From Silvibacterium acidisoli (lineage in GTDB: Bacteria > Acidobacteriota > Terriglobia > Terriglobales > Acidobacteriaceae): 64,000 nucleotides of DNA. Numbering within the stretch: the first letter of the stretch is position 1; each line of letters opens with the position of its first letter. A program made the translations under genes and the position numbers. The notes beneath the pieces are model-generated. The model made no database searches, was not told the DNA's origin, and saw nothing but the letters and a program-made list of their open reading frames with translations. This document shows, one piece after another, positions 1 through 64,000 of the stretch. The stretch is taken from positions 124,001-188,000 of the forward strand of contig CP085323.1 of the NCBI GenBank assembly GCA_022870745.1, given 5' to 3'.

Positions 1-998
1 AAAGGGTGCTTGCCCAGCACACGCTCATCCGCAGCCATTTCACGCAGCGATGCAGCCACTGCCTCGCGGCTATTCCGCTTCGGGGACCAGCCCAGCGACC
101 GCAGACGGGTAGTGTCGAGCCTGACGACCGGAACGTCACCTTTCCAGCCCCGATCCCCGCCGGTGTAATCGAAAAATGGTGGGTTGCGGATTCCAAGTAC
201 AGCCACTGCCATCCGCGCAATCTCCGTCACCGTCACCGCGTCCTCGGTGCCAACGTTGTAGACCGCAAATCCTGCACTCGTATGCTGCCCGGCGTGCAAC
301 ACGGCCTCGACTACGTCCGACACATGCACATAGTCCTTACTCTGCCTGCCATCGCCCATGATCCTCAGCTGCGATGGATCTGCCGCGAGCCTGCGCAGAA
401 AGTCATAGCCGACACCGTGAGTCTGCCGCGCGCCCACAACATTCCCAAAACGGAATGCGCAGGCATTCATCCCGAACATGGCTGCATAACTCGCGATCAA
501 TGCTTCACCCGCGAGCTTGCTGGCACCGTATGTCGAAACCGGTTGTAGCGGACCGCTTTCTTCGGTCCAGGGCAGTTTGTCCAACTCGCCATAGACGCCG
601 CTGCCTGAGGCATATAGCAACATGGAAGCACGCGTCCTGCGCATCGCCTCGACAACATTGTTCGTGAGAAGAGTGCCCTGGTAGAAGTCGATCTCAGGGT
701 CCGTAGCCGCCCGCGCAATGTCGGGGTTGGACGCCAGGTGAATCACAGTTGCATGGCCGCGCATTGCTTCGACCAGCGACTCCAGCGCTCCGGCCTCTCC
801 GTGGATCACATGCAACCGTGCATCTCCGCGAAGCTGGTGATGTTCCAGGTGCCAGTGGCGGCCTGACGAGAAGTTGTCGTAAACCGTGACCCGCTCTGTT
901 TCCCTTTCGGAGAGCAGTTTGTCGACAAAGTGGCTCCCGATAAAACCGGCGCCTCCTACAACAAAATACTTCCCATTCTGAAACTTTGCTTCCCGCAT
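1..998 (-). CDS. NAD-dependent epimerase/dehydratase (extended SDR), cut by left edge
   Basis: The minus-strand reading frame is open from an ATG at 998 to the window edge (about 332 codons), so the C-terminus is missing. The start is followed within 20 residues by the Rossmann glycine motif GGAGFIGS. Further on lie the extended-SDR catalytic motif STYGASK (Y-x3-K), a preceding Ser in a YASGSGVYG stretch, and a typical RFGNVVGARQTHGV segment. These mark a UDP-glucose 4-epimerase/NDP-sugar dehydratase-like enzyme acting on nucleotide sugars in the cytoplasm. It diverges from the glycosyltransferase at 1269 and sits beside polysaccharide genes, so it probably makes an activated sugar for a surface glycan. 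The exact substrate cannot be told. It is not HldD by any motif I can see. Confidence 0.88.
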   Translation of the reverse strand, partial: MREAKFQNGKYFVVGGAGFIGSHFVDKLLSERETERVTVYDNFSSGRHWHLEHHQLRGDARLHVIHGEAGALESLVEAMRGHATVIHLASNPDIARAATDPEIDFYQGTLLTNNVVEAMRRTRASMLLYASGSGVYGELDKLPWTEESGPLQPVSTYGASKLAGEALIASYAAMFGMNACAFRFGNVVGARQTHGVGYDFLRRLAADPSQLRIMGDGRQSKDYVHVSDVVEAVLHAGQHTSAGFAVYNVGTEDAVTVTEIARMAVAVLGIRNPPFFDYTGGDRGWKGDVPVVRLDTTRLRSLGWSPKRNSREAVAASLREMAADERVLGKHP

Positions 999-1268
999 CC
1001 AACTCTCTCCCAACTATCGTGGACGGCTGATGTTGCATGACCGGAGTAATTACACGCACGAATACACAGGTAATTCGCAGGTTTAGATATCTATTTTCAG
1101 TTCTTGTTTTGGGAAAATTTAGCATTCCCGTTTCAGGCGCGAACAGATTACCGAAGTTAGGAATTCTTATCTTCCGTTCATTGACCTTACTTGTGAAAGA
1201 TTTCATATATACGCATACGACACCGTTACAAATTGAAACGCACTGCGACAGGCGGTAGCGAGGGATGC
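999..1268. promoter_or_regulatory. Divergent intergenic promoter region
   Basis: This 270-base gap separates the divergent starts of the epimerase and the first glycosyltransferase. It is clearly more AT-rich than its flanks, especially 1060-1240, as expected for promoters. I see no convincing operator or hairpin, and I cannot place a -10/-35 pair with confidence. Confidence 0.4.
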
Positions 1269-2240
1269 ATGGGAACACTGATTACAGTAGGCATACCGGT
1301 CTACAACGCGATGCCTTACCTTCCCGAATCAGTCGAGAGCCTGCTTTCGCAGAGCTCCAGTGCATTTGAGATTCTGGCAATTGTCGATGGGGCGACAGAC
1401 GGGAGCCTTGATTACCTGCAGTCCATTCGTGACCCGCGGCTCCGCGTCCTCACTCAGCCCAATCTGGGAATTACACGCACACTCAACCGCATGCTGAGCG
1501 AATGCCGCACGCCATGGCTCATGAGGCAGGATGCAGACGACATCTCGCATCCACAGAGGGTTGCGAAAACAATCGAGGCGATCCATCTTCACCCACAGGC
1601 GGGCATGTTCTATTCGCTGGCGAACTATCACCCAAGACACCGGGCTGTTGGCAGCTTTCGCTGCTCGCGGGGCAGCCCGGAGGATCTCCGGGCCATCGTC
1701 CGATCCGGGTATCTGCTTGCCATCTGTCACCCGACCGCTACGCTCAACGTGCAGAAAACCACGATGCTTGGCGGCTACCGTCTTGGCCTGCACAACGAAG
1801 ACGCCGATCTCTGGTGGCGCTTGGCGCTCGAACACGACATACACTGCATCCCTGAGGAACTGGTCGGCTTTCGACAGAACCCGGCGAGCGTCAGCACGCT
1901 CAACCTTGCCGGGCAATTCGTAGCCGGCCTTTACGTTCAATACCTTCTGCTGTCGCATCTGTGGAAGCGCACGCCTCGAGCGCTGGGAGAGATTCGCGGC
2001 CACCTCGAACACCTCTCGCCGGCCGGCCATTTCCTTGCCAAGCAGTGGCTGCGCGACTTCAACATGCACATGGCAGAGGGACGACATGCTTTGGCAGCAG
2101 CAGCATTCCTTGCAGCGATCGGGACTTCACCGCGTTATGTGTGGGATCGCACAAAGGACGAGTTGTTTTCTTCGAGGCCGATCGCAAACGGAATTCAACC
2201 GCAACGATTTCTTGAACTGGACAAAGCGATATGGGGCTGA
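1269..2240 (+). CDS. Glycosyltransferase family 2
   Basis: The product is about 323 residues. The N-terminus TLITVGIPVYN is the classic GT2 opening, followed by ESLLSQS and the metal/nucleotide-binding RQDADDIS (DxD-like). It should transfer a sugar from a nucleotide donor to a growing glycan at the inner membrane face. No membrane segments are evident. The frame is open from 1233, but the ATG at 1269 is preferred: GAGGG sits just upstream, and the GT2 fold begins right after it. The 3' end overlaps the next gene by 10 bases, so the two are probably translationally coupled. Donor and acceptor are unknown. Confidence 0.88.
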   Translation: MGTLITVGIPVYNAMPYLPESVESLLSQSSSAFEILAIVDGATDGSLDYLQSIRDPRLRVLTQPNLGITRTLNRMLSECRTPWLMRQDADDISHPQRVAKTIEAIHLHPQAGMFYSLANYHPRHRAVGSFRCSRGSPEDLRAIVRSGYLLAICHPTATLNVQKTTMLGGYRLGLHNEDADLWWRLALEHDIHCIPEELVGFRQNPASVSTLNLAGQFVAGLYVQYLLLSHLWKRTPRALGEIRGHLEHLSPAGHFLAKQWLRDFNMHMAEGRHALAAAAFLAAIGTSPRYVWDRTKDELFSSRPIANGIQPQRFLELDKAIWG

Positions 2241-3100
2241 GTGCAAAACCGTTTCCGCTTCCGGCCTCTCTTCCACTTCCCCGCCCTGAACGACTGGCGC
2301 TAAGTGGCATTCCGATCGATCGCATGACAATGAGAGATACGGTTGCCTGGGTCATCCATGCTTTGCGCCACCGGGGAACGCGTACACCTCTATTGTTGAT
2401 GGGGCCGAATGCTCAACTGATCACCCTGGCTAACCAAAACTCCGAATTTGCGGAAGCACTACGCACGGCGGATCTGAATGTCGCGGACGGCATTTCGATT
2501 GTGCTCGCCGCACGCCTGCTGGGCCAGCCTGTTCCAGAGCGGGTTACCGGCGGCGAGCTTATGGAGCAGCTCTGCGCAGAAGCTGCCCGGAACGATCTCA
2601 GTGTCTTCTTTCTCGGCGGACTGCCGCATGCCGCTGAACTTGCCGCGAAGAACCTTCAGCGGCGGTATCCCGTGCTGAAGATCGCGGGCAGCTATTGTCC
2701 GGCACGGGGGTTTGAAACGGATAGCATGGAATCGGCGCATATTCGACGCCTGCTGCACGATGCGGCGCCCGACCTGCTCTGCGTTGCCTTCGGCGCGCCA
2801 AAGCAGGAGATCTGGATGCACCGCAACTGCCGGGCTCTTCCCATCGGGGCTGCACTTTCCGTCGGCGCCGCCTTCGACACGCAGGCGGGACTGAGGAAAC
2901 GCGCCCCGCGCTGGACGCACGGGCTGGGCATTGAGTGGCTTTACCGGCTGGTCCGCGAACCGAAGCGGTTATGGCGCCGGTACCTCATCGGCAATCCACA
3001 CTTTCTCTACCTCGTGCTGCGCCAGATCTTCATGCGACCGGAGCCGCACCTTCCCCAAACGCCTTCCTTTTCCGATACCCGCGACTCGCTGCATAGCTGA
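2231..3100 (+). CDS. WecG/TagA/CpsF family glycosyltransferase (GT26)
   Basis: This 289-residue protein has the GT26 landmarks in order: GPNAQ (about residue 58), the DGISIV motif (about 87), GAPKQEIWM (about 198), and the C-terminal run GLGIEWLYRLVREPKRL followed by RRYL. Family members such as WecG (ManNAcA transferase) and TagA add a sugar to an undecaprenyl-diphosphate-linked sugar in exopolysaccharide or teichoic acid assembly, at the cytoplasmic membrane. The start overlaps the end of the preceding glycosyltransferase, consistent with one operon. The specific sugar is not inferable. Confidence 0.92.
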   Translation: MGLSAKPFPLPASLPLPRPERLALSGIPIDRMTMRDTVAWVIHALRHRGTRTPLLLMGPNAQLITLANQNSEFAEALRTADLNVADGISIVLAARLLGQPVPERVTGGELMEQLCAEAARNDLSVFFLGGLPHAAELAAKNLQRRYPVLKIAGSYCPARGFETDSMESAHIRRLLHDAAPDLLCVAFGAPKQEIWMHRNCRALPIGAALSVGAAFDTQAGLRKRAPRWTHGLGIEWLYRLVREPKRLWRRYLIGNPHFLYLVLRQIFMRPEPHLPQTPSFSDTRDSLHS

Positions 3101-3122
3101 AATCTTCGCCTCGAGGACATAC

Positions 3123-3863
3123 ATGCCTAGTATTGAAAGTCTCCGTATCAAGCTCTTCAGTGATGGAGCTGACCTGGCAAGCATCATCGCTCTCTCCTCG
3201 CATCCATGGATCCGCGGCTTCACCACCAACCCATCGCTCATGCGCAAAGCAGGCGTTCTCGACTACGAACGCTTCGGACGTGAGTTGCTTGCATCCGTAC
3301 CAGACAGGCCCGTATCTCTCGAGGTATTTGCTGACACGCCGGAGGAGATGGAAGCGCAAGCCGCGGCGATAGCCAGCTGGGGAAAGAACGTCAACGTCAA
3401 GATTCCCGTTACCAACCAGGCCGGAGAATTTATGGGGCCGCTTATCCGTCGCCTGTCGCAGGCCGGCATCGCTGTAAATGTAACCGCCATCATGACAATT
3501 TTCCAGGTCGAAGCCGTGGCCGAGGTTCTTGCTCCGGCGACCCCTGCCATTGTCTCAGTCTTTGCCGGCCGCATTGCCGATACCGGCGTCGACCCCGTCC
3601 CGGTGATGCAGCAGGCGGCGGCGATACTTCGTTCACGCCCTTGCGCGGAGTTGTTATGGGCGAGTCCGCGCGAACCGCTGAACATCTTCCAGGCAAATGA
3701 TGCTGGCTGCCACATCATCACCGTTCCGCCCGAGATGCTGCAGAAGCTGAACCTCATCGGCAAGGATCTCAGCGACTACTCCCGTGAAACCGTCAGCATG
3801 TTTTATCGCGACGCCCTCGCCTCCGCTTACCGTATCGAGACGCCATCGCCGGCCCTTATCTGA
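3123..3863 (+). CDS. Transaldolase / fructose-6-phosphate aldolase-like protein
   Basis: The 246-residue product has the TalB/Fsa features: FTTNPSLM near residue 33, the Schiff-base lysine in VNVKIPV (K93), and SVFAGRIADTG near residue 165. The ATG at 3123 starts directly at IESLRIKLFSDGAD, the usual N-terminus of short transaldolases; the open frame upstream is shadow. Transaldolase exchanges a dihydroxyacetone unit between sugar phosphates and can form sedoheptulose 7-phosphate. That is the substrate of the GmhA-type isomerase encoded nearby, so it may feed heptose synthesis. Its last 8 bases overlap the convergent phosphatase gene. Confidence 0.9.
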   Translation: MPSIESLRIKLFSDGADLASIIALSSHPWIRGFTTNPSLMRKAGVLDYERFGRELLASVPDRPVSLEVFADTPEEMEAQAAAIASWGKNVNVKIPVTNQAGEFMGPLIRRLSQAGIAVNVTAIMTIFQVEAVAEVLAPATPAIVSVFAGRIADTGVDPVPVMQQAAAILRSRPCAELLWASPREPLNIFQANDAGCHIITVPPEMLQKLNLIGKDLSDYSRETVSMFYRDALASAYRIETPSPALI

Positions 3864-4455
3864 TCTTTCGGCCGCGTTCCGTCCTGAGGATAATCTGCGA
3901 CGCATGCCGCAGGTCACGAGCAACCGGCACCTCCGCGAACTCGACCGGCGATTCTGCAATCAAGATGGCCGCAACGCCTGCGTCGCGGCCGCAGGCGATG
4001 TCGCTCCAACGATCGCCGACCATCCAGGAACTCTCTCTGTCGATGCCGTATTCCGCGATGGCCTTCTCCAGAAAGTAAGGAGAGGGCTTGCGGCATTCGC
4101 ATGGCCCTGAATAGCCCTGCGTTATCCCGGCGGGATGATGGAAGCAATAATAAAACTCTACGAAGTCGATTCCGCTTCTCTCGAGTTCGGCCTGCATACG
4201 TTCATGGATCGCGTGTAATTCCGCGAGCGAAGCCTTGCCCTTGGCATGATTGGGCTGATTCGAAACCAGAAACAGCAGAAACCCCGCTCGACGAAATGCG
4301 AACATGGCCTCCAGCGCGCCGGGCAGAAAGCGAAACTGCCCGGCGGTCAGAGGCGACTCCATCTCCCCGGTTGCGGGGTTGAAGACGTTTTCGTTGATTA
4401 CGCCGTCGCGATCAAGAAAGACCGCTCTGTGCCCTGAAGCATCGTCTGCTCCCAT
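3856..4455 (-). CDS. gmhB: D-glycero-D-manno-heptose-1,7-bisphosphate 7-phosphatase (GmhB-like HAD phosphatase)
   Basis: The 199-residue protein is a HAD phosphatase with motif I DRDGVIN (D15, D17), motif II SNQ (S65), motif III lysine in CRKPSP (K123) and motif IV GDRWSD (D148/D152). The GmhB zinc-binding pattern is also present: C104-x-H106 and C119-x-C121. GmhB removes the C7 phosphate from heptose 1,7-bisphosphate in the cytoplasm on the way to ADP- or GDP-heptose. It follows the GmhA-type gene on the same strand and overlaps its 3' end by 58 bases, so the pair is likely co-translated. A histidinol-phosphatase role is less likely given the neighbour. Confidence 0.88.
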   Translation of the reverse strand: MGADDASGHRAVFLDRDGVINENVFNPATGEMESPLTAGQFRFLPGALEAMFAFRRAGFLLFLVSNQPNHAKGKASLAELHAIHERMQAELERSGIDFVEFYYCFHHPAGITQGYSGPCECRKPSPYFLEKAIAEYGIDRESSWMVGDRWSDIACGRDAGVAAILIAESPVEFAEVPVARDLRHASQIILRTERGRKIR

Positions 4456-5033
4456 TTCATCTCATTCTTTCTGAGCCGCGGATGCGAAACGATCAGGTGC
4501 CAGATGACCGCCTGGAAGGATTCAGCGTGCGCGGTCACGGTGTCTTCCGAGATGGTCGGGATCACCACGCAGGCATCTGCCACGCGGGCTGTGTAACCGC
4601 CGTCCCGGCCGACAACGCCGATCACCTTAGCGCCGACCCGACGGGCCAGCATCAGGCTCTCCACGATGTTTATGCTCACCTTCCGCTCAAGGCTTCCGCC
4701 GCCGACCGAGAAGATGAAAAGAGCATCCGATGCATTGAGACGGCTCACTTTGAGCCAGTTGACATAGCAGCTCTCCCACCCGTCGTCATTCACGCGGGCC
4801 GTCAGCTCCGATACGTTATCGCTGGGCGCATAGGCCTCAATACCCGCGATCTTGCGAAAGTCGTTTACAGCGTGGCCCGCATGGCCGGCGCCTCCGCCTA
4901 CGCCAAGAATGAAAAGCCTGCCGCCCCGCGCGCGCACGTCGCATAGCAACCCGATCATTTCCTCAATCTGACTGCGGTCGACAACACGTGCGATCTCTCC
5001 CACTTCCTCCAGATATTTCTCCGTGTACTCCAT
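4398..5033 (-). CDS. gmhA: Sedoheptulose-7-phosphate isomerase-like SIS protein (GmhA type)
   Basis: From the ATG at 5033 the product is 211 residues; the frame is open to 5075, but the extra residues look non-coding. It is a single SIS-domain protein with GVGGGAGHAGHAVNDF near residue 44 (sugar-phosphate loop) and the C-terminal ESFQAVIWHL, which supplies a Gln (174) and His (179) as in GmhA zinc/active-site positions. GmhA turns sedoheptulose 7-phosphate into D-glycero-D-manno-heptose 7-phosphate. The last 20 or so residues extend into the start of the phosphatase gene. The heptose-7-phosphate kinase and nucleotidyltransferase are not in the window. Confidence 0.85.
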   Translation of the reverse strand: MEYTEKYLEEVGEIARVVDRSQIEEMIGLLCDVRARGGRLFILGVGGGAGHAGHAVNDFRKIAGIEAYAPSDNVSELTARVNDDGWESCYVNWLKVSRLNASDALFIFSVGGGSLERKVSINIVESLMLARRVGAKVIGVVGRDGGYTARVADACVVIPTISEDTVTAHAESFQAVIWHLIVSHPRLRKNEMKWEQTMLQGTERSFLIATA

Positions 5034-5098
5034 GCGCTGACACCCTGCTCCTTTATTTGAGTACCGCCATTTCATCTATGAAGATGTTCCGTACACCC

Positions 5099-6082
5099 TC
5101 AGCTATCCAAGAGAGAAAAAGTATCAGGTCTCCACCGAGGTCCGCCGAGTCCGGCGGGATTGCCGCGCAGTCGCTCACGCAGACGCCTGCGTACCGGTCC
5201 TGACGCGGCGAAGAACGCAACGACCCACAACACCGAGCGAAAGGTCGGCTTCCCCTTAAAGAGAAACTCCACACCAATGCTGCGTAGAGCGCGCCAGCCT
5301 GCACGACCCTTTGCAGCACGCGAAATGCACTCCGTGGCGAGGAAGAACGAATACGCGCGGGGCGTGAAGTATTCCCTCATCTGCTTTGCCCATTCGAGAG
5401 AGAACTCCCAGTCGAGAGCGCGGCTCGTACCTGGGCGTCCATCTTCCACCCGGAACAAAGTAAGGACTTCGGGAGACATGTGGAAAGAGACCCCTGACAC
5501 ACGAGAGACACGCAACAGCCAGTCCCAATCCTGATGCCGCTTCAGCCCCGTACGAAACGGATGCTTCATCAGCAGCTCCCGCCGGGCAAGAAGGGTGGAG
5601 GTCTGCATCATGTAAGCGCCCTCTGCAAAGCTCGAACGGCAGAAGAGAGCTTCGCTGATCGGCGTCTCCTGATGGAAGATTCTTTGTGGAGCGACATGTC
5701 CGGCATACGGGCTTTTGGCCAGCAGACGCGACGACATCACGGGCATCCCCTTCAATTGCTCCGCCGCAGCGACCTGGCGTGCAATCTTTTCCGGCAGCCA
5801 TTCATCGTCGTCATCAAGAAAGGCGATCCATTCCCCGCTGGCCGCGCAGACACCCCGGTTCCGCGCCTCCGAACCGCCTACGTTCTGCTCCAGCACAATG
5901 ACACGCAGGCGTGGATCAGCGAAAACAGCCAGCTCGCGCTCGGTCGTCTCGTCTCTTCCATCGACGATGACGATCACCTCGAGCAGGCGATATGTCTGGC
6001 GCAAGGCACTCATCACGGCCCGGCATACCAGCACCGGGCGGTGATGCGTAGGAATCACAGCTGTAACCAGCCCCCTGCTCAC
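5099..6082 (-). CDS. Glycosyltransferase family 2
   Basis: Core motifs are LVTAVIPTHHRP at the N-terminus, VIVIVDGRDE, and WIAFLDDDDEW (the DxD metal site), so this is a GT2 transferase of about 327 residues. The frame is open back to an ATG at 6364, but those extra 94 codons have unusual codon use and no recognisable fold. A GTG at 6082 lies directly before the GT2 fold with GGAGGG about 12 bases upstream, so I place the start there (moderate certainty). It precedes the heptose genes on the same strand with a 65-base gap and probably extends the same glycan. Confidence 0.82.
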   Translation of the reverse strand: MSRGLVTAVIPTHHRPVLVCRAVMSALRQTYRLLEVIVIVDGRDETTERELAVFADPRLRVIVLEQNVGGSEARNRGVCAASGEWIAFLDDDDEWLPEKIARQVAAAEQLKGMPVMSSRLLAKSPYAGHVAPQRIFHQETPISEALFCRSSFAEGAYMMQTSTLLARRELLMKHPFRTGLKRHQDWDWLLRVSRVSGVSFHMSPEVLTLFRVEDGRPGTSRALDWEFSLEWAKQMREYFTPRAYSFFLATECISRAAKGRAGWRALRSIGVEFLFKGKPTFRSVLWVVAFFAASGPVRRRLRERLRGNPAGLGGPRWRPDTFSLLDS

Positions 6083-6629
6083 CTCAGGCGCACTCCCTCC
6101 AGCCACCGCCGGAGCGATGGTCCAACCACCTAATAAGTTTTTCTGTAAAAGTGACTTCAGCTTAAGTCCTACTGATCGAAGACTAATAGCTGCTGCATTG
6201 ACTTCCCTCTCACTTAAGTAATGGACCGCATGACGGTGTTCCGAAGTGAAACCGTCTCCGTATCCCTTTCCAAAATGAGACTGCAATGCATTACTTTTGC
6301 CGACGACTCGACACCTTGGGCGGCATCTTTTTCGTGAATGAGCTACGCTTCCTGCCGCATACATCCAGAGAACGATGGTTCACACTGAACATCCCATCGT
6401 GCAGCGGTTTAATGGATGGCCGGGTTGCGCAAAGACCCGGAAATCAATCCCACGAATGTGTGTGTCGCAGTTTCATAACATCCGATAACATCCCATTGAA
6501 AAGATACAGACGGCACGCGCGTAATCAATTTCTGTTTTGCTGTGTTCCTGTTCCTCTTCGCCTCCGGTACAGGCGATCCCATGCTGCCAGCACGCGCTTC
6601 AGCCTTAACGGAAAGCCAAAGGAATTAAG
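6083..6629. other. Intergenic region between divergent genes, with small hairpins
   Basis: About 550 bases separate the glycosyltransferase start from the small ORF at 6630. Two inverted repeats are visible: CCGGGT (6420-6425) with ACCCGG (6435-6440), and a CGCCT/AGGCG hairpin around 6559-6575. Neither is followed by a T-run, so they are not obvious terminators. No known riboswitch consensus fits. The region should hold promoters for both flanks. Confidence 0.35.
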
Positions 6630-6854
6630 ATGATCCGCATTTCCCGGATACTGTGTCGTCCTGCATCAGGTCTGCTGCTGCCGGTTCTCGTTCTTCTTCT
6701 CCTTACCGGCAATCTGACCGCAGCCGCCCAATTCAAGCACCTTGATCGCCGTAGCGCGGGCATCCGTTGTGCCCTAGGTGTATCGACAAACCCGGCCCAT
6801 TCCCATGCTCCGCTGCCCTCAAATCATACGCATCGGATGACCTCAACCGTCTGA
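6630..6854 (+). pseudogene. Short signal-peptide ORF, possible remnant of a duplicated secreted-protein gene
   Basis: The ORF encodes 74 residues and has a good ribosome site (AAAGGA, then ATG at 6630). Its first 35 residues form a strong signal peptide ending LLTGNLTAAAQ. The same arrangement, including an LLVAGNLHAI cleavage region, opens the beta-helix gene 250 bases downstream. After the signal peptide the sequence has no recognisable fold and is rich in Pro/His/Ser. It may be a decayed partial duplication of the downstream gene's 5' end, or a real small secreted peptide. The similarity is by eye only. Confidence 0.4.
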
Positions 6855-6881
6855 CTCCCGGGTCAGCTTCAAAGGAGATAC

Positions 6882-8252
6882 ATGACACCCCATCATCGGA
6901 TTCCCTGCCATTTTGCGCTACACCTGTTGCCTGCGTTCTTCCTGCTGCTCGTTGCCGGCAATCTGCATGCAATCACTCGTTGTGTCGATTCCCACGGCAA
7001 GAAGGGTTGCTACTCCACCATTGCTTCAGCTATTGCCGCCTCCGCGACCAGCGGAGATGTAATCGAGGTCGACCAGGGAAGCTATGCTCCCGTGACCATC
7101 ACCAAGTCCCTTACACTGACGGCTGCTCCAAACGCGAAGCCAGTCATCAATGCAAGCGGAAAACCTAACGGCGTGGTAGTAGAAGGCGGCGCAAGCTCAC
7201 CGGACTCTGTACTCACGAATGTCGTTGTGGCCGGCTTTGAGATCGAGGGAGCACAACTGGAAGGCATACTGGTGCTCAATGCAACGAATGTGACCTTGCT
7301 CGACAACTACGTTCACGGAAACGACAAGGCGCTTGACCCCTCCGCTGGAACCTGCCCCGGCCTGCCGGCACTCACTGAACCGGATGAGCAGGTGGATTGC
7401 GGAGAAGGTATCCATCTCATGGCTGTAAGTTCTTCGTCTGTGCTCCGCAATCTTGTCGAGAATAATGCCGGCGGCATTCTCATTTCAGACGAGACCGGCG
7501 CATCCACCGGCAACCAGATCGCAGGCAATGTCGTTCGGGATAATGACTATGCAGCGGGCATCACGTTGGCCAGCCATCTGCTCCCACCGGACAGCGGAAT
7601 CATCACGCTCAGTCGAGGAGTTTCTTCCAATGTGGTCACACACAACGAACTCGATCACAACGGAACCTCGACAGGCGGCTCGGGGGTCAGCATTCTCGCG
7701 CCCGCAGCTGGATCCATTACACTCTCCAACCACGTGATGTACAACGAACTGCACGATAATGGTGGCGCGGGTGTAAGCATCTCCAATCAATCCGTCGACG
7801 AGCACAGTTTCGGAGTGGCTCTCGACGGCAACACCATCATCGGCAACCACATCCATGACAATGGATCTACTGGTGCGAGCTCGGAGTCCGTGGGCGTCAG
7901 CATTCATTCCCTCCAACCGATCACCGGAACAGTCGTCGAACAAAATGAGTTCCGCAATGAGTCGATCGCTATCGCATTCGGGGCCTCGGCAGGAAGCGCA
8001 CTGACTGCTCACTTCAATGACTTCATCGGCCGAGGGGTAGGCATCATGTATTCGGGGGGACAGCCGACGAGTCCGATTTCTTTCCCTCCGTTTACGGTCG
8101 ACTCCAGCTATAACTGGTGGGGCTGCGGCAACGGGCCTTCCACTCAGTGCAGATCCATCACCAGTTCGGGCGAACTCTTTCCCGGGCAGATCTATAAGAT
8201 CATTACCAGCCCTGCTCTAACCAGCCAGTTTGACCTGAATATCAAGTGGTAA
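6882..8252 (+). CDS. Secreted right-handed parallel beta-helix repeat protein
   Basis: This 456-residue protein starts with a signal peptide (cleavage near HAI at residue 27) after a strong AAAGGAGAT ribosome site. It then has a run of roughly 22-residue repeats rich in N, G, V and I (for example NATNVTLLDNYVHGND, GNVVRDNDYAAG, YNELHDNGGAGV, GNTIIGNHIHDNG). These are typical of NosD/pectate-lyase-like parallel beta-helices. The N-terminal GCYSTIASAIAA plus GDVIEVDQGSY is the usual cap before the helix. Such proteins bind or cleave polysaccharide outside the cell. I see no catalytic lyase motif, so the substrate is unknown. It may process or bind the glycan made by the cluster to the left. Confidence 0.82.
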   Translation: MTPHHRIPCHFALHLLPAFFLLLVAGNLHAITRCVDSHGKKGCYSTIASAIAASATSGDVIEVDQGSYAPVTITKSLTLTAAPNAKPVINASGKPNGVVVEGGASSPDSVLTNVVVAGFEIEGAQLEGILVLNATNVTLLDNYVHGNDKALDPSAGTCPGLPALTEPDEQVDCGEGIHLMAVSSSSVLRNLVENNAGGILISDETGASTGNQIAGNVVRDNDYAAGITLASHLLPPDSGIITLSRGVSSNVVTHNELDHNGTSTGGSGVSILAPAAGSITLSNHVMYNELHDNGGAGVSISNQSVDEHSFGVALDGNTIIGNHIHDNGSTGASSESVGVSIHSLQPITGTVVEQNEFRNESIAIAFGASAGSALTAHFNDFIGRGVGIMYSGGQPTSPISFPPFTVDSSYNWWGCGNGPSTQCRSITSSGELFPGQIYKIITSPALTSQFDLNIKW

Positions 8253-8407
8253 CGGCTTTGCGCGCAGCGGCGGGATGCATTCCGTTGCTGCGCGTAGAGG
8301 TATCATGGGCACGGCGCAGACGACTCGAATATCTGCACTCGGGCTTTTTCTACTGAGCACTGAAATCCTTTGCACGGCACGCCCGTTCGCGCCATCCATA
8401 GAAAGAG

Positions 8408-9994
8408 ATGGAACATTCCCCTACGAGCGTCTTACGATTCTTGTTTGGATCCGACCCGCAAACGGCATCGCGGAACCGGCTCCTGCCGAGATGGATCTTC
8501 CTGCGCGCTCTCGCGGCGATTTATATCTCGGCCTTCTATTCGCTGCTCTTTCAAATCAAGGGATTGATCGGGCCGAATGGGGTTCTGCCTGCCGGACAAT
8601 ATCTTACGGCGGTCGATCGCTCCTTTCACGCTACGCGCTTCTGGTTTGCACCCTCGCTGCTTTGGTTCACGTCAACCGACCGAGCACTGATGGCGCTTTG
8701 CTGGATTGGTATGCTCGCAGCATTGGCGGCATTCGCGAACCTGTGGCCACGGCTCAGCTTCTCTGTTGCCTGGATCTGCTTCTTGTCGTTCGTTGCGGCT
8801 GCCGGAGATTTTTCCGGATACCAGTCGGACGGCATGCTGCTCGAAGCCGGATTCCTTGCTCTCTTCTTCGCACCTTCAGGTTTTCGTCCGGAATTGGGAG
8901 CAGCCACACCACCTTCAAGAGCAAGCCTGTTTCTATTGCAGTGGGAGTGGTTCCGAATTTATTTTGAGTCGGGCATGGTCAAGCTGCTGAGCGGCGACCA
9001 GCAATGGCGGCACCTTACGGCCATGAACGAGTACTACCAGAACGGCCCCCTGCCGACCTGGATCGGCTGGTACGTTCAGCACCTGCCGGAGTGGTTCCAC
9101 AAGGCGAGTGCCGCTGCCACGCTGGGCATGGAGCTGCTGATCGTCCTGCTGCTCTTCTTTCCGCGCCGGCTGCGGCTGATCTGCTTCCTGATCGTAACGC
9201 CGTGGGAGATCGGAGTGATCCTCACCGCAAACTACACCTTCCTTAACTATCTGGTTCTGATGCTCGGCTTCCTGCTGCTCGATGATGGATATCTTGGGCG
9301 CCTTTTGCCCGCTCGATTCCGCATCGCGCCAATCGCTCCGGTGCACGAGGAACACGATGCGCCGAGGCTTTCTCCTCTTGCATCGCTGAAGCTTGCTGCG
9401 ACTGCGGTCATGCTCACGTGGATAGCCTACGCCACGACCGCGGAGCTTATCAGGATGCCGCTTCCACAACTTCGCCTGCCCGATGGGCCAGTGCGTGCGC
9501 TCGAACCGTTTCGTATCGCCAACCGTTACGGGTTATTTGCGGTAATGACGAACGGCCGTTATGAAATCGAGTTCCAGGGATCGAACGACGGCAAGACCTG
9601 GACGGCGTACCCTTTTCGTTACAAGCCGCAGGCGCTCGATGGACGGCCCGGCATCTATGCTCCATATCAACCGCGGTTCGACTGGAACTTATGGTTCGCC
9701 TCGCTGGGTGACTGGCGGCAGAACAACATCGTTCCGCTCACCGAGGAACGCCTGCTCGACAGCAGTCCGCAAGTGCTGAGTCTATTTGCAGGAAACCCCT
9801 TCGCTGGCGCTCGGCCGCGTTATGTTCGTGCGGTGCTATGGCAGTATTGGTTCACCTCAATGCAGGAAAAGCGTACAACCGGCAACTGGTGGCGACGAAA
9901 TTACCTCGGCATCTATGCGCCGGTGCTCACGCGCCGGCCTGATGGGCAACCTGCGGTCGTGCAGTGGCCTGATGAACTGCCCGAGCACGATTGA
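8408..9994 (+). CDS. Lipase maturation factor (LMF)-family membrane protein
   Basis: The 528-residue protein has an N-terminal half with several membrane helices (LRALAAIYISAFYSLLFQIKG, then GPNGVLPAGQYL). The C-terminal soluble domain carries the LMF hallmarks: EIEFQGSNDGKTW, YPFRYKP, YAPYQPRFDWNLWFASL, NPFAGARPRYVRA and the Trp-rich TGNWWRRNYLG. In animals LMF1 folds lipases in the endoplasmic reticulum. Bacterial relatives are common in Acidobacteria but uncharacterised, so an envelope folding or modification role is only an inference. The start follows AGAAAGAG. Its stop overlaps the frame of the FAD oxidoreductase, suggesting an operon. Confidence 0.88.
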   Translation: MEHSPTSVLRFLFGSDPQTASRNRLLPRWIFLRALAAIYISAFYSLLFQIKGLIGPNGVLPAGQYLTAVDRSFHATRFWFAPSLLWFTSTDRALMALCWIGMLAALAAFANLWPRLSFSVAWICFLSFVAAAGDFSGYQSDGMLLEAGFLALFFAPSGFRPELGAATPPSRASLFLLQWEWFRIYFESGMVKLLSGDQQWRHLTAMNEYYQNGPLPTWIGWYVQHLPEWFHKASAAATLGMELLIVLLLFFPRRLRLICFLIVTPWEIGVILTANYTFLNYLVLMLGFLLLDDGYLGRLLPARFRIAPIAPVHEEHDAPRLSPLASLKLAATAVMLTWIAYATTAELIRMPLPQLRLPDGPVRALEPFRIANRYGLFAVMTNGRYEIEFQGSNDGKTWTAYPFRYKPQALDGRPGIYAPYQPRFDWNLWFASLGDWRQNNIVPLTEERLLDSSPQVLSLFAGNPFAGARPRYVRAVLWQYWFTSMQEKRTTGNWWRRNYLGIYAPVLTRRPDGQPAVVQWPDELPEHD

Positions 9995-10008
9995 GACATA
10001 ATCAAGTG

Positions 10009-11412
10009 ATGCGTGCCTCTGTCATCGGATCGGGACCGAACGGACTTTCCGCAGCCATCGTGCTGGCGCAGGCCGGCTACAAGGTCGACGTGTACGAAGC
10101 CGAGACCCAGCCGGGCGGGGCGGCGCGCACCATGCCGATGACGCTTCCCGGCTTCCTGCACGACTTCGGATCGGCGGTTCACCCCATGGCCGTTGGCTCG
10201 CCCTTCTTCTCTTCCCTGCCGCTGGAGCAATATGGGCTTGAGTGGATAGACTCGCCCGCTCCGGTTGCGCATCCGCTCGACGATGGCACGGCGGTCATGC
10301 TGGAACGCGATGTGCAATCTGCGGAAGAGGCATTCGGGCGCGACGGGCGCGCCTGGAGAAGGCTTGTAGAGCCGCTTGCGAAGAACTGGCCCGCGCTTGC
10401 TGAAGATATGCTTGGGCCGATGCTGCGCTTTCCTTCACATCCGCTCCTGATGGCGCGTTTCGGATTGCCTGGTGCTCTTTCCGCGAAGCTTCTCTGTGAT
10501 CTGAACTTTCACAGCCCGCGCACCAGTGCTTTGTTCGCGGGGCTTGCTGCACACTCGATGCTCGACCTTCATGCTCCCTTCACTGCCGCTGTCGGCTTAA
10601 TGTTTGCAGCGACCGCCCACTCGGTCGGATGGCCGATTCCACGCGGCGGCGCGCAGGCTCTCACGAATGCCCTGATCGCGTACCTGCGCACGCTCGGTGG
10701 AACGGTTCACACTTCGCGACGAATCGCATCTCTAGATGAATTGCCGGACGGGCTCACCCTCTGCGATGTCGCACCATCGCGGCTCGCGGAGATTGCAGGC
10801 GGTCGGCTCTCCTCCGCGTACCGCAACAGCCTGCGCGGTTTCCGCCATGGTCCGGGGAGCTTCAAGGTCGATTACGCTCTCTCCGGACCGATTCCGTGGC
10901 GTGCGAAGGAATGCCTTCGTTCGGCCACCGTACATCTGGGTGGAACTTTCGAAGAGATTGCCCGCAGCGAATACGAAACGGTACATGAACGCATTGCAGA
11001 ACGTCCTTTCGTGCTGCTCTCGCAGCCGACCCTCTTCGACTCAACGCGCGCGCCTGAAGGCAGGCACATCGCCTGGGCGTACTGCCATGTTCCGAACGGA
11101 TGCACGGTGGACGTGCAGATGGCTCTCGAAGATCAGATAGAACGCTTCGCTCCGGGCTTTCGAGACTGTGTGCTGGCGCGTCATGTCACATCTCCCGCCG
11201 ATCTCGAACGGCAGGATGCGAACCTCATCGGCGGCGATGTCGGAGGGGGATCTATGGGCGGTACGCAGCTGTTTCTGCGCCCAACTATTCGAGAGTATGC
11301 AACGTCGTCGCCGGACATCTACCTCTGCTCGGCGTCAACGCCTCCTGGCGGGGGCGTGCATGGCATGTGTGGATATCACGCAGCGACGCAAGCCCTGAAG
11401 CGCAAACACTGA
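10009..11412 (+). CDS. Phytoene-desaturase/PYROXD2-like FAD-dependent oxidoreductase
   Basis: About 467 residues. The N-terminal dinucleotide fold is ASVIGSGPNGLSAAIVLAQAG followed by an acidic residue (YEAE) and the GG doublet of AQPGGAARTM-like sequence. The C-terminus has GGGVHGMCGYHAA, the usual second FAD contact. This is the amine-oxidase/phytoene-dehydrogenase superfamily, closest in appearance to PYROXD2-like proteins. The frame is open from a TTG at 9991 inside the previous stop codon, but the ATG at 10009 precedes the fold directly. The substrate is unknown, and no carotenoid genes lie nearby. It is likely co-transcribed with the LMF-like gene. Confidence 0.87.
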   Translation: MRASVIGSGPNGLSAAIVLAQAGYKVDVYEAETQPGGAARTMPMTLPGFLHDFGSAVHPMAVGSPFFSSLPLEQYGLEWIDSPAPVAHPLDDGTAVMLERDVQSAEEAFGRDGRAWRRLVEPLAKNWPALAEDMLGPMLRFPSHPLLMARFGLPGALSAKLLCDLNFHSPRTSALFAGLAAHSMLDLHAPFTAAVGLMFAATAHSVGWPIPRGGAQALTNALIAYLRTLGGTVHTSRRIASLDELPDGLTLCDVAPSRLAEIAGGRLSSAYRNSLRGFRHGPGSFKVDYALSGPIPWRAKECLRSATVHLGGTFEEIARSEYETVHERIAERPFVLLSQPTLFDSTRAPEGRHIAWAYCHVPNGCTVDVQMALEDQIERFAPGFRDCVLARHVTSPADLERQDANLIGGDVGGGSMGGTQLFLRPTIREYATSSPDIYLCSASTPPGGGVHGMCGYHAATQALKRKH

Positions 11413-11449
11413 TTTTCGGGCAGAATGGATGCACGGAGAATCAGACCTG

Positions 11450-12094
11450 ATGCTCGATGTACATCCTCCTCACGAGAAAATTCACGGCATGCGCGACTTC
11501 TTTCTTCATCTCTTGACGATTACGATTGGATTGCTCATCGCGGTAGGCATCGAAGGCTGTGTGGAGTGGGAACATCATCGGCATCTCGCCCACGAAGCCG
11601 AAGCTAGCTTGTATGGTGAGATTAACTCCAACGCTGCGGAGATGCAGGGCGTCATCGACGACATCCATGCGCAGCAAAAAACTCTCGACAGCGATGTCTC
11701 CGTGCTGCAGGGCTTCATCGATAAACAGCCGATGAAAGACAAGTCCATGTCCATATCCTGGCGTATTCGTTCCTTCGATGAAGTAAGCTGGAAGACCGCG
11801 CAGACAACAGGAGCTCTCGCTTATATGCCCTACGATCTTGCGAAGGAGTACGCGCGCATTTACGGGGTGCAACAGGACTACAACAACATTCAGCATCAGG
11901 CACTGCGAGACGCGACAGAGAGCATCTCGTTTTTTGCGGGAACCAGTGGAAAAGACGCTGATCCGTCACCTGAAGACGCGCGCGTCATCAAGGCGAAAGT
12001 TCAGATACTACAAGCGCAACTGCTGACCTTGAACAGCTTCGCAGAAGCACTGAATACCGAATACAAGAGATTTCTGGCGGCGCACCATGCCTAG
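11450..12094 (+). CDS. Small inner-membrane protein of unknown function
   Basis: From the ATG at 11450 it has 214 residues. It has one strong membrane helix near residues 17-37 (FFLHLLTITIGLLIAVGIEG), immediately followed by EWEHHRHLAHEAEASL, then a long charged, probably helical or coiled-coil, region predicted outside the membrane. I do not recognise a named family, though this N-terminal pattern looks like one I would expect to recur in Acidobacteria. It lies 37 bases after the FAD oxidoreductase and may be part of that transcript. An upstream in-frame ATG at 11429 is possible. Confidence 0.7.
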   Translation: MLDVHPPHEKIHGMRDFFLHLLTITIGLLIAVGIEGCVEWEHHRHLAHEAEASLYGEINSNAAEMQGVIDDIHAQQKTLDSDVSVLQGFIDKQPMKDKSMSISWRIRSFDEVSWKTAQTTGALAYMPYDLAKEYARIYGVQQDYNNIQHQALRDATESISFFAGTSGKDADPSPEDARVIKAKVQILQAQLLTLNSFAEALNTEYKRFLAAHHA

Positions 12095-12127
12095 AAGCAT
12101 TGATCTATCGAATGCGCCGCCCAGACT

Positions 12128-12835
12128 TTAAAAGTGCCGCAGACGTTCTTCCTGCACCGGCATCTCGATCGGCTTGACGGCTTCCTTCTCGAGCGAGCGG
12201 CTTACCAGGTCGCGTGATCCCAGGCCTACTGCCAGCGCCAGCGCCAGAACGATGCCTCCGAAGAGAATGCCGAAGGCCAGGTCGACGATCTGGCCGCCGA
12301 TTGAGAGATGGTCAAGCACCATGGCCGCAGTCAGCACCATCACCAGCCACTTCACCCCGGTGGCCAGCAGCCGTGCATAATGCAGGTTCAGATTCACCGC
12401 GGTGATTAGCACGCTGCGCGAAAGGAATCGCGCAACGATATTGCCGACCAGCAGAAGAATCGCAGCACCAATAATGTGGGGCACGTAGGTGAAGACATAC
12501 TCTGAAATGCCTGACTCGGCGGAGGCCGCTTCAAAGGCCGAGATCCCGACGAGCAGGCCGATGATCAGGAACCCCCAGAACACCGTGCGAGTGATCACGA
12601 TTGTCGGAGTATAGGTCGGAGCCCACTCCGAGATACCGCTGTTGCCGCGGCTGATGCGCTCGTCAAACTTCACCGCGGTGAGGATGCGGCGTACTACCCA
12701 CGCCAGCAGCCACGCGATTGCGACCGAAATCGCAAGCACCACTACAAATGCCAGGATGCCGGGCAGCAACGTCGCGACCTTGGTCGTGACGCGTGCCATT
12801 GAATCGCGCAGTGACTGTTCTACCTGTTCCCACAT
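12128..12835 (-). CDS. Mechanosensitive-channel-like membrane protein (conserved TM helix, CmpX type)
   Basis: The 235-residue protein has about five membrane helices: a first at residues 24-50, a pair with TRTVFWGFLIIGLLVG, and a glycine-rich last one, GILFGGIVLALALAVGLGSRD, which resembles the pore helix of MscS relatives. It ends shortly afterwards, so it lacks the large beta/cytoplasmic domain of MscS. It matches the TM-helix/CmpX type of putative small-conductance channel. It is the last gene of a tightly spaced minus-strand run containing trehalose synthase, which fits a role in osmotic response. Channel activity is inferred, not shown. Confidence 0.78.
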   Translation of the reverse strand: MWEQVEQSLRDSMARVTTKVATLLPGILAFVVVLAISVAIAWLLAWVVRRILTAVKFDERISRGNSGISEWAPTYTPTIVITRTVFWGFLIIGLLVGISAFEAASAESGISEYVFTYVPHIIGAAILLLVGNIVARFLSRSVLITAVNLNLHYARLLATGVKWLVMVLTAAMVLDHLSIGGQIVDLAFGILFGGIVLALALAVGLGSRDLVSRSLEKEAVKPIEMPVQEERLRHF

Positions 12836-12848
12836 GGCTTGATCCTCC

Positions 12849-14084
12849 TTACAGGTTCATGCGATCCGGCCATCTCCAGCGGGCCAGCAGATACGGCTTG
12901 TTTTCTTCGAAGGCCTGGGCCAGCTGCTCCACGCGCTGTTCAGCCTGCTCGTCGGATGCGTTGGCCATCTCGGTGGCATATGAGGCCACCCAGCCGAGGT
13001 ACAACGGAGTGAGCGCGCCCAGCAGGTGCACGCGGCTGATGTTGCGCACGCGGTAGCCGAGTGCGAAGTCGTAAATCGCGCGCACCCAAAGCTGATCGGG
13101 CATGCGGAATTCCAGCGGATCAAGACGCGCCAGACGCTTCAACTCCAGCAGTGTAACCGGCGGAATGACCAACCGCCAGATTTCTTCGAGGTTGCGGGTC
13201 GCCAGCGAGAAGCTCTCGACCATGGGCCGCACGTCCATCGGGCGAACATCCGTCGGAGTTTCGGCCGAAGGGATGCCGAGCGTATTCATCGAGTGCGAAG
13301 CTCGAACCCTCTGCCAGAATGCGGCGCAGTTTTCCACCTCCTGGAAGAGCGAGCCGGCTAACTGCGTCAATACGGCTGTCAGATCGAGCCCTTCGGTAAG
13401 CATGGTGTGCTGCGCAGCAAGCCTCGCCTGCTCGATGATGCCATCGCCTGTCGCAACCAGGTTGACAGGCCACATGAGCGGAGCCGCTGGAGCACCGCGT
13501 CCTGCGTTCGCATCCGCCAGCTTCGGAATGAATCGCGACGACACCGCGAAATCAAACGCCAGCGGATACCGCACACGCTTACCAAACAGTACCCGCGATA
13601 ACGGCGCCAGCATGCACTTGTTCAAAAGGCCGTCATACTTGCCTTCGGGATACACCGGCATCACCAGATCAGCCTGCCCATCGCGCACCGGCGTGGTGAG
13701 CAGCGCAAGCGGCTCAGGCGCAAAGTTTCCAAGATCGCTGTGAATGACCGCGCAGGCATGCGCTTCAAGATTTGCAGCGAGCGAGAGGACGGCGCGATGC
13801 GCGGAGGCAGCCTGCGACCACGGCGTCGAGCCCGGATCGAGCGTATCCTGCGGATAAGGCAGAAATTCCGCTGAGGTCATGGTGCTTTCGCTTCCCTGCG
13901 CTGCATCGGCACTGGCGTCAGAGTAAGCAATGACAACCTTGCCCGGCATGCCGGCAAGTGCCGATGCGGCGCGCTGTCGAAGCTGCTGCACATCGACCGT
14001 GCCCGCCACGCCGATCACCAGGTCGGCCCCGCCGATCTGTTCGATGCGTCTGCGTGTTTCCTCGGGAAATTCGATTCTTGCCAT
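12849..14084 (-). CDS. GT-A glycosyltransferase related to mannosylglycerate/glucosylphosphoglycerate synthases
   Basis: The 411-residue protein contains the block LVMPVYPEGKYDGLLNKCM followed by LSRVLFGKRVRYPLAFDF. This parallels the KYDGTITN and LYGKRIRQPIGGDFG motifs of GpgS/MGS-like transferases (GT81/GT78). The expected DxD site appears as IHSDLGN, one acidic residue short. A helical C-terminal domain (LWVRAIYDFALGYRV) also fits that group. Such enzymes make glucosyl- or mannosylglycerate, compatible solutes. It sits 21 bases after trehalose synthase and 13 before the channel-like gene. The activity is inferred from remote similarity; it could also be non-catalytic. Confidence 0.62.
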   Translation of the reverse strand: MARIEFPEETRRRIEQIGGADLVIGVAGTVDVQQLRQRAASALAGMPGKVVIAYSDASADAAQGSESTMTSAEFLPYPQDTLDPGSTPWSQAASAHRAVLSLAANLEAHACAVIHSDLGNFAPEPLALLTTPVRDGQADLVMPVYPEGKYDGLLNKCMLAPLSRVLFGKRVRYPLAFDFAVSSRFIPKLADANAGRGAPAAPLMWPVNLVATGDGIIEQARLAAQHTMLTEGLDLTAVLTQLAGSLFQEVENCAAFWQRVRASHSMNTLGIPSAETPTDVRPMDVRPMVESFSLATRNLEEIWRLVIPPVTLLELKRLARLDPLEFRMPDQLWVRAIYDFALGYRVRNISRVHLLGALTPLYLGWVASYATEMANASDEQAEQRVEQLAQAFEENKPYLLARWRWPDRMNL

Positions 14085-14105
14085 CGTTCCTCGTTCTTAA
14101 CTTCG

Positions 14106-15794
14106 TTAGGCAGCAACAGGAGGCGGCTGCAGCTCAAGCCAGATAAATCCGTACGGCCCTACGGTGAGGGGATAGGATTCCTCCGTGATCACCGGGAACG
14201 GCACATAACCGATCATTTCGACCGGCATCATGCCGACAAGGTCTGATAGGTCAAGCTGCACCGGCTGCCAGTCACGCGAGAGATTCGCCACGCACAACAC
14301 CAGCTCATCCTTGTACTCGCGAATATAAGCCAGGATCTTTCGATTGGACGGACTGAGAAAGCGCAGCGTACCGCGGCCGAACACCTGGAAGAGCTTGCGC
14401 AACGCGATCATGTTGCGCATCCAGTTCAGCAGAGACGATGGATCTCCCATCTGGGCTTCCACGTTAATCGACTGGTAGCCCCACAGCGGATCCATAATGA
14501 CCGGACTGTACAGCTTCGCCGGATTGCAGCGCGAGAAACCTGCATTGCGATCGCCGGACCATTGCATCGGAGTACGCACACCATTCCTGTCGCCAAGATA
14601 GATGTTGTCGCCCATGCCGATCTCATCGCCGTAATACAAAATAGGTGTACCCGGAAACGAGAACAGCAGGCTGTTCAGCAATTCCATGCGGCGGCGGTTG
14701 TTGTCGAGCAGCGGGGCCAGGCGGCGGCGGATTCCCACATTAATGCGCATGCGCGGATCGCCACTGTAAGCCAGGTACATGTAATCGCGCTCGTCGCCCG
14801 TCACCATCTCGAGCGTCAGCTCATCATGGTTGCGCAGGAACAGTCCCCACTGGCAGTTCTCCGGAATGTCCGGCGTCTTTGCCATGATGTCGATGATTGG
14901 GGTGCTATCTTCCTGTCCCAACGCCATGTAGATTCGTGGCATCAGCGGAAAATGAAAGGCCATGTGGCACTCGTCGCCATCGCCGAAGTAGGGGCGAACG
15001 TCCGCCGGTACCTGGTTCGCTTCCGCAAGAATCATGCGATTCGCATAGCGCTCGTCGATGGCCTGCCGCATGGCCTTGATGACAACGTGAGTCTCATCAA
15101 GGTTCTCGCAGTTGGTGCCATCGCGCTCGACAAGATACGGCACCGCGTCAAGTCGAAGGCCATCCACACCCATGTCGAGCCAGAAGCGCAGAACTTTGAG
15201 AACCTCTTCCAGCACGCGTGGATTATCGAAGTTGAGATCCGGCTGGTGCGAGAAAAAGCGGTGCCAGTAATACGCCTTCGCGACAGGATCCCACGACCAG
15301 TTGGACTTCTCCGTGTCAGTGAAAATGATGCGTGCGTCGGAGTACAGATGGTCGGTATCACTCCACACGTAGAAGTCGCGCTCAGGCGAACCCGGAGCAG
15401 CATTGCGTGCAGCCTGGAACCACGGATGCTGATCTGACGTGTGGTTGATGACCAGCTCGATCATTACCTGCAGTCCGCGCTTGTGAGCCGCTTCCAGAAA
15501 CGCACGGAAGTCCTCGACGGTTCCGTAACTCGGATGCACGCTCATGTAGTCGGCGATATCGTATCCATCGTCGCGCAGCGGAGACGGGAAGAACGGCAGA
15601 AGCCAGATACACGTGACGCCCAGGTCCTGCAGATAATCGAGCCGCTGCATCAGGCCGGGAAAGTCTCCGATGCCGTCGTTGTTGCTATCGGCAAAGGCCT
15701 TTACGTGCAGCTCATAAATAATCGCGTCTTTAAACCAGAGCGGGTCAAGCACGCTTCCTGGCTGCTTTCGAATGCCCGCGTTCGCTACCGCCAT
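14106..15794 (-). CDS. treS: Trehalose synthase (maltose alpha-D-glucosyltransferase, GH13)
   Basis: The 562-residue enzyme opens with [19 protein letters not shown] and [10 protein letters not shown], the TreS form of the GH13 barrel start. Catalytic residues are visible as D216 in [10 protein letters not shown] (nucleophile), E258 in ILAEANQ (acid/base) and D324 in [25 protein letters not shown] marks the last conserved strand. It interconverts maltose and trehalose in the cytoplasm. The length is that of a stand-alone TreS, with no fused maltokinase. It is the centre of a compact minus-strand run with a glycerate-type glycosyltransferase and a channel-like protein, pointing to osmotic or desiccation protection. 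Confidence 0.95.
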
Positions 15795-15871
15795 CGTTCT
15801 ATCGTCTCCGAAGAGTGCAGGTTCATTCCTACTAATGTAGACGCTTCACTCGGACCAGGTGTTGACCGGCA

Positions 15872-17266
15872 TTATTCCTCTACCCAGTGCGAGAAAACAT
15901 TATTCAACGCCTCAGAGAGGGTGGGATGCGAGAAGATGCCATTCTGTAGAGCCGTGTACTTCAATCCGCCCATCATCGCAATCTGGATCATGGACGCGAC
16001 CTCTCCGCCTTCGATCCCGAGAATCGCAGCTCCAAGGATCTGCTCGCTTTCGGCATCCACGACGATCTTCATCACGCCACGGGTCTCACCGGTTTCAATG
16101 GCGCGCGCCACCGACTTCATCGGCATCTTCGCTACGCGAATCTTTTTTCCCTGTTCACGCGCTTCGGTTTCCGTTATACCGATGCGTCCGAGCTGCGGAT
16201 CCATGAAGACGGTGTAAGGAACCATGCGTCCGCGAATGCTCGCTCCACCGTCGCCTGTAAGATTCGTCTTGAGCACGCGGTAATCATCATAGGAGATATG
16301 CGTGAAGGCGGGGCCACCTTTCACATCGCCAATCGCGTAAATACCGGGAACGAGCGTCTCGAGCTGGTCGTTCACCTTGATGTAGCCGCGTTCATCACAC
16401 GCAACGCCGGACTTTTCGCAGTTGAGCGAATCAGAGTTGGGCACGCGGCCGGCGGCCAGCAACAGGTGCGAGGCCTCAATGGTCTTGCCGCCTGCATTTA
16501 TCCTCAGCACAGAACCAGCTGCCTCGACTGATGAAAGCTTCGTGCCGAGCAGAAGCTCGATACCGTCCTCGACGAGAATCTGCTTCACTTCCTCGACAAT
16601 ATCTGCGTCTTCTCTTCCAAGAAGCTTAGGGCCATCGTTGATGATCGTCACGCGGCTGCCGAAGCGGCGGAACATCTGTCCGAATTCAATGCCGATGTAT
16701 CCGCCGCCGAGCACCACAAGATGCTCCGGCAACTGGTCCAGCTCCATAATGGATTCGTTGTTGAGAATCAACGGGCTCTTCGTGTCCACCAGGTCGCGCA
16801 GACCGTCGACTTTCGGCACCGCATTGCGCAGGCCCACGTTCAGAACGATCGTATCGGCGGTGATTGTCTTCGAACCGCCCTCGTTAAGCGCAATCGTGAG
16901 CTCCTTCGGGGCGATAAAAGAAGCGCGTCCCCGGATCAGCTCAAGGTGCTCGGTCTTCTCAAGGCTCTTTTCGCTGCCGGTACGGAATTCATCAACCACA
17001 CCACGCTTGCGGTTGCGGACCTCGCTCATGTTTACGAAAACTTCTCCGGAGTGGACTCCGTAATCGGCTGAACGCCTGTCGAGATACGCCACGCGACCGC
17101 TGGCGACCATGGTCTTGGTCGGGGTGCAGCCCTCGTTCACACAGGTGCCGCCGACGTGCTTTACCTCGACTATGGCCGTACGTTTTCCGGATCGAGCCAG
17201 CGCCATGGCCAACGGATTGCCGCCCTGCCCCGAGCCCACGATGATCGCGTCGTATTTTTCCGTCAT
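15872..17266 (-). CDS. Flavin-dependent disulfide oxidoreductase (mercuric reductase/lipoamide dehydrogenase-like)
   Basis: The 464-residue protein has FAD-binding IIVGSGQGGNPLA at the N-terminus and the redox disulfide in GGTCVNEGCTPTK (C42, C47). The NAD(P)-binding motif is VVLGGGYIGIEFGQ, the second FAD motif is YAIGDVKGGPAFTH, and a C-terminal dimer/active-site segment contains HPTLSEALN. The CVNEGC spacing is that of the mercuric-reductase/soluble-transhydrogenase side of the family, but there is no N-terminal metal-binding domain, no C-terminal Cys pair and no mer gene nearby, so mercury reduction is unlikely. The gene begins 21 bases after DUF4126 and ends 77 bases before treS. Confidence 0.87.
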   Translation of the reverse strand: MTEKYDAIIVGSGQGGNPLAMALARSGKRTAIVEVKHVGGTCVNEGCTPTKTMVASGRVAYLDRRSADYGVHSGEVFVNMSEVRNRKRGVVDEFRTGSEKSLEKTEHLELIRGRASFIAPKELTIALNEGGSKTITADTIVLNVGLRNAVPKVDGLRDLVDTKSPLILNNESIMELDQLPEHLVVLGGGYIGIEFGQMFRRFGSRVTIINDGPKLLGREDADIVEEVKQILVEDGIELLLGTKLSSVEAAGSVLRINAGGKTIEASHLLLAAGRVPNSDSLNCEKSGVACDERGYIKVNDQLETLVPGIYAIGDVKGGPAFTHISYDDYRVLKTNLTGDGGASIRGRMVPYTVFMDPQLGRIGITETEAREQGKKIRVAKMPMKSVARAIETGETRGVMKIVVDAESEQILGAAILGIEGGEVASMIQIAMMGGLKYTALQNGIFSHPTLSEALNNVFSHWVEE

Positions 17267-17287
17267 TCTCGCCTCTAAACAACAGGT

Positions 17288-17764
17288 TTAGAAGCGGGAA
17301 ACCACCCACAGGCCGCCTGCAACCGCAATGAAATCTTCAAGAAGCGCTATCGGAAAGTCGGGAAGCCCGGCGCTGACGGTAAGCGCACGGCGAATGTGAT
17401 ATCCGGCAAAGGAACCGATCAGCGCGCCGATCGCCCCGAAAGCCACTCCCGCACCCGTGGCGACGTGACCGGCAGCAGCCAGCACCACGCCGCAGAGTGC
17501 TCCCACAAGCAGGCGAAAGAATAGAGGCGCCGGAGAAGTACGCTTCGGGGTCTTCGGCAGCTTGTCCGCAACCCACTCACCAGCGGCGCAGATCGTAAAG
17601 ATGATGACCGCTGGAAGATGTGCCGTAAATGCGTAAGGAGTGCCGGCCAACCCGAGCCAGCCGAGACGCGAACCCCAGCAGACGGCCGCCGGGCCGGTCA
17701 TGGAACGTAGCCCGCTGACTACGCCCAGAATCAGAATGAAAACCAGAACGGTCGTGTTCGTCAC
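17288..17764 (-). CDS. DUF4126 family membrane protein
   Basis: The 158-residue protein has about four hydrophobic segments. It opens with VLVFILILGVVSGLRSMTGPA, the GLRS-MTGPA signature of DUF4126, and has a glycine-rich GAIGALIGSFAGYHIRR segment in the C-terminal half. The start is a GTG at 17764 with GAGGA eight bases upstream. The function is unknown. It is the first gene of the minus-strand run that includes trehalose synthase. Confidence 0.82.
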   Translation of the reverse strand: MTNTTVLVFILILGVVSGLRSMTGPAAVCWGSRLGWLGLAGTPYAFTAHLPAVIIFTICAAGEWVADKLPKTPKRTSPAPLFFRLLVGALCGVVLAAAGHVATGAGVAFGAIGALIGSFAGYHIRRALTVSAGLPDFPIALLEDFIAVAGGLWVVSRF

Positions 17765-17832
17765 GCCAGGATCCTCTGGTGATAAAACCTACACGTGATT
17801 CGCAGAGATTACATCTCTTTTCCAGGTCGGAG

Positions 17833-19005
17833 CTACGGAGCCAGCCTCGACTTAAGCCGCAGGATCGGACTCTCGAACCACGCGAATGATGCAGCGGCCA
17901 GAGCCAGGCTCAGCGACACAGCGAGAACCGCTCCGCAAAGTTCCATCACAAAAACGCTTGAAAGCGGGAAAAGCTTGTGAAGCAGGGGGTGGCTTTGCAG
18001 AATGTCGACGATCACCGGGTGGAACAGGTAAAAGCCGAAGCTGATCTTGCCCATATACCGGAGCTGCCGATTTAACAGGAGCCACTTTTGCCATCCGAAC
18101 AGGACAAGTCCGACGCATCCAGTGAACAAAACCGAAGCAGCGGAGTAGAGGAGACACCCCACGAAACCGGTCCGCTCGAAGATCAGGCATATGACGCAGA
18201 GCGGCAGTCCAATGGCCGCCATCCATCCAAATATGGGACGGAGGAACTTGCTGCCCTCATGCTCCACCCAATAAATACCCAGGAGGCTGCCCGCAATGAT
18301 CGAGTCAAGGTGAAAGGGAGTGGAGTGGTAGATCGTGGCGTGATAGTCGGGGTAGCTTATGTGGCGCGAGAGCGCGAAAAGATAATAGCCAACACGCAGC
18401 ACAGGAGATAGAGCAAACGCGACCCAGAGAATCTTCTTGACTGTCTCCAGCGATAGCCGCCGCAGGAGAACCGGCCAGATCAGGTAAAAATGCTCTTCGA
18501 TGCAGAGCGACCAGGTCATGCCGAGCATATCGCCGAAACCCAGCAGATTCTGAATAAACAACAGGTAGCAGATCAAAGGCAGGCTGAGGTGGAGATCCTG
18601 CCCGCGAGATGCCGCAAAGTGCTGAATGGAACCTACACGCGAGGCCAGGGTCAGCAACAGGTACATTCCCACCACGAACGCGTAATACAAAGGCCAGATG
18701 CGCAGACCACGCCGTACATAGAAGCGGTGGTAGTACCGCGGATCCGTGCGGGTGGCGATCAGAATTCTCGTGATCAGAAAGCCGGAGAGGACGAAGAACA
18801 GATCGACGCCCAGCCATCCCGTCCCCATAACCGCGCTCAACACTGGCTGCGAGCGCACGATTGCGCCCAGGTGGGTCATCAGAACCAGGAGGATTGCGAT
18901 GCCGCGGACCCCATCCAAGGCAGGGTTGTGGGCGGACGTTTGAGATCGTGCATGGGTCTCGGCTGGAGCATCTTCAGCCAAGACCGCGGAAGCTTGCTGT
19001 GTCAT
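17833..19005 (-). CDS. Acyltransferase 3 family membrane protein (OafA/YrhL-like)
   Basis: The 390-residue protein has about ten membrane helices. The family signature is present at the N-terminus: LDGVRGIAILLVLMTHLG, then WLGVDLFFVLSGFLI and the Arg-rich FYVRRGLRIWPLYY. The SLCIEEHFYLIWPVLL motif follows in the middle. These enzymes move acetyl or other acyl groups onto sugars of O-antigen or exopolysaccharide from the cytoplasmic side. It lies 81 bases downstream of a lipid-linked-sugar type glycosyltransferase on the same strand, consistent with glycan decoration. Confidence 0.92.
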   Translation of the reverse strand: MTQQASAVLAEDAPAETHARSQTSAHNPALDGVRGIAILLVLMTHLGAIVRSQPVLSAVMGTGWLGVDLFFVLSGFLITRILIATRTDPRYYHRFYVRRGLRIWPLYYAFVVGMYLLLTLASRVGSIQHFAASRGQDLHLSLPLICYLLFIQNLLGFGDMLGMTWSLCIEEHFYLIWPVLLRRLSLETVKKILWVAFALSPVLRVGYYLFALSRHISYPDYHATIYHSTPFHLDSIIAGSLLGIYWVEHEGSKFLRPIFGWMAAIGLPLCVICLIFERTGFVGCLLYSAASVLFTGCVGLVLFGWQKWLLLNRQLRYMGKISFGFYLFHPVIVDILQSHPLLHKLFPLSSVFVMELCGAVLAVSLSLALAAASFAWFESPILRLKSRLAP

Positions 19006-19086
19006 TCGCGCCTGCCAGGTGTGGAATCGTGAGGAATTTTAAGACCGCGCCTGCATGGAGACCGGCCGGCTTCGCCGGCCGAAGCT

Positions 19087-20073
19087 TTAGTCTTCCTGCA
19101 ACAGGCTCGGTTCGCCCGGCGCGCGCAGGCGCACCAGCCGGTCGATCGTGTACGGAGCACGCTGCTGCGAGGTGTGATAATGCCGCACCTGGAGCTCACC
19201 CAGCAGTCCGATGGCCAGCATCTGGATGCCGCCGAGAATCAGCACACCAGCTACGACAAACAAGGGACCATGCTGATCCATCACATGCTGGTGCGTAAAG
19301 AGTTTCAACGCGGCGAGGAAGATTGAGATCATTCCGCCAAAGAGAATACCCAGCGCTCCGAAGATGCCGAAGAAATGCAGCGGGCGCGTCATGTACTTCA
19401 GCAGGAAGCGGATCGTCAGCAGGTCGAAGAAGACGCGGAAGGTGCGACCGATACCGTAGTGCGACTTGCCACGCTCGCGATTCACGTTCTTGATCGGAAT
19501 TTCGCAGATGCTCGCGCCATACCAGGCTGCCAGCGCGGGAATGAACCGGTGCATCTCGCCATATAGGGGGATATTGTGGATGACTTCGCGGCGATACGCC
19601 TTATAAGTCGTGCCGAAGTCGTGGATATCCACGCCCGACAGCTTGGCCATCAACCAGTTCGCGCAACGCGAGGGGAAACGGCGCATCACGAAGTTGTCGA
19701 TACGTTCCTTACGCCATCCGCTGACGACGTCGTAACCCTCTTCGAGCTTTTCGAGGAAGTTCGGAATTTCCGCGGGGTCGTGCTGCAGGTCTCCATCCAT
19801 GGCGAGGATGAATTCGCCCTGCGCGTGATCGAAGCCTGCGGCCAGCGCGGAGGTTTGACCGAAATTGCGGCGCAGCTTGACGACCAGGACGCGGCTGTCC
19901 ACCGCGGCGATCTCTTCGAGCAACTTGTAGCTGCGATCGCTCGATCCATCGTCTACCAGCACCAGTTCGAAGCTGTCACCGACTTGCTCCATGACAGCCT
20001 TCAGCCGGTCGTACATGGCAGTGATGTTCTCTTCTTCGTTGTGGAAAGGGACGACGATGGAATACTTGGGCAT
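19087..20073 (-). CDS. GT2 glycosyltransferase, DPM/ArnC type, with C-terminal membrane helices
   Basis: The 328-residue protein shows YSIVVPFHNEEENI at the start, LVLVDDGSSD, LRRNFGQTSALAAGFDHA, and the metal site AMDGDLQHDP. These are the usual features of dolichyl/undecaprenyl-phosphate sugar transferases (ArnC, GtrB, YkoT). Two membrane helices follow (about residues 230-255 and 270-295). Such enzymes load glucose, mannose or aminoarabinose onto undecaprenyl phosphate for transfer outside. The downstream acyltransferase suggests both modify a surface glycan or lipid A. Confidence 0.92.
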   Translation of the reverse strand: MPKYSIVVPFHNEEENITAMYDRLKAVMEQVGDSFELVLVDDGSSDRSYKLLEEIAAVDSRVLVVKLRRNFGQTSALAAGFDHAQGEFILAMDGDLQHDPAEIPNFLEKLEEGYDVVSGWRKERIDNFVMRRFPSRCANWLMAKLSGVDIHDFGTTYKAYRREVIHNIPLYGEMHRFIPALAAWYGASICEIPIKNVNRERGKSHYGIGRTFRVFFDLLTIRFLLKYMTRPLHFFGIFGALGILFGGMISIFLAALKLFTHQHVMDQHGPLFVVAGVLILGGIQMLAIGLLGELQVRHYHTSQQRAPYTIDRLVRLRAPGEPSLLQED

Positions 20074-20493
20074 ATTGTTCCATTCTACCTAAATCCGGCC
20101 CTGCACTGCCTACTTGTTCCTCTCTAAATAACAACGAGGTCTTTGAGGTTGCAGGACGCGCCGGTCTTCGGCGCACCGCCCGCCGAACACAGGCCCGGCA
20201 GCGCCAGAGCCGCTTTCAGTCCCCGGAAGGGGGTTAACCAAAAGCACAATTCTCTACAACTTTTGTATTCGTGTTCAAAGTGGGAAAATCTCCACTTTTC
20301 AATAGACGCGGGGCCACTATCGTAACAACCGGATAAATATGCTTTTGTTTCTTTTGAGCCCGGACTGCCTCTTATCAATCATTTAAAGAGCCGGATTGCC
20401 CGTAAAAATTAAATTTTATCCGGCTTAAGACATATGTAAAAATCCCGCAAATAATAGGCCTTTTTCGGCGCAATACAAAAGAACGTACAAGAA

Positions 20494-20503
20494 ACCGAAC
20501 GGT
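20494..20503 (+). repeat. Inverted repeat ACCGAACGGT, copy 1
   Basis: ACCG and CGGT arms are separated by AA, 240 bases before the receptor start. The same element with one more pair (GACCGAACGGTC) lies 235 bases before the second receptor. In both cases it is followed by a TTTCAGGCTT stretch. It is a candidate operator or part of a leader structure. Confidence 0.55.
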
Positions 20504-20623
20504 CGCTTTCAGGCTTCCCGGCCGCTTGCTTTTGCCAATAATCGTCAGTTACGTTGTTTTTATATTTGCCTTGGATGAATGGGCTGTTGTTCTCAAGGCT
20601 ACGTAACCTTTCCAGCAACGAGA

Positions 20624-20639
20624 CCGGATAGCGATCCGG
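20624..20639 (+). repeat. Inverted repeat CCGGAT-AGCG-ATCCGG, copy 1
   Basis: The six-base arms lie 110 bases before the start codon, within the shared stretch AACGAGACCGG...GATCCGGCA. The matching copy at 24617-24632 keeps five of the six pairs. Confidence 0.55.
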
Positions 20640-20733
20640 CAAAAAACGCGGACCAATAGAAGTGGGGTTCGCGGATTGATGGTTTCTCTTAACGTTCCAC
20701 TCTATCTGACAAGCACGTGCTTGGAGGCAATAC

Positions 20734-23700
20734 ATGAAACACAGATTCACACTCCTGGGGACATCGGTCCTGTCGGCCGTAGTCTGTTTCAGCGGCATGG
20801 CGCAGACGATTACCGGCTCCATCAACGGAACGGTAACGGACCCCTCCGGAGCAATCATTCCCAACGCGACCGTAACTGCTCGCAACATCGACACGGGCGT
20901 TGAGACCAAGGCGACAACGAACGGCAGCGGCGACTACAACCTCCGCTTCCTGCAGATCGGCCACTACCAGGTAACCATCGGCAACCCCGGCTTCGCGAAC
21001 TTCGTTTCGTCGCAGTTCACGCTGGAAGTCAACCAGATCGCCAAGATCGACGCCAAGCTCGCCCCGGGCAACGCCACCCAGACCGTAACGGTCAGCGGCA
21101 ACCTCCAGCCCATCCTTGATACGGACAACGCCACGCTGGCAGGCACCTTTACCGCGAACACCATCCAGAACATGCCGCTGAACGGCCGCAATTTCTCGTC
21201 AGCGACCGAGTTTCTTCCCGGAGCCGTGGTGACCAACCCCGCGGGCATGACCGGCCAGAACGCCATTGAGCGCGACACCAACCAGGGCGGCCAGGTCTCG
21301 GTGAACGGCAACCGTAACCAGACGAACAGCTACCTGCTGGACGGTGTCGAAATCAACGAAACCATCAACAACGTCATCGGCTACAACCCGAGCCCGGACG
21401 CGATTGAGAACCTGACGGTCATCACCTCGAACGCTGCCGCCGAATACGGCAACGTCAACGGTGGCGATGTGATCGCGGTGATCAAGAGCGGTGGCAACCA
21501 GTACCACGGTTCGGCCTTTGGCTTCCTCCAGAATGCCAACCTCGACGCCAACTCCTGGGGAAATAACTTTGCTGGCAATCCGAAGCAGCCCTTTACCCAG
21601 ACGGTTTTCGGCGGCACAGTTGGCGGACGCATCATGAAGGACAAGCTCTTCTTCTTCGCTGATTACGAGGGCGCCCGCTATCAGACCGGCGGTACCCAAA
21701 CGGTTAGCGTTATTCCGCAAGCCTTCCGCAACGGCGACTTCTCGTCACTTGGAACCCAGCTTTACCATTGGGTAAACGGAGTTCGTCTGCCTTACGCAAA
21801 CAATCAGGTCCCGGTCACCAACCCCGTGGCTGCCTTCCTGTTTGCGCATCCCGAGCTGTACCCGCTGCCGAACCAGGCACCTACGAGCCATACTATTGCT
21901 CAGAACAACTACATCGGCGCGTATCACAAGACCGAACGCAACGATCAGGGCGACATCAAGATCGACTGGCACTACGGCGCGAAAGACGTGCTGGCTGTCC
22001 GCTACTCGCAGGGCGAAGCTTCTGACGCCACCCCTGAAACTCCGATCGCCATCACCTTCCCCACCACCAACAGCTATCCGTTCAAGGGGCTGGCCATCAA
22101 CGAAGTCCACACCTTCAGCCCTTCTATCGTGAACGAGTTCCGCGCGGGCTGGTCACGTGTTCGCTGGGTACAGGGCACTCCTGTTGACACCACCGGCCAG
22201 TTTGGAACGAAAGGCGATTCGATCGTCGGCATCAACTTCCCCAACCAGCCCTGCGACGGCTTCACTGCCCAGAGCTGGAACTCCAATGGCGGTAGCAACA
22301 ACCTGTCGTATCTGACCGGCGTAGGTACCGATTGCTCCGGCAGCAGCCTGATCAACAACATCTTCACCTATGGCGACAACCTGACCATGGAGCTGGGTAA
22401 GCATACCTTGAAGATGGGCACGGAAATTGTTCGCTATCAGCAGAACAACTTCTACCCCGGCAATGACGGCATCATGGGTAACGAAGAGTACGGCGGCAGC
22501 TTCACCGGCAACGACGTCTCGGACTTCCTCGCCAACGATGTTTACTACGCCGGCGTTTCTGCTGACGTGGGTCGCTCCGGCCAGCGCCAGTACCGCGATG
22601 GCTTCTTCTTCCAGGACGATTGGAAGGCAACCGACAAGCTGACCCTGAACCTCGGCCTCCGCTGGGAATACGATCAGCCTATTTATGAAGTCAACGACAA
22701 GCAGGCGAACGTGGACCTGGCCACCGGTCAGTACTACTACGCCGGCACCGCCGCAGCCGCCAAGGTCTTCGGCGACGGTCACGCTCTCTACCACCCCACG
22801 TACACCAACTTCATGCCCCGCATTGGATTTGCATACCAGCCGAAGGATCGCTGGGTTATCCGTGGCGGATACGGCATCACCAACTTCCTCGAGGGCACAG
22901 GCGCCAACCTCCGCCTGAACTTCAACCCGCCCTTCCAGCCCGCATACCAGTACACAGCGCTGCAGGGATCGGCCACGACCGCCGGCACCCCGTTGACCGC
23001 GGAAAATGCCCTCCCGGCAAACATCTCCGGCAGCACTGGCGCCAACACGCTGCGTGCCTGGGACAGCAACCTGCGCCCGGCCTTCATCCAGGAGTTCACC
23101 CTCTCGGCTGAATACCAGCTCAGCAACCAGACCTCGGTTTCGGTAGGCTACGTTGGCCAGACCGGTCAGCACCTGGTTGATGCTCGCGCCGCCAACCAGC
23201 TCACCGCTCCTGGTGCAGTCGCTCCTTACTTCAACCTCGTAGGCCAGAGCGGCAGCATCGTCGAGACGCAGTCGAACTCGATGATGAACTACAACGGCAT
23301 GCAAGTCACGGTTCGTCACCGCGAGCACAATGGTGTGGAATATACCGTGAACTACACCTACGCCAAGGCCCTGTCGAACAATCCTGGCTTCTACGGCGCC
23401 AATTCGGGCGGTAACATCAGCAACGACTACGGCCCGAACTACAGCGCCTACTGGCAGAACGCCTACAACGGCCACGCAGACTACGGCCCGTCCAGCATGG
23501 ACGTCCGTCACAATCTGAACGCAACCGGCGTCTATGAACTGCCCTTCGGACGCGGCAAGCGCTACGGCACCAACATGAACCGCTGGATCGACGAAGCAGC
23601 CGGTGGCTGGAAGCTGACCGGTACGGCTATCGTTTACTCCGGCCTGCCCGTCACCGTCTCGGGTCCGAACTATGCAGCAGTAAACTCGGGTTCCGCGCGT

Positions 23701-24090
23701 GCGAATCAGTACCGCAAGCTCGTGGTCCGCAACCGCAGCATTGCAAACTGGTTCGGTAACGATCCTTCGGCAACGCCCTGCGATCCTACGACCGCTGGTT
23801 CCAACAATGGCGCCTGCGCCTACGGACCTGAAGCCACGGGTGAGTTCGGCAGCGCCGCTAACGGCTCTGAGCGCGCTCCTGGTTTCGAGCAGATCGACCT
23901 CTCGGCTGGCAAGGCATTCAAGATCACGGAGAGTCAGAACATCGAATACCGTGCGGACTTCTTCAACGCCTTCAACATCGCCAGCTACAACTATCCCGAT
24001 GCCAACATCAGCGACAGCACCTTTGGACAGATCAACGATACCCGCTCACAGCCGCGTATCATCCAGATGTCGCTGCACTACAACTTCTAA
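20734..24090 (+). CDS. Oar-like TonB-dependent receptor with N-terminal carboxypeptidase-regulatory domain
   Basis: The 1118-residue outer-membrane protein has a signal peptide (residues 1-24, SGMAQ). A carboxypeptidase-D regulatory-like domain follows at about 27-105 (GTVTDPSGAIIPNATVTA, then YNLRFLQIGHYQVT). A plug region follows at about 120-260 (NMPLNGRNFSSATEFLPG, VNGNRNQTNSYLLDGVE), then a long beta-barrel ending in LHYNF, the C-terminal aromatic needed for outer-membrane insertion. Such receptors import sugars, siderophores or other ligands with TonB energy; the ligand is unknown, and no SusD-like or transport gene is adjacent. A paralogue follows at 24720 with a similar leader. Confidence 0.95.
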   Translation: MKHRFTLLGTSVLSAVVCFSGMAQTITGSINGTVTDPSGAIIPNATVTARNIDTGVETKATTNGSGDYNLRFLQIGHYQVTIGNPGFANFVSSQFTLEVNQIAKIDAKLAPGNATQTVTVSGNLQPILDTDNATLAGTFTANTIQNMPLNGRNFSSATEFLPGAVVTNPAGMTGQNAIERDTNQGGQVSVNGNRNQTNSYLLDGVEINETINNVIGYNPSPDAIENLTVITSNAAAEYGNVNGGDVIAVIKSGGNQYHGSAFGFLQNANLDANSWGNNFAGNPKQPFTQTVFGGTVGGRIMKDKLFFFADYEGARYQTGGTQTVSVIPQAFRNGDFSSLGTQLYHWVNGVRLPYANNQVPVTNPVAAFLFAHPELYPLPNQAPTSHTIAQNNYIGAYHKTERNDQGDIKIDWHYGAKDVLAVRYSQGEASDATPETPIAITFPTTNSYPFKGLAINEVHTFSPSIVNEFRAGWSRVRWVQGTPVDTTGQFGTKGDSIVGINFPNQPCDGFTAQSWNSNGGSNNLSYLTGVGTDCSGSSLINNIFTYGDNLTMELGKHTLKMGTEIVRYQQNNFYPGNDGIMGNEEYGGSFTGNDVSDFLANDVYYAGVSADVGRSGQRQYRDGFFFQDDWKATDKLTLNLGLRWEYDQPIYEVNDKQANVDLATGQYYYAGTAAAAKVFGDGHALYHPTYTNFMPRIGFAYQPKDRWVIRGGYGITNFLEGTGANLRLNFNPPFQPAYQYTALQGSATTAGTPLTAENALPANISGSTGANTLRAWDSNLRPAFIQEFTLSAEYQLSNQTSVSVGYVGQTGQHLVDARAANQLTAPGAVAPYFNLVGQSGSIVETQSNSMMNYNGMQVTVRHREHNGVEYTVNYTYAKALSNNPGFYGANSGGNISNDYGPNYSAYWQNAYNGHADYGPSSMDVRHNLNATGVYELPFGRGKRYGTNMNRWIDEAAGGWKLTGTAIVYSGLPVTVSGPNYAAVNSGSARANQYRKLVVRNRSIANWFGNDPSATPCDPTTAGSNNGACAYGPEATGEFGSAANGSERAPGFEQIDLSAGKAFKITESQNIEYRADFFNAFNIASYNYPDANISDSTFGQINDTRSQPRIIQMSLHYNF

Positions 24091-24096
24091 CCAATC

Positions 24097-24130
24097 TTTC
24101 GCTGGCTAACGAAAGCTTTAGCCAGCGAAA
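24097..24130 (+). repeat. Inverted repeat just after the first receptor gene
   Basis: TTTCGCTGGCTAA (24097-24109) is the exact reverse complement of 24118-24130, with an eight-base loop. It starts 7 bases after the stop codon and precedes the T-rich terminator by 13 bases. There is no T-run after it, so it may protect the 3' end or assist termination. Confidence 0.7.
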
Positions 24131-24143
24131 GACTGAAAAGACA

Positions 24144-24169
24144 AGCCCCTGCCTAGGCAGGGGCTTTTT
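24144..24169 (+). terminator. Rho-independent terminator of the first receptor gene
   Basis: AGCCCCTGCC and GGCAGGGGCT form a perfect GC-rich stem with TA between them, followed by TTTTTC. Confidence 0.9.
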
Positions 24170-24484
24170 CTTGCCCGCTCAACTCTTCTGATTCGGATTC
24201 CCAGGCCTCCTTTACTACGGACGTTCGCCTCTGGCGTACAACTTTCGTGGCATGATGGCTCGCGCAAGCTCGAGACGGACAAAGCATACTGAACGCGGTT
24301 ACCGATTCGGATCTTAATAATCTTTTTATTTCTTAATGCTTCGATTCGCTGCGCACTGACCGGCGACTATTTTCGAAAAGTTTCGCTAAACGCTTAACCG
24401 ACCCCATACCCTTCCCTCGCAATCGACTGCAAATACAGGGAATCGTAGAGCGTTTGGCCGGCACCTACAAAAGTCTATACAAGC

Positions 24485-24496
24485 GACCGAACGGTC
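24485..24496 (+). repeat. Inverted repeat GACCGAACGGTC, copy 2
   Basis: Five-base arms with AA between them, 235 bases before the second receptor start, matching the element at 20494-20503. Confidence 0.55.
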
Positions 24497-24616
24497 TTTT
24501 CAGGCTTTCTTTTCTTTCTTGCAATTGTTAATAAACGTCGATTAAGTTGTCTTCTAACTTTCACGAACTCAATCAGCCTGGAGTTCGATTTTGACGTTGG
24601 CTTCACAGAAACGAGA

Positions 24617-24632
24617 CCGGAAATCGATCCGG
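24617..24632 (+). repeat. Inverted repeat CCGGA-AATCGA-TCCGG, copy 2
   Basis: Five-base arms 103 bases before the start codon, in the same AACGAGACCGG context as the copy at 20624-20639. Confidence 0.55.
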
Positions 24633-24719
24633 CATAAATCCTAGACCGGCCATAGATCTGGTCCATTGCATGAATTCGACGTTCAACCTGATTCGACAAG
24701 TGTTTGGAGGCAACACATT

Positions 24720-27700
24720 ATGAAACAGAAATCCACATTGCTGTTGTGGAGCTTTCTGCTATCGTTTGCAGTCTGTCTTAGCGGCATGGCGCAGACGGTC
24801 ACCGGATCGGTCCGCGGTACGATCACCGATCCCAGCGGCGCTATTGTTCCGAACGCCAAAGTTACCGCGATCAATACGGCCACCGGCGTAAAAACCACTG
24901 ACAACACCAACAATGCAGGCGAGTACTCGATTCGCTTTTTGCAGATCGGCCAGTACACCCTGACCGTTGAAATTCAGGGGTTCAACACCGCCCACTATGG
25001 ACCGTTCTCTCTTGAAATTGACCAGGTCGCCAAGATCGATATTCCGCTCTCTATCGGCCAGACCAGCACCACGGTTACGGTTCAGGAAAACACGCAGCCT
25101 ATCCTGCAAACGGAAAACGCCACCAACGGCGAGACCTTCACTGAAAACACCATCAACAGTGTTCCTCTCAATGGACGCGATTTCTCGCAGCTGACGGTGT
25201 TCACGCCCGGCGCAGTTTCGACCGGTTATGGCACGTATGGTTCGGTGAGTGGCAGTTCATCGAACTCTTCCGAGCGTTCGACCAACGCCAACAACGAAGC
25301 GAACGTCAACGGTAGCCGTCAGCAGTCGAACAACTTCCTGCTGGACGGCCAGGAAATCAACGAAAACCTGAACAACACGATCGGTTACAGCCCTAGCCCC
25401 GACTCGCTCGAACAGGTCCGCGTGGTCGCTTCGAATGCCAATGCTGAATTTGGAAATGTCAACGGCGGCGAAGTCATCATGGTTATGAAAAGCGGCAGCA
25501 ATCAGATACATGGAAGCGGTTTCGGTTTCCTGTCCAACGACAATCTGAATGCCAATAGCTGGCAGCACGATTTTCAAGGGGTTCCTAAGAGCGCCTATAC
25601 GCAGACTATTTTTGGTGGGACCCTTGGTGGTCCGATCATCAAAAACAAGCTTTTCTTTTTCATCGACTATGAGGGCTTCCGCTACCATTCGAGCGGTCAG
25701 GCTACGGCCAGCGTAGCTCCTGCGGCTTTCAGAACTGGTGACCTCTCCGTTCTGCAAAACCTCGGCATCCACCTTTACGATACCCAGGCCCCAGGGCGCC
25801 CGGCGTACGCGAATAACCAGATTCCCATTCTCAGCCCGGTAGCTGCGTTCCTGTTCTCCCATCCAGAAGCCTATCCTCTGCCAAACCACCAGAGCACGAC
25901 CGACCCGTTGGATATTTATCAAAACTACATCGGGCCGAGCAAGGTCTTCTCACGCAATGACCAGGGCGACGTCAAGATTGATTGGAACATTCACAACAAC
26001 GACACGCTCTCTGCCCGCTACTCCCAGGGTTACGCCCAGGACGGAACGGTTGCCGTGCCGATCCCTGTTCAGTTTCCATCTGCCTCGAACTATCCCGATC
26101 ACCTCGGCACCATCACGTGGACGCACACACTCTCTCCGGAGATTGTGAACTACGCGCGCGCTTCTTACTCGCGTATCCAGTTCAACAGCGGCGTTACAAC
26201 CGACCCCAGCGGCATTTTCGGATTCAACGGCAACTCCATCGTGGGCATTCCGAGCAATCCGCAGCAGGTACAAGGATTCAGCCAGCAGTCAATTAACGGT
26301 ATAGGCGGCACAACAGCTCCCGGTCCGGGCTATCTTGATGGATTTGGCGCTAACCCGACGCCGGAAATATTCGTGGACAACGTCTTTGAATATGCCGACA
26401 ACCTCACGTGGCAGCGTGGCAAGCACCTCTTCAAGTTCGGCGTTCAGTTTGCTCGCTATCAGCAAAACAGCTTTTACCCTGGTAACGACGGCGAGCTCGG
26501 CGACTTCACCTATAACGGACAGTATTCTTCGCTGCCTTCCGCAAGCACGTTCTATCCCTTTGCAGACTTCATTCTCGACCGCGCCAACGACGTTCAGATC
26601 GGCAATGTTACCGGCCTGACCGGTCAACGGCAGTGGCGTGATGGTGTCTTTGCACAGGACGACTGGAAGGTCACCGACAAGATGACGCTCAACCTTGGCG
26701 TCCGTTGGGAATACGATCAGCCCATCTATGAAGTCAACAACAAGATGGCAAATATCGATACCAACACAGGCCAGATCATTTATGCCGGCGTGAATGGCGC
26801 CAGCAGGGCTCTTTACGATCCGACCTATACGCAATTCCAGCCAAGATTCGGTTTTGCGTACCAGGCCACGCCCCGCTTTGTGGTTCGCGGCGGTTACGGT
26901 ATCACCAGCTATCTCGAAGGCATGGGCGCGAACCTCCGCCTCACGCAGAACCCACCCTTCCACACCGACTTCGAACAGCTCGGTGTGAATCCTTCGGACG
27001 CCTCGAACGGTCAGTTCTACTCGACGGTCGACGGATTTCCGACTACCCAGGCTGCGACCACGACATTCTATGTGTGGCCAAAAGACCTGAAGCCCTCGTC
27101 CACGCAAGAATTCACGCTGATGAGCGAATATGAGCTGACCCCTAGCTCGACGATTCAGGTCGGATACGTCGGTATTCTTGGACATCACCTGACCGATCCC
27201 TGGTGGGGCAACCAGCTCACCTCAATCGGTGGAACCGCACCCTATGCCGATATCGTCGGCCAGAACGGTATCGTCAAGTTCAGCTTGACGAACGGCGCCA
27301 GCAACTACAACGCGCTGCAGGCCGTCTTCCGCCAGCGTCTTACTGCTGGTCTGGAACTGACTGCGAACTACACATATTCGAAGTCTCTGACAGACAGCTT
27401 CGGCTATTACGGTGTCTCGAGCATCAGCGGTCAGTACTATCAGCAGAATGCATACGATATGCGTTCAGAATGGGGACCGTCCGGATTCGACACCCGGCAT
27501 GCCCTCAGCGTGACCGGCACCTATGACCTTCCCTTTGGCCGCGGAAAGCGTTTCGGCGGGAACATGAACCGTGTGCTCGACGAAGCAGTAGGCGGATGGA
27601 AGCTTTCGGGCTCCAATGTTTCCTACGGGGCCTTCCCGGTCACACTGACCTCACCTTCACACTATTCGAGCTCTCTTCATGCTGCCGATGCTCGACCGAA

Positions 27701-28088
27701 TCAACTCCGTCCTCTGCATGTAACCGGCCGCTCCATCAGCGCCTGGTGGGGACCGAACGTGCAAGGTACAAATCCCGGAGCCGCTTGCGTGGCGGACCAG
27801 GACAATGGCACCTGCGTCTTCCAACAGCAGTCAGCCACTTCGTTTGGAGATGTTCGCCCGTTCTCCCTCCGTGGTCCCGGATACGAACAGGTCGATATGT
27901 CGGTCGCAAAGTCCTTCAGTGTCTGGAGAGAGCAGCACTTCGACTTCCGCGCCGACTTCTTCAACGCCTTCAACATCGCCAGCTACTCTCCGCCGGACAG
28001 CGGTGTTTCAAACACAACTTTCGGCCAGATCACCAACACGAACTCCACGGAACGCCACATTCAGCTCTCGCTGAAGTACGCGTTCTAA
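24720..28088 (+). CDS. Oar-like TonB-dependent receptor, paralogue of the preceding gene
   Basis: The 1122-residue protein starts at the ATG at 24720 after TTTGGAGGCAACACATT; the frame is open from 24666, but the signal peptide starts here. It has the same order as its neighbour: signal peptide ending LSGMAQ, carboxypeptidase-regulatory domain (GTITDPSGAIVPNAKVTA), plug (SVPLNGRDFSQLTVFTPGA), and a barrel ending LKYAF. Shared stretches such as FFNAFNIASY near the end show common origin, but many substitutions make it an old duplicate with probably different ligand range. It is an outer-membrane transporter; the ligand is unknown. Confidence 0.95.
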   Translation: MKQKSTLLLWSFLLSFAVCLSGMAQTVTGSVRGTITDPSGAIVPNAKVTAINTATGVKTTDNTNNAGEYSIRFLQIGQYTLTVEIQGFNTAHYGPFSLEIDQVAKIDIPLSIGQTSTTVTVQENTQPILQTENATNGETFTENTINSVPLNGRDFSQLTVFTPGAVSTGYGTYGSVSGSSSNSSERSTNANNEANVNGSRQQSNNFLLDGQEINENLNNTIGYSPSPDSLEQVRVVASNANAEFGNVNGGEVIMVMKSGSNQIHGSGFGFLSNDNLNANSWQHDFQGVPKSAYTQTIFGGTLGGPIIKNKLFFFIDYEGFRYHSSGQATASVAPAAFRTGDLSVLQNLGIHLYDTQAPGRPAYANNQIPILSPVAAFLFSHPEAYPLPNHQSTTDPLDIYQNYIGPSKVFSRNDQGDVKIDWNIHNNDTLSARYSQGYAQDGTVAVPIPVQFPSASNYPDHLGTITWTHTLSPEIVNYARASYSRIQFNSGVTTDPSGIFGFNGNSIVGIPSNPQQVQGFSQQSINGIGGTTAPGPGYLDGFGANPTPEIFVDNVFEYADNLTWQRGKHLFKFGVQFARYQQNSFYPGNDGELGDFTYNGQYSSLPSASTFYPFADFILDRANDVQIGNVTGLTGQRQWRDGVFAQDDWKVTDKMTLNLGVRWEYDQPIYEVNNKMANIDTNTGQIIYAGVNGASRALYDPTYTQFQPRFGFAYQATPRFVVRGGYGITSYLEGMGANLRLTQNPPFHTDFEQLGVNPSDASNGQFYSTVDGFPTTQAATTTFYVWPKDLKPSSTQEFTLMSEYELTPSSTIQVGYVGILGHHLTDPWWGNQLTSIGGTAPYADIVGQNGIVKFSLTNGASNYNALQAVFRQRLTAGLELTANYTYSKSLTDSFGYYGVSSISGQYYQQNAYDMRSEWGPSGFDTRHALSVTGTYDLPFGRGKRFGGNMNRVLDEAVGGWKLSGSNVSYGAFPVTLTSPSHYSSSLHAADARPNQLRPLHVTGRSISAWWGPNVQGTNPGAACVADQDNGTCVFQQQSATSFGDVRPFSLRGPGYEQVDMSVAKSFSVWREQHFDFRADFFNAFNIASYSPPDSGVSNTTFGQITNTNSTERHIQLSLKYAF

Positions 28089-28105
28089 CCAACCTCAACA
28101 TAAAG

Positions 28106-28142
28106 AGATCGGGGCGGCCTTCGGGCCGCCCCGATCTTTTTT
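28106..28142 (+). terminator. Rho-independent terminator of the second receptor gene
   Basis: A 14-base perfect stem (AGATCGGGGCGGCC at 28106-28119) closes on a TTCG tetraloop and is followed by TTTTT. Confidence 0.93.
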
Positions 28143-28229
28143 ATGTCAGCCTGCTGACATAATGCTGTCAGGAGCACTCGGTTAACTTCTCTTTGAGCGT
28201 GACACCTTACGCACGAATGAGAGGACACC

Positions 28230-28646
28230 ATGAGCACTGCGACCGCCGTTCCAAACGCCACCGAGCAGACCGTACCCACCTTCCGCAATCCCGTTGTCAC
28301 CTGGTTCGAGATTCCTGCCATCGATTTCGAGCGGGCTGTGCATTTTTACGAGGCAGTCTTCGCGATCCAGATGAAGCGCGATCCGAAGTTTCCTGGCATG
28401 GCGATCTTTCCCTATGAGCATCCGGCAGTTACAGGATGTGTCGTCGACAAGCAGGAAGCTGAACTGATATCCGCAGGCGTCTGCGTATTTCTCAATTGCG
28501 ACAACAAGCTTGACGCGGTCCTCGAACGCACCATCGAAGCGGGCCAGCCCATCGTCGAAGACAAAAACTATATCCCTGCCGTCGGCTGGGTAGCGCGCAT
28601 CCAGGACACCGAGGGAAACAGCGTCGGTTTGCACGCTATTGTCTAA
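28230..28646 (+). CDS. VOC-superfamily protein (glyoxalase/bleomycin-resistance fold)
   Basis: The 138-residue protein begins its fold at VVTWFEIPAIDFERAVHFYEAVF, the typical first half of a vicinal-oxygen-chelate domain. It ends with GWVARIQDTEGNSVGLHAI, the usual C-terminal strand with the metal-ligand region. Members bind a metal and act on glyoxal adducts, catechols or antibiotics, but small single-domain members like this one have mostly unknown substrates. The start follows GAGGACACC. It precedes a WYL regulator on the same strand. Confidence 0.85.
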   Translation: MSTATAVPNATEQTVPTFRNPVVTWFEIPAIDFERAVHFYEAVFAIQMKRDPKFPGMAIFPYEHPAVTGCVVDKQEAELISAGVCVFLNCDNKLDAVLERTIEAGQPIVEDKNYIPAVGWVARIQDTEGNSVGLHAIV

Positions 28647-28692
28647 AACTCGCAATGAGAAACCACAGAATGAAGGATTACGATAAGTCGAT

Positions 28693-29409
28693 ATGCGCCG
28701 CGCCGACCGACTCTTCCGCATTGTGCAACTGCTGCGATCGGGCCGTCTGCTCACGGCCCGCAGCCTTGCGCAGAAGCTTGAGGTATCCGAACGCACAATC
28801 TACCGTGATGTTCAGGAACTGCAGCTCAGTGGCACTCCCATTGAAGGCGAAGCGGGCGTGGGTTACACGCTGCGACGCGACTTCGACATTCCTCCGCTGA
28901 TGTTTGACCGTAACGAGATTACCGCACTTGTTTTTGGCGCCCGCATGGTCAAGGCATGGGGCGGCATCGAGATGGCAGAGGCAGCCAACCAGGCGCTCCG
29001 CAAGATCGAGGCGGTACTGCCTCCGGATCTTCGCGAACGCATCGACCAGGTGCAGCTTTACGCCCCCGACTACAAGGTCCCGAAGCCTCTGCGCCGTACG
29101 CTCGATACACTGCACGACGCTGCGGTCAACCGCCGCTTTCTCGAGATGAAGTACGTCAGTGAAAGCGGAGCTGCTACGGAACGGCGCATGCGCCCGCTGG
29201 CGCTGATCTTTTGGGGAGGCGCGTGGACGCTGGTGAGTTGGTGTGAGCTGCGCAATGACTTCCGCAGCTTCCGCCTTGATCGCATCCAGGCTTTCGAGGT
29301 TTTGGAAGAAGAGTTTATCCCGCGAGCGGGCCAGAGCTTCGCAGACTTTCTGCGCCTCGTGGTGCGAGCAAATGCGGACGGTTCCTACAACGAGAAGCCG
29401 TCCGCTTAG
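28693..29409 (+). CDS. YafY-type HTH/WYL-domain transcriptional regulator
   Basis: The 238-residue protein has an N-terminal helix-turn-helix (RADRLFRIVQLLRSGR, then LEVSERTIYRDVQEL). A linker follows, then a WYL domain with WTLVSWCELRNDFRSFRLDRI near residue 185. WYL proteins sense small ligands or nucleotides and often control stress or detoxification genes. It lies 46 bases after the VOC protein gene and may control it. The stop is only two bases from the convergent bicupin stop. Confidence 0.9.
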   Translation: MRRADRLFRIVQLLRSGRLLTARSLAQKLEVSERTIYRDVQELQLSGTPIEGEAGVGYTLRRDFDIPPLMFDRNEITALVFGARMVKAWGGIEMAEAANQALRKIEAVLPPDLRERIDQVQLYAPDYKVPKPLRRTLDTLHDAAVNRRFLEMKYVSESGAATERRMRPLALIFWGGAWTLVSWCELRNDFRSFRLDRIQAFEVLEEEFIPRAGQSFADFLRLVVRANADGSYNEKPSA

Positions 29410-29411
29410 CG

Positions 29412-30662
29412 TTACTTCAACACCGGCTCCTTTGCATGAGGGATGCGATCGATTTCGCCATTATCGAGATGCAGGTGCTCGCGAACGATCAGTTGCGGTA
29501 GACGGCGTATCCACTGATTGAGCGATACGTCTGAAAAGCGATCGGACTTGAACATCTCAAGGAATACGATGTCCTCGGTTCCGGTGTTCTCGATGTAATG
29601 GCCGGCCACAGCAGGGACGAAGCCTACATCGTTCGCGTTGAAGCTCATGGTGCGTGCCTTGCCGCTTGAAGAAAACACCGTCATGCGCCCTGAGCCTTTA
29701 AGCCAGTACTGCCACTCGGAAGAGTTGGGATGCCAGTGCATCTCGCGCATGGCTCCTGGCTTCAGAATGACCAGCGCGGCGGCAATAGTTTTTGACGCAG
29801 GAAAGACAGTTGAATCCACGATGCGGGCGCTGCCTCCTGCATCCTCGAAGTCCGGCTTCATCGAACGCATTCGGAAGCTGTAAGACACCTTCGACTCGAC
29901 TGCCTTGCCACCTACCGCGCGCTTATCGTCTTCGAGTGAACCGGGGATGGTACCCGGGAAAATATACTCTTCATCCGTCGGCAGCTTGGCAATCGCGCTT
30001 GCCGGCAATCCAAAGTTCTTTTCTAGAACCTCTGCCGGCGTATGAGCTACCCAGTCGGAGATCAAGAATGTCTGGTATTCCGAGAATGTTCCCTGGTCGA
30101 AGACCAGGAGAAACTCGCAGCCATCCGGTCCGAGACCCTGGATCGAGTGCGGAAAGCCGGCGGGAAAAAACCAGAGATCGCCCTCCTTCACATCGTCGAT
30201 GAAGATCGTTCCATCCGGATTGAGGACGGTGATGCGAGCCGAGCCGTAGAGCATGTATGCCCACTCGTTCGCCGTGTGCCAATGCAGTTCGCGGTAGCTG
30301 CCCGCGGTCAGGCGCATGTTCACGCCGGCGAGATCTTTCGAGTCGGGTATATCTTTCTGCGTTACCTGCCGCGTCCAGCCGCCATCCTGGATGCGGCGGT
30401 GTGCGAGCTCGAAGGAATACCAAAAGGTCTCAACATCGCCGTGATCGGTATCCGGCGGCGTATTGGAGCTGGCGTTTTCCTGCTGCAGCAGGCGATTGAC
30501 CGGACCAGGATTATCAGCAGAGTGATTATCTGTTCCCCTGCGGATCTCTTCCCTGCTCTGAGCCGCGGCGATAGGAGAAAATATCGCTCCGGCACTCAGC
30601 GCAGCGGCGGCTGCGCCCAGAAACGACCTGCGATTAACAGCTTCCTTGATGGACGAGATCAT
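29412..30662 (-). CDS. oxdC: Tat-exported bicupin, oxalate decarboxylase family
   Basis: About 416 residues from the ATG at 30662, which has GAGGA seven bases upstream. The N-terminal NRRSFLGAAAAALSAG is a twin-arginine signal, so it works in the periplasm or outside. Two cupin domains carry the manganese motifs ELHWHTANEWAYML and EMHWHPNSSEWQYWL. The active-site lid is SEYQT where Bacillus OxdC has SENST; the Glu that defines decarboxylase over oxidase activity is kept. It should split oxalate into formate and CO2 with Mn. It is preceded 95 bases away by a LysR gene on the same strand, its likely regulator. Confidence 0.85.
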   Translation of the reverse strand: MISSIKEAVNRRSFLGAAAAALSAGAIFSPIAAAQSREEIRRGTDNHSADNPGPVNRLLQQENASSNTPPDTDHGDVETFWYSFELAHRRIQDGGWTRQVTQKDIPDSKDLAGVNMRLTAGSYRELHWHTANEWAYMLYGSARITVLNPDGTIFIDDVKEGDLWFFPAGFPHSIQGLGPDGCEFLLVFDQGTFSEYQTFLISDWVAHTPAEVLEKNFGLPASAIAKLPTDEEYIFPGTIPGSLEDDKRAVGGKAVESKVSYSFRMRSMKPDFEDAGGSARIVDSTVFPASKTIAAALVILKPGAMREMHWHPNSSEWQYWLKGSGRMTVFSSSGKARTMSFNANDVGFVPAVAGHYIENTGTEDIVFLEMFKSDRFSDVSLNQWIRRLPQLIVREHLHLDNGEIDRIPHAKEPVLK

Positions 30663-30756
30663 GTACAAATCCTCTTTCTTCCTTCCACTTCATTAGAGGC
30701 TCGGCACGGTGATTCGTCCAACTGTATCTTTGGAACACAGTGATCGGTTTTTCTGA

Positions 30757-31650
30757 TTAGGGATTCGATTGCTTCATTACCTGTTTCGCGAAGGCTACGA
30801 AGTTAAGAACCAGCGGATCGCGCGCCTCTTCGGCGACGGCAATTCCGATCTGTGACTGTATCTTTTCGGATGTCAACGGTTTTACCAGCAGCGAATCGCG
30901 ATAGCGGCTGGCGATGCCGAGTGGAAGGATAGCAACTCCCATACCCGCCGCTACAAGCGCAAGCGCGGTGTCCATCTCGGAGGTCTCCTGGATCACCACG
31001 GGGGTGAATTTTGCCCTGCGGCAGATTCCGGTCCATTCCTGGTAGAACCCGGGCGCCAGCCTTTCCGCATAAGCGATGAATGGCTCGTTTGCCAGATCGG
31101 CAACCGAAAGCGCTCTCTTTCTCGCCAGCCGATGAGTTTTCGAAAGAACCATGGCAAAGGGCTCGCTGTGCAACGGCGTTACCGTCAGCTTTGGGACGTG
31201 CAGTGGCAACCTCACAAACCCAGCCTCGAGCGTTCTCAACCGCAAGGCTTCCACCTGAGCAACGGTCGGCAGATTTTTCAGATCCAGCGTGACGCGAGGA
31301 TACCGTTTGCGAAAAGCCAGCGCGATGGCCGGAACGATCTGCACCGTCGCGGAAGCGACAAATGCGATGCGGAGATGGCCGATTTCTCCGGATGAGATGG
31401 CGCGGGCCCGCTCGCGTGATTCGTTCAATTGTTCGAGCAGATGTTGGGCATCATGGAGCAGGCTCGCGCCGGCCTGCGTCAGGCTTACACTGCGACGATT
31501 GCGCGACAGCAGCTGCACGCCGATATCTTCTTCGAGAGCCTTGATCTGTGCGCTGAGCGCGGGCTGCGAGAGGTGCAGCTCCCGTGCGGCACGTCCGAAG
31601 TTAAGATGACGCGCTACAGCGATAAACGATCGGAGATGTCTTATCTCCAT
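30757..31650 (-). CDS. LysR-family transcriptional regulator
   Basis: The 297-residue protein has the standard N-terminal winged helix (EIRHLRSFIAVARHLNFGRAA, LHLSQPALSAQIKALE). A co-inducer domain of the usual length follows (IGHLRIAFVASATVQIVP). It lies upstream of the oxalate-decarboxylase-like gene on the same strand and may be its activator. The effector is unknown. Confidence 0.92.
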   Translation of the reverse strand: MEIRHLRSFIAVARHLNFGRAARELHLSQPALSAQIKALEEDIGVQLLSRNRRSVSLTQAGASLLHDAQHLLEQLNESRERARAISSGEIGHLRIAFVASATVQIVPAIALAFRKRYPRVTLDLKNLPTVAQVEALRLRTLEAGFVRLPLHVPKLTVTPLHSEPFAMVLSKTHRLARKRALSVADLANEPFIAYAERLAPGFYQEWTGICRRAKFTPVVIQETSEMDTALALVAAGMGVAILPLGIASRYRDSLLVKPLTSEKIQSQIGIAVAEEARDPLVLNFVAFAKQVMKQSNP

Positions 31651-31718
31651 GTGCGGAAAGCCTCAAGCTCGAGATGAAACGGGCGTCGCATTCGGAGGGA
31701 TGGAAACGGAAATGGTAA

Positions 31719-31744
31719 GGGCGGCACGGATGCCCGGACCGCCC
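31719..31744 (-). terminator. Weak hairpin after the exported RidA gene
   Basis: GGGCGG (31719-31724) pairs with CCGCCC (31739-31744), and CGG/CCG pair inside it. It is 17 bases after the RidA stop on the minus strand but has only a short T stretch, so it is a possible terminator only. Confidence 0.4.
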
Positions 31745-31760
31745 TGCATTGTGTGCGCGA

Positions 31761-32204
31761 TTACTTCTTTACAGCGATGGCACTGATCTCGATCTTTGCG
31801 TCGCCGATCAGCCCTGCAACCTTAACCGTTGCGCGCGCCGGCTTCGGATCGGGCATCAGCTTGATGTAGACCTTGTTCATCGCCGGCACATCCGCCAGGT
31901 CCGTGACGTAGACAGTCACGTTGACGATGTCAGACATCTTGAAGCCAGCCTTCTCGACGACCTTCTGCACTGCCGCGATCGCATTGGTCGTCTGCAGTGT
32001 GATATCCGTTCCGGTCACCTTGCCATTTTCATCCGGACCCTGCTGCCCAGCCACGTAAAGTGTTTTGCCTGCAACGTAGCCATCGCTAAACGGCATTCCC
32101 TGCTTGAAGTCGATCGCTTTGTTCTGTGCAAACGCGCTTGCCGAAGCACAGAGCGCCATGATTCCGGCCACTGCCAGGCCACGCTTCATCATGTTCTTAG
32201 TCAT
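31761..32204 (-). CDS. Exported RidA/YjgF-family protein
   Basis: About 147 residues from the ATG at 32204, after GGAG; an upstream in-frame start lacks a ribosome site. A Sec-type signal peptide (MMKRGLAVAGIMALCASASAFA) precedes a single RidA domain with YVAGQQG, VYVTDLADVPAMN, the catalytic arginine in PARATVKVA, and the Glu of IEISAIAV. RidA proteins hydrolyse reactive enamines and imines made by PLP enzymes, normally in the cytoplasm, so the signal peptide is notable. It lies 68 bases after a threonine aldolase gene on the same strand. Confidence 0.9.
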   Translation of the reverse strand: MTKNMMKRGLAVAGIMALCASASAFAQNKAIDFKQGMPFSDGYVAGKTLYVAGQQGPDENGKVTGTDITLQTTNAIAAVQKVVEKAGFKMSDIVNVTVYVTDLADVPAMNKVYIKLMPDPKPARATVKVAGLIGDAKIEISAIAVKK

Positions 32205-32272
32205 CGTAGGTCTCCTGAGTTTCAAACTCTCCTCCGTTATACCGTGTTTCCCCGCGTATTGGCTTCGCTCAT

Positions 32273-33340
32273 TCAGGAAAACGATTGTCCAGAGAGTACT
32301 TCTGCCACTATGTGAGACGCCGACTCACAGTCTGCGCGATTCACATCGCGATGTGTCACGAACCGAATCTGGTCTGATGCCGCCGAACCTGCGGCCACGC
32401 CGCGTTTCTTCAGTTGCGCCAGCACCGGACCTACGTCCTGCACTCCGAGTAAACGGAAGATGACGATGTTCGTCTGCACGGTCGACAGATCGATTTCTAC
32501 GCCGGGCAGCGTGGCAACGAACTCGGCGAGGAAACGGGCATTCGCATGATCTTCCGCCAGCCGTGATGGCATTTCTTCCAGAGCGATGAGCCCGGCCGCT
32601 GCGAGAATACCGGCCTGACGCATGCCGCCACCGAGCATCTTGCGTACCGAGCGGGCACGCTCGATGAACCGCCTGCTGCCGACCAGCATCGAGCCGACAG
32701 GTGCGCACAAGCCTTTCGACAGACAGAACATCACACTCGAGAAGCCTGCGGTGAGTTCCGAAACAGGAATTCCCAGCGCAGTTGCCGCATTGAAAACGCG
32801 AGCGCCATCGAGGTGCGTAGGCAGACCAGCGTCTCGCGCGCCCGACCAGATCTCTTCGTACACTTCCAGCGGAGTGACGGTGCCGCCAGCCATGTTATGC
32901 GAGTTCTCAAGCGCGATGAGCCCGGTCATGGGGCGGTAATAGATCTGAGGAGCGATCATCGCCTTGATCCGATCCCAGGTCAACACGCCGCGATCGCCCG
33001 CAACGGGGCGCAACTGGCAGCCGGAAAAGGCAGAGACCATCGCCATCTCCCAGTCAAGAATATGGGCGCGGGCTTCACAGATTACTTCCTGCCCGGGCTG
33101 CGTGTGCAGCCGGATCGCAATCTGGTTCCCCATGGATCCGGTGGGCACGAAGATAGCAGACTCGCGGCCGAAGATCTCCGCTGCGCGGGCTTCCAGGCGA
33201 TTGACTGTGGGGTCTTCTCCATAAACGTCATCACCCACTTCGGCTGTTGCCATGGCGTGGCGCATCGCCTCAGTGGGGTGAGTTACGGTGTCGCTGCGCA
33301 GGTCGATCACCCGCGTGCTGCTCGTTCCTTCAACTGTCAT
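32273..33340 (-). CDS. Low-specificity L-threonine aldolase (PLP enzyme)
   Basis: The 355-residue fold-type I PLP enzyme opens with IDLRSDTVTHPTEAMRHAM, the threonine-aldolase N-terminus, followed by GDDVYGEDPTVNRLE. Further marks are the PTGSMGNQIA cofactor loop, HLDGARVFNAA (PLP Asp) and FCLSKGLCAPVGS, with the Schiff-base lysine. It splits threonine or allo-threonine to glycine and acetaldehyde. It has no signal peptide, so it should be cytoplasmic, unlike the RidA protein encoded next. Confidence 0.93.
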   Translation of the reverse strand: MTVEGTSSTRVIDLRSDTVTHPTEAMRHAMATAEVGDDVYGEDPTVNRLEARAAEIFGRESAIFVPTGSMGNQIAIRLHTQPGQEVICEARAHILDWEMAMVSAFSGCQLRPVAGDRGVLTWDRIKAMIAPQIYYRPMTGLIALENSHNMAGGTVTPLEVYEEIWSGARDAGLPTHLDGARVFNAATALGIPVSELTAGFSSVMFCLSKGLCAPVGSMLVGSRRFIERARSVRKMLGGGMRQAGILAAAGLIALEEMPSRLAEDHANARFLAEFVATLPGVEIDLSTVQTNIVIFRLLGVQDVGPVLAQLKKRGVAAGSAASDQIRFVTHRDVNRADCESASHIVAEVLSGQSFS

Positions 33341-33363
33341 AAGGCGATTTTAGCCGCTGTTGT

Positions 33364-33768
33364 TTAATAACGCTTGGCGCGCATGACCTTCCAGATCGGT
33401 TCATTGTCCGCGTACACCTGCCACTCGACGATGCAGCCGTCACGCACGATGGCTCTCCAGGCGGACGGGATTTTCCAATGATTCTCCGGCAGTAGTTTGC
33501 CGCGCACTGAATATGTTCCTTCGGCGCTCCCAAATACAGCAACCAGCTCGCCGCGGCTCACAGCGTCATAAACTTCTATCGTGTAATCAGGGAACCAGGA
33601 AAAATAGGCGCGCCAGCCTTTTTGAACCTGCGAGCGCCCGCGAGTCTGCTGGCCAAGACCGTCCACCAGGAGGAGGTCGTCGCTCATCAGCGTCGCCAGC
33701 TTCGCGACATCGTGAGAGTTGATGCAGTCGATAAATTCCAGTACTACGTCCGCGGCATTCCTGTTCAT
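33364..33768 (-). CDS. SnoaL-like/NTF2-fold small protein
   Basis: The 134-residue protein has the SnoaL-like opening VVLEFIDCINSHDVAKLATLM, then DLLLVDGLGQQTRGRSQVQKGWRAYFSWFPDYTIEV-type sequence, the usual cone-shaped NTF2 fold. Members are enzymes (isomerases, hydrolases) or binding proteins, and the function of this one cannot be told. It is 23 bases upstream of the threonine aldolase gene on the same strand. Confidence 0.8.
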   Translation of the reverse strand: MNRNAADVVLEFIDCINSHDVAKLATLMSDDLLLVDGLGQQTRGRSQVQKGWRAYFSWFPDYTIEVYDAVSRGELVAVFGSAEGTYSVRGKLLPENHWKIPSAWRAIVRDGCIVEWQVYADNEPIWKVMRAKRY

Positions 33769-33968
33769 GACTCACCCATTGTCCGCACACAAGCATGTGG
33801 CGGAGCGTGATGGAAATGTGACGGATGCTCTTAAAAGGAAGAGAAGGGTCCGCGAATTCCAATGAACGTATGGGGGAAGAAAAATCAGTTATGGGGAACT
33901 GTTAAACCTTATACGTAAAGACACCATGCTACCTTACGTTTTTGCGCCTTGTAACTGCAACCGCATTC

Positions 33969-35960
33969 TTATTCACTGTCAGGTCTCTTATAAGGCACCT
34001 GTATGTAGTGACGGGCTTCGTTGAGAGCTCCCGCGGTGTTGTCATTCGTCTGCAACGCCTGGCGATATTCGGTGATGGCGCGATCACGCTGTCCAGTGAT
34101 ATCAAATATCTTTCCTATCTGGATATGACTCCAGACCTCGGTCCACTTAGGATCGTCATCTCCGCGCAGGCAATCCCTGTATGAGTTCACAGCCGACTGG
34201 TAGTTACGCTGCGTGAAGAATATTTCCGCAATTCTATAACTGGCCAGTGAGCTCTGGGGATTCGCCTGCAGCGCCTTCTGATACTCCGCGAGGGCTGCAG
34301 TGGTATCGCCCTGCGCCACTAGCTGCTGCCCCTTCAAAATGGAAACGCGCACCTGCAGCTCCGGCGTATTCTTCAGGACCCAGTTATCGGGATCGATGCG
34401 CACATGGCGAGGACGCCCGAAGGTGTCCACGACATATTGAGAATCTGTACCTACGACCGAAATACGTCGATTCTCCGTTTTACCGTCCGTCTCGATTCGC
34501 AACTCGACCGGCATGTTGAAGAGGTCGAGATCCTGCTGAATTTCTCCAATAGTACGGAAACCCTTGTTATTGCCCAGGCGATAGATCGTGTATTTATTCA
34601 CGAACTCCGGCGCGCCTGTGCCGTCAAGCCACTGTGCATAGAACGGAGTGAGCTGCTGCTGAGACTGCGCTTCCGACAACTTTTCGAAGTCACTCGACTT
34701 GATGCTCTTGTCAGTAAACTGCGAGAGCGAGGCGCGCAGAATCTTCACAAAGCTGTCGTCGCCAACCTCCCAGCGCAGCATGTGAAAAACCATGGCGCCT
34801 TTTTCCAGTGTCATCGACTGGAACTCCGGCGAAAAGGCATTCAGACGGCCGGCGCTTGAAAGTGGAATAGTATCGTAAGCCATCGCTCCCGCGGCGACGT
34901 CGAGAATTGCGTTCTGGAGTGCCGCTTTTCCGGCGGAGTCCTCAAGATACAAAAGTTCGCCGTAACGGGACATGCCGTTCGTGATCCAGGCATCGTTGAG
35001 CGAAGCCGGGCTCGTCTCGCTCCCCCACCACTGGTGAGCGATGGTGTTCGAGAGCAGACGGAAGTCATTCTTGCCGCCGATACGGTTTCCGGCAACGGCA
35101 GCGATCTCAGGAGCCCAGTAGGCAGGCACAGTGTCATCCGGCAGCTCGACCACATTCAGATTGCTCGACTCCGGCATGCCAAAGGTGGAGGTGAAGAAGG
35201 CCAGGATGCGCAGCGCGCTCTGCGCGTAATCCATTGCAACCGTCTTATGCGCCGGCAGGGTGTAGACGTGGATATTTGGCGCAGGCGAAGTCGGGGCGTC
35301 GAACTTACCCGCAATGATGGTGCCGGGAAATCCGGGCTTGGTCCAGTTGAAGTCGTACTCGTCTTCGTCCCCCTCGGACTTCGGCGTTCCGGAAACTCCG
35401 CTGCCGATCACCTTGTAGCCGGTAGGCACTTTTACATGAATCTCGGCCGTGTAGCGGTCGGTCTGGTAGCCCACCATCGGGAACCAGCGGCCGGCGTAAA
35501 GCAGATATGACACGGGGTTATCCACGATTGCCAGCTTCAGGCCCTGGACTGGTCCGCCTTCGTCGCTCAGAAGGGCGCCGGAGTAGTGGAAGATCCAGGT
35601 ATAGCTCTGGCCTGGGATAAGTGGCTGCTGCGGGGTCACAAGCAGCGAAGCCTCCGCGCCGCGCTCCCCGTTCAGCTGCGTTTTCTTCGAACCTGCGTCC
35701 GTTACCGAGTCCACTCTCAGCGCCCCATGCAGCTCGAAGACCGCCGTTGTAAGCGGCGCGTTCGCGGTAAAAGTGACCTGCGCGGTGGCGGAAAGGGTGT
35801 GATCCGATGGTTTCAGCTCGGCGTCTATCTTATAGGCAGTAATAGTGATAGGCTGCGGCCGGTCAGCGGCGTGGAGAGCAGGAACGATAAAGGTGGCAGC
35901 AGCCACCATGACGGAATAAATGCGGAAGCGGAGCCTGGCTGCGGATGCGTCTCTCGTCAT
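33969..35960 (-). CDS. M1 aminopeptidase-like protein without zinc site, with C-terminal TPR domain
   Basis: About 663 residues from the ATG at 35960 (the frame is open to a TTG at 35978). It has a signal peptide (to about HAAD, residue 32), an M1-type beta-sandwich with YKIDAELKPSDHTLSATAQV, and a gluzincin-like domain. Where M1 enzymes have HEXXH it reads NTIAH (305-309), still followed by QWWG. The third zinc ligand, normally Glu in NEG, is Asn in TNG (about 328). No GAMEN motif is present. The C-terminal 150 residues are TPR repeats (DTTAALAEYQKALQANPQSS). It is probably a non-catalytic binding protein in the periplasm. Confidence 0.85.
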   Translation of the reverse strand: MTRDASAARLRFRIYSVMVAAATFIVPALHAADRPQPITITAYKIDAELKPSDHTLSATAQVTFTANAPLTTAVFELHGALRVDSVTDAGSKKTQLNGERGAEASLLVTPQQPLIPGQSYTWIFHYSGALLSDEGGPVQGLKLAIVDNPVSYLLYAGRWFPMVGYQTDRYTAEIHVKVPTGYKVIGSGVSGTPKSEGDEDEYDFNWTKPGFPGTIIAGKFDAPTSPAPNIHVYTLPAHKTVAMDYAQSALRILAFFTSTFGMPESSNLNVVELPDDTVPAYWAPEIAAVAGNRIGGKNDFRLLSNTIAHQWWGSETSPASLNDAWITNGMSRYGELLYLEDSAGKAALQNAILDVAAGAMAYDTIPLSSAGRLNAFSPEFQSMTLEKGAMVFHMLRWEVGDDSFVKILRASLSQFTDKSIKSSDFEKLSEAQSQQQLTPFYAQWLDGTGAPEFVNKYTIYRLGNNKGFRTIGEIQQDLDLFNMPVELRIETDGKTENRRISVVGTDSQYVVDTFGRPRHVRIDPDNWVLKNTPELQVRVSILKGQQLVAQGDTTAALAEYQKALQANPQSSLASYRIAEIFFTQRNYQSAVNSYRDCLRGDDDPKWTEVWSHIQIGKIFDITGQRDRAITEYRQALQTNDNTAGALNEARHYIQVPYKRPDSE

Positions 35961-35988
35961 GGTCTTTGATTCTGGCAATTCGAGGATA

Positions 35989-37179
35989 TTACCTTGCTGT
36001 GATCTGCTGATGCTGAAGAACGTCTAATAGGATGCCGGTCAATCGTTGCATCGCCGAGTCGCCACCCGCGATGTCCTCGGCCTTGAGCATACCGGATACC
36101 TCGCGCAGACCGGAAACCATGGCTGCGCGCTCCGGCGTTTCGTCCAGAAGCTGCCGCAGGTGTGAGACGAGATTTGCCGCAGTAAAGTCACCCTGGATCA
36201 GCTCAGGAATAATTCTTTGTTCCGGCGGACGTCCCGCGATCAGGTTCACCATGGCCACGTGCGGCACGTCGACAACCCGCTTCGCAACCGCATAACTCAA
36301 CGGAGAAACTTTATACACGACCACATAAGGCTGGCCAATCAGGGCCGCTTCTACCGTAGCAGTGCCGCTCGCCACGGCGCTGGCACGTGCATGGAGCAGT
36401 GTACCGCGTGCGTCGTCCGTGATGGTGATACGCGGACTGGAAGGCAGCATCGCCCTGGTCATCTCCCGATGAGCGGCGGTGAGGGTGTGCGCGAGCGGCA
36501 GCACGAATTCAAGATCGTAGTCCTTCGTCAGTATCTGCGCCGCTTCGATCATACCGGGCAGGTTGAGGCGAATTTCCTTGGCGCGGCTGCCGGGCAGCAG
36601 ACCCACCCAGCGTTTAGCCGGATCGAGCTGCCATTTGCGGGCAAAGTCCTCGCGAGAAATGGTGGGCAGAGGCAGATCGGCGAGCGGATGGCCGACATAA
36701 TTCGCTTCCACTTGCCTTTCGCGATAAAACTGCTCCTCAAAGGGAAAGATTACGACCATGCGATCAACGTACCGCTGCACCTCGCGGATACGGTATTTTT
36801 TCCAAGCCCACAACTGCGGGGAGACAAAGTAGACGACCGGCACTCTGGCCCGATGCAGGTGCTTCGCCAGTGACAGGTTTACATCAGGGAAATCGATAAG
36901 GACGGCAAGGTCGGGCTTCTCGGTCTGGATGGACGCCTTCAGCCGTCGATATTCGCGATAGATATGCGGCAGGTGCCGAATGACCTCGGTGATGCCCATG
37001 ACCGCGACGTCTTCGGCTTTAACGATGCGGCGCATGCCGAGTGCTTCCATGTGCTGGCCGCCGAGACCAAAGAACTCGGACTGTGGCAAGCTGTCACGAA
37101 GCAGCGAGATCAGGCTCGCGCCATACGCTTCACCGCTCGCCTCACCGGCGGAGAGAAAGATTTTTGGGCGTGCTGTCAT
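35989..37179 (-). CDS. lpxB: Lipid-A-disaccharide synthase
   Basis: The 396-residue protein shows the LpxB N-terminus IFLSAGEASGEAYGA, then EFFGLGGQHMEALGM, VMGITEVIRHL and IDFPDVNLSLAKHL. Also present are the donor-site segments PQLWAWKKYRI and LLPGSRAKEIRLNLP, and ASGTATVEAALIGQPYVVVYK. It joins UDP-2,3-diacylglucosamine and lipid X to make the lipid A disaccharide at the inner membrane face, showing this organism makes lipid A. The M1-like gene follows after about 30 bases. Confidence 0.96.
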   Translation of the reverse strand: MTARPKIFLSAGEASGEAYGASLISLLRDSLPQSEFFGLGGQHMEALGMRRIVKAEDVAVMGITEVIRHLPHIYREYRRLKASIQTEKPDLAVLIDFPDVNLSLAKHLHRARVPVVYFVSPQLWAWKKYRIREVQRYVDRMVVIFPFEEQFYRERQVEANYVGHPLADLPLPTISREDFARKWQLDPAKRWVGLLPGSRAKEIRLNLPGMIEAAQILTKDYDLEFVLPLAHTLTAAHREMTRAMLPSSPRITITDDARGTLLHARASAVASGTATVEAALIGQPYVVVYKVSPLSYAVAKRVVDVPHVAMVNLIAGRPPEQRIIPELIQGDFTAANLVSHLRQLLDETPERAAMVSGLREVSGMLKAEDIAGGDSAMQRLTGILLDVLQHQQITAR

Positions 37180-37229
37180 TCCTTGCAGCTATCGTAAATG
37201 ACTGACTTAAATCTGAGCTGCGACCGCGC

Positions 37230-39230
37230 TCAATCAGTCCCGAGCGCCAGAGAAGGCGTCAGTCCGGTTGCAGGCAGGCCCAGTTCCTGGTCCTTGTACT
37301 GAAGCTGATAGAGCTTCCAGTAAAGTCCGCGCGTGGTGAGCAATTCCTGGTGGCTGCCCATTTCGCGCAGCTGGCCCTTGTGCATGACGAGGATGGTATC
37401 GGCCTTTTGCACCGTCGATAGCCGGTGGGCGATGACGACCGAGGTGCGGCCTTCGATCATGCGCTCGAGCGCCATGCGGACGCGCAGCTCGGTGTCGGTA
37501 TCGACCGAGGATGTTGCTTCGTCGAGGATGAGTACGCGCGGGTTGTGCGCCAGGGCGCGAGCGAAGCTGATCAGCTGTTTTTGCCCGGTCGAGAGGCTGT
37601 TTCCGCGCTCGCGCAGCGGCTCTTCATAGCCGCCCGGCAGCGTCGAGATGAAGTCGTGAATATTTACCTGTTCGGCGGCTTCGCGCATCTGCTCATCAGT
37701 GATTGAATCCGTGCCAAGGCGGATGTTGCTGCCGATGGTTCCGCTGAAGAGGAAGGCGTCCTGCAAAACCACGCCAAAGTGTTGGCGCAGCATGGTCAGG
37801 TCGTGTTCGCGGACATCGACACCATCGACGAGCACCTGGCCGTGCTGAATATCGTAGAAGCGCATCATCAGGCTGATGATGGTCGATTTGCCGGCGCCGG
37901 TGTGGCCGACGATCGCTGCGGTCTGGTCCGGAGCTATTGAGAACGACACGCCGCGCAGGATCCACTCGATGTCGGTCATCGCTTCCAGTTCTTCCGGAGT
38001 TGAGCGGGCGATGCGCTCGCGCTTTTCCGCGTCGAGCCGCTCGTAGGTGAACCACACGTTGCGGAACTCGATGCTGCCCGAATTGCTGGTGGCGATCGGA
38101 TGCTCGGGCGAGACGATTTCAGGTGCCGTATCGACCAGCTTGAAGACGCGCTCGCTGGCCGCCATGGCTGCCTGCAGAATGTTGTACTTCTCGCTCAGGT
38201 CCTGGATGGGGCGGAAGAAGCGCTGCGAATACTGGATGAAAGCCACCAGCACGCCGAGCGAAACCGCGCCGCGGAAGACACCGCGGCCACCGACCCAGAT
38301 CACCAGCGCGATGGCAATCGAGCTGAAGATTTCGACTGCGGGATAGTAGAGCGCGTAGGCGAGGATCGAGTCCTTGAAGGCGACCATGTGCGTCCGGTTG
38401 ACGGCCTCAAAGTCGTCGTAGGCACGCTGCTGGCGGCTGAAGAGCTGCACCAGGCTCATGCCGGTGACGTGCTCCTGCGTATAGCTGTTGATGCGAGCGA
38501 TGGCCACGCGAATGCGCCGGTAGGAATCGCGTACATACTTGCGGAAGATACGGGTGGCGATCAGAATCAGCGGCAGAACCGAAAACGACAGCAGCGCCAG
38601 CCACCACTTCATGCGCAGCATGACGAAGACGATGCCGGCGAGCACGAATACGTCTTCAAAGATTGCGAAGACGCCCGAAGTGAACATCTCATTCAGGGCG
38701 TCGATGTCGCTGGTAAGGCGGGTGACGAGGCGGCCAACAGGATTGCGGTCGTAAAAGCCGATGTGCATGCGCTGCAGGTGTCCGAAGATCTGGCGGCGCA
38801 TGTCGAACATGATCTTCTGCCCCGTCCACTGCATCAGGTAGGTCTGCAGAAACTCGAGCACATAGCTAAGCACCAGCGTGCCCAGGTAGAGCATCGCCAC
38901 CTGCAGGATGCCGTGGCGTGCGTCGCTGCTCAGCCAGCGCGAGAGAAACGCGGAACGCGATGAGGGGTGTGCCGTGAGGTAGCGATCGATGGCAACTTCA
39001 ACGAGGTAAGGCCCCAGAACATCGCAGGATGCCTTGATAAGGATGGCTATCAACGAGAAGAGCGCGACCCACTTATAGGGCCGCATATAGGTCATCAGGC
39101 GGCGCATCAGGCGACCGTCGTAGGCCTTGCCGACGACGTCGTCATCCTGCCCGGCCGCAGCCTTTTTCTTCGCTTCTTCCGCCTGCCGCTTCTGCTCAGC
39201 CGCGACCTTTGCTTCCTTTTTCTCAGCCAT
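37230..39230 (-). CDS. ABC exporter half-transporter (MsbA/MdlB type)
   Basis: The 666-residue protein has a Lys/Ala/Glu-rich cytoplasmic N-terminus (about 40 residues), a six-helix ABC exporter domain, and a nucleotide-binding domain. Walker A is GHTGAGKST, the signature LSTGQKQLISFARAL, Walker B VLILDEATSSVD, and the H-loop IAHRLST. Between FTY and the ILRGVSF strand of the NBD there is an extra charged stretch of about 25 residues (EKRERIARSTPEELEA). It should work as a dimer to export lipids, drugs or peptides. It sits directly upstream of lpxB, so lipid A-related transport is possible but unproven. Confidence 0.93.
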   Translation of the reverse strand: MAEKKEAKVAAEQKRQAEEAKKKAAAGQDDDVVGKAYDGRLMRRLMTYMRPYKWVALFSLIAILIKASCDVLGPYLVEVAIDRYLTAHPSSRSAFLSRWLSSDARHGILQVAMLYLGTLVLSYVLEFLQTYLMQWTGQKIMFDMRRQIFGHLQRMHIGFYDRNPVGRLVTRLTSDIDALNEMFTSGVFAIFEDVFVLAGIVFVMLRMKWWLALLSFSVLPLILIATRIFRKYVRDSYRRIRVAIARINSYTQEHVTGMSLVQLFSRQQRAYDDFEAVNRTHMVAFKDSILAYALYYPAVEIFSSIAIALVIWVGGRGVFRGAVSLGVLVAFIQYSQRFFRPIQDLSEKYNILQAAMAASERVFKLVDTAPEIVSPEHPIATSNSGSIEFRNVWFTYERLDAEKRERIARSTPEELEAMTDIEWILRGVSFSIAPDQTAAIVGHTGAGKSTIISLMMRFYDIQHGQVLVDGVDVREHDLTMLRQHFGVVLQDAFLFSGTIGSNIRLGTDSITDEQMREAAEQVNIHDFISTLPGGYEEPLRERGNSLSTGQKQLISFARALAHNPRVLILDEATSSVDTDTELRVRMALERMIEGRTSVVIAHRLSTVQKADTILVMHKGQLREMGSHQELLTTRGLYWKLYQLQYKDQELGLPATGLTPSLALGTD

Positions 39231-39280
39231 GTTGTCTCATGACCATTTTACAGGGAGCGAGCGGCCGGAAACCCAACCGG

Positions 39281-39952
39281 TCAGCCGAGATGCTCCTTCA
39301 GGAATGCCAGCGTGCGCTCCTTCGCGAGCTTCGCTGCTTCGGGCGCAAAGCTGGGGCGGCGATCGTTGTTGAAGGCGTGATCCGCTTCGTACCAGAAAAT
39401 CTGCACCTCAGGGTAAGCTTCACCCACCTTGTCGACCGCGTCCTTGGGAATATGGGTGTCCTTGAGGCCAAAGTGAAGCATCGTCGGCGCCTTCGGCTTT
39501 TCTTCGATCATTTTGGGAATGCCGCCGCCGTAGTAGCCGACCGCCGCGTCCAGCTTGAGGCGTGCCGATGCCATCCATGCGACCGTGCCGCCAAGACAGT
39601 AACCCACAATGCCGGCTTTCTTCCCTGTTGTCTTGCGTCCATACTCGGCAGCAGCTTCGGTATCCGTGACAAACAGCTCCCAGTTGAGCTTCGGCATGAA
39701 GCTCATCGCCTTTTCACGATCGGCCTCATCGTAGCCGAGGTCCACACCACGCTCGTAGCGATCGAAGAGCGCCGGAGCGATGGCAAGATAGCCTTCCTTC
39801 GCATAGCGATCGGCAACATCCCGGATGTGTCCGTTTACTCCGAAGATTTCCTGGATGATGACGAGCGCCGCAACCGGCTCTCCTGCGGGCCTGGCGACAT
39901 AGGCGTCGAGGGTATGGCCATCGGCGGCCTGCAACTGAACATGTTCACTCAT
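39281..39952 (-). CDS. Dienelactone hydrolase family protein
   Basis: The 223-residue alpha/beta hydrolase has the DLH triad pattern: nucleophile Cys in GYCLGG, Asp in LHFGLKDTHIP, and His in ADHAFNND. IIQEIFGVNGHIRDVADRYA is the conserved oxyanion and lid region. It hydrolyses dienelactones or related esters in the cytoplasm. Many family members have other esterase roles, and no aromatic degradation genes are nearby. Confidence 0.92.
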   Translation of the reverse strand: MSEHVQLQAADGHTLDAYVARPAGEPVAALVIIQEIFGVNGHIRDVADRYAKEGYLAIAPALFDRYERGVDLGYDEADREKAMSFMPKLNWELFVTDTEAAAEYGRKTTGKKAGIVGYCLGGTVAWMASARLKLDAAVGYYGGGIPKMIEEKPKAPTMLHFGLKDTHIPKDAVDKVGEAYPEVQIFWYEADHAFNNDRRPSFAPEAAKLAKERTLAFLKEHLG

Positions 39953-39969
39953 GCGCTTATAGACGAACG

Positions 39970-41085
39970 TCAGGGAGTCTTGGCCGCATCGTTCACAGCC
40001 CAGTAACTTTCACGGGAAACGATGCGCGCGCCGTAGTCCTGCGTGAGGGATACCTTGAGGTCATGAAGGCCCGGTGTCAGGTCGGTCGGATGAAAGCTCA
40101 GCATGTAGCGATTGCGAGCGTGGCTGGCCACTTCGGCAATGTGGTCCTCGAAGCTCTTGTCGCGAGCGAAGGTCGCGTATTCACCTCCGCTCATCGAAGC
40201 CAGCGTCTTGGGCGTATTGCGGCGCATGGCGTTCATTGTCATCATGAGCGGTGCGAGCACATTGATGTCGTTGCCCATGCCGCCGTGTCCCTTGGCCCAC
40301 TCGCGCAGCTCGCTCTTGGATGGTGCGAAAGCCAGGCTGAAGACCAGGGTGTTGGTTGTGCCGATCTGCTGGACCAGTTGCGGAATGGTGACATGGCGGC
40401 TGCCGTGGTCGCGCGTCTCGCTGATCAACAGGAGCACGCGGCGATGATCTACCGGGCGCTGCTGCAGCAGATTTACGGAGTAGCCAACGGCATCGAGAAT
40501 GGCGGCTCCGCCATCGCCCGGAGGAAGGTTGTCGAGGTCCTGCTCGATGTAGGAGGTGTCCTTCTGGAAGGCTTCAAGATAGGTCGGCCGCGAATCGAAG
40601 ACAACCAGCGCCACCTCACCCTGGCCTTCGCCGGTAAACATCTGGAGAAGCGGTCCCAGCCTCGCGAACTTGTCGAACTCCATCGCCGCATCGCGGCCAC
40701 GCTCCATGCAAATAACCAGCGATACCGGCTGCGAGTCCATGTCTTCGTCGACATGCACGGATTGCTGCACGCCGTTGTCTGTCAGCACAAAGTCTTTGGG
40801 CTGCAGACCGTAAAGCACGTCTCCCGACTTTTTCTCGACAAGGGTAGGCACCAGCACAATGTTGGTGTTCACATGCAGGGTAGGCGTCGCGAACTGATCG
40901 TCGGCGATTACCGGCGGCGGCATGTTTACAGGCGCACGCTGCTGTTGCTGTTGCTGTTGCGCAGGCTGTCCAGATGAGGGCGGCGACGCGGGCTCGCCGG
41001 GAAACGGTTCCTGCGCCCGGCACACGCCGGCCACCAGGGCGGAAACGACAAGAATTCTCAGCGAATACGAAAAGAAAGGCGGCAA
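39970..41085 (-). CDS. Secreted VWFA-related protein with degenerate metal site
   Basis: The 371-residue protein starts at a TTG (41085) with GAGG five bases upstream; no nearby ATG fits. A signal peptide (VSALVAGVCRAQ) is followed by a Pro/Gln-rich linker with seven consecutive Gln. An Acidobacteria-type VWFA-related domain follows (FVLTDNGVQQSVHV; PVSLVICMERGRDA). The MIDAS DxSxS motif expected after the first strand is replaced by MERGRD, so metal binding is likely lost. It is probably a periplasmic or surface interaction protein; its partner is unknown. Confidence 0.8.
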   Translation of the reverse strand: MPPFFSYSLRILVVSALVAGVCRAQEPFPGEPASPPSSGQPAQQQQQQQRAPVNMPPPVIADDQFATPTLHVNTNIVLVPTLVEKKSGDVLYGLQPKDFVLTDNGVQQSVHVDEDMDSQPVSLVICMERGRDAAMEFDKFARLGPLLQMFTGEGQGEVALVVFDSRPTYLEAFQKDTSYIEQDLDNLPPGDGGAAILDAVGYSVNLLQQRPVDHRRVLLLISETRDHGSRHVTIPQLVQQIGTTNTLVFSLAFAPSKSELREWAKGHGGMGNDINVLAPLMMTMNAMRRNTPKTLASMSGGEYATFARDKSFEDHIAEVASHARNRYMLSFHPTDLTPGLHDLKVSLTQDYGARIVSRESYWAVNDAAKTP

Positions 41086-41147
41086 GGAAACCTCAGCTGC
41101 ATTTATCAGAACAGATCATAAAGAGGCGTGCCAAGTATACATTCACG

Positions 41148-42638
41148 CTAAGGCGCCACGACTGCCGCAACCCGCTCGCCAGGGACTTCCGCATCATGTG
41201 TTCTACGATAGGCCGCCTCAAAGAGAGCCCAGTCCTCGTGGAATTCCGGCATTGGCGGCCGCATACGCTTTTTCGCCTCGAGAACATAACCGACACGCCA
41301 GCTAAGCAGCTCAAATGCCAGCCCGGGATCAGATTCAGAACTCAATATGGTGGAACTGTAGACGCCCACGTGGCGCGGATCGCCCGGCCATGTCATCCAC
41401 AGCTGCCCGTTACCGTCTGTCGTAACCGTGGCGGAATCAAAATGCTGGCCCTGCTCCTTTAGCCATCTCTTCTCGGCTTTGGGATTGCGTTCTACCATGG
41501 CCAGGTAGCGTGCTCGATAGTTCTGCCACTCCAGCTCGGAGCCTGTTAACCCGGAGCGCGATGCGGCGATCTCTTCATCGAGCGAACCCACCCTGCGGGT
41601 CTCGTCCTGCTTCTTTGCCACGTTGCGTTCCGCCACCAGGCCGGTCAACTGCGGGGAGGGATACTTCGCATATTCGTTGTAGAGGTTGAAGCGGGCGGTA
41701 AGGAAATACATAACGAAGAAGGAACCAGCCACTTCATGGTCGCCGATGAAGAAGGCCGGGATCAGGTACTTCTTGATATGGAATGCCGCTTCCGTTCCGT
41801 TACTGGCCGTGCCGCTGCGATGTAGAGTGCCCGGTCTCTGCTCGAAGTGCATGGCATGAAAACCAAGCTCAGGCCGATCGTGCGCCCATCGGGAAAACGA
41901 TCTTGCTCCGGCCTTTGGCGTCATGATTCCGAAATCGTTCAGCACGTCGCGGCGCATGGCATTGGGAAAGATCGAATTGACAATACGCTGCACAAACATG
42001 GCGCAGTTGTCGGTGATCGGCTTGTAGTGGTTCACGTTGGGCTGGTCGTTCAGCCATGCCACTGCGGCGGCGTCCTGCTCAGGCGTTGTCTTCACCGCAT
42101 AGATAAAGACATCGCGCTCGATGGTTGCAGCAAGCGTGTCCCGCCAGTAGCTGCGGTGAACCATCGGGCACTCGCCGCCGCACACCGGGGCGAGATAGCC
42201 GCTTCTCGCTCGGCCCGTAATCGCCACCTTTACATTCTTTGTGCCGATGAGGAGTCGATCGTTCGGGTCCGTAGTGCCGTTGACGTACATGCTGACCGGG
42301 ACGATATTCCACTCATAAGGTTGAAGCTCGTGAAAATCGGGAAAGATCGTAATGATCGATCCCTGCTCTCCCGGCGTGCACAGCCGCGCCCGCACCGGCG
42401 ATGCCGGACATACTCCGGAGAGATAGAGCAGGGCATGGCCCGCGTGTGTATATGCTGACGACCCTTCACCCGTTGGATCTGCAACAACAATCCCGATATC
42501 CGCGTGGAGCGATTTCACCAGAAACACGCTGACGAGGAACCCGGCAAAATAAACCATGGCCCGAAAACGGGAAAACGCCCCAGGAGAAGACACGACAATA
42601 AGATGCGTTCCGGCGCTTTTGCGTCCGCCGGTGGACAC
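41148..42638 (-). CDS. Secreted protein of unknown function, possibly a permuted papain-like (DUF4105-type) enzyme
   Basis: A 496-residue frame with uncertain start: GTG at 42638 lacks a ribosome site, and an ATG at 42557 opens the signal peptide core FAGFLVSVFLVKSLHADIG. The mature region has THAGHALLYLSGV (a possible catalytic His) and, about 150 residues later, ITDNCAMFVQRIVNSIFP (a possible Cys). The His-before-Cys order resembles circularly permuted NlpC/P60-like proteins such as DUF4105 (Lnb-type) proteins. Cysteines elsewhere (VCGGECP) could be disulfides. The assignment is weak; I cannot name its function. Confidence 0.6.
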   Translation of the reverse strand: MSTGGRKSAGTHLIVVSSPGAFSRFRAMVYFAGFLVSVFLVKSLHADIGIVVADPTGEGSSAYTHAGHALLYLSGVCPASPVRARLCTPGEQGSIITIFPDFHELQPYEWNIVPVSMYVNGTTDPNDRLLIGTKNVKVAITGRARSGYLAPVCGGECPMVHRSYWRDTLAATIERDVFIYAVKTTPEQDAAAVAWLNDQPNVNHYKPITDNCAMFVQRIVNSIFPNAMRRDVLNDFGIMTPKAGARSFSRWAHDRPELGFHAMHFEQRPGTLHRSGTASNGTEAAFHIKKYLIPAFFIGDHEVAGSFFVMYFLTARFNLYNEYAKYPSPQLTGLVAERNVAKKQDETRRVGSLDEEIAASRSGLTGSELEWQNYRARYLAMVERNPKAEKRWLKEQGQHFDSATVTTDGNGQLWMTWPGDPRHVGVYSSTILSSESDPGLAFELLSWRVGYVLEAKKRMRPPMPEFHEDWALFEAAYRRTHDAEVPGERVAAVVAP

Positions 42639-42818
42639 AAGTCATTTGCCCTATATTTGTACCGGCCATCCGGCCCATGGCAGGTTTCCGCTTGCACCCG
42701 ACAATATAGCCAGCCTATCCGCGCTGCAAAAAATCGATTGAAACGTTGTAGCATTGCCCGTAAGTACCCCTGAGTCATCCTCAGCGACAATTCCGCGGAA
42801 CCAGCAAGGAGATTCCTG

Positions 42819-43364
42819 ATGCAGATCAACACCCGGCGCACCTTCTTTGGAAAACTTGCCGCCATGACGGCCGCTGCCGTCGGCGCGCCCCGTCTCATCG
42901 CGCAGGCCACGGCGCCCGCAACGCCTGAAACCACTGTCGCCCCCCGCCACGGCAACAACCATGTGCACAACGGCGTCTACTACTTCTCGGGAACAGGCTC
43001 CAACGACGGGTATCCTGCTACCGATCACGTAACTGTCGCGGATCCTTTTGAAAAGCATGTGACCCGCACCATGGATGCTCTGAAGAAGACCCTCGAAGAG
43101 AACGGCTGCACCATGGACAGCATCCTGAACCTGCAGGTCTTCCTCTGCCTGCCCCTGGCCGACGGCGTGCCTATGCCGAGCGGTAAAGCCCGCTTCGATG
43201 CGCACCATGCGCAGTACGACGCGCTCAACAAGATTTACCGGACCTACTTCAGCCCCGGAAAAGCTCCCTCGCGCGCCTGCATGGCTCTGGAGTGGATCCC
43301 GGGCGATTCGCTGATCGAAATCGTGGGCTCTGCCCTCGTCGTAAACCCGCCTGCCGGCGCCTAA
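42819..43364 (+). CDS. Tat-exported RidA/YjgF-family protein
   Basis: The 181-residue protein follows AAGGAG and starts with a twin-arginine signal (NTRRTFFGKLAAMTAAAVG). The RidA domain includes YYFSGTGSNDG, TRTMDALKKTLEENG, the Arg of APSRACMALEWIPG and the Glu of SLIEIVGSAL, matching the catalytic pair of RidA. A short insertion (PLADGVPMPSGKARFDAHH) distinguishes it. It lies 23 bases before a Tat-exported SelA-like PLP enzyme, so the two likely act together in the periplasm. Confidence 0.88.
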   Translation: MQINTRRTFFGKLAAMTAAAVGAPRLIAQATAPATPETTVAPRHGNNHVHNGVYYFSGTGSNDGYPATDHVTVADPFEKHVTRTMDALKKTLEENGCTMDSILNLQVFLCLPLADGVPMPSGKARFDAHHAQYDALNKIYRTYFSPGKAPSRACMALEWIPGDSLIEIVGSALVVNPPAGA

Positions 43365-43387
43365 GAACTTAAGAAAAGGATCGACTG

Positions 43388-44797
43388 ATGAGCTGGAAAT
43401 TTGACTGGAGCCGACGCTCCTTCCTGACTGCCCTTGGAGCCGCCGCAGGTACCGTGCTTACGCCTGAGGCCGGCAAGCTGCTGGCCGAAGGTATGGGTAG
43501 CAAGAACGCAGGCGTTGCAGACATTCTGAAACCAACCTCCAATGATGGGCACCCGATCGTTCCTATCAAGAGCGGTCTCGGTTCCACCGGGGATATTTAC
43601 GCCGAGCTCGGCGTAACGCCGCTGATCAACATCAACGGGACGGTGACCGTGATTGGCGGCTCGGTTATGAAGCCTGAAGTGATGGAGCTGATCCGCCAGG
43701 GCAACCAGCACTTCGTCCTCATCGACGAGCTGGAGATGGCCGCAGGCAAGTGGATCGCCAAGCTTTGCAAATCGCCCGCAGGCTACACCGGTCTGGTGAC
43801 AGGCGGAGCAGCTGCGGCGCTGGTTGTCGGCTACTCGGCCATGATGACCGAGGACCTCGAACCGCGCCTCAAGACCATCCCCGATGTCACCGGCTTCCCC
43901 CGCACAGAAGTGATCATTCAGAAGAGTCATCGTTACGCATTCGACCACCAGATTCGCCAGACCGGCGCAACGCTGGTCGAAGTCGAAACGAAGGAACAGA
44001 TGATCAACGCCATCAACCCGAAGACGGTGGCGATTCACTTCACCAACATCCTCTCCGATCACGGGCAGGTCAGCGGACCGGAGACCGTGGCCATCGCCAA
44101 GGCACACGGCATCTACACCTTCAACGACGCTTCGGCGGATGTCCCGCCGGTTTCGCGCCTGTGGGAGTATCCGGCGGTCGGCTTCGATCTGACGACCTTC
44201 TCCGGCGGCAAGGACATCTGCGGACCGCAGGCCTCTGGCATCCTCATCGGACGCGAAGATCTCATCAAGTGGTCGCTGCTCAACATGAGCCCGCAGGAAG
44301 ACCGCATCGGCCGCTGCTGCAAGGTGGGTAAAGAGACAATCTTTGGCCTGCTGAAGGCGCTCGAAATATTTATCGAACATCATCAGGACTTCGACGCGGT
44401 CATCCGCATGTACGACGAGCGTGCCGCCGTGATCACAAAGGCAGTCGAGAAGTTCGGTATTACAGCAAGGCCCCGTCAGTTCGATCCGAACGCACTCGGC
44501 AATGTCACGCCGTTCTACAGCTGGCAGATCGACCCTGCAAAGACGAAAATCACGGGCCACGATGTGCTGCTGCAACTGGCCGCCACCAGGCCAGTCGGCA
44601 TCGGCAGCATGGGTGCGGGAGCCAGCGGTATGCGCGGACGCGATCCCGAGGCCGATAAGAAGCCCAAGCCGGAACACCACAACCATCGCACCGAGGACCC
44701 GAACACCTTCGGCTTCGCGGTATGGCAATTGAAGGAAGGCGAAGACAGGATCATCGCCGACCGCTTGCAGGAGATCCTCAGCGCAGCCAAGGCCTGA
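43388..44797 (+). CDS. Tat-exported SelA-like PLP-dependent enzyme
   Basis: The 469-residue protein has a twin-arginine signal (SRRSFLTALGAAAGT), then a fold-type I PLP domain of the SelA/DgaE group: YAELGVTPLININGT, SGYLVTGG-like GLVTGGAAAAL, FNDASADVPP (D247) and FSGGKDICGPQASGILIG, with the Schiff-base lysine K275. Family members include selenocysteine synthase and D-glucosaminate-6-phosphate ammonia-lyase. No selenoprotein gene is seen, and export rules out a SelA role. It is probably a lyase acting on an amino sugar or amino acid outside the cytoplasm. A terminator follows. Confidence 0.85.
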   Translation: MSWKFDWSRRSFLTALGAAAGTVLTPEAGKLLAEGMGSKNAGVADILKPTSNDGHPIVPIKSGLGSTGDIYAELGVTPLININGTVTVIGGSVMKPEVMELIRQGNQHFVLIDELEMAAGKWIAKLCKSPAGYTGLVTGGAAAALVVGYSAMMTEDLEPRLKTIPDVTGFPRTEVIIQKSHRYAFDHQIRQTGATLVEVETKEQMINAINPKTVAIHFTNILSDHGQVSGPETVAIAKAHGIYTFNDASADVPPVSRLWEYPAVGFDLTTFSGGKDICGPQASGILIGREDLIKWSLLNMSPQEDRIGRCCKVGKETIFGLLKALEIFIEHHQDFDAVIRMYDERAAVITKAVEKFGITARPRQFDPNALGNVTPFYSWQIDPAKTKITGHDVLLQLAATRPVGIGSMGAGASGMRGRDPEADKKPKPEHHNHRTEDPNTFGFAVWQLKEGEDRIIADRLQEILSAAKA

Positions 44798-44814
44798 GTT
44801 AAGAACAGTAAACG

Positions 44815-44846
44815 AAAAGCGCCCCTCACACTGAGGGGCGCTTTTT
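44815..44846 (+). terminator. Bidirectional terminator between convergent genes
   Basis: GCGCCCCTCA (44819-44828) pairs with TGAGGGGCGC (44832-44841), with AAAA before and TTTTT after, so it can stop transcription from both sides. Confidence 0.92.
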
Positions 44847-44851
44847 GTTCC

Positions 44852-45193
44852 TTATTTGATGGTGGAGAAATACTCAGCCGCATCGCTGCGCAACAGCAGC
44901 CAGATGATTCCGGCCGCAATGATCAGGTGCACAGCCAGTTGATGCCTCCAGTCGGCCAGGCTCACGCCCACATGAAACAATGCCCAGGCGATGGCCAGCC
45001 AGCGAGCCCAGTTGCGACCCAGCAACAGGAAGATGCCGGTCACAATAGCCGTCCATTCAACAATCTCAATGAAAACCGCATCGCGGTCGTGCTCAAGCAA
45101 GGTGTGAAAGTGGTAGGCACTCGCAACCACACCCACAACGACATACAGAATCGCGATCACCATCACGGATATCGGGCATCTTTTGATGTTCAT
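44852..45193 (-). CDS. Small four-helix membrane protein, unknown function
   Basis: The 113-residue protein has about four hydrophobic segments (VMVIAILYVVVGVVASAYHF, EWTAIVTGIFLLLGRNWA, RWLAIAWALFHVGVSL, AVHLIIAAGIIWLLL). The pattern resembles small DoxX-less integral membrane proteins that recur in Acidobacteria, but I cannot assign a family. It is convergent with the PLP-enzyme gene and shares its terminator. Confidence 0.68.
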   Translation of the reverse strand: MNIKRCPISVMVIAILYVVVGVVASAYHFHTLLEHDRDAVFIEIVEWTAIVTGIFLLLGRNWARWLAIAWALFHVGVSLADWRHQLAVHLIIAAGIIWLLLRSDAAEYFSTIK

Positions 45194-45322
45194 TCGCGTG
45201 CATCGCTCTTTATCGCGCCCTCACATTATTCCTCTGGAAACGGTTCGATGGCCACAAACTACTGGCGATAGTTGGAACGCAGCGGATAGAATCGTTCTGT
45301 TCCAACTCCCCCACCCACATTT

Positions 45323-48300
45323 ATGTCATTTCTTCCTCGGTCTTTTAAGACACGTGCTCTTCGTGTGCTTGGGCTCCTGTTCGTGCTCCAGCTTGCCTTC
45401 ACCGCTGCCTTCCCTCAGTCCCAGCCGGTCTTTCCAGTAACTCCTATTCATTCCCTCACAGCGATTCCGTTCGGAGTCACGACCGGCGATTTCAATGGTG
45501 ATGGCTTGGAAGATGTCGTATATGCCGATAACGAGTCCTCCGTACCAACCCTCCATGTGCTTCTCAGCGGTGAGCATCTGATAGGCAGCACGCCGATCGA
45601 TACCATAATTCCGGCAACGTGCCCTGTCATTCCAAATGCGTCAAGCCTGAATTATCTACCGCTCCTCGCCATTCCCGCCGATCTGAACCAGGACAAGAAA
45701 CTCGATCTCATCCTGAACTGCGGAGGAACCATCGGAGTCATCTTGGGAAACGGGGATGGAACCTTTCAACCGGTCACTACCTATACGAAGCAGGGACTGG
45801 CCTCGGCAGTTACTGACCTGAATGGAGACGGCTATCCGGATGTCATTCTCTACACGGAAATGTATGTACCGGATCATGCTTATGAAGAGACCGTAGTCAG
45901 CGTCATGCTTAACCGGGGCATAAACGGCCCGGGCAAACTCGTGAACGCCGGAACCTATGCCACCGACGACGTCATCGGCGGTTATAACCCACCGTTTCTC
46001 CTGGCCGGTGACTTCAACGGAGATGGCAAACAGGATCTCTTTGTCTCGGCTTTTCAGAGCTCCGGAAACGCAATGCCAAGCGGAATGTCAGTGCTGTACG
46101 GCAACGGCGACGGAACGATGCAAAGCGCGATAGACGTCCCACTGGGCACCGCGAACGACTATGTACTCGGGCAGTCGGCTTCGGGAGATTTCAATCATGA
46201 TGGGATCGCGGACGTAGCGTATCTAGCCGGAAATAATCCGACAGGAGTACAAATTCTATTCGGCCAGACGAACGGCACGTTCAAGGCCGGTTCTTTCATT
46301 CCTCTTTCCCTGTATACGATCTATAACGCCCCCAGCATCACAGCTGTAAGCACAGGATCCAACGGCCTGTACGACTTGATTGTGAGCGCAGCTGCAACGA
46401 GTGTTCTCACTGGCGATAAGGATGGGAATTTCTCTTTGGGCAGCACATACGCTGCGGGGGATGCCGCCTTCCCTCTCTCGATGGCAGACGGCGAATTAGA
46501 TCTACTCGTCTACTCTCTGCAGCGAGGATATATCTCCCTCTCCGAAGCGGCGACCTATGCACAGCTTACCCTGCTCCGGGGAAACGGAAACAACACTTAT
46601 CAGGGCGTCGTCACGGTACCTACGGGGGATAACCTGGCGCTTCCCGTCGATCTGAATCACGATGGACTGACCGACCTGGTCTACAAGGATCCATTCGGTA
46701 ACTTTGTCGCCTCTTTGGGACGAGGAGATCAAACTTTTTTTCCAGCCACCACGCTCCCAGCCGTGACCGCCAACGAGGCCAGCACACAGTATTCGTATCC
46801 GATCGTAAGCGGGGATTTTGACAATGATGGAAGCATCGACATTGTTGACTTCACGAGTGGAGGGGCAGGCTATCCGGCCTCAGATGCCCATCTTCTATTT
46901 CTGAAGGGAAGCAAGTATGGCGTTATCCAGAAGGCAACCACTACTGTAGACGCTGGCGCCTATGGTTTTCAGTCCGCTGTCGCAGGAGACGTTGATGGAG
47001 ACGGCAATCTCGACGTGGTTGCGTCCTATCGCGATCTCTATGACGACGTCATGGGCATCGTTCTCATTCCTGGAAAAGGCAATGGGACCTTCGCATCGCC
47101 TGTGTCTTTATTGAAAAGCAAAGTTGTGGACATAGATCCCACGATCGACAACCCCCTTCTCCTCGTCGATCTCAATGGCGACAAGAAACCTGATCTGCTA
47201 TGGGGCAATCTTGTATACCTGGGCCATGGGGATGGGACCTTTGAGCAGCTCTCCACCACCTTACCCGGCAACGCGGCTCTGGTGCAGGATCTGAATGGAG
47301 ATTCAAAACCCGATCTGGTCACGCTTGAAGGAATCTATGCGGGAAAGGGCGATGGAACATTCGGAACTACACCCTTTTACAGCTTTTCGCTTCCCAACAC
47401 GCGATTCATAGATGCCACTGCGGGCGACGTCAATGGGGATGGATATCCAGATCTGGTTATCAAATATTCCGATCCATCTCACAACATTGCGCTCCGGGTG
47501 CTGGCTGGCGACGGCAAGGGTAATTTCGAAGTCGACGACCACAGTTATTTTGCCGGCGCTTCCACTGGACCGTTCTACCCTTATCCACGTTCTTCAGCGC
47601 TTGCTCGTATCAATAATCAAGCCCCCGCAACTTCAGATGGGAAACTGGATTTTGTCACACTAAGCAGCGGCGGAGCCACAATACTGCTCAACCAGGGAAA
47701 TCCTGCTCCAACGGCCCCCTCCCTGCTACCGACAAACACTACCATCACCGCATCAGCAGCCACGGTAAATCAAGGCCAATCCTTGACATTCACAGCGCAG
47801 GTCGGCGGCCTCAATCCTACAGGCACTGTGACCTTCACAGCAGCTGGGGTCGCTCTGGGAACAGCCGAACTGACCAGCAGCGGCGCGTCCATTTCTGCCA
47901 GCCTGACAACGGCGGGAGCAGTCCCGGTGACAGCCACTTATTCCGGGGACTCATTGAACGCATCGAGCAGCGCATCGATAACCGTTAACGTCGTCGCTCC
48001 GGACTTCAGCTTCACTGCCACACCCATCAGCGGATCGGTTTCCCCAGGCCAATCCGCTACCAGCACCTTAACTTTTGCTTCGGTAGGTGGATTCAGCGGA
48101 GCAGTCAACCTGTCATGCACAAACCTCGGCTCCGAGACATCCTGTGCGTTCGCTCCACAGTCGGTAAACCTGGCGCCAAGCGGAAACGCCACCGCCACGG
48201 TCACTATTCAAACTACTGCGGCAACCACCGCCGCTCTACCTCAGGCCTCAGACCGGCTTTCAACGATCGCATGGGCAGCGCTGATTTTCCTGATGCTTTC

Positions 48301-48532
48301 ACCCAGGCGTATCCGTAACTCTTACCGAAGCTTCGGACTACTCCTGGCAATCGCAGGAACGGCGGTCCTGCTCACACTATCGGCATGCGGAGGCGGCGGC
48401 GGCGGCAAATCTGGAGGGTCAGGCGGTGGAAACCCGGGAACACCAGCGGGCGCACAAAACATAACCATCGTGGCAACTGCCGCTGGAGGAGCCGTTACTC
48501 ACAGCAGCACATTTACCCTGACGGTTCAGTAG
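45323..48532 (+). CDS. Large secreted FG-GAP/VCBS repeat protein with Ig-like domains and C-terminal membrane segment
   Basis: The 1069-residue protein has a signal peptide (LRVLGLLFVLQLAFTAAFPQ). At least ten FG-GAP repeats with calcium-binding DxNxDGxxD loops follow (for example TGDFNGDGLED, ADLNQDKKLD, AGDVDGDGNLD, QDLNGDSKPD), expected to form a beta-propeller. Two Ig-like regions (about 800-880 and 890-970) come next. The C-terminus has a hydrophobic helix, RRIRNSYRS, a second hydrophobic helix ending LSACGGGGGG, and a 45-residue tail ending in FTLTVQ. It is probably a surface adhesin or binding protein. The tail may be a sorting or anchoring signal. Confidence 0.85.
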   Translation: MSFLPRSFKTRALRVLGLLFVLQLAFTAAFPQSQPVFPVTPIHSLTAIPFGVTTGDFNGDGLEDVVYADNESSVPTLHVLLSGEHLIGSTPIDTIIPATCPVIPNASSLNYLPLLAIPADLNQDKKLDLILNCGGTIGVILGNGDGTFQPVTTYTKQGLASAVTDLNGDGYPDVILYTEMYVPDHAYEETVVSVMLNRGINGPGKLVNAGTYATDDVIGGYNPPFLLAGDFNGDGKQDLFVSAFQSSGNAMPSGMSVLYGNGDGTMQSAIDVPLGTANDYVLGQSASGDFNHDGIADVAYLAGNNPTGVQILFGQTNGTFKAGSFIPLSLYTIYNAPSITAVSTGSNGLYDLIVSAAATSVLTGDKDGNFSLGSTYAAGDAAFPLSMADGELDLLVYSLQRGYISLSEAATYAQLTLLRGNGNNTYQGVVTVPTGDNLALPVDLNHDGLTDLVYKDPFGNFVASLGRGDQTFFPATTLPAVTANEASTQYSYPIVSGDFDNDGSIDIVDFTSGGAGYPASDAHLLFLKGSKYGVIQKATTTVDAGAYGFQSAVAGDVDGDGNLDVVASYRDLYDDVMGIVLIPGKGNGTFASPVSLLKSKVVDIDPTIDNPLLLVDLNGDKKPDLLWGNLVYLGHGDGTFEQLSTTLPGNAALVQDLNGDSKPDLVTLEGIYAGKGDGTFGTTPFYSFSLPNTRFIDATAGDVNGDGYPDLVIKYSDPSHNIALRVLAGDGKGNFEVDDHSYFAGASTGPFYPYPRSSALARINNQAPATSDGKLDFVTLSSGGATILLNQGNPAPTAPSLLPTNTTITASAATVNQGQSLTFTAQVGGLNPTGTVTFTAAGVALGTAELTSSGASISASLTTAGAVPVTATYSGDSLNASSSASITVNVVAPDFSFTATPISGSVSPGQSATSTLTFASVGGFSGAVNLSCTNLGSETSCAFAPQSVNLAPSGNATATVTIQTTAATTAALPQASDRLSTIAWAALIFLMLSPRRIRNSYRSFGLLLAIAGTAVLLTLSACGGGGGGKSGGSGGGNPGTPAGAQNITIVATAAGGAVTHSSTFTLTVQ

Positions 48533-48545
48533 CCACCCCAAGGTG

Positions 48546-48579
48546 AACGCCGCAGAGGATCCGATTCACTTGCGGCGTT
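48546..48579. terminator. Inverted repeat between convergent FG-GAP and rhamnosidase genes
   Basis: AACGCCGCA (48546-48554) pairs with TGCGGCGTT (48571-48579) across a 16-base loop. There is no proper T-run, so termination is possible but weak. Confidence 0.45.
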
Positions 48580-48588
48580 TACCAGACC

Positions 48589-50961
48589 TCAATCCTTCGG
48601 CACATCCATCGCGTTTGCGCCCGCATGCAGGGGATAGCTCTTCCCTTTCCACTCGAATGTTCCGGTGAGCGCGGCGGGAAGGTTTACCTGGGCGTGCACT
48701 GAAGTTCCGCGCACGCTGTAGTCCACGGCGATCTCACCGCGGGGCGAAGGATAGCTGGCTTTCAGTTGCTTGAGAGAACCCAGTGCCGGAGCGATCTTTA
48801 CCTGCGCAAAATTCGGAGCAGCAGGCCTAATGCCGGCGATGGTCGTTAGCAGATCGATGTTCGGGTGCGCCGTCCAGGCGTGTGAATCGGAGCGCGTGGG
48901 CTCCGGCTCTTCGGCCCATGTCGACAGCCCCAGTGACAGCATCGTCCTCCACGGAGCGAGTGTCTCGTTGTAGCGGTCGCCCAGCCCCGCATGCACGAGG
49001 CCGCGCGTCAGGTAGAAGCGGAAGTAGTTCGACGCCACCGAAAACTCCTTCGGCAGCGGGCTATCCGTATGGAACCCTGCATCGGTCGCGGAGAAGATTC
49101 GCGTCATCACTGCCGCCTGCTGCGCTTTCGGTATCACGTCGAGCCACACCGCCAGGGCATTGGCCTGCTGGCTGAAGTGGTTCTTCTCTGTGGTATCCGC
49201 CAGCAGTTCGTCCTGCTGCGACCAGTAACGGTCATAGATCGTCTTGCGAAGCCGTGCGGCCTCATCCGCGTCTTCACGGCCGAGGTTTGCGTCCCCGAGA
49301 ACATCTTCCATCTCTGCCGCGTTATTCAATGCTTCGAGATAAAAGAGACCGCCTGCCGCGCTCACTCCATTCGCATCCGCAGGCGAGTTCCCTCCAGGAA
49401 ATCCCGCCGCCCAATCCACGAAAGGCCACCAGTCGGGCAATGCAGGCAATCCATCCTTGTTCAGGCGTGCGCGAAAATAACTCAGCTCACTCCGCACAGC
49501 GGGCAGCTGCTCACGCACGAACTGAGGATCGTTGCGGTAGTACCAGTAGTCGTGCACGATACCAACCCATATCAGCGAGAAATTCTGGATCATTTGCAGA
49601 AGCCTGGACGGATACCGGCTCTGCGTGATCCCCTCCGGCTGCATGGAATCGCGGAAGGCGAGGATGGCCTGTCGAGCCAGCCGGTCATCGCCCGTGTTGG
49701 TGTAGGAAATCAGCGTCTGGATGCGCGTGTCACCGATGTACTGCAGCCGCTCCCAGTAAGGCGTATCCATGTAGGCATCGTGTGCGCAAAGCCGGGCCGT
49801 GCGCCATCCGACCTCCCAGATCTTCGAGAGCGAGTCGTCATCACTCGAAAATGTCGCGCGATGCTCGAAGGGGTACGCGGTGAAATTTACCGTGAGCGAC
49901 TCCAGCTTCAAGGGAGTCGCCGCGGTGGTTACATCCATCTGCAGATAGCGCCACGTTCTCCAGTCAAGGGGCGTGAAGGCGCGATGAGCTCCACCGTCAG
50001 GCAGCAGTTCATCGGATACCCCTACCTCGTGTTTGCCTTCGATCTGGTTGCGATTGCCCTTGTTGCCGTGGTCATCGATCAACGCCTCGGCGTAGCGCAT
50101 CGCGATATCAGCCCCCTTGCCGTCGGAAACCGTCAGCGTGGGATACGCCGTTGTGAGCGTGCCACGATCAATCAGCAAGGTTGCATGACTGTTTGCCGGG
50201 ATCACGATCGCGTGCGAAGGAAAGCGCTCGGCGTCTTCAACGCCAGAGCTACGGACGACACGGCCTGCATAGGTCTCGCTGAACTCCATCGGGGGCAAAG
50301 TATCGGGAACGAGTAGCCAGTTGGTGCCAGGGTTTTCACCGCGTGTCACTCCCCTGCCCAGCGAGGCTGCCGGTTTCCAATCCCCCTGCGGGCTGTCGCT
50401 GCTCCAGTCCCAAGTGGACTTCGCGGCATCGATCCGTTCGCCCGAAGATGCCACGTAGTAGAAGTACTTCAAATCATCCGGCTTCGGAGAAAACCCATAC
50501 CCCTGCTCCACAATCGCCTGCCAGGTTTTGTTGGTGGCGATCGCCGCCTCGGCCTGCGATTCGGGCTCCAGGAGAAATCCAAGTCGCCAGGTAATCTGCC
50601 GTATCGGAGCAATCTCTCCCAGGTTCCACACGGTGGCCGCGACTACGTTACGTCCGGCGTGGAGGGCAGGTGCGAGGTCGTAGGTCTCATAGCGCCAATG
50701 CTGCATATCGCCAACGCTTGGGCCGTCACCGATGCGCCTGCCGTTCACCATCAGCACAAAGTGATTATCGGCCGATACATGAACCATATAGTGTGCAGGC
50801 ACAGCGTCGAGCGTGATCTCCTTGCGGAAATGCACCACGGCAGGCTCATACGAAGGAGCATCCGCCGCGGTGATCCAATCGGCAGTAAAGCGGTGCGGCG
50901 CGGTTTGCGCGGAAGTAACGGCGGCAGAAATACAGAGCAGAAAGCAGGCTATCGGACGCAT
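48589..50961 (-). CDS. Alpha-L-rhamnosidase-like glycosidase (GH78)
   Basis: The 790-residue protein has a signal peptide (IACFLLCISAAVTSAQ) and a lectin-like beta-sandwich with the GH78 opening (AHYMVHVSADNHFVLMVNGR, YDLAPALHAGRNVVAA). The (alpha/alpha)6 catalytic barrel carries the conserved segments DTPYWERLQYIGDTRIQ and YPSRLLQMIQNFSLIW, and DWWPFVDW. A C-terminal beta domain ends it (GEIAVDYSVRGTSVHAQVNL). It should release rhamnose from plant or bacterial glycans outside the cytoplasm. The alpha-galactosidase further right adds to a plant-polysaccharide theme. Confidence 0.9.
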   Translation of the reverse strand: MRPIACFLLCISAAVTSAQTAPHRFTADWITAADAPSYEPAVVHFRKEITLDAVPAHYMVHVSADNHFVLMVNGRRIGDGPSVGDMQHWRYETYDLAPALHAGRNVVAATVWNLGEIAPIRQITWRLGFLLEPESQAEAAIATNKTWQAIVEQGYGFSPKPDDLKYFYYVASSGERIDAAKSTWDWSSDSPQGDWKPAASLGRGVTRGENPGTNWLLVPDTLPPMEFSETYAGRVVRSSGVEDAERFPSHAIVIPANSHATLLIDRGTLTTAYPTLTVSDGKGADIAMRYAEALIDDHGNKGNRNQIEGKHEVGVSDELLPDGGAHRAFTPLDWRTWRYLQMDVTTAATPLKLESLTVNFTAYPFEHRATFSSDDDSLSKIWEVGWRTARLCAHDAYMDTPYWERLQYIGDTRIQTLISYTNTGDDRLARQAILAFRDSMQPEGITQSRYPSRLLQMIQNFSLIWVGIVHDYWYYRNDPQFVREQLPAVRSELSYFRARLNKDGLPALPDWWPFVDWAAGFPGGNSPADANGVSAAGGLFYLEALNNAAEMEDVLGDANLGREDADEAARLRKTIYDRYWSQQDELLADTTEKNHFSQQANALAVWLDVIPKAQQAAVMTRIFSATDAGFHTDSPLPKEFSVASNYFRFYLTRGLVHAGLGDRYNETLAPWRTMLSLGLSTWAEEPEPTRSDSHAWTAHPNIDLLTTIAGIRPAAPNFAQVKIAPALGSLKQLKASYPSPRGEIAVDYSVRGTSVHAQVNLPAALTGTFEWKGKSYPLHAGANAMDVPKD

Positions 50962-51039
50962 CCCGATGATTGAAGTTCAACGAGGAAACATTGTCAATGA
51001 AGAAACGAGCTGCCTGCTGACACCGCGCATTTGGCCCCG

Positions 51040-52425
51040 CTATTGCAGCAACTCGCCATACTCCGCACTGGAAAGGTTGTGTTTCTCCATGCGGTAGATC
51101 AGCGTGCGGCGGCTGATATCGAGGAACTTGGCCGCCTGCGTCTGATTGCCGCCAAAACGTTCCAGCGCACGATGGATCAGGTCACGCTCCACGGCCTCCA
51201 GACTGATTCCTTCGTCGGGAAGATCCGGCCAGCGAAGCCCCTGGTCCGATGGTGCACCCATCACTTCCTCTGGCAGATCCTCAACGCCAATCACGTTGGA
51301 CGGCGCAAGCACCACCAGCCTCTCCAGCATGTTTTCGAGCTGCCGCACATTTCCCGGCCACCGATAGTGGATCAGGCGCTGTAAAGCCTGCGGCGCGAGG
51401 CGGATCTCCTGCGTGCCATGGCGCTTTCTTGTTCGCTCCAGAAGAAATTCGATCAGCTCGGGGATATCCTCTTTACGCTCGCGGAGGGGCGGCAGCCGCA
51501 AAGGAACGACCGCCAGCCGGTAGTAAAGATCTTCGCGAAATGCACGGTCTTCCACCATGGCCTGCAGGTTGCGATGGCTGGCGGCGATTACACGCACATC
51601 CACCTGCACCGGAACCGAAGCTCCCAGCTTTGCCAGCTCGCCTTCCTGCAGCACGCGCAACAGCTTTACCTGAGCGTCGAGCGGAAGCTCTCCGATCTCA
51701 TCGAGGAAAAGTGTGCCGCCGTTAGCAGATTCTATGCGGCCCTGCTTGCTGACGAGCGCCCCGGTAAACGCACCGCGCATATAGCCGAAGAGTTCGGACT
51801 CCACCAACTCCCTGGGAATCGCCCCGCAGTTGATGGCAATAAAAGGGCGGCTGCTGCGCCGGCTGTTGTGATGAATCGCGCGGGCGACCAGCTCCTTACC
51901 TGTTCCTGTCTCACCGTCGATCAATACGGTAGCATCGGTCTTTGAAACACGCGCTGCCTGGTCAAGAACCCGAAGCAAGCCCTTCGAGCGCCCGACAATG
52001 CCCTCGAAGCCGTAGCGGTCGTCGAGCGCAGAGCGCAGCGTACGAACCTCTTCGATAAGATCCTGCCGCTCTATTGCACGCTTTACCACCAGCAGCAGGC
52101 CATCGAAGTCGAGCGGCTTTGTCACATAGTCATACGCGCCGAGCTTCATCGCCTCGACGGCAGTTTCAACCGTCCCGAAGGCCGTGACAACGATCACGGT
52201 AGCCGGCATTGCAGCCTCCGTGATGCGCTTTAGAAGCTCAAGGCCACTGGTCGGCATTCGCAGATCGGTAATAACGAGATGCGGCTCTGCACCGTTAAGC
52301 ACCTTCCACGCCTCATCGCCGTCAGCCGCCAGTGAAACGGAATAACCAGCTTCTTCGAGCTGCATCTTCATCACGCGCCGAAGACTGCTGTCGTCATCCA
52401 CCACGAGAATGTGCTTTTGCTTCAC
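51040..52425 (-). CDS. NtrC-family sigma-54-dependent response regulator
   Basis: The 461-residue protein has a receiver domain (ILVVDDDSS; phospho-acceptor D54 in VITDLRMP). An AAA+ domain follows with Walker A GETGTGKE, the sigma-54 contact GAFTGA, and GGTLFLDEIGELPL. A Fis-type HTH lies at the C-terminus (NQTQAAKFLDISRRTLIYRM). It activates sigma-54 promoters when phosphorylated. The start is a GTG at 52425 overlapping the kinase stop (GTGA), so the pair is co-translated. The probable target is the divergent czcCBA operon, which has a sigma-54 type promoter. Confidence 0.95.
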   Translation of the reverse strand: MKQKHILVVDDDSSLRRVMKMQLEEAGYSVSLAADGDEAWKVLNGAEPHLVITDLRMPTSGLELLKRITEAAMPATVIVVTAFGTVETAVEAMKLGAYDYVTKPLDFDGLLLVVKRAIERQDLIEEVRTLRSALDDRYGFEGIVGRSKGLLRVLDQAARVSKTDATVLIDGETGTGKELVARAIHHNSRRSSRPFIAINCGAIPRELVESELFGYMRGAFTGALVSKQGRIESANGGTLFLDEIGELPLDAQVKLLRVLQEGELAKLGASVPVQVDVRVIAASHRNLQAMVEDRAFREDLYYRLAVVPLRLPPLRERKEDIPELIEFLLERTRKRHGTQEIRLAPQALQRLIHYRWPGNVRQLENMLERLVVLAPSNVIGVEDLPEEVMGAPSDQGLRWPDLPDEGISLEAVERDLIHRALERFGGNQTQAAKFLDISRRTLIYRMEKHNLSSAEYGELLQ

Positions 52426-53570
52426 TGTGGCAACCTATCGCCTTCTGCCGCCAGGGGCACTTCGATACGAAAGACCGTGCCGCGGGGTTCATTCGGATGG
52501 CAGGTCAGCGACCCTCCATGCTGCATCGTTATCTGGGCGGCAATCGCGAGGCCTAGACCTGTCCCATTTTCCTTCGTGGTAAAAAACGGCTCAAAGATGT
52601 GTGCCATATCCTCGGGATCGATCCCCTTGCCCTGATCGCAAACGTCGATGCAAAGCCATCCCCGTCGCGCCGAACTTCTCAACAGCACCGGCACCTCTGA
52701 CTCGCTCGCCTGCATTGCATTCAGAATCAGGTTCAGGAGTAGTTGCTTGATCTGTTCCGCATCACAGAATATCTCGCGCGGCGTTGGCTCTACTTCAACC
52801 ATAAGAGGATTTCTCTCGCTATAAGAGGCATGCTCCGCCAGACTCGCGACGGACTGAATCAGCTCCGACGATTCGATGCTCTGCATACGGGGCAGACGCG
52901 GCCGGGCGAACTCCAGAAAATTGGTGAGCAGCTTGTTGAGCCGCTGCGACTCCTTGGTCAAAATCGTAAGGCATTCAGAGCGGCTCTCCAGCGAAGCCTG
53001 GCCGCGCGCAAGGATACCTGCCGCGCCGCTGATGCTGGCAAGAGGATTACGAATCTCATGAGCGAGGCTTGCCGAAAGCTGCCCGGCTGCTGTAAGCCGC
53101 TCGGTCTTCTTCAGCTGTTCGATGTTCTGCTGCAACTCGTTATACACGCGCTCCAGCTCAATCTTTGTCGCCTCCACCCTTACGCGCTGGAGGCGTTCGC
53201 GGTCTGACAATACACCCGCGATGATGCCAGCTGCACCAAATGTGCTGAGCTCCACCACCTGGTCCTGCGCATCGAGCGGTACACGGTACCAGTGGCGAAC
53301 GATCGATGGGGTCTGCAGCACAACCGCAAGCAGGATCGTCTTCAGCGCTCCACGCCAGCCAAAAAACATACCCGCAAGCAGGAAAGGCAGGATGTTGAGG
53401 TGATGCAGGATGTTGTGGAGCACCACTTCATGAGGAGGCGCGATCCATGTGAAAACCGCGAGCGTTACGACCAGGAAGACAATCAGCACGGCCTTTCCCC
53501 GTGATGATCGCAGACTTGACGGAACGAGCGGCATATCTCCATTCTTCCACGCCTCCGCCTCCTGATGCAT
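52422..53570 (-). CDS. Membrane sensor histidine kinase, partner of the NtrC-type regulator
   Basis: About 382 residues from an ATG at 53570 with AGGA five bases upstream (the frame is open to 53639, and another ATG at 53534 is possible). Three to four membrane helices with short loops occupy residues 25-125. A coiled linker follows, then the HisKA box LAHEIRNPLASISGA and an ATPase domain with LLNLILNAMQA (N box), DQGKGIDP (G1) and GTGLGLAIAAQI (G2). There is no large sensing domain, so the signal may be sensed in or near the membrane. It likely senses metal or envelope stress and phosphorylates the regulator encoded next. Confidence 0.9.
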   Translation of the reverse strand: MHQEAEAWKNGDMPLVPSSLRSSRGKAVLIVFLVVTLAVFTWIAPPHEVVLHNILHHLNILPFLLAGMFFGWRGALKTILLAVVLQTPSIVRHWYRVPLDAQDQVVELSTFGAAGIIAGVLSDRERLQRVRVEATKIELERVYNELQQNIEQLKKTERLTAAGQLSASLAHEIRNPLASISGAAGILARGQASLESRSECLTILTKESQRLNKLLTNFLEFARPRLPRMQSIESSELIQSVASLAEHASYSERNPLMVEVEPTPREIFCDAEQIKQLLLNLILNAMQASESEVPVLLRSSARRGWLCIDVCDQGKGIDPEDMAHIFEPFFTTKENGTGLGLAIAAQITMQHGGSLTCHPNEPRGTVFRIEVPLAAEGDRLPQ

Positions 53571-53821
53571 GGGAATCCTGAAAGGCCGTGCGATACCGAT
53601 GCCGCGCGAATGGGTGATCGATAGATCCATTGCAGCCATCGGAGCAATTCAGCCACCAATCAAAGAGGCCGGTATCGCACAGATTTCCCGGCACGCGGCC
53701 CTGGAAGTGCCGCATATGAAGCAGCAGGTGTCCCATCTGGTACAGTTGCGCCTCTGCACTGGCTCGAAACCCCGCAAAATCGACACAAACAGTTTGGCGC
53801 GTGAATTGCCTTAAGCAGTGT
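53571..53821. promoter_or_regulatory. Divergent control region of the two-component system and czcCBA
   Basis: This gap of about 250 bases separates the kinase and efflux operon. It holds the candidate regulator site TGTCCCATCTGGTACA (53729-53744; arms TGTnCCA and TGGnACA) and a sigma-54 type promoter near 53795. An ORF-like stretch inside it has no recognisable fold. Confidence 0.55.
53795..53809 (+). promoter_or_regulatory. Sigma-54 (-24/-12) type promoter of the efflux operon
   Basis: TGGCGCGTGAATTGC keeps the essential GG and GC with exactly ten bases between them and matches the consensus TGGCACG-N4-TTGC at all but one fixed position. It predicts a start of transcription at about 53821, one base before the GTG proposed for the first gene. 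Confidence 0.6.
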
Positions 53822-55069
53822 GTGACTTTTCAGAAGCTGATCATCTTTTTTCTATTGCTGCCGTGCACCGCATTTGCCGAAGAGGGGAAGACACACCTTA
53901 CGCTCGCGGATGCGATCTCCCGGGCCCAGGCAAACAGTCCGCGGCTAAAACAAGCCGTGGCGGTTACAGATAAAGCGAATGCCGCCATCCGCGTCAGCCG
54001 CGCCTACACCAATCCTTCTGTCGAAGTCTATGGTGGCTTGCAGTATGCAAGGCCGATCGCGACACCAGGTGTCCCCGGCATCCTGCAACACTACGCGGCA
54101 ACGCAGACAATCGAGATCCCGCAGGAACGCCGCCTGCGGCGTTCCGAAGCGGAGTCGGCCGCGACAGCTGCTCGCTACGGGCAAAAGGCGGTCTCACTCT
54201 CCGTAACCGCCGATGTGAAACACGCGTTCTACAGCGCCTTGCGCCAGCAGGAAGAAATTCATCACGCAGAAGAGAACCTGGCGCTTGTTGAAGATCTTCA
54301 CCATCGAGTGGAAGTGGAGGTTGGCGTAGGCGAAAAAGGCCGCCTCGAGCTGACCCGCGCAGAAGCGGAGCTTGCACGTGCACGCTTCGCCGTTCGAAGC
54401 GCACAGATTGAGTACGCGAATGCGATCGCCTTCCTGCGTGTGACAATCGCCGCAGCCCCTGATGCCGAGCTCGATCCCGTTGGCACGATCGAGCCCCGGT
54501 TAACCCTCCCTCCGCTGGCCGAAGCGAGAGAGCGGGTTCTGGAAAAGCATCCCGCTATCGAACAGTCGCGGACTGATCTGCAAACAGACAAAACAGCACT
54601 CGCCCACGAACGCTCGCTGCGCATTCCGCAGCCAACCGCGTTCGCCGAATTTGAAAATCAGCCTGATCTTCGCTTCTGGCGAACCGGCATCACGATTCCC
54701 CTCCCGCTTTTCGATCGCCGCAAAGGGCAGATCGACGAAGCAAAGGCAAGTATCGACCAGAGCCAGGCCGTACTGAACCAGAGGCGCCTGGAAACCATCT
54801 CCGCTCTGGAACGTGCGTATGAGCAGTACCAGCTTGCCGACCAGCAGGCCACGTCGCTTGAGTCAGGCTCGCTCCATGCCGCGGAAACAGCGGTCGATGC
54901 AGCACGCTCTGCTTATCGCTTCGGTGAGCGCGGCATCGTGGAAGTTCTGGATGCGCAGCGTGTACTACAGAGCGTTCGCGGAGACCTGCTGGATGCCCAG
55001 TTTGCCAGACAAGCTGCGCTCGTCGATCTTGAAGAACTTGGCGCGGTCGCGCCCGGAGGGAACAAATAA
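53822..55069 (+). CDS. czcC: TolC/CzcC-type outer membrane efflux protein
   Basis: About 415 residues from a GTG at 53822; the frame is open from a GTG at 53801, but that codon falls inside the sigma-54 promoter. A signal peptide (KLIIFFLLLPCTAFAE) is followed by long paired helices typical of the outer membrane factor, with TLADAISRAQANSPRLKQA, AYTNPSVEVYGGLQ and the second repeat ATSLESGSLHAAETAVDAA. As a trimer it forms the outer membrane and periplasmic channel of the metal efflux pump with the two downstream proteins. The stop overlaps the next start. Confidence 0.85.
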   Translation: MTFQKLIIFFLLLPCTAFAEEGKTHLTLADAISRAQANSPRLKQAVAVTDKANAAIRVSRAYTNPSVEVYGGLQYARPIATPGVPGILQHYAATQTIEIPQERRLRRSEAESAATAARYGQKAVSLSVTADVKHAFYSALRQQEEIHHAEENLALVEDLHHRVEVEVGVGEKGRLELTRAEAELARARFAVRSAQIEYANAIAFLRVTIAAAPDAELDPVGTIEPRLTLPPLAEARERVLEKHPAIEQSRTDLQTDKTALAHERSLRIPQPTAFAEFENQPDLRFWRTGITIPLPLFDRRKGQIDEAKASIDQSQAVLNQRRLETISALERAYEQYQLADQQATSLESGSLHAAETAVDAARSAYRFGERGIVEVLDAQRVLQSVRGDLLDAQFARQAALVDLEELGAVAPGGNK

Positions 55070-56247
55070 TGCACTCTCGGATAAACGAAATCACCCTGCG
55101 CCGCCCTCTCGTATTCGCCTGCGCCCTGCTGGCACTGATGACCGTCGCGGGCTGCAAATCAAAATCAACACCCCAAGCGGCGAGCGCGGCCTCTGTCAAT
55201 CCTGATGAAGTAAGTATTACTCCCTCGCTTGCAGGCAATCTGAAGTTCGGCACGCCCTCCTACGAAAACGTATCGGGCACTCTGCAGGTCGCGGCCCGGG
55301 TTGAGACAAACGCGCGCGACATCGCACAGGTAGGCTCTCCTGTTGCTGGACGCATCGAGCGGCTCCTGGTTTTTGAGGGGCAATACGTGAGAGCCGGGAC
55401 TACGCTCGCAATGCTGCACAGCACATCGCTCTCTGACACGCAATTTGCGCTCATCAAGGCAGTGTCACAGCGCAACCTTGCAGCTGCATCGGTAAAGCGT
55501 GCAGAGCAACTGGTAGACGCAGATGTCATCGGTCGCGCGGAACTCGAACGAAGGCAAGCCGAACTCCTGCAGGCAGATACCGAAGCCGCTTCGTACCATA
55601 CCCAACTGCGCGCCCTGGGCATGACGACCCAACAGATCCGCAGTCTCGAAACATCCCATACCCTCAGCGCCGACTATCCAATCGTTGCTCCGAAGACCGG
55701 CACTGTACTGAAGCGCGCCGTCGCCATTGGACAAGTCGTTCAGCCGGCTGACCCAGCATTCACCATCGCCGATCTCTCTACGGTATGGATCGTTGCCAAC
55801 GTTCCGGAGGAAGATGCCGGCCATCTGCATCAGGGCATGGAAGTCGCCGCTCACATTCCGGCGACACAGCAGGAGTTGAAGGGTCACCTTAGCTTTGTAT
55901 CGCCCATCGTCGACCCCGAAACGCGCACCGTTGCAGTCAGAATGGATGCCGCCAATCCTGACGGGCAACTGAAGCCGGAACAACTTGCCAACATGACTTT
56001 CATCGGTCACACCGATCGGAAGCTCACCGTTCCCAATACCGCTGTCGTGCGGGAAGACAACAAGGACTATGTCTTCATCGAAAACGGCTCGAACCGTTAT
56101 CTGCTACATGAGGTAACACTGGGCGATGAAGAAAACGACCATCGTGTCATCCTCAGCGGGCTCAACGATAACGACCACATCGTGCTCGACGGCGCGTTTC
56201 ACCTGAACAATCAGCGCAAACAGAACGCAATCAAGGGAGCCGAGTAG
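55069..56247 (+). CDS. czcB: RND efflux periplasmic adaptor (CzcB/CusB-like lipoprotein)
   Basis: The 392-residue protein has a lipoprotein signal ending VAGCKSKS (Cys of the lipobox). It then has the membrane fusion order: lipoyl-like GSPVAGRIERLLVFEGQYVRAGTTLA, a helical hairpin (SVKRAEQLVDADVIGRAEL), the second lipoyl half IVAPKTGTVLKRAVAIGQVV, and beta-barrel domain TVWIVANVPEEDAG. It joins the inner-membrane pump to the outer-membrane channel. Its ATG overlaps the previous stop (TAATG), and the pump gene follows without gap. Confidence 0.92.
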   Translation: MHSRINEITLRRPLVFACALLALMTVAGCKSKSTPQAASAASVNPDEVSITPSLAGNLKFGTPSYENVSGTLQVAARVETNARDIAQVGSPVAGRIERLLVFEGQYVRAGTTLAMLHSTSLSDTQFALIKAVSQRNLAAASVKRAEQLVDADVIGRAELERRQAELLQADTEAASYHTQLRALGMTTQQIRSLETSHTLSADYPIVAPKTGTVLKRAVAIGQVVQPADPAFTIADLSTVWIVANVPEEDAGHLHQGMEVAAHIPATQQELKGHLSFVSPIVDPETRTVAVRMDAANPDGQLKPEQLANMTFIGHTDRKLTVPNTAVVREDNKDYVFIENGSNRYLLHEVTLGDEENDHRVILSGLNDNDHIVLDGAFHLNNQRKQNAIKGAE

Positions 56248-59200
56248 ATGATCCGCTCCGTGATCGCTGGCGCACTGCGGCACCGCCTTATTCTTGTTGT
56301 GGTATCACTCGTTCTGCTCGGCTTTGGAGTCAATGCGGCTGAGCATCTTTCCGTCGATGCCTTTCCTGATGTAGCGAATGTACAGGTGCAGATCGCAACC
56401 GAGGCCGCCGGTAAATCTCCTGAAGAAGTGGAACGCGTTGTCACCATCCCCATTGAGATCGCCATGACCGGCCTTCCCGGCATGACGGATATGCGCTCGC
56501 TCAACAAGCCTGGGCTCTCACTTATCACCCTTGTCTTTACCGATGAAAGCGACCTCTTTCGCGAGCGGCAGATGGTGTCGGAGCGGCTCTCCGAGTTGCG
56601 CGATCGCATGCCGGAAGGTGTCACTCCTGTCCTGGGCCCCATCACCAATGCCCTGGGCGAAGTCTATCAATACACGCTGGAGGTTCCTGGTGAAGCGGCG
56701 GCTCATCACGAGCTGACGCGGGAAGAACTCATCCAGCGCAGAACACTCGAGGACTGGGTCGTTCGCCCGCTGCTGCGCTCTATCTCTGGCGTTGCCGAGA
56801 TCAACTCGACGGGCGGATTCGTCAAACAGTACGAAACCCTCGTAGATCCACAGAAGCTTCATTACTACGACCTCAGCATCGACGATGTACGCGATGCACT
56901 CGCTCGCAATAACGCAAATGCAGGTGGCGGAGTATTGCCGCAACACGACGAGCAATACCTCATCCGTTCGATCGGGCTTATTCGGGATCTCGATGACATT
57001 CGCAATATCGTGCTCAAAGAATCTAAGGGCACGCCCGTCTACATCCGCGATGTCGCAGATGTTCGCATTGGCACCGAGGTTCGCTATGGCGCGATGATCA
57101 AGAATGGCTACACCGAGGCCGTTGGCGGTGTCGTACTGATGACCAGCGGCGGCAATGCGAAGGAGATCGTCAGCCGTATCAAGGAACGGGTTGCCGAAAT
57201 CAACCGTCGCCACATGATTCCCGGCGGACTGCAGATCGTTCCCTACTACGATCGATCGCAACTGGTCGACGCTGCCATTCATACCGTCACAGAGGTGCTT
57301 GCCGAAGGCATTGTCTTCGTTGTGATCATTCTCTTTCTTTTTCTTGGCGATATACGCTCGTCACTCATCGTCAGCGCCAATCTGCTGTTGACCCCGCTGC
57401 TGACCTTCATGGTGATGAACCATATTGGCCTCTCCGCTAACCTTATGTCTCTCGGCGGTCTTGCCATTGCCATCGGCCTGATGGTGGACGGATCTGTGGT
57501 GGTTGTCGAAAACGTCTTCGGACGATTGAGTCACGCCCGTCATCACGGCGGTGCCGCGACTCCGGTTACGAAGCTGCAGCTTGTCCTTTCGGCTGTCATG
57601 GAGGTGGCAACGCCGACGCTCTTCGGCGTCACCATTATCATTCTCGTCTTCCTGCCCCTGATGACTCTCGAAGGGATGGAGGGCAAGATGTTCGCGCCGC
57701 TTGCGTACACAATCGCCATCGCGCTTGCGATCTCGCTCGTGCTGTCTCTCACCCTGTCGCCGGTGCTTTCCTCTTATCTGCTGAAGGGCGGCTCCGAAAA
57801 CGATACCTGGCTCGTGCGCATGCTACGGCGCCCGTACTCAAGCTTGCTGGGATGGGCACTGTTTCATCGCAAAGCGATGGTGGCGATCGTTATTTTGCTT
57901 TTTGCTGGATCGCTTTCCCTGTTTCCCTTCCTCGGCACATCGTTTATCCCAGAGATGCAGGAAGGCACGCTCTCACCAAACGCAGACCGTGTGCCAAACA
58001 TATCGCTTGATGAGTCGCTGCACATGGAGCGGCAGATGCAGCAGGCCATGCTGAAGGTGCCAGGCGTAGAGAGTGTTGTCTCGCGCCTGGGCCGTGGAGA
58101 ATCTCCGGCAGATCCCGCCGGTCCAAACGAAGCCGACGTGCTCGCGACTCTCACGCCTTTCGACAAACGGCCTCGTGGCATGACGCAGGAGAAGATCGCC
58201 GACCAAATCCGTGACAGGCTGGCTGTCATTCCCGGTCTCAACCTCGTTATGTCGCAACCAATCTCCGACCGCGTGGACGAAATGGTCTCGGGCGTTCGCG
58301 CTGATGTTGCCGTGATGATTTACGGAGACGATCTCGACACACTCGTGGAGAAAGCCAACCAGATCGCAAAGGTTGCGTCGAATATTCAGGGCACGCAGGA
58401 TACCCGCGTGGATCGCGTGGGCGGCCAGCAATATCTCACGATCTCCATCGATCGTGGAGCGATTGCTCGCTATGGGCTCAATGCTGCTGACGTAAACGAT
58501 GTAATCGAGACCGCTATTGCCGGAAAATCTGCGACCGAGATTTACGAAGGTGAGCGGCGTTTCTCGGGAGTCGTGCGTCTGCCCGCTTCCCTGCGCGACA
58601 GTGTCGACGATATCCGTGAGCTGCTCGTCAGTTCACCGGATGGTCCGCGCATACCTTTGAAAGATCTAGCATCTGTCAAGGTCATCGAAGGTCCGGCGTT
58701 GATCAATCGCAGCATGGGCAAGCGCAGGATCGTGGTCGGCATCAATGTGCAGAATCGCGACCTGGGCGGCTACGTGAAGGAGTTGCAAGAGAAGGTCGAG
58801 CACCAGGTGTCGATGCCCAGCGGTTATTACATCGAGTGGGGCGGACAGTTCCACAACATGGAGCGTGCCTTGCATCACCTGATGATCATTGTGCCGATAA
58901 CCATCGCGGCCATCTTCTTCCTGCTGTTCATTCTCTTTCAGTCGGTGCGATTTGCGGCGCTCATCATCACGGTACTGCCACTGGCATCCATCGGAGGCAT
59001 CGTCGGATTATTCGTGTCCGGCGAGTACTTATCGGTTCCGGCATCTGTAGGCTTTATCGCGCTCTGGGGCATCGCTGTACTAAACGGAGTTGTCCTGGTG
59101 TCTTACATCCGCAAGCTTCGCCAGGAGGGTATGTCGCAAGCTGAAGCGGTGCGTGAAGGCGCAAGGCTTCGCTTCCGGCCAGTCATGATGACCGCGACAG

Positions 59201-59406
59201 TTGCGGCCCTGGGTCTGATGCCCTTTCTCTTCGCATCGGGACCGGGATCTGAAATTCAGCGGCCTCTTGCGATCGTCGTCATCGGCGGTCTGGTCAGCTC
59301 CACAGCCCTGACATTGCTTCTGCTGCCGGTTGTCTATGCCTTCTTCGAGGGAAAGAAGCCCGTAGAAAACCATGCAGCAGATTATTTCCCGTCTACCCAC
59401 GCTTAG
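56248..59406 (+). CDS. czcA: Heavy-metal RND pump (CzcA/CusA family)
   Basis: The 1052-residue inner-membrane proton-driven pump has twelve predicted helices and two periplasmic domains (DAFPDVANVQVQIATEA, SVDAFPD). TM4 reads AIAIGLMVDGSVVVVENVF, with D414 and E421 in place for proton relay, but Ala where CzcA has the first Asp of DFG. Near CusA Met573 the sequence reads GTLSPNADRVP, without that methionine. The metal is therefore uncertain: neither a clear Zn/Co/Cd nor a clear Cu/Ag type. It is the last gene of the operon; a strong terminator follows. Confidence 0.94.
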   Translation: MIRSVIAGALRHRLILVVVSLVLLGFGVNAAEHLSVDAFPDVANVQVQIATEAAGKSPEEVERVVTIPIEIAMTGLPGMTDMRSLNKPGLSLITLVFTDESDLFRERQMVSERLSELRDRMPEGVTPVLGPITNALGEVYQYTLEVPGEAAAHHELTREELIQRRTLEDWVVRPLLRSISGVAEINSTGGFVKQYETLVDPQKLHYYDLSIDDVRDALARNNANAGGGVLPQHDEQYLIRSIGLIRDLDDIRNIVLKESKGTPVYIRDVADVRIGTEVRYGAMIKNGYTEAVGGVVLMTSGGNAKEIVSRIKERVAEINRRHMIPGGLQIVPYYDRSQLVDAAIHTVTEVLAEGIVFVVIILFLFLGDIRSSLIVSANLLLTPLLTFMVMNHIGLSANLMSLGGLAIAIGLMVDGSVVVVENVFGRLSHARHHGGAATPVTKLQLVLSAVMEVATPTLFGVTIIILVFLPLMTLEGMEGKMFAPLAYTIAIALAISLVLSLTLSPVLSSYLLKGGSENDTWLVRMLRRPYSSLLGWALFHRKAMVAIVILLFAGSLSLFPFLGTSFIPEMQEGTLSPNADRVPNISLDESLHMERQMQQAMLKVPGVESVVSRLGRGESPADPAGPNEADVLATLTPFDKRPRGMTQEKIADQIRDRLAVIPGLNLVMSQPISDRVDEMVSGVRADVAVMIYGDDLDTLVEKANQIAKVASNIQGTQDTRVDRVGGQQYLTISIDRGAIARYGLNAADVNDVIETAIAGKSATEIYEGERRFSGVVRLPASLRDSVDDIRELLVSSPDGPRIPLKDLASVKVIEGPALINRSMGKRRIVVGINVQNRDLGGYVKELQEKVEHQVSMPSGYYIEWGGQFHNMERALHHLMIIVPITIAAIFFLLFILFQSVRFAALIITVLPLASIGGIVGLFVSGEYLSVPASVGFIALWGIAVLNGVVLVSYIRKLRQEGMSQAEAVREGARLRFRPVMMTATVAALGLMPFLFASGPGSEIQRPLAIVVIGGLVSSTALTLLLLPVVYAFFEGKKPVENHAADYFPSTHA

Positions 59407-59423
59407 ATGACGGGAAATAAAAA

Positions 59424-59454
59424 GGGTGCCGCGTTTAAAAGCAACGCGGCACCC
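59424..59454. terminator. Bidirectional terminator between czcA and the alpha-galactosidase gene
   Basis: GGGTGCCGCGTT (59424-59435) pairs perfectly with AACGCGGCACCC (59443-59454). The minus-strand side is followed by TTTTT and the plus-strand side by ATTTCTT. Confidence 0.9.
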
Positions 59455-59468
59455 ATTTCTTACTCTAC

Positions 59469-60989
59469 TTACTTGCTGCTGACCTTCAAGAGGAGGGTTG
59501 CGTGTGAAGGAAGTTGAGCCGAATACGTTCCATCGGCAAACTTCACATCCGCATGCTTCCAAAGGTCGCGTGCCTTCTTCACCGGGCCTGCCAGGTGCAG
59601 ATCGCTCGCGTTGATGCTTGCTTTCGCTTCCGATGCGCCCATGTTCACGATACCGACAGCGACACTTCCGTCAGCCAGCGGCTTCACCCAGGTTTCGAGA
59701 TCGCCATTCTTAGCCGGCGATGCCTGCTTGCCGAGCTTGTCCTGGTCGACGGCGATCACTTCATGGTTCATCAGGATCGACTTGGTCGTGTCCGACATGC
59801 TGCGAAGATCGTTGCCAGCCAGCAGCGGTGCCGCGGTCAGCGCCCACAGGCTCATGTGCGTACGATATTCATCGTCCGTCATGTGCCCGTTGCCGATCTC
59901 CAGCATATCGGGATCGTTCCAGTGTCCGGGACCGGCATAGGGAGCGGTCGGAACCTGTTTCTCGATATTTTCGATCATGCTTGACCATTCATCACGAATG
60001 TCGCCGGTCGTTCTCCACAGGTTCCCGGCCACCTGGGGTCCCCATGTTTCAACTTTTCCAAGACCATACTCGCAGAGGCTGAAGACGATCGGCCGATTGG
60101 TAGCTTTGAGAGCCGCGCCCATCTTCTGATAGACCGGTTGAAGATCCTTGTCCTGATACACCATCGAAGCGCTGCACCAGTCGTACTTCAGATAGTCGAT
60201 GCCCCAGGCGGCGAAGGTCTTCGCATCCTGCTCCTCATGGCCATAGCTGCCGGGATATCCCGCGCAGGTGCGCGGCCCAGGCGAGGAATAGATACCCAGC
60301 TTCAGGCCTTTCGAGTGGACATAATCGGCAAGCGCCTTCATGTCGGGGAACTTGTGGTTGGGCTGCAGAACGCCCTGTGCGTCACGCACGCCTTCCCATG
60401 TGTCATCGATGTTGATGTAGACGTAGCCCGCGTCGCGCATGCCGCTGGATACCATTGCGTCCGCCATCGTGCGGACAGTGGCGTCATCCACTTTGCCGGC
60501 AAACAGGTTCCAGCTATTCCAGCCCATCGGAGGAGTCATCGCCAGGCCGTTCGTCGTTACAGGCTGAATCGCAGGGGGAGTGATGTACTCCACGGTCGGC
60601 AGGTCATCGTTTGGACCGGCCTTCGTGGCCACAAACGGATGGTTTCTGCCGCGAATCCCATGCAGTTCACCGTTCGCGAGATCACCGTTCAGAAACGGTC
60701 GTCCTTCATGAGCGGCATTGAACAACTCGAAGTGGGTGTCTTTTATCGTGCCCTTCACGTCGAAGGCGTACCCCAGTGATTTCACCTGCCCGGTAAGATC
60801 CGCACCGTTCTGATTCAGGTTGAGGATCATGCGCTGCTGCTCGCCGTTATCGAGCGTCATGCCATTCGAAATCCATTTTCCAGCGATGCTTGGCGCATGG
60901 CTGCATCCAGAGAGCAATGCTCCACAAAGCAGTGCTGGCACAACCCACGGCATGCGCGCACTGCGGACAAGGACATTCCTTAATTTCAT
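59469..60989 (-). CDS. Alpha-galactosidase (GH27), lipoprotein
   Basis: About 506 residues from the ATG at 60989, after AAAGGAGGAAAG; the frame is open further upstream. The N-terminus is a lipoprotein signal (LLCGALLSGCSHAP). After a small beta domain comes the GH27 barrel: MTPPMGWNSWNLF, YVYINIDDTWEG, KLGIYSSPGPRTCAGYPGS, the nucleophile Asp in YLKYDWCSAS, and the acid/base Asp in RTTGDIRDEWSS. A C-terminal beta domain ends the protein. It removes terminal alpha-galactose from oligosaccharides or plant galactomannans on the cell surface. Confidence 0.94.
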   Translation of the reverse strand: MKLRNVLVRSARMPWVVPALLCGALLSGCSHAPSIAGKWISNGMTLDNGEQQRMILNLNQNGADLTGQVKSLGYAFDVKGTIKDTHFELFNAAHEGRPFLNGDLANGELHGIRGRNHPFVATKAGPNDDLPTVEYITPPAIQPVTTNGLAMTPPMGWNSWNLFAGKVDDATVRTMADAMVSSGMRDAGYVYINIDDTWEGVRDAQGVLQPNHKFPDMKALADYVHSKGLKLGIYSSPGPRTCAGYPGSYGHEEQDAKTFAAWGIDYLKYDWCSASMVYQDKDLQPVYQKMGAALKATNRPIVFSLCEYGLGKVETWGPQVAGNLWRTTGDIRDEWSSMIENIEKQVPTAPYAGPGHWNDPDMLEIGNGHMTDDEYRTHMSLWALTAAPLLAGNDLRSMSDTTKSILMNHEVIAVDQDKLGKQASPAKNGDLETWVKPLADGSVAVGIVNMGASEAKASINASDLHLAGPVKKARDLWKHADVKFADGTYSAQLPSHATLLLKVSSK

Positions 60990-61055
60990 TCTTTCCTCCT
61001 TTTTAAAAACCTTTCTCTTCACCCAACCACTCACACTCGTCATCGGGATCACTCC

Positions 61056-62672
61056 TCATGGCGCCGAATCGGTGACGCTCCGTGGACGTGCCTCAATCAC
61101 TCGCATCGCATCACGGTACTGATCCTCCCTCTGTGTGCGTAATGCTGCGAAGCGCTTCGCCTGCTCAGCGCGCTGCGGGTCGTTGGTCTGGCCGTAGAGC
61201 CTCAGCAATGCATAGCTCGCAACGTAATTCTCCGGATCGAGTTCGAGCGCGCGTTTCAACGGCCCGATAGCGTCTGAATACTGCTTCATGGAGAAATAAA
61301 TTTCGCCCATCTCAGCCAGCACTTCAGGCCGGTCTGGATGGAGCCTGTCGGCCTGACGCAACTCTGCAAGCGCCGCCTGAAATTTTCCCTGCTCTTTCAA
61401 GGCCCGGCCGAGGTAGAAATGTGCGGAAGCGGCGGTCTTTTCGTTTGCGGCAGCTTTGCTCAGCCATGCAACCGCATCGTCAAGATGACTGATGTCCAGG
61501 CAGGCAATTCCAGAGGCTAAAAATCCTGCAGGATCATCCGGCCGCATCGCACGATACTTGTCGAGATACCGCAATGCGTCGGATCCATTCGCGACAGTGC
61601 CCATTGTCAGCAGGTAGTCGGGATTCTCGGGAGCCAGCCGCACGGCGTCGGCGATCGCAACCTGGGCCTCGCGCAACAGCTTCATCTGCAGGCATACGAA
61701 ACCATATTCATAAGCCAGGCTGGCGTCATTTGGCGCGATCGCACGCGCATGGGCGAGATAGCCGAGCGCCCCCTGCTGATCGTTGCCAGCAAGTGCAATG
61801 CGCGCCAGGTCGACTAACGGAGCGGTTGCCGTCGGCTCCGCCTCGTAGGCTTTCTCCAATGTCTCCTTCGCCTGCTGCCGCTTGCCTTCCGCCTCCTGCG
61901 CTAAACCCAGCATCCGCAACCCCTGTGCTGAAAGCGGTTGGTGAAGGTTCGCTGCAGAAAAGAGCACCTCCAGCAGGTCGGCGCGATGGGCCGCACGCAG
62001 TGCCGGCAAAGCCAGCATGACATCGCTCTCCAGCAAGTCAGAACTCGCAGCCAATGCTGCCGCTGCATGTTCTCCTGCAGAGCCATGGTTCAATCCAAAT
62101 GCGTCTGCACACATCACTGCCTGTACGCGCGCTTTTGCGCGGGTTTCTGCGTCCAGCTTTTGCAGATAGCTCAGTGAAACGGCATACTGCTTGCGCCACA
62201 ACGCTGCCATTGCGGCTCCATAAGCCGATTCAGGGTCAGACGGATCGAGAGCCAGCGCACGGGTGTATGCGCGAAAAGCATCATCGGCGCTCTTGGGATC
62301 GTGGTCCGCCGTCTCCATGTCAATCCGCGCAAGATTCTGCCATGCGCCCATTAACTTCGGATCGTGCAGGACCGCTAGCGAAAAGGCCTTTTTCGCGGCA
62401 TCACGATGTCCGCTCTGTATAGCGACCACGCCAAGCAGGTTCTCCAGGCCGCCATCGTTTGGATAAAGCTTCATCGCGGAGTCCAGCGATGCCTGTGCGC
62501 CACGAAGATCGCTGCTCTCAATCTGTCCCTGTATCTTTAAGACCGTCTCCCGGTAGCCAGCCCGCTGGGCATGAGCGAGGGGCGACGTGCAGAGCAACAT
62601 CAACAGAATGCTGGCGGATGCTCTTCGCAATCTGCGCAATTGCCAGGCACTCCCAAAGAGAAAATGAAGCAC
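61056..62672 (-). CDS. Secreted/periplasmic TPR-repeat protein
   Basis: About 538 residues from a GTG at 62672 with GAGAGG five bases upstream; the frame stays open to 63380, but that extension lies antisense to another gene and looks non-coding. A signal peptide (ASASILLMLLCTSPLAHAQ) is followed by at least ten TPR units (for example GGLENLLGVVAIQSGHRDAAKKAFSL-type, PDDPAGFLASGIACLDISHL, YSDAIGPLKRALELDPENY). TPR solenoids bind proteins; no catalytic domain is seen. It diverges from another TPR gene only 33 bases away. It precedes the alpha-galactosidase gene by 66 bases. Confidence 0.85.
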   Translation of the reverse strand: MLHFLFGSAWQLRRLRRASASILLMLLCTSPLAHAQRAGYRETVLKIQGQIESSDLRGAQASLDSAMKLYPNDGGLENLLGVVAIQSGHRDAAKKAFSLAVLHDPKLMGAWQNLARIDMETADHDPKSADDAFRAYTRALALDPSDPESAYGAAMAALWRKQYAVSLSYLQKLDAETRAKARVQAVMCADAFGLNHGSAGEHAAAALAASSDLLESDVMLALPALRAAHRADLLEVLFSAANLHQPLSAQGLRMLGLAQEAEGKRQQAKETLEKAYEAEPTATAPLVDLARIALAGNDQQGALGYLAHARAIAPNDASLAYEYGFVCLQMKLLREAQVAIADAVRLAPENPDYLLTMGTVANGSDALRYLDKYRAMRPDDPAGFLASGIACLDISHLDDAVAWLSKAAANEKTAASAHFYLGRALKEQGKFQAALAELRQADRLHPDRPEVLAEMGEIYFSMKQYSDAIGPLKRALELDPENYVASYALLRLYGQTNDPQRAEQAKRFAALRTQREDQYRDAMRVIEARPRSVTDSAP

Positions 62673-62705
62673 GAAAACCTCTCGCCGCCATAATAAACTC
62701 AGCGT

Positions 62706-63698
62706 ATGACCGAGTGGCGCCAAAGGGCAGCGCTGACTATTGCCCTCGCTATGATCACAATTCCCCAAAGCGGCCTCGCGCAACAGACGACCGATCAACC
62801 TCCTCAAGGCATCGCCGGTGCCGACAAGCTGGGACTTTCCGAAACTCAGGCAGCCGCGCTGCAGCGGGCGCTCGACGCGCATGACTATCCTGCCGCTGAG
62901 AACACACTTTTGCCGGAGATCCAGGCGGCTCAGGACCCGGCGTACAAAGATCGCCTGCTGCTGACTATCGCCGGTATCTACTTTCTCGATCATGACAACC
63001 TGCATGCGGCCGTTGCCTGGAAGAAAGCCGAAGCCATCAGCCCGTTGCCTCCGGCGCTGCAGTTCTCGTTGGCCATGGCGTACGTTGGAATGGGCAGGAG
63101 GCAGTGGGCGACGCAACAACTGCAGAGGCTCGCGGACGCCGATACGCAGAACGCACTCTATCCCTACTGGATGGGGCGTATCGACTACGATTCCCATTTT
63201 TATGAGACGGCGATTGCGCATTTTCAGAAAGCGATCGCTCTGAATCCGCAGATGGCGCGCGCCTACGATAACCTCGGGCTTTGCTTCTTTTACCGCAATC
63301 AGAATGCGCTCGCGGTCCAGAACTTTGAGAAGGCCATTGCGCTCGACAGTCATACGAAGCATCCTTCCCCGTGGCCGCACATCAATCTTGCCGCCGTCAT
63401 GCAGGCAACTGGCCAGCCTGCACAGGCCGAATCACACCTGCGCGAAGCCATCCGCATCGATCCGGGCATCGCTTCCGCACATTTCCAACTCGGTAATGTG
63501 CTTGACGCTATGGGAAAACTCCCGGCAGCTGTCGACGAATATAAGCAGGCTGCGCAACTGGATTCGCACTATGCCGAACCCCACTTCGCTCTCGCGCGTC
63601 TCTATCGCAGGCTTGGGCAAGATGACCTCTCCCGTCACGAAGTGCAGCTATACACACAACTGCACAACCCTTCAGGACACAGCCCCACAACCCCGTAA
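62706..63698 (+). CDS. Secreted/periplasmic TPR-repeat protein
   Basis: The 330-residue protein has a signal peptide (LTIALAMITIPQSGLAQQ) and about six TPR units, including NPQMARAYDNLGLCFFYRNQNAL and DPGIASAHFQLGNVLDAMGKLP. It probably works as a binding or scaffold protein outside the cytoplasm. The gene is divergent from the other TPR gene with a 33-base gap, so their promoters must overlap. A role cannot be told from the sequence. Confidence 0.88.
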   Translation: MTEWRQRAALTIALAMITIPQSGLAQQTTDQPPQGIAGADKLGLSETQAAALQRALDAHDYPAAENTLLPEIQAAQDPAYKDRLLLTIAGIYFLDHDNLHAAVAWKKAEAISPLPPALQFSLAMAYVGMGRRQWATQQLQRLADADTQNALYPYWMGRIDYDSHFYETAIAHFQKAIALNPQMARAYDNLGLCFFYRNQNALAVQNFEKAIALDSHTKHPSPWPHINLAAVMQATGQPAQAESHLREAIRIDPGIASAHFQLGNVLDAMGKLPAAVDEYKQAAQLDSHYAEPHFALARLYRRLGQDDLSRHEVQLYTQLHNPSGHSPTTP

Positions 63699-63715
63699 AG
63701 ATACTCGCATTGGAG

Positions 63716-63754
63716 CAAAAACAGGCCGCCGGCAAATCCATGTCGGCGGCCTGT
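63716..63754 (-). terminator. Rho-independent terminator of the right-edge receptor gene
   Basis: Read on the minus strand, an 11-base perfect stem (ACAGGCCGCCG/CGGCGGCCTGT, 63721-63754) is followed by TTTTT, 20 bases after the receptor stop. Bases on the plus strand side have a poor T stretch. Confidence 0.88.
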
Positions 63755-63773
63755 CTGTTTACTGCGTCTGCCG

Positions 63774-64000
63774 CTAGAACTCGATACGGCCGGCAAACTG
63801 GATCGTACGCGGGTTGCTGACCGTGCCGTTCCAGGTGCCAAACGAATTGCCAGTTGCGGCCACGTCCGTCACGAACGGAAGCGAAGGTCCATTGCCCGTC
63901 GATACGAAGTAGTGGTTGTTGAATGCGTTGAAGAAGTTCGCCATGAACTTGAAGTTGATCTTCTCGGTGATCCTCGTGTTCTTGGTGAAGGCTACATCTG
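63774..64000 (-). CDS. C-terminal end of a TonB-dependent receptor (cut by right edge)
   Basis: The last 75 codons read DVAFTKNTRITEKINFKF, MANFFNAFNNHYF and end with RTIQFAGRIEF. The FFNAFN motif and terminal Phe are shared with the two receptors at 20-28 kb, so this is an Oar-type receptor C-terminus. The rest lies outside the window. Its ending differs from the other two, so it belongs to another subfamily. Confidence 0.88.
   Translation of the reverse strand, partial: DVAFTKNTRITEKINFKFMANFFNAFNNHYFVSTGNGPSLPFVTDVAATGNSFGTWNGTVSNPRTIQFAGRIEF

Follow-up and report, generated by a model that had tools for sequence, protein, structure and literature searches.

A recurrent gene pair for a predicted Tat-exported RidA protein and a predicted Tat-exported SelA/DgaE-fold PLP enzyme in Acidobacteriota

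RidA proteins are guards against reactive enamines inside cells and are classically paired with 2-aminoacrylate, and the hallmark of the Rid family is a catalytic arginine (and glutamate) towards the C-terminus. A gene pair of the acidobacterium Silvibacterium acidisoli raises the question of whether such a protein may also serve outside the cytoplasmic membrane. Within the 64 kb stretch of DNA analysed here (the window), a Rid-family gene is followed by a gene encoding a PLP enzyme of SelA/DgaE fold (Table 1). A first-pass annotation of the window proposed that both proteins are exported and together carry out a full step of amino-acid or amino-sugar deamination in the periplasm, PLP being inserted before export. 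Its reading of the locus was accurate regarding the coordinates, strand and 23-base spacing of the two open reading frames, the intact Arg and Glu of RidA (Arg152 and Glu167), the intact Lys275 of the PLP enzyme, and a twin-arginine signal at the N-terminus of both proteins.

Table 1 Features of the RidA/PLP gene pair, with positions counted from the first base of the window.
Feature	Position	Strand	Details
Rid-family protein gene, 181 aa	42819..43364	+	N-terminal Tat signal TRRTFFGKL (~residues 1-30), Arg152, Glu167
Intergenic gap, 23 bases	43365..43387	+	ribosome-binding-site-like AAAAGG; read directly from the sequence
SelA/DgaE-fold PLP enzyme gene, 469 aa	43388..44797	+	Tat signal SRRSFLTAL (~residues 1-33), Lys275
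Intrinsic-terminator-like hairpin 3' of the PLP gene	44811..44849	+	18 pairs; consensus match only

Sequences resembling ribosome-binding sites lie immediately 5' of both start codons (AAGGAGA for the RidA gene, AAAAGG for the PLP gene), and the nearest likely genes flanking the pair run in the opposite direction on both sides. No promoter-like site was found on the + strand of the region scanned, and the terminator-like sites across the region show no excess (three vs a shuffle mean of 2.8).

The first-pass annotation held that a RidA gene usually found without the PLP gene would speak against its proposal, and this is not what the genomes revealed. The 150 genomes searched within the family include nine with a close RidA (E <1e-60) and 13 with a close PLP protein (E <=6e-161); the RidA gene adjoins the PLP gene in all nine, thus pairing nine of the 13 PLP genes, and a more distant RidA group, present in nine genomes, adjoins it in six. 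Three genomes of the same genus (G066, G117 and G141) hold neither gene at limits of 1e-10 for RidA and 1e-60 for the PLP protein. A wider profile search gave 143 PLP hits, of which 78 were kept as rows. Eight with a match of <300 residues were dropped, namely two pieces each of L014 and L114 (one place, frameshifted, with RidA adjacent), L074 (RidA adjacent), L033, one cut copy in L098 and one fragment in L117; for L033, no RidA was found in the 1.3 kb of upstream sequence available on the contig. The 57 others not kept repeated kept cores or showed already covered places once more (L004-L021). In a tree of the 78 rows, built by a quick method and carrying a long-branch warning, 32 rows form clade I, which includes the window enzyme, 13 form clade II and 33 fall elsewhere. 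A RidA gene lies within 400 bp of the PLP gene in 24/32 rows of clade I (23 on the same strand, with gaps of 23-68 bp, and one divergent), 10/13 of clade II and 10/33 of the others, leaving 8/32, 3/13 and 23/33, respectively, without an adjacent RidA. One of the RidA-less clade-I rows (L071) starts at a contig edge, and searching upstream of the other seven revealed decayed scraps of a RidA C-terminus just upstream in L065 (E down to 4e-11) and L058 (4e-4), with a weak trace in L051. Within clade I, Terriglobus roseus (L057) carries the PLP gene with no RidA gene adjoining it, and Acidipila rosea (L056) and Edaphobacter modestus (L068) carry both genes as a pair. The frequent pairing together with the decayed scraps makes the pair look ancestral in clade I, with later losses. 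Outside both clades, a Chitinophagaceae contig (L079) and contig L080 carry the RidA/PLP pair together with genes for an amidohydrolase and RraA. Other arrangements were also observed; in eight loci (L132, L136, L145, L146, L148, L149, L152 and L154), a Tat-type RidA lies between two Tat-type DgaE-like PLP genes, one encoding ~420-450 aa and the other a longer protein (~535 aa or more where complete).

A Tat motif reads S/T-R-R-x-F-L/F and is followed by a hydrophobic stretch, and both proteins display this combination in conserved form. In the PLP alignment, which comprises 50 of the 78 rows and excludes the long paralogue type (~535 aa and more), R9 and R10 are the sole invariant columns before residue 74, with RR in 50/50 rows. 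RR also precedes a hydrophobic stretch in 76/76 rows holding the N-terminus (of 78), although the RR picker and the signal test use the best of several starts and are therefore biased towards finding signals. Among 46 distinct neighbouring RidAs, 38 of the 44 with an N-terminus carry a Tat-like RR signal as judged by eye; the exceptions are L105 (HRSK), L099 (Sec-type) and the three-domain RidAs of L120, L121, L122 and L126, where those of L120 and L126 do show RR ahead of a Sec-like stretch. Loss of the Tat motifs among orthologues, the other outcome that the first-pass annotation had named as refuting, was accordingly not seen. The NCBIfam model TAT_signal_seq places the PLP protein marginally under its cut-off (16.4 vs 16.7 bits) and RidA is without a listed match. 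A tatC gene is present in the window genome. Chance neighbourhood was rejected as an explanation of the pair, as the pairing recurs (9/9 genomes, 24/32 rows of clade I), and with R9 and R10 invariant, the pair and its Tat signals go beyond chance. Both proteins are thereby predicted from their N-termini to leave the cytoplasm, and a coupled, exported RidA/PLP pair is well supported at the sequence level, since the twin-arginine signals persist among orthologues and a close RidA is as a rule accompanied by the PLP gene. PLP loading ahead of export is known only from other Tat-exported PLP enzymes, PvdN and PtaA, as described in the available text (PMC6206403). Besides, the Tat signals of the DgaE-like proteins of L128, L129 and L131 end in a lipobox-like LATGC or LANGC, by which these proteins are possibly Tat-exported lipoproteins.

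The RidA protein, with the N-terminus MQINTRRTFFGKLAAM, passes the gathering threshold of the Pfam family Ribonuc_L-PSP (PF01042; E 4.3e-12, 46.5 vs 27.3 bits) and scores below the cut-off of the NCBIfam RidA subfamily TIGR00004 (37.8 vs 106.25 bits). Across 43 aligned RidAs, comprising 42 single-domain RidAs of pairs and the second RidA of the window, with three-domain RidAs excluded, Arg152 is kept in 43/43 and Glu167 in 41/43; L079 and L105 show gaps at the latter, with the reading frame broken near its end. The second RidA of the window (31767-32204, - strand) has a Sec-type signal and looks exported; its gene is located directly downstream of a PLP gene of the beta-eliminating-lyase type (32273-33340, - strand) encoding a protein without a signal peptide, and it resembles the RidA adjoining RraA in L099.

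The PLP enzyme, with the N-terminus MSWKFDWSRRSFLTALGA, passes Pfam SelA (E 2.1e-7, 30.7 vs a gathering threshold of 22.8 bits) as well as Aminotran_5. Canonical SelA was nevertheless rejected, as the score against the NCBIfam model TIGR00474 lies far under its cut-off (28.7 vs 267.9 bits). The DgaE family TIGR01437 matches with E 3.7e-38, yet at 131.4 vs a cut-off of 385.3 bits, and the DgaE model NF047797 at 93.9 vs a cut-off of 600. The predicted structure (pLDDT 84.5) has the DgaE lyase 7lc0 as its top fold match (E 1.7e-25; TM 0.86 by target and 0.68 by query), followed by a near-equal Cap15 (8t7j, E 8.9e-25) and, in third place, SelA; 7lc0 is the best PDB match in sequence as well as in structure. 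The enzyme thus shares the fold and the PLP lysine of DgaE, with Lys275 (SGGK) present in 50/50 aligned rows and aligned with the SGAK lysine of 7lc0. This lysine is Lys217 in the paper on 7lc0 and 213 by chain count, while His162, His163 and the named arginines stand as expected. The window genome encodes two further PLP paralogues, both with RR signals. One of them, of 535 aa (L138:8171-9775; G000, ~C1:1702200-1703800), extends ~100 C-terminal residues beyond the PLP fold, and its gene adjoins an exported-looking RraA-like gene.

The residues surrounding the DgaE active site set the two enzymes apart. In the accessible text of the DgaE study, a His162-His163 loop serves as proton donor, Arg301/332/346 form the phosphate cluster and Arg226 binds the carboxylate, and the H163A mutant retains good turnover but releases free enamine (PMC9529869). 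In the window enzyme, Arg301, Arg332 and Arg346 correspond to Phe376, Ser407 and Gln447, in a register counted by hand, and arginine occupies these positions in only 5, 8 and 0 of the 50 aligned rows, respectively, which fits a substrate without phosphate. At the position of Arg226, on the other hand, all 50 rows have Arg or Lys. The His162-His163 pair is missing in the window enzyme and in all 50 rows and, given the behaviour of H163A, a natural enzyme without His163 may need RidA, although this serves as a lead only. Acidobacterial homologues that carry no Tat motif and have no RidA nearby (L139, L140, L157 and L158, the last two retaining one His in the loop) lack the pair as well. Its loss is thus not specific to RidA pairing and was dropped as a sign of RidA dependence, and a different residue may act in protonation. 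With cut-offs, His-His pair and Arg cluster all lacking, DgaE proper was rejected as an identity for the enzyme.

Partner genes in the surroundings could indicate the substrate. Ten partner families were sought throughout the window, and only two TonB-type receptors and the second RidA were found; a KDPG aldolase gene lies elsewhere in the window genome. The window also contains glycosidase genes of the alpha-galactosidase type and alpha-L-rhamnosidase type (59469-61052 and 48589-50961, respectively, both - strand). In relatives, partner families were searched by profile in all frames and labelled by Pfam/NCBIfam on one to three representatives each, and the counts are lower bounds, since the flanks vary in length (each side reaches at least 3.5 kb in 21/32 rows of clade I, 8/13 of clade II and 23/33 of the others). 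Within 4 kb, the 32 rows of clade I show TonB-type receptors (10), MFS carriers (8), lactonases (6), amidohydrolases (5) and RraA (3), and the 13 rows of clade II show quinoproteins (12), MFS carriers (9), RraA (8), cytochrome c (4) and IclR (3). The other 33 rows show deacetylase-family amidohydrolases (15) and RraA (12). Genes for a KDG-kinase-like protein and a KDPG/KHG aldolase lie near the PLP gene in three loci, two of clade II (L103 and L104) and one branching beside it (L107), with the L107 kinase below the cut-off of its best family. The clade II MFS carrier tested is nearest to the D-galactonate type, again below cut-off, while the L110 amidohydrolase passes the deacetylase family PRK09237 (376 vs 371 bits). 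The clade II quinoprotein tested (L108) is nearest to the NCBIfam family 'acido-empty-quinoprotein' and under all cut-offs, making an oxidation step the weakest link. A Pfam scan of clade-I neighbours took 72 of 110 neighbour proteins, and the matches listed (the first 25 of 81 families) include alpha-L-fucosidases (two) and GH20, GH3, GH39 and GH92 (one each). Signal-like N-termini were found in amidohydrolases (22/22), RraA (25/25), SMP30 (9/9), quinoproteins (14/15), cytochrome c (10/10) and 4/10 seven-bladed lactonases, five of the remaining six lactonases beginning with an RR signal. Here, the KDG-kinase-like proteins (0/3) and KDPG aldolases (0/3) were the only negatives of the signal test.

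Taken together, we infer the chemistry, the substrate and the order of steps as follows. The PLP enzyme would fold and bind PLP on Lys275 in the cytoplasm, after which the Tat system would export the folded protein. Outside the cytoplasmic membrane, it may eliminate water from a non-phosphorylated 2-amino-3-hydroxy acid, the likeliest substrate being a 2-amino-2-deoxy-aldonate such as D-glucosaminate, and release an enamine/imine that the co-exported RidA would hydrolyse to a 2-keto-3-deoxy acid and ammonia. The loci of relatives could surround this deamination with an MFS carrier and with deacylases, lactonases or quinoproteins that look exported, and continue from it through either a signal-less KDG-kinase-like protein and KDPG aldolase (three loci) or an exported-looking RraA-type aldolase. 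We give roughly even chances to the pair performing one deamination step on an amino-aldonic substrate in this way, with RidA finishing the reaction. The amino-sugar acid is itself our guess, favoured by neighbours in relatives that belong mainly to other clades. The complete periplasmic step put forward by the first-pass annotation hence stands in part: the coupled and exported pair, with its conserved Tat signals and the close RidA paired in 9/9 genomes, is well supported and an amino-sugar acid is favoured by the context in relatives, whereas the step as a whole is putative, with the frequent absence of an adjacent RidA and the lack of pathway neighbours in the window speaking against it.

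Alternatively, the exported pair may act on another substrate, with the PLP enzyme acting in the periplasm by beta-elimination on ordinary amino acids that bear a hydroxy or amino substituent, such as D/L-serine, threonine, 2,3-diaminopropionate or cell-wall D-amino acids. In that case, RidA would clear 2-aminoacrylate and ammonia would be the useful product. The fold and the lysine are compatible with any beta-elimination, RidA is classically tied to 2-aminoacrylate, and the L110 amidohydrolase neighbour comes from a deacetylase family. In addition, the substrates of OngC, a cytosolic analogue, include D-serine and D-threonine as well, according to the available text of its report (PMC9537276). 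However, the neighbours in relatives include sugar-acid genes (galactonate-carrier-like MFS, lactonases, KDG-kinase-like protein and KDPG aldolase), and the glycosidases listed near clade-I genes likewise argue against an eliminase of ordinary amino acids, which we regard as unlikely while granting it real weight.

A reaction of a different kind, with the PLP enzyme using oxygen as an oxidase or oxygenase-decarboxylase in the manner of Cap15 or PvdN and RidA hydrolysing the imine product, appears improbable. Cap15, the second-best fold match, does act on a beta-hydroxy-alpha-amino acid and oxygen is available outside the membrane, and the accessible texts class PvdN with Cap15 (PMC7497351) and describe it as Tat-exported (PMC6206403). 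Yet the lyase 7lc0 is a slightly better match in both fold and sequence, and the KDPG-aldolase and KDG-kinase-like neighbours of three loci expect a 2-keto-3-deoxy product. It could also be speculated that RidA is exported for another role, such as chaperone or ligand binding, or that the pair has drifted into redundancy, with no joint reaction at all. The PLP genes without an adjacent RidA (8/32 in clade I and 23/33 outside clades I and II) would agree with this, as would the several roles ascribed to RidA proteins in the available text of one report (PMC9537276). Against it, Arg152 and Glu167 are kept in 43/43 and 41/43 aligned RidAs, and the two genes occur together in both clades as well as in other branches, Chitinophagaceae contig L079 and contig L080 among them, so that we assign the absence of a joint reaction a low probability.

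For the deamination of an amino-aldonic acid by the exported pair, the nearest characterised analogue is the oxidative chitin pathway OngB-OngC-OngD-KdgK of Pseudoalteromonas. In the accessible text of that study, the PLP enzyme OngC deaminates GlcN1A (D-glucosaminate) to KDG, and growth on GlcNAc1A requires the RidA-family protein OngD, whose role is left open there (PMC9537276). The resemblance consists of a RidA-family OngD beside the PLP enzyme OngC, a deacetylase OngB, a KDG kinase and non-phosphorylated intermediates. However, OngB and OngC are predicted in that text to be cytoplasmic, while both proteins of the window pair bear Tat signals. OngC is also of fold type III, an unrelated PLP fold, in contrast to the fold type I SelA/DgaE enzyme of the window, so the likeness is one of pathway and not of descent. 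DgaE (7lc0, NF047797) shares fold and PLP lysine, but as described in the text available, its substrate is phosphorylated and enters the cell as a PTS product, and its His162-His163 loop and Arg301/332/346 cluster are absent from the window enzyme. PvdN and PtaA provide a precedent for binding PLP in the cytoplasm, being exported folded by Tat and working in the periplasm, though they tailor siderophore side chains and a RidA partner goes unmentioned in the accessible part of that article (PMC6206403). The Gluconacetobacter operon of LAAO, cytochrome c and RidA and the periplasmic LAAO complex of Chlamydomonas similarly tie a (presumed) periplasmic amine oxidiser to RidA; unlike the window enzyme, LAAO is a flavin oxidase and not a PLP lyase, and the available text reports a Tat signal for LAAO only (PMC5053998). 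Finally, the three-domain RidAs are of a kind already named 3x-RidA in the part of the literature available (PMC4433059). They are found beside a relative of the PLP gene in 4/20 loci with short flanks, none being present in the window, and as judged by eye they look Sec-exported, unlike the window RidA. In the three-domain set, 19/20 loci show three domain hits, and the L121 model (pLDDT 86.6) has a RidA-like structural match. The literature searched yielded no exported pair of RidA and PLP lyase, in agreement with the first-pass annotation, which knew of no described periplasmic pair of this kind.

Were a conserved exported RidA indeed tied to an exported PLP lyase, imine/enamine metabolism would reach into the periplasm, and the missing His-His pair of DgaE predicts a release of enamine that RidA should quench. 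More tentatively, and with somewhat greater doubt than belief on our part, Acidobacteriota may carry out an entire non-phosphorylative pathway for amino-sugar acids beyond the cytoplasmic membrane, in which RidA, besides its role as a guard of PLP enzymes in the cytoplasm, is a periplasmic pathway enzyme. Such a pathway would start with an exported quinoprotein/lactonase or deacylase feeding the Tat-exported PLP ammonia-lyase, which, devoid of the proton donor known from DgaE, would release a free enamine for the co-exported RidA to complete the reaction. It could then end with an exported RraA aldolase, or with an MFS carrier leading to KDG kinase and KDPG aldolase inside the cell. The pair would make RidA a candidate for a dedicated pathway enzyme, and it points to a possible route by which soil acidobacteria may use oxidised amino sugars from chitin or cell walls.
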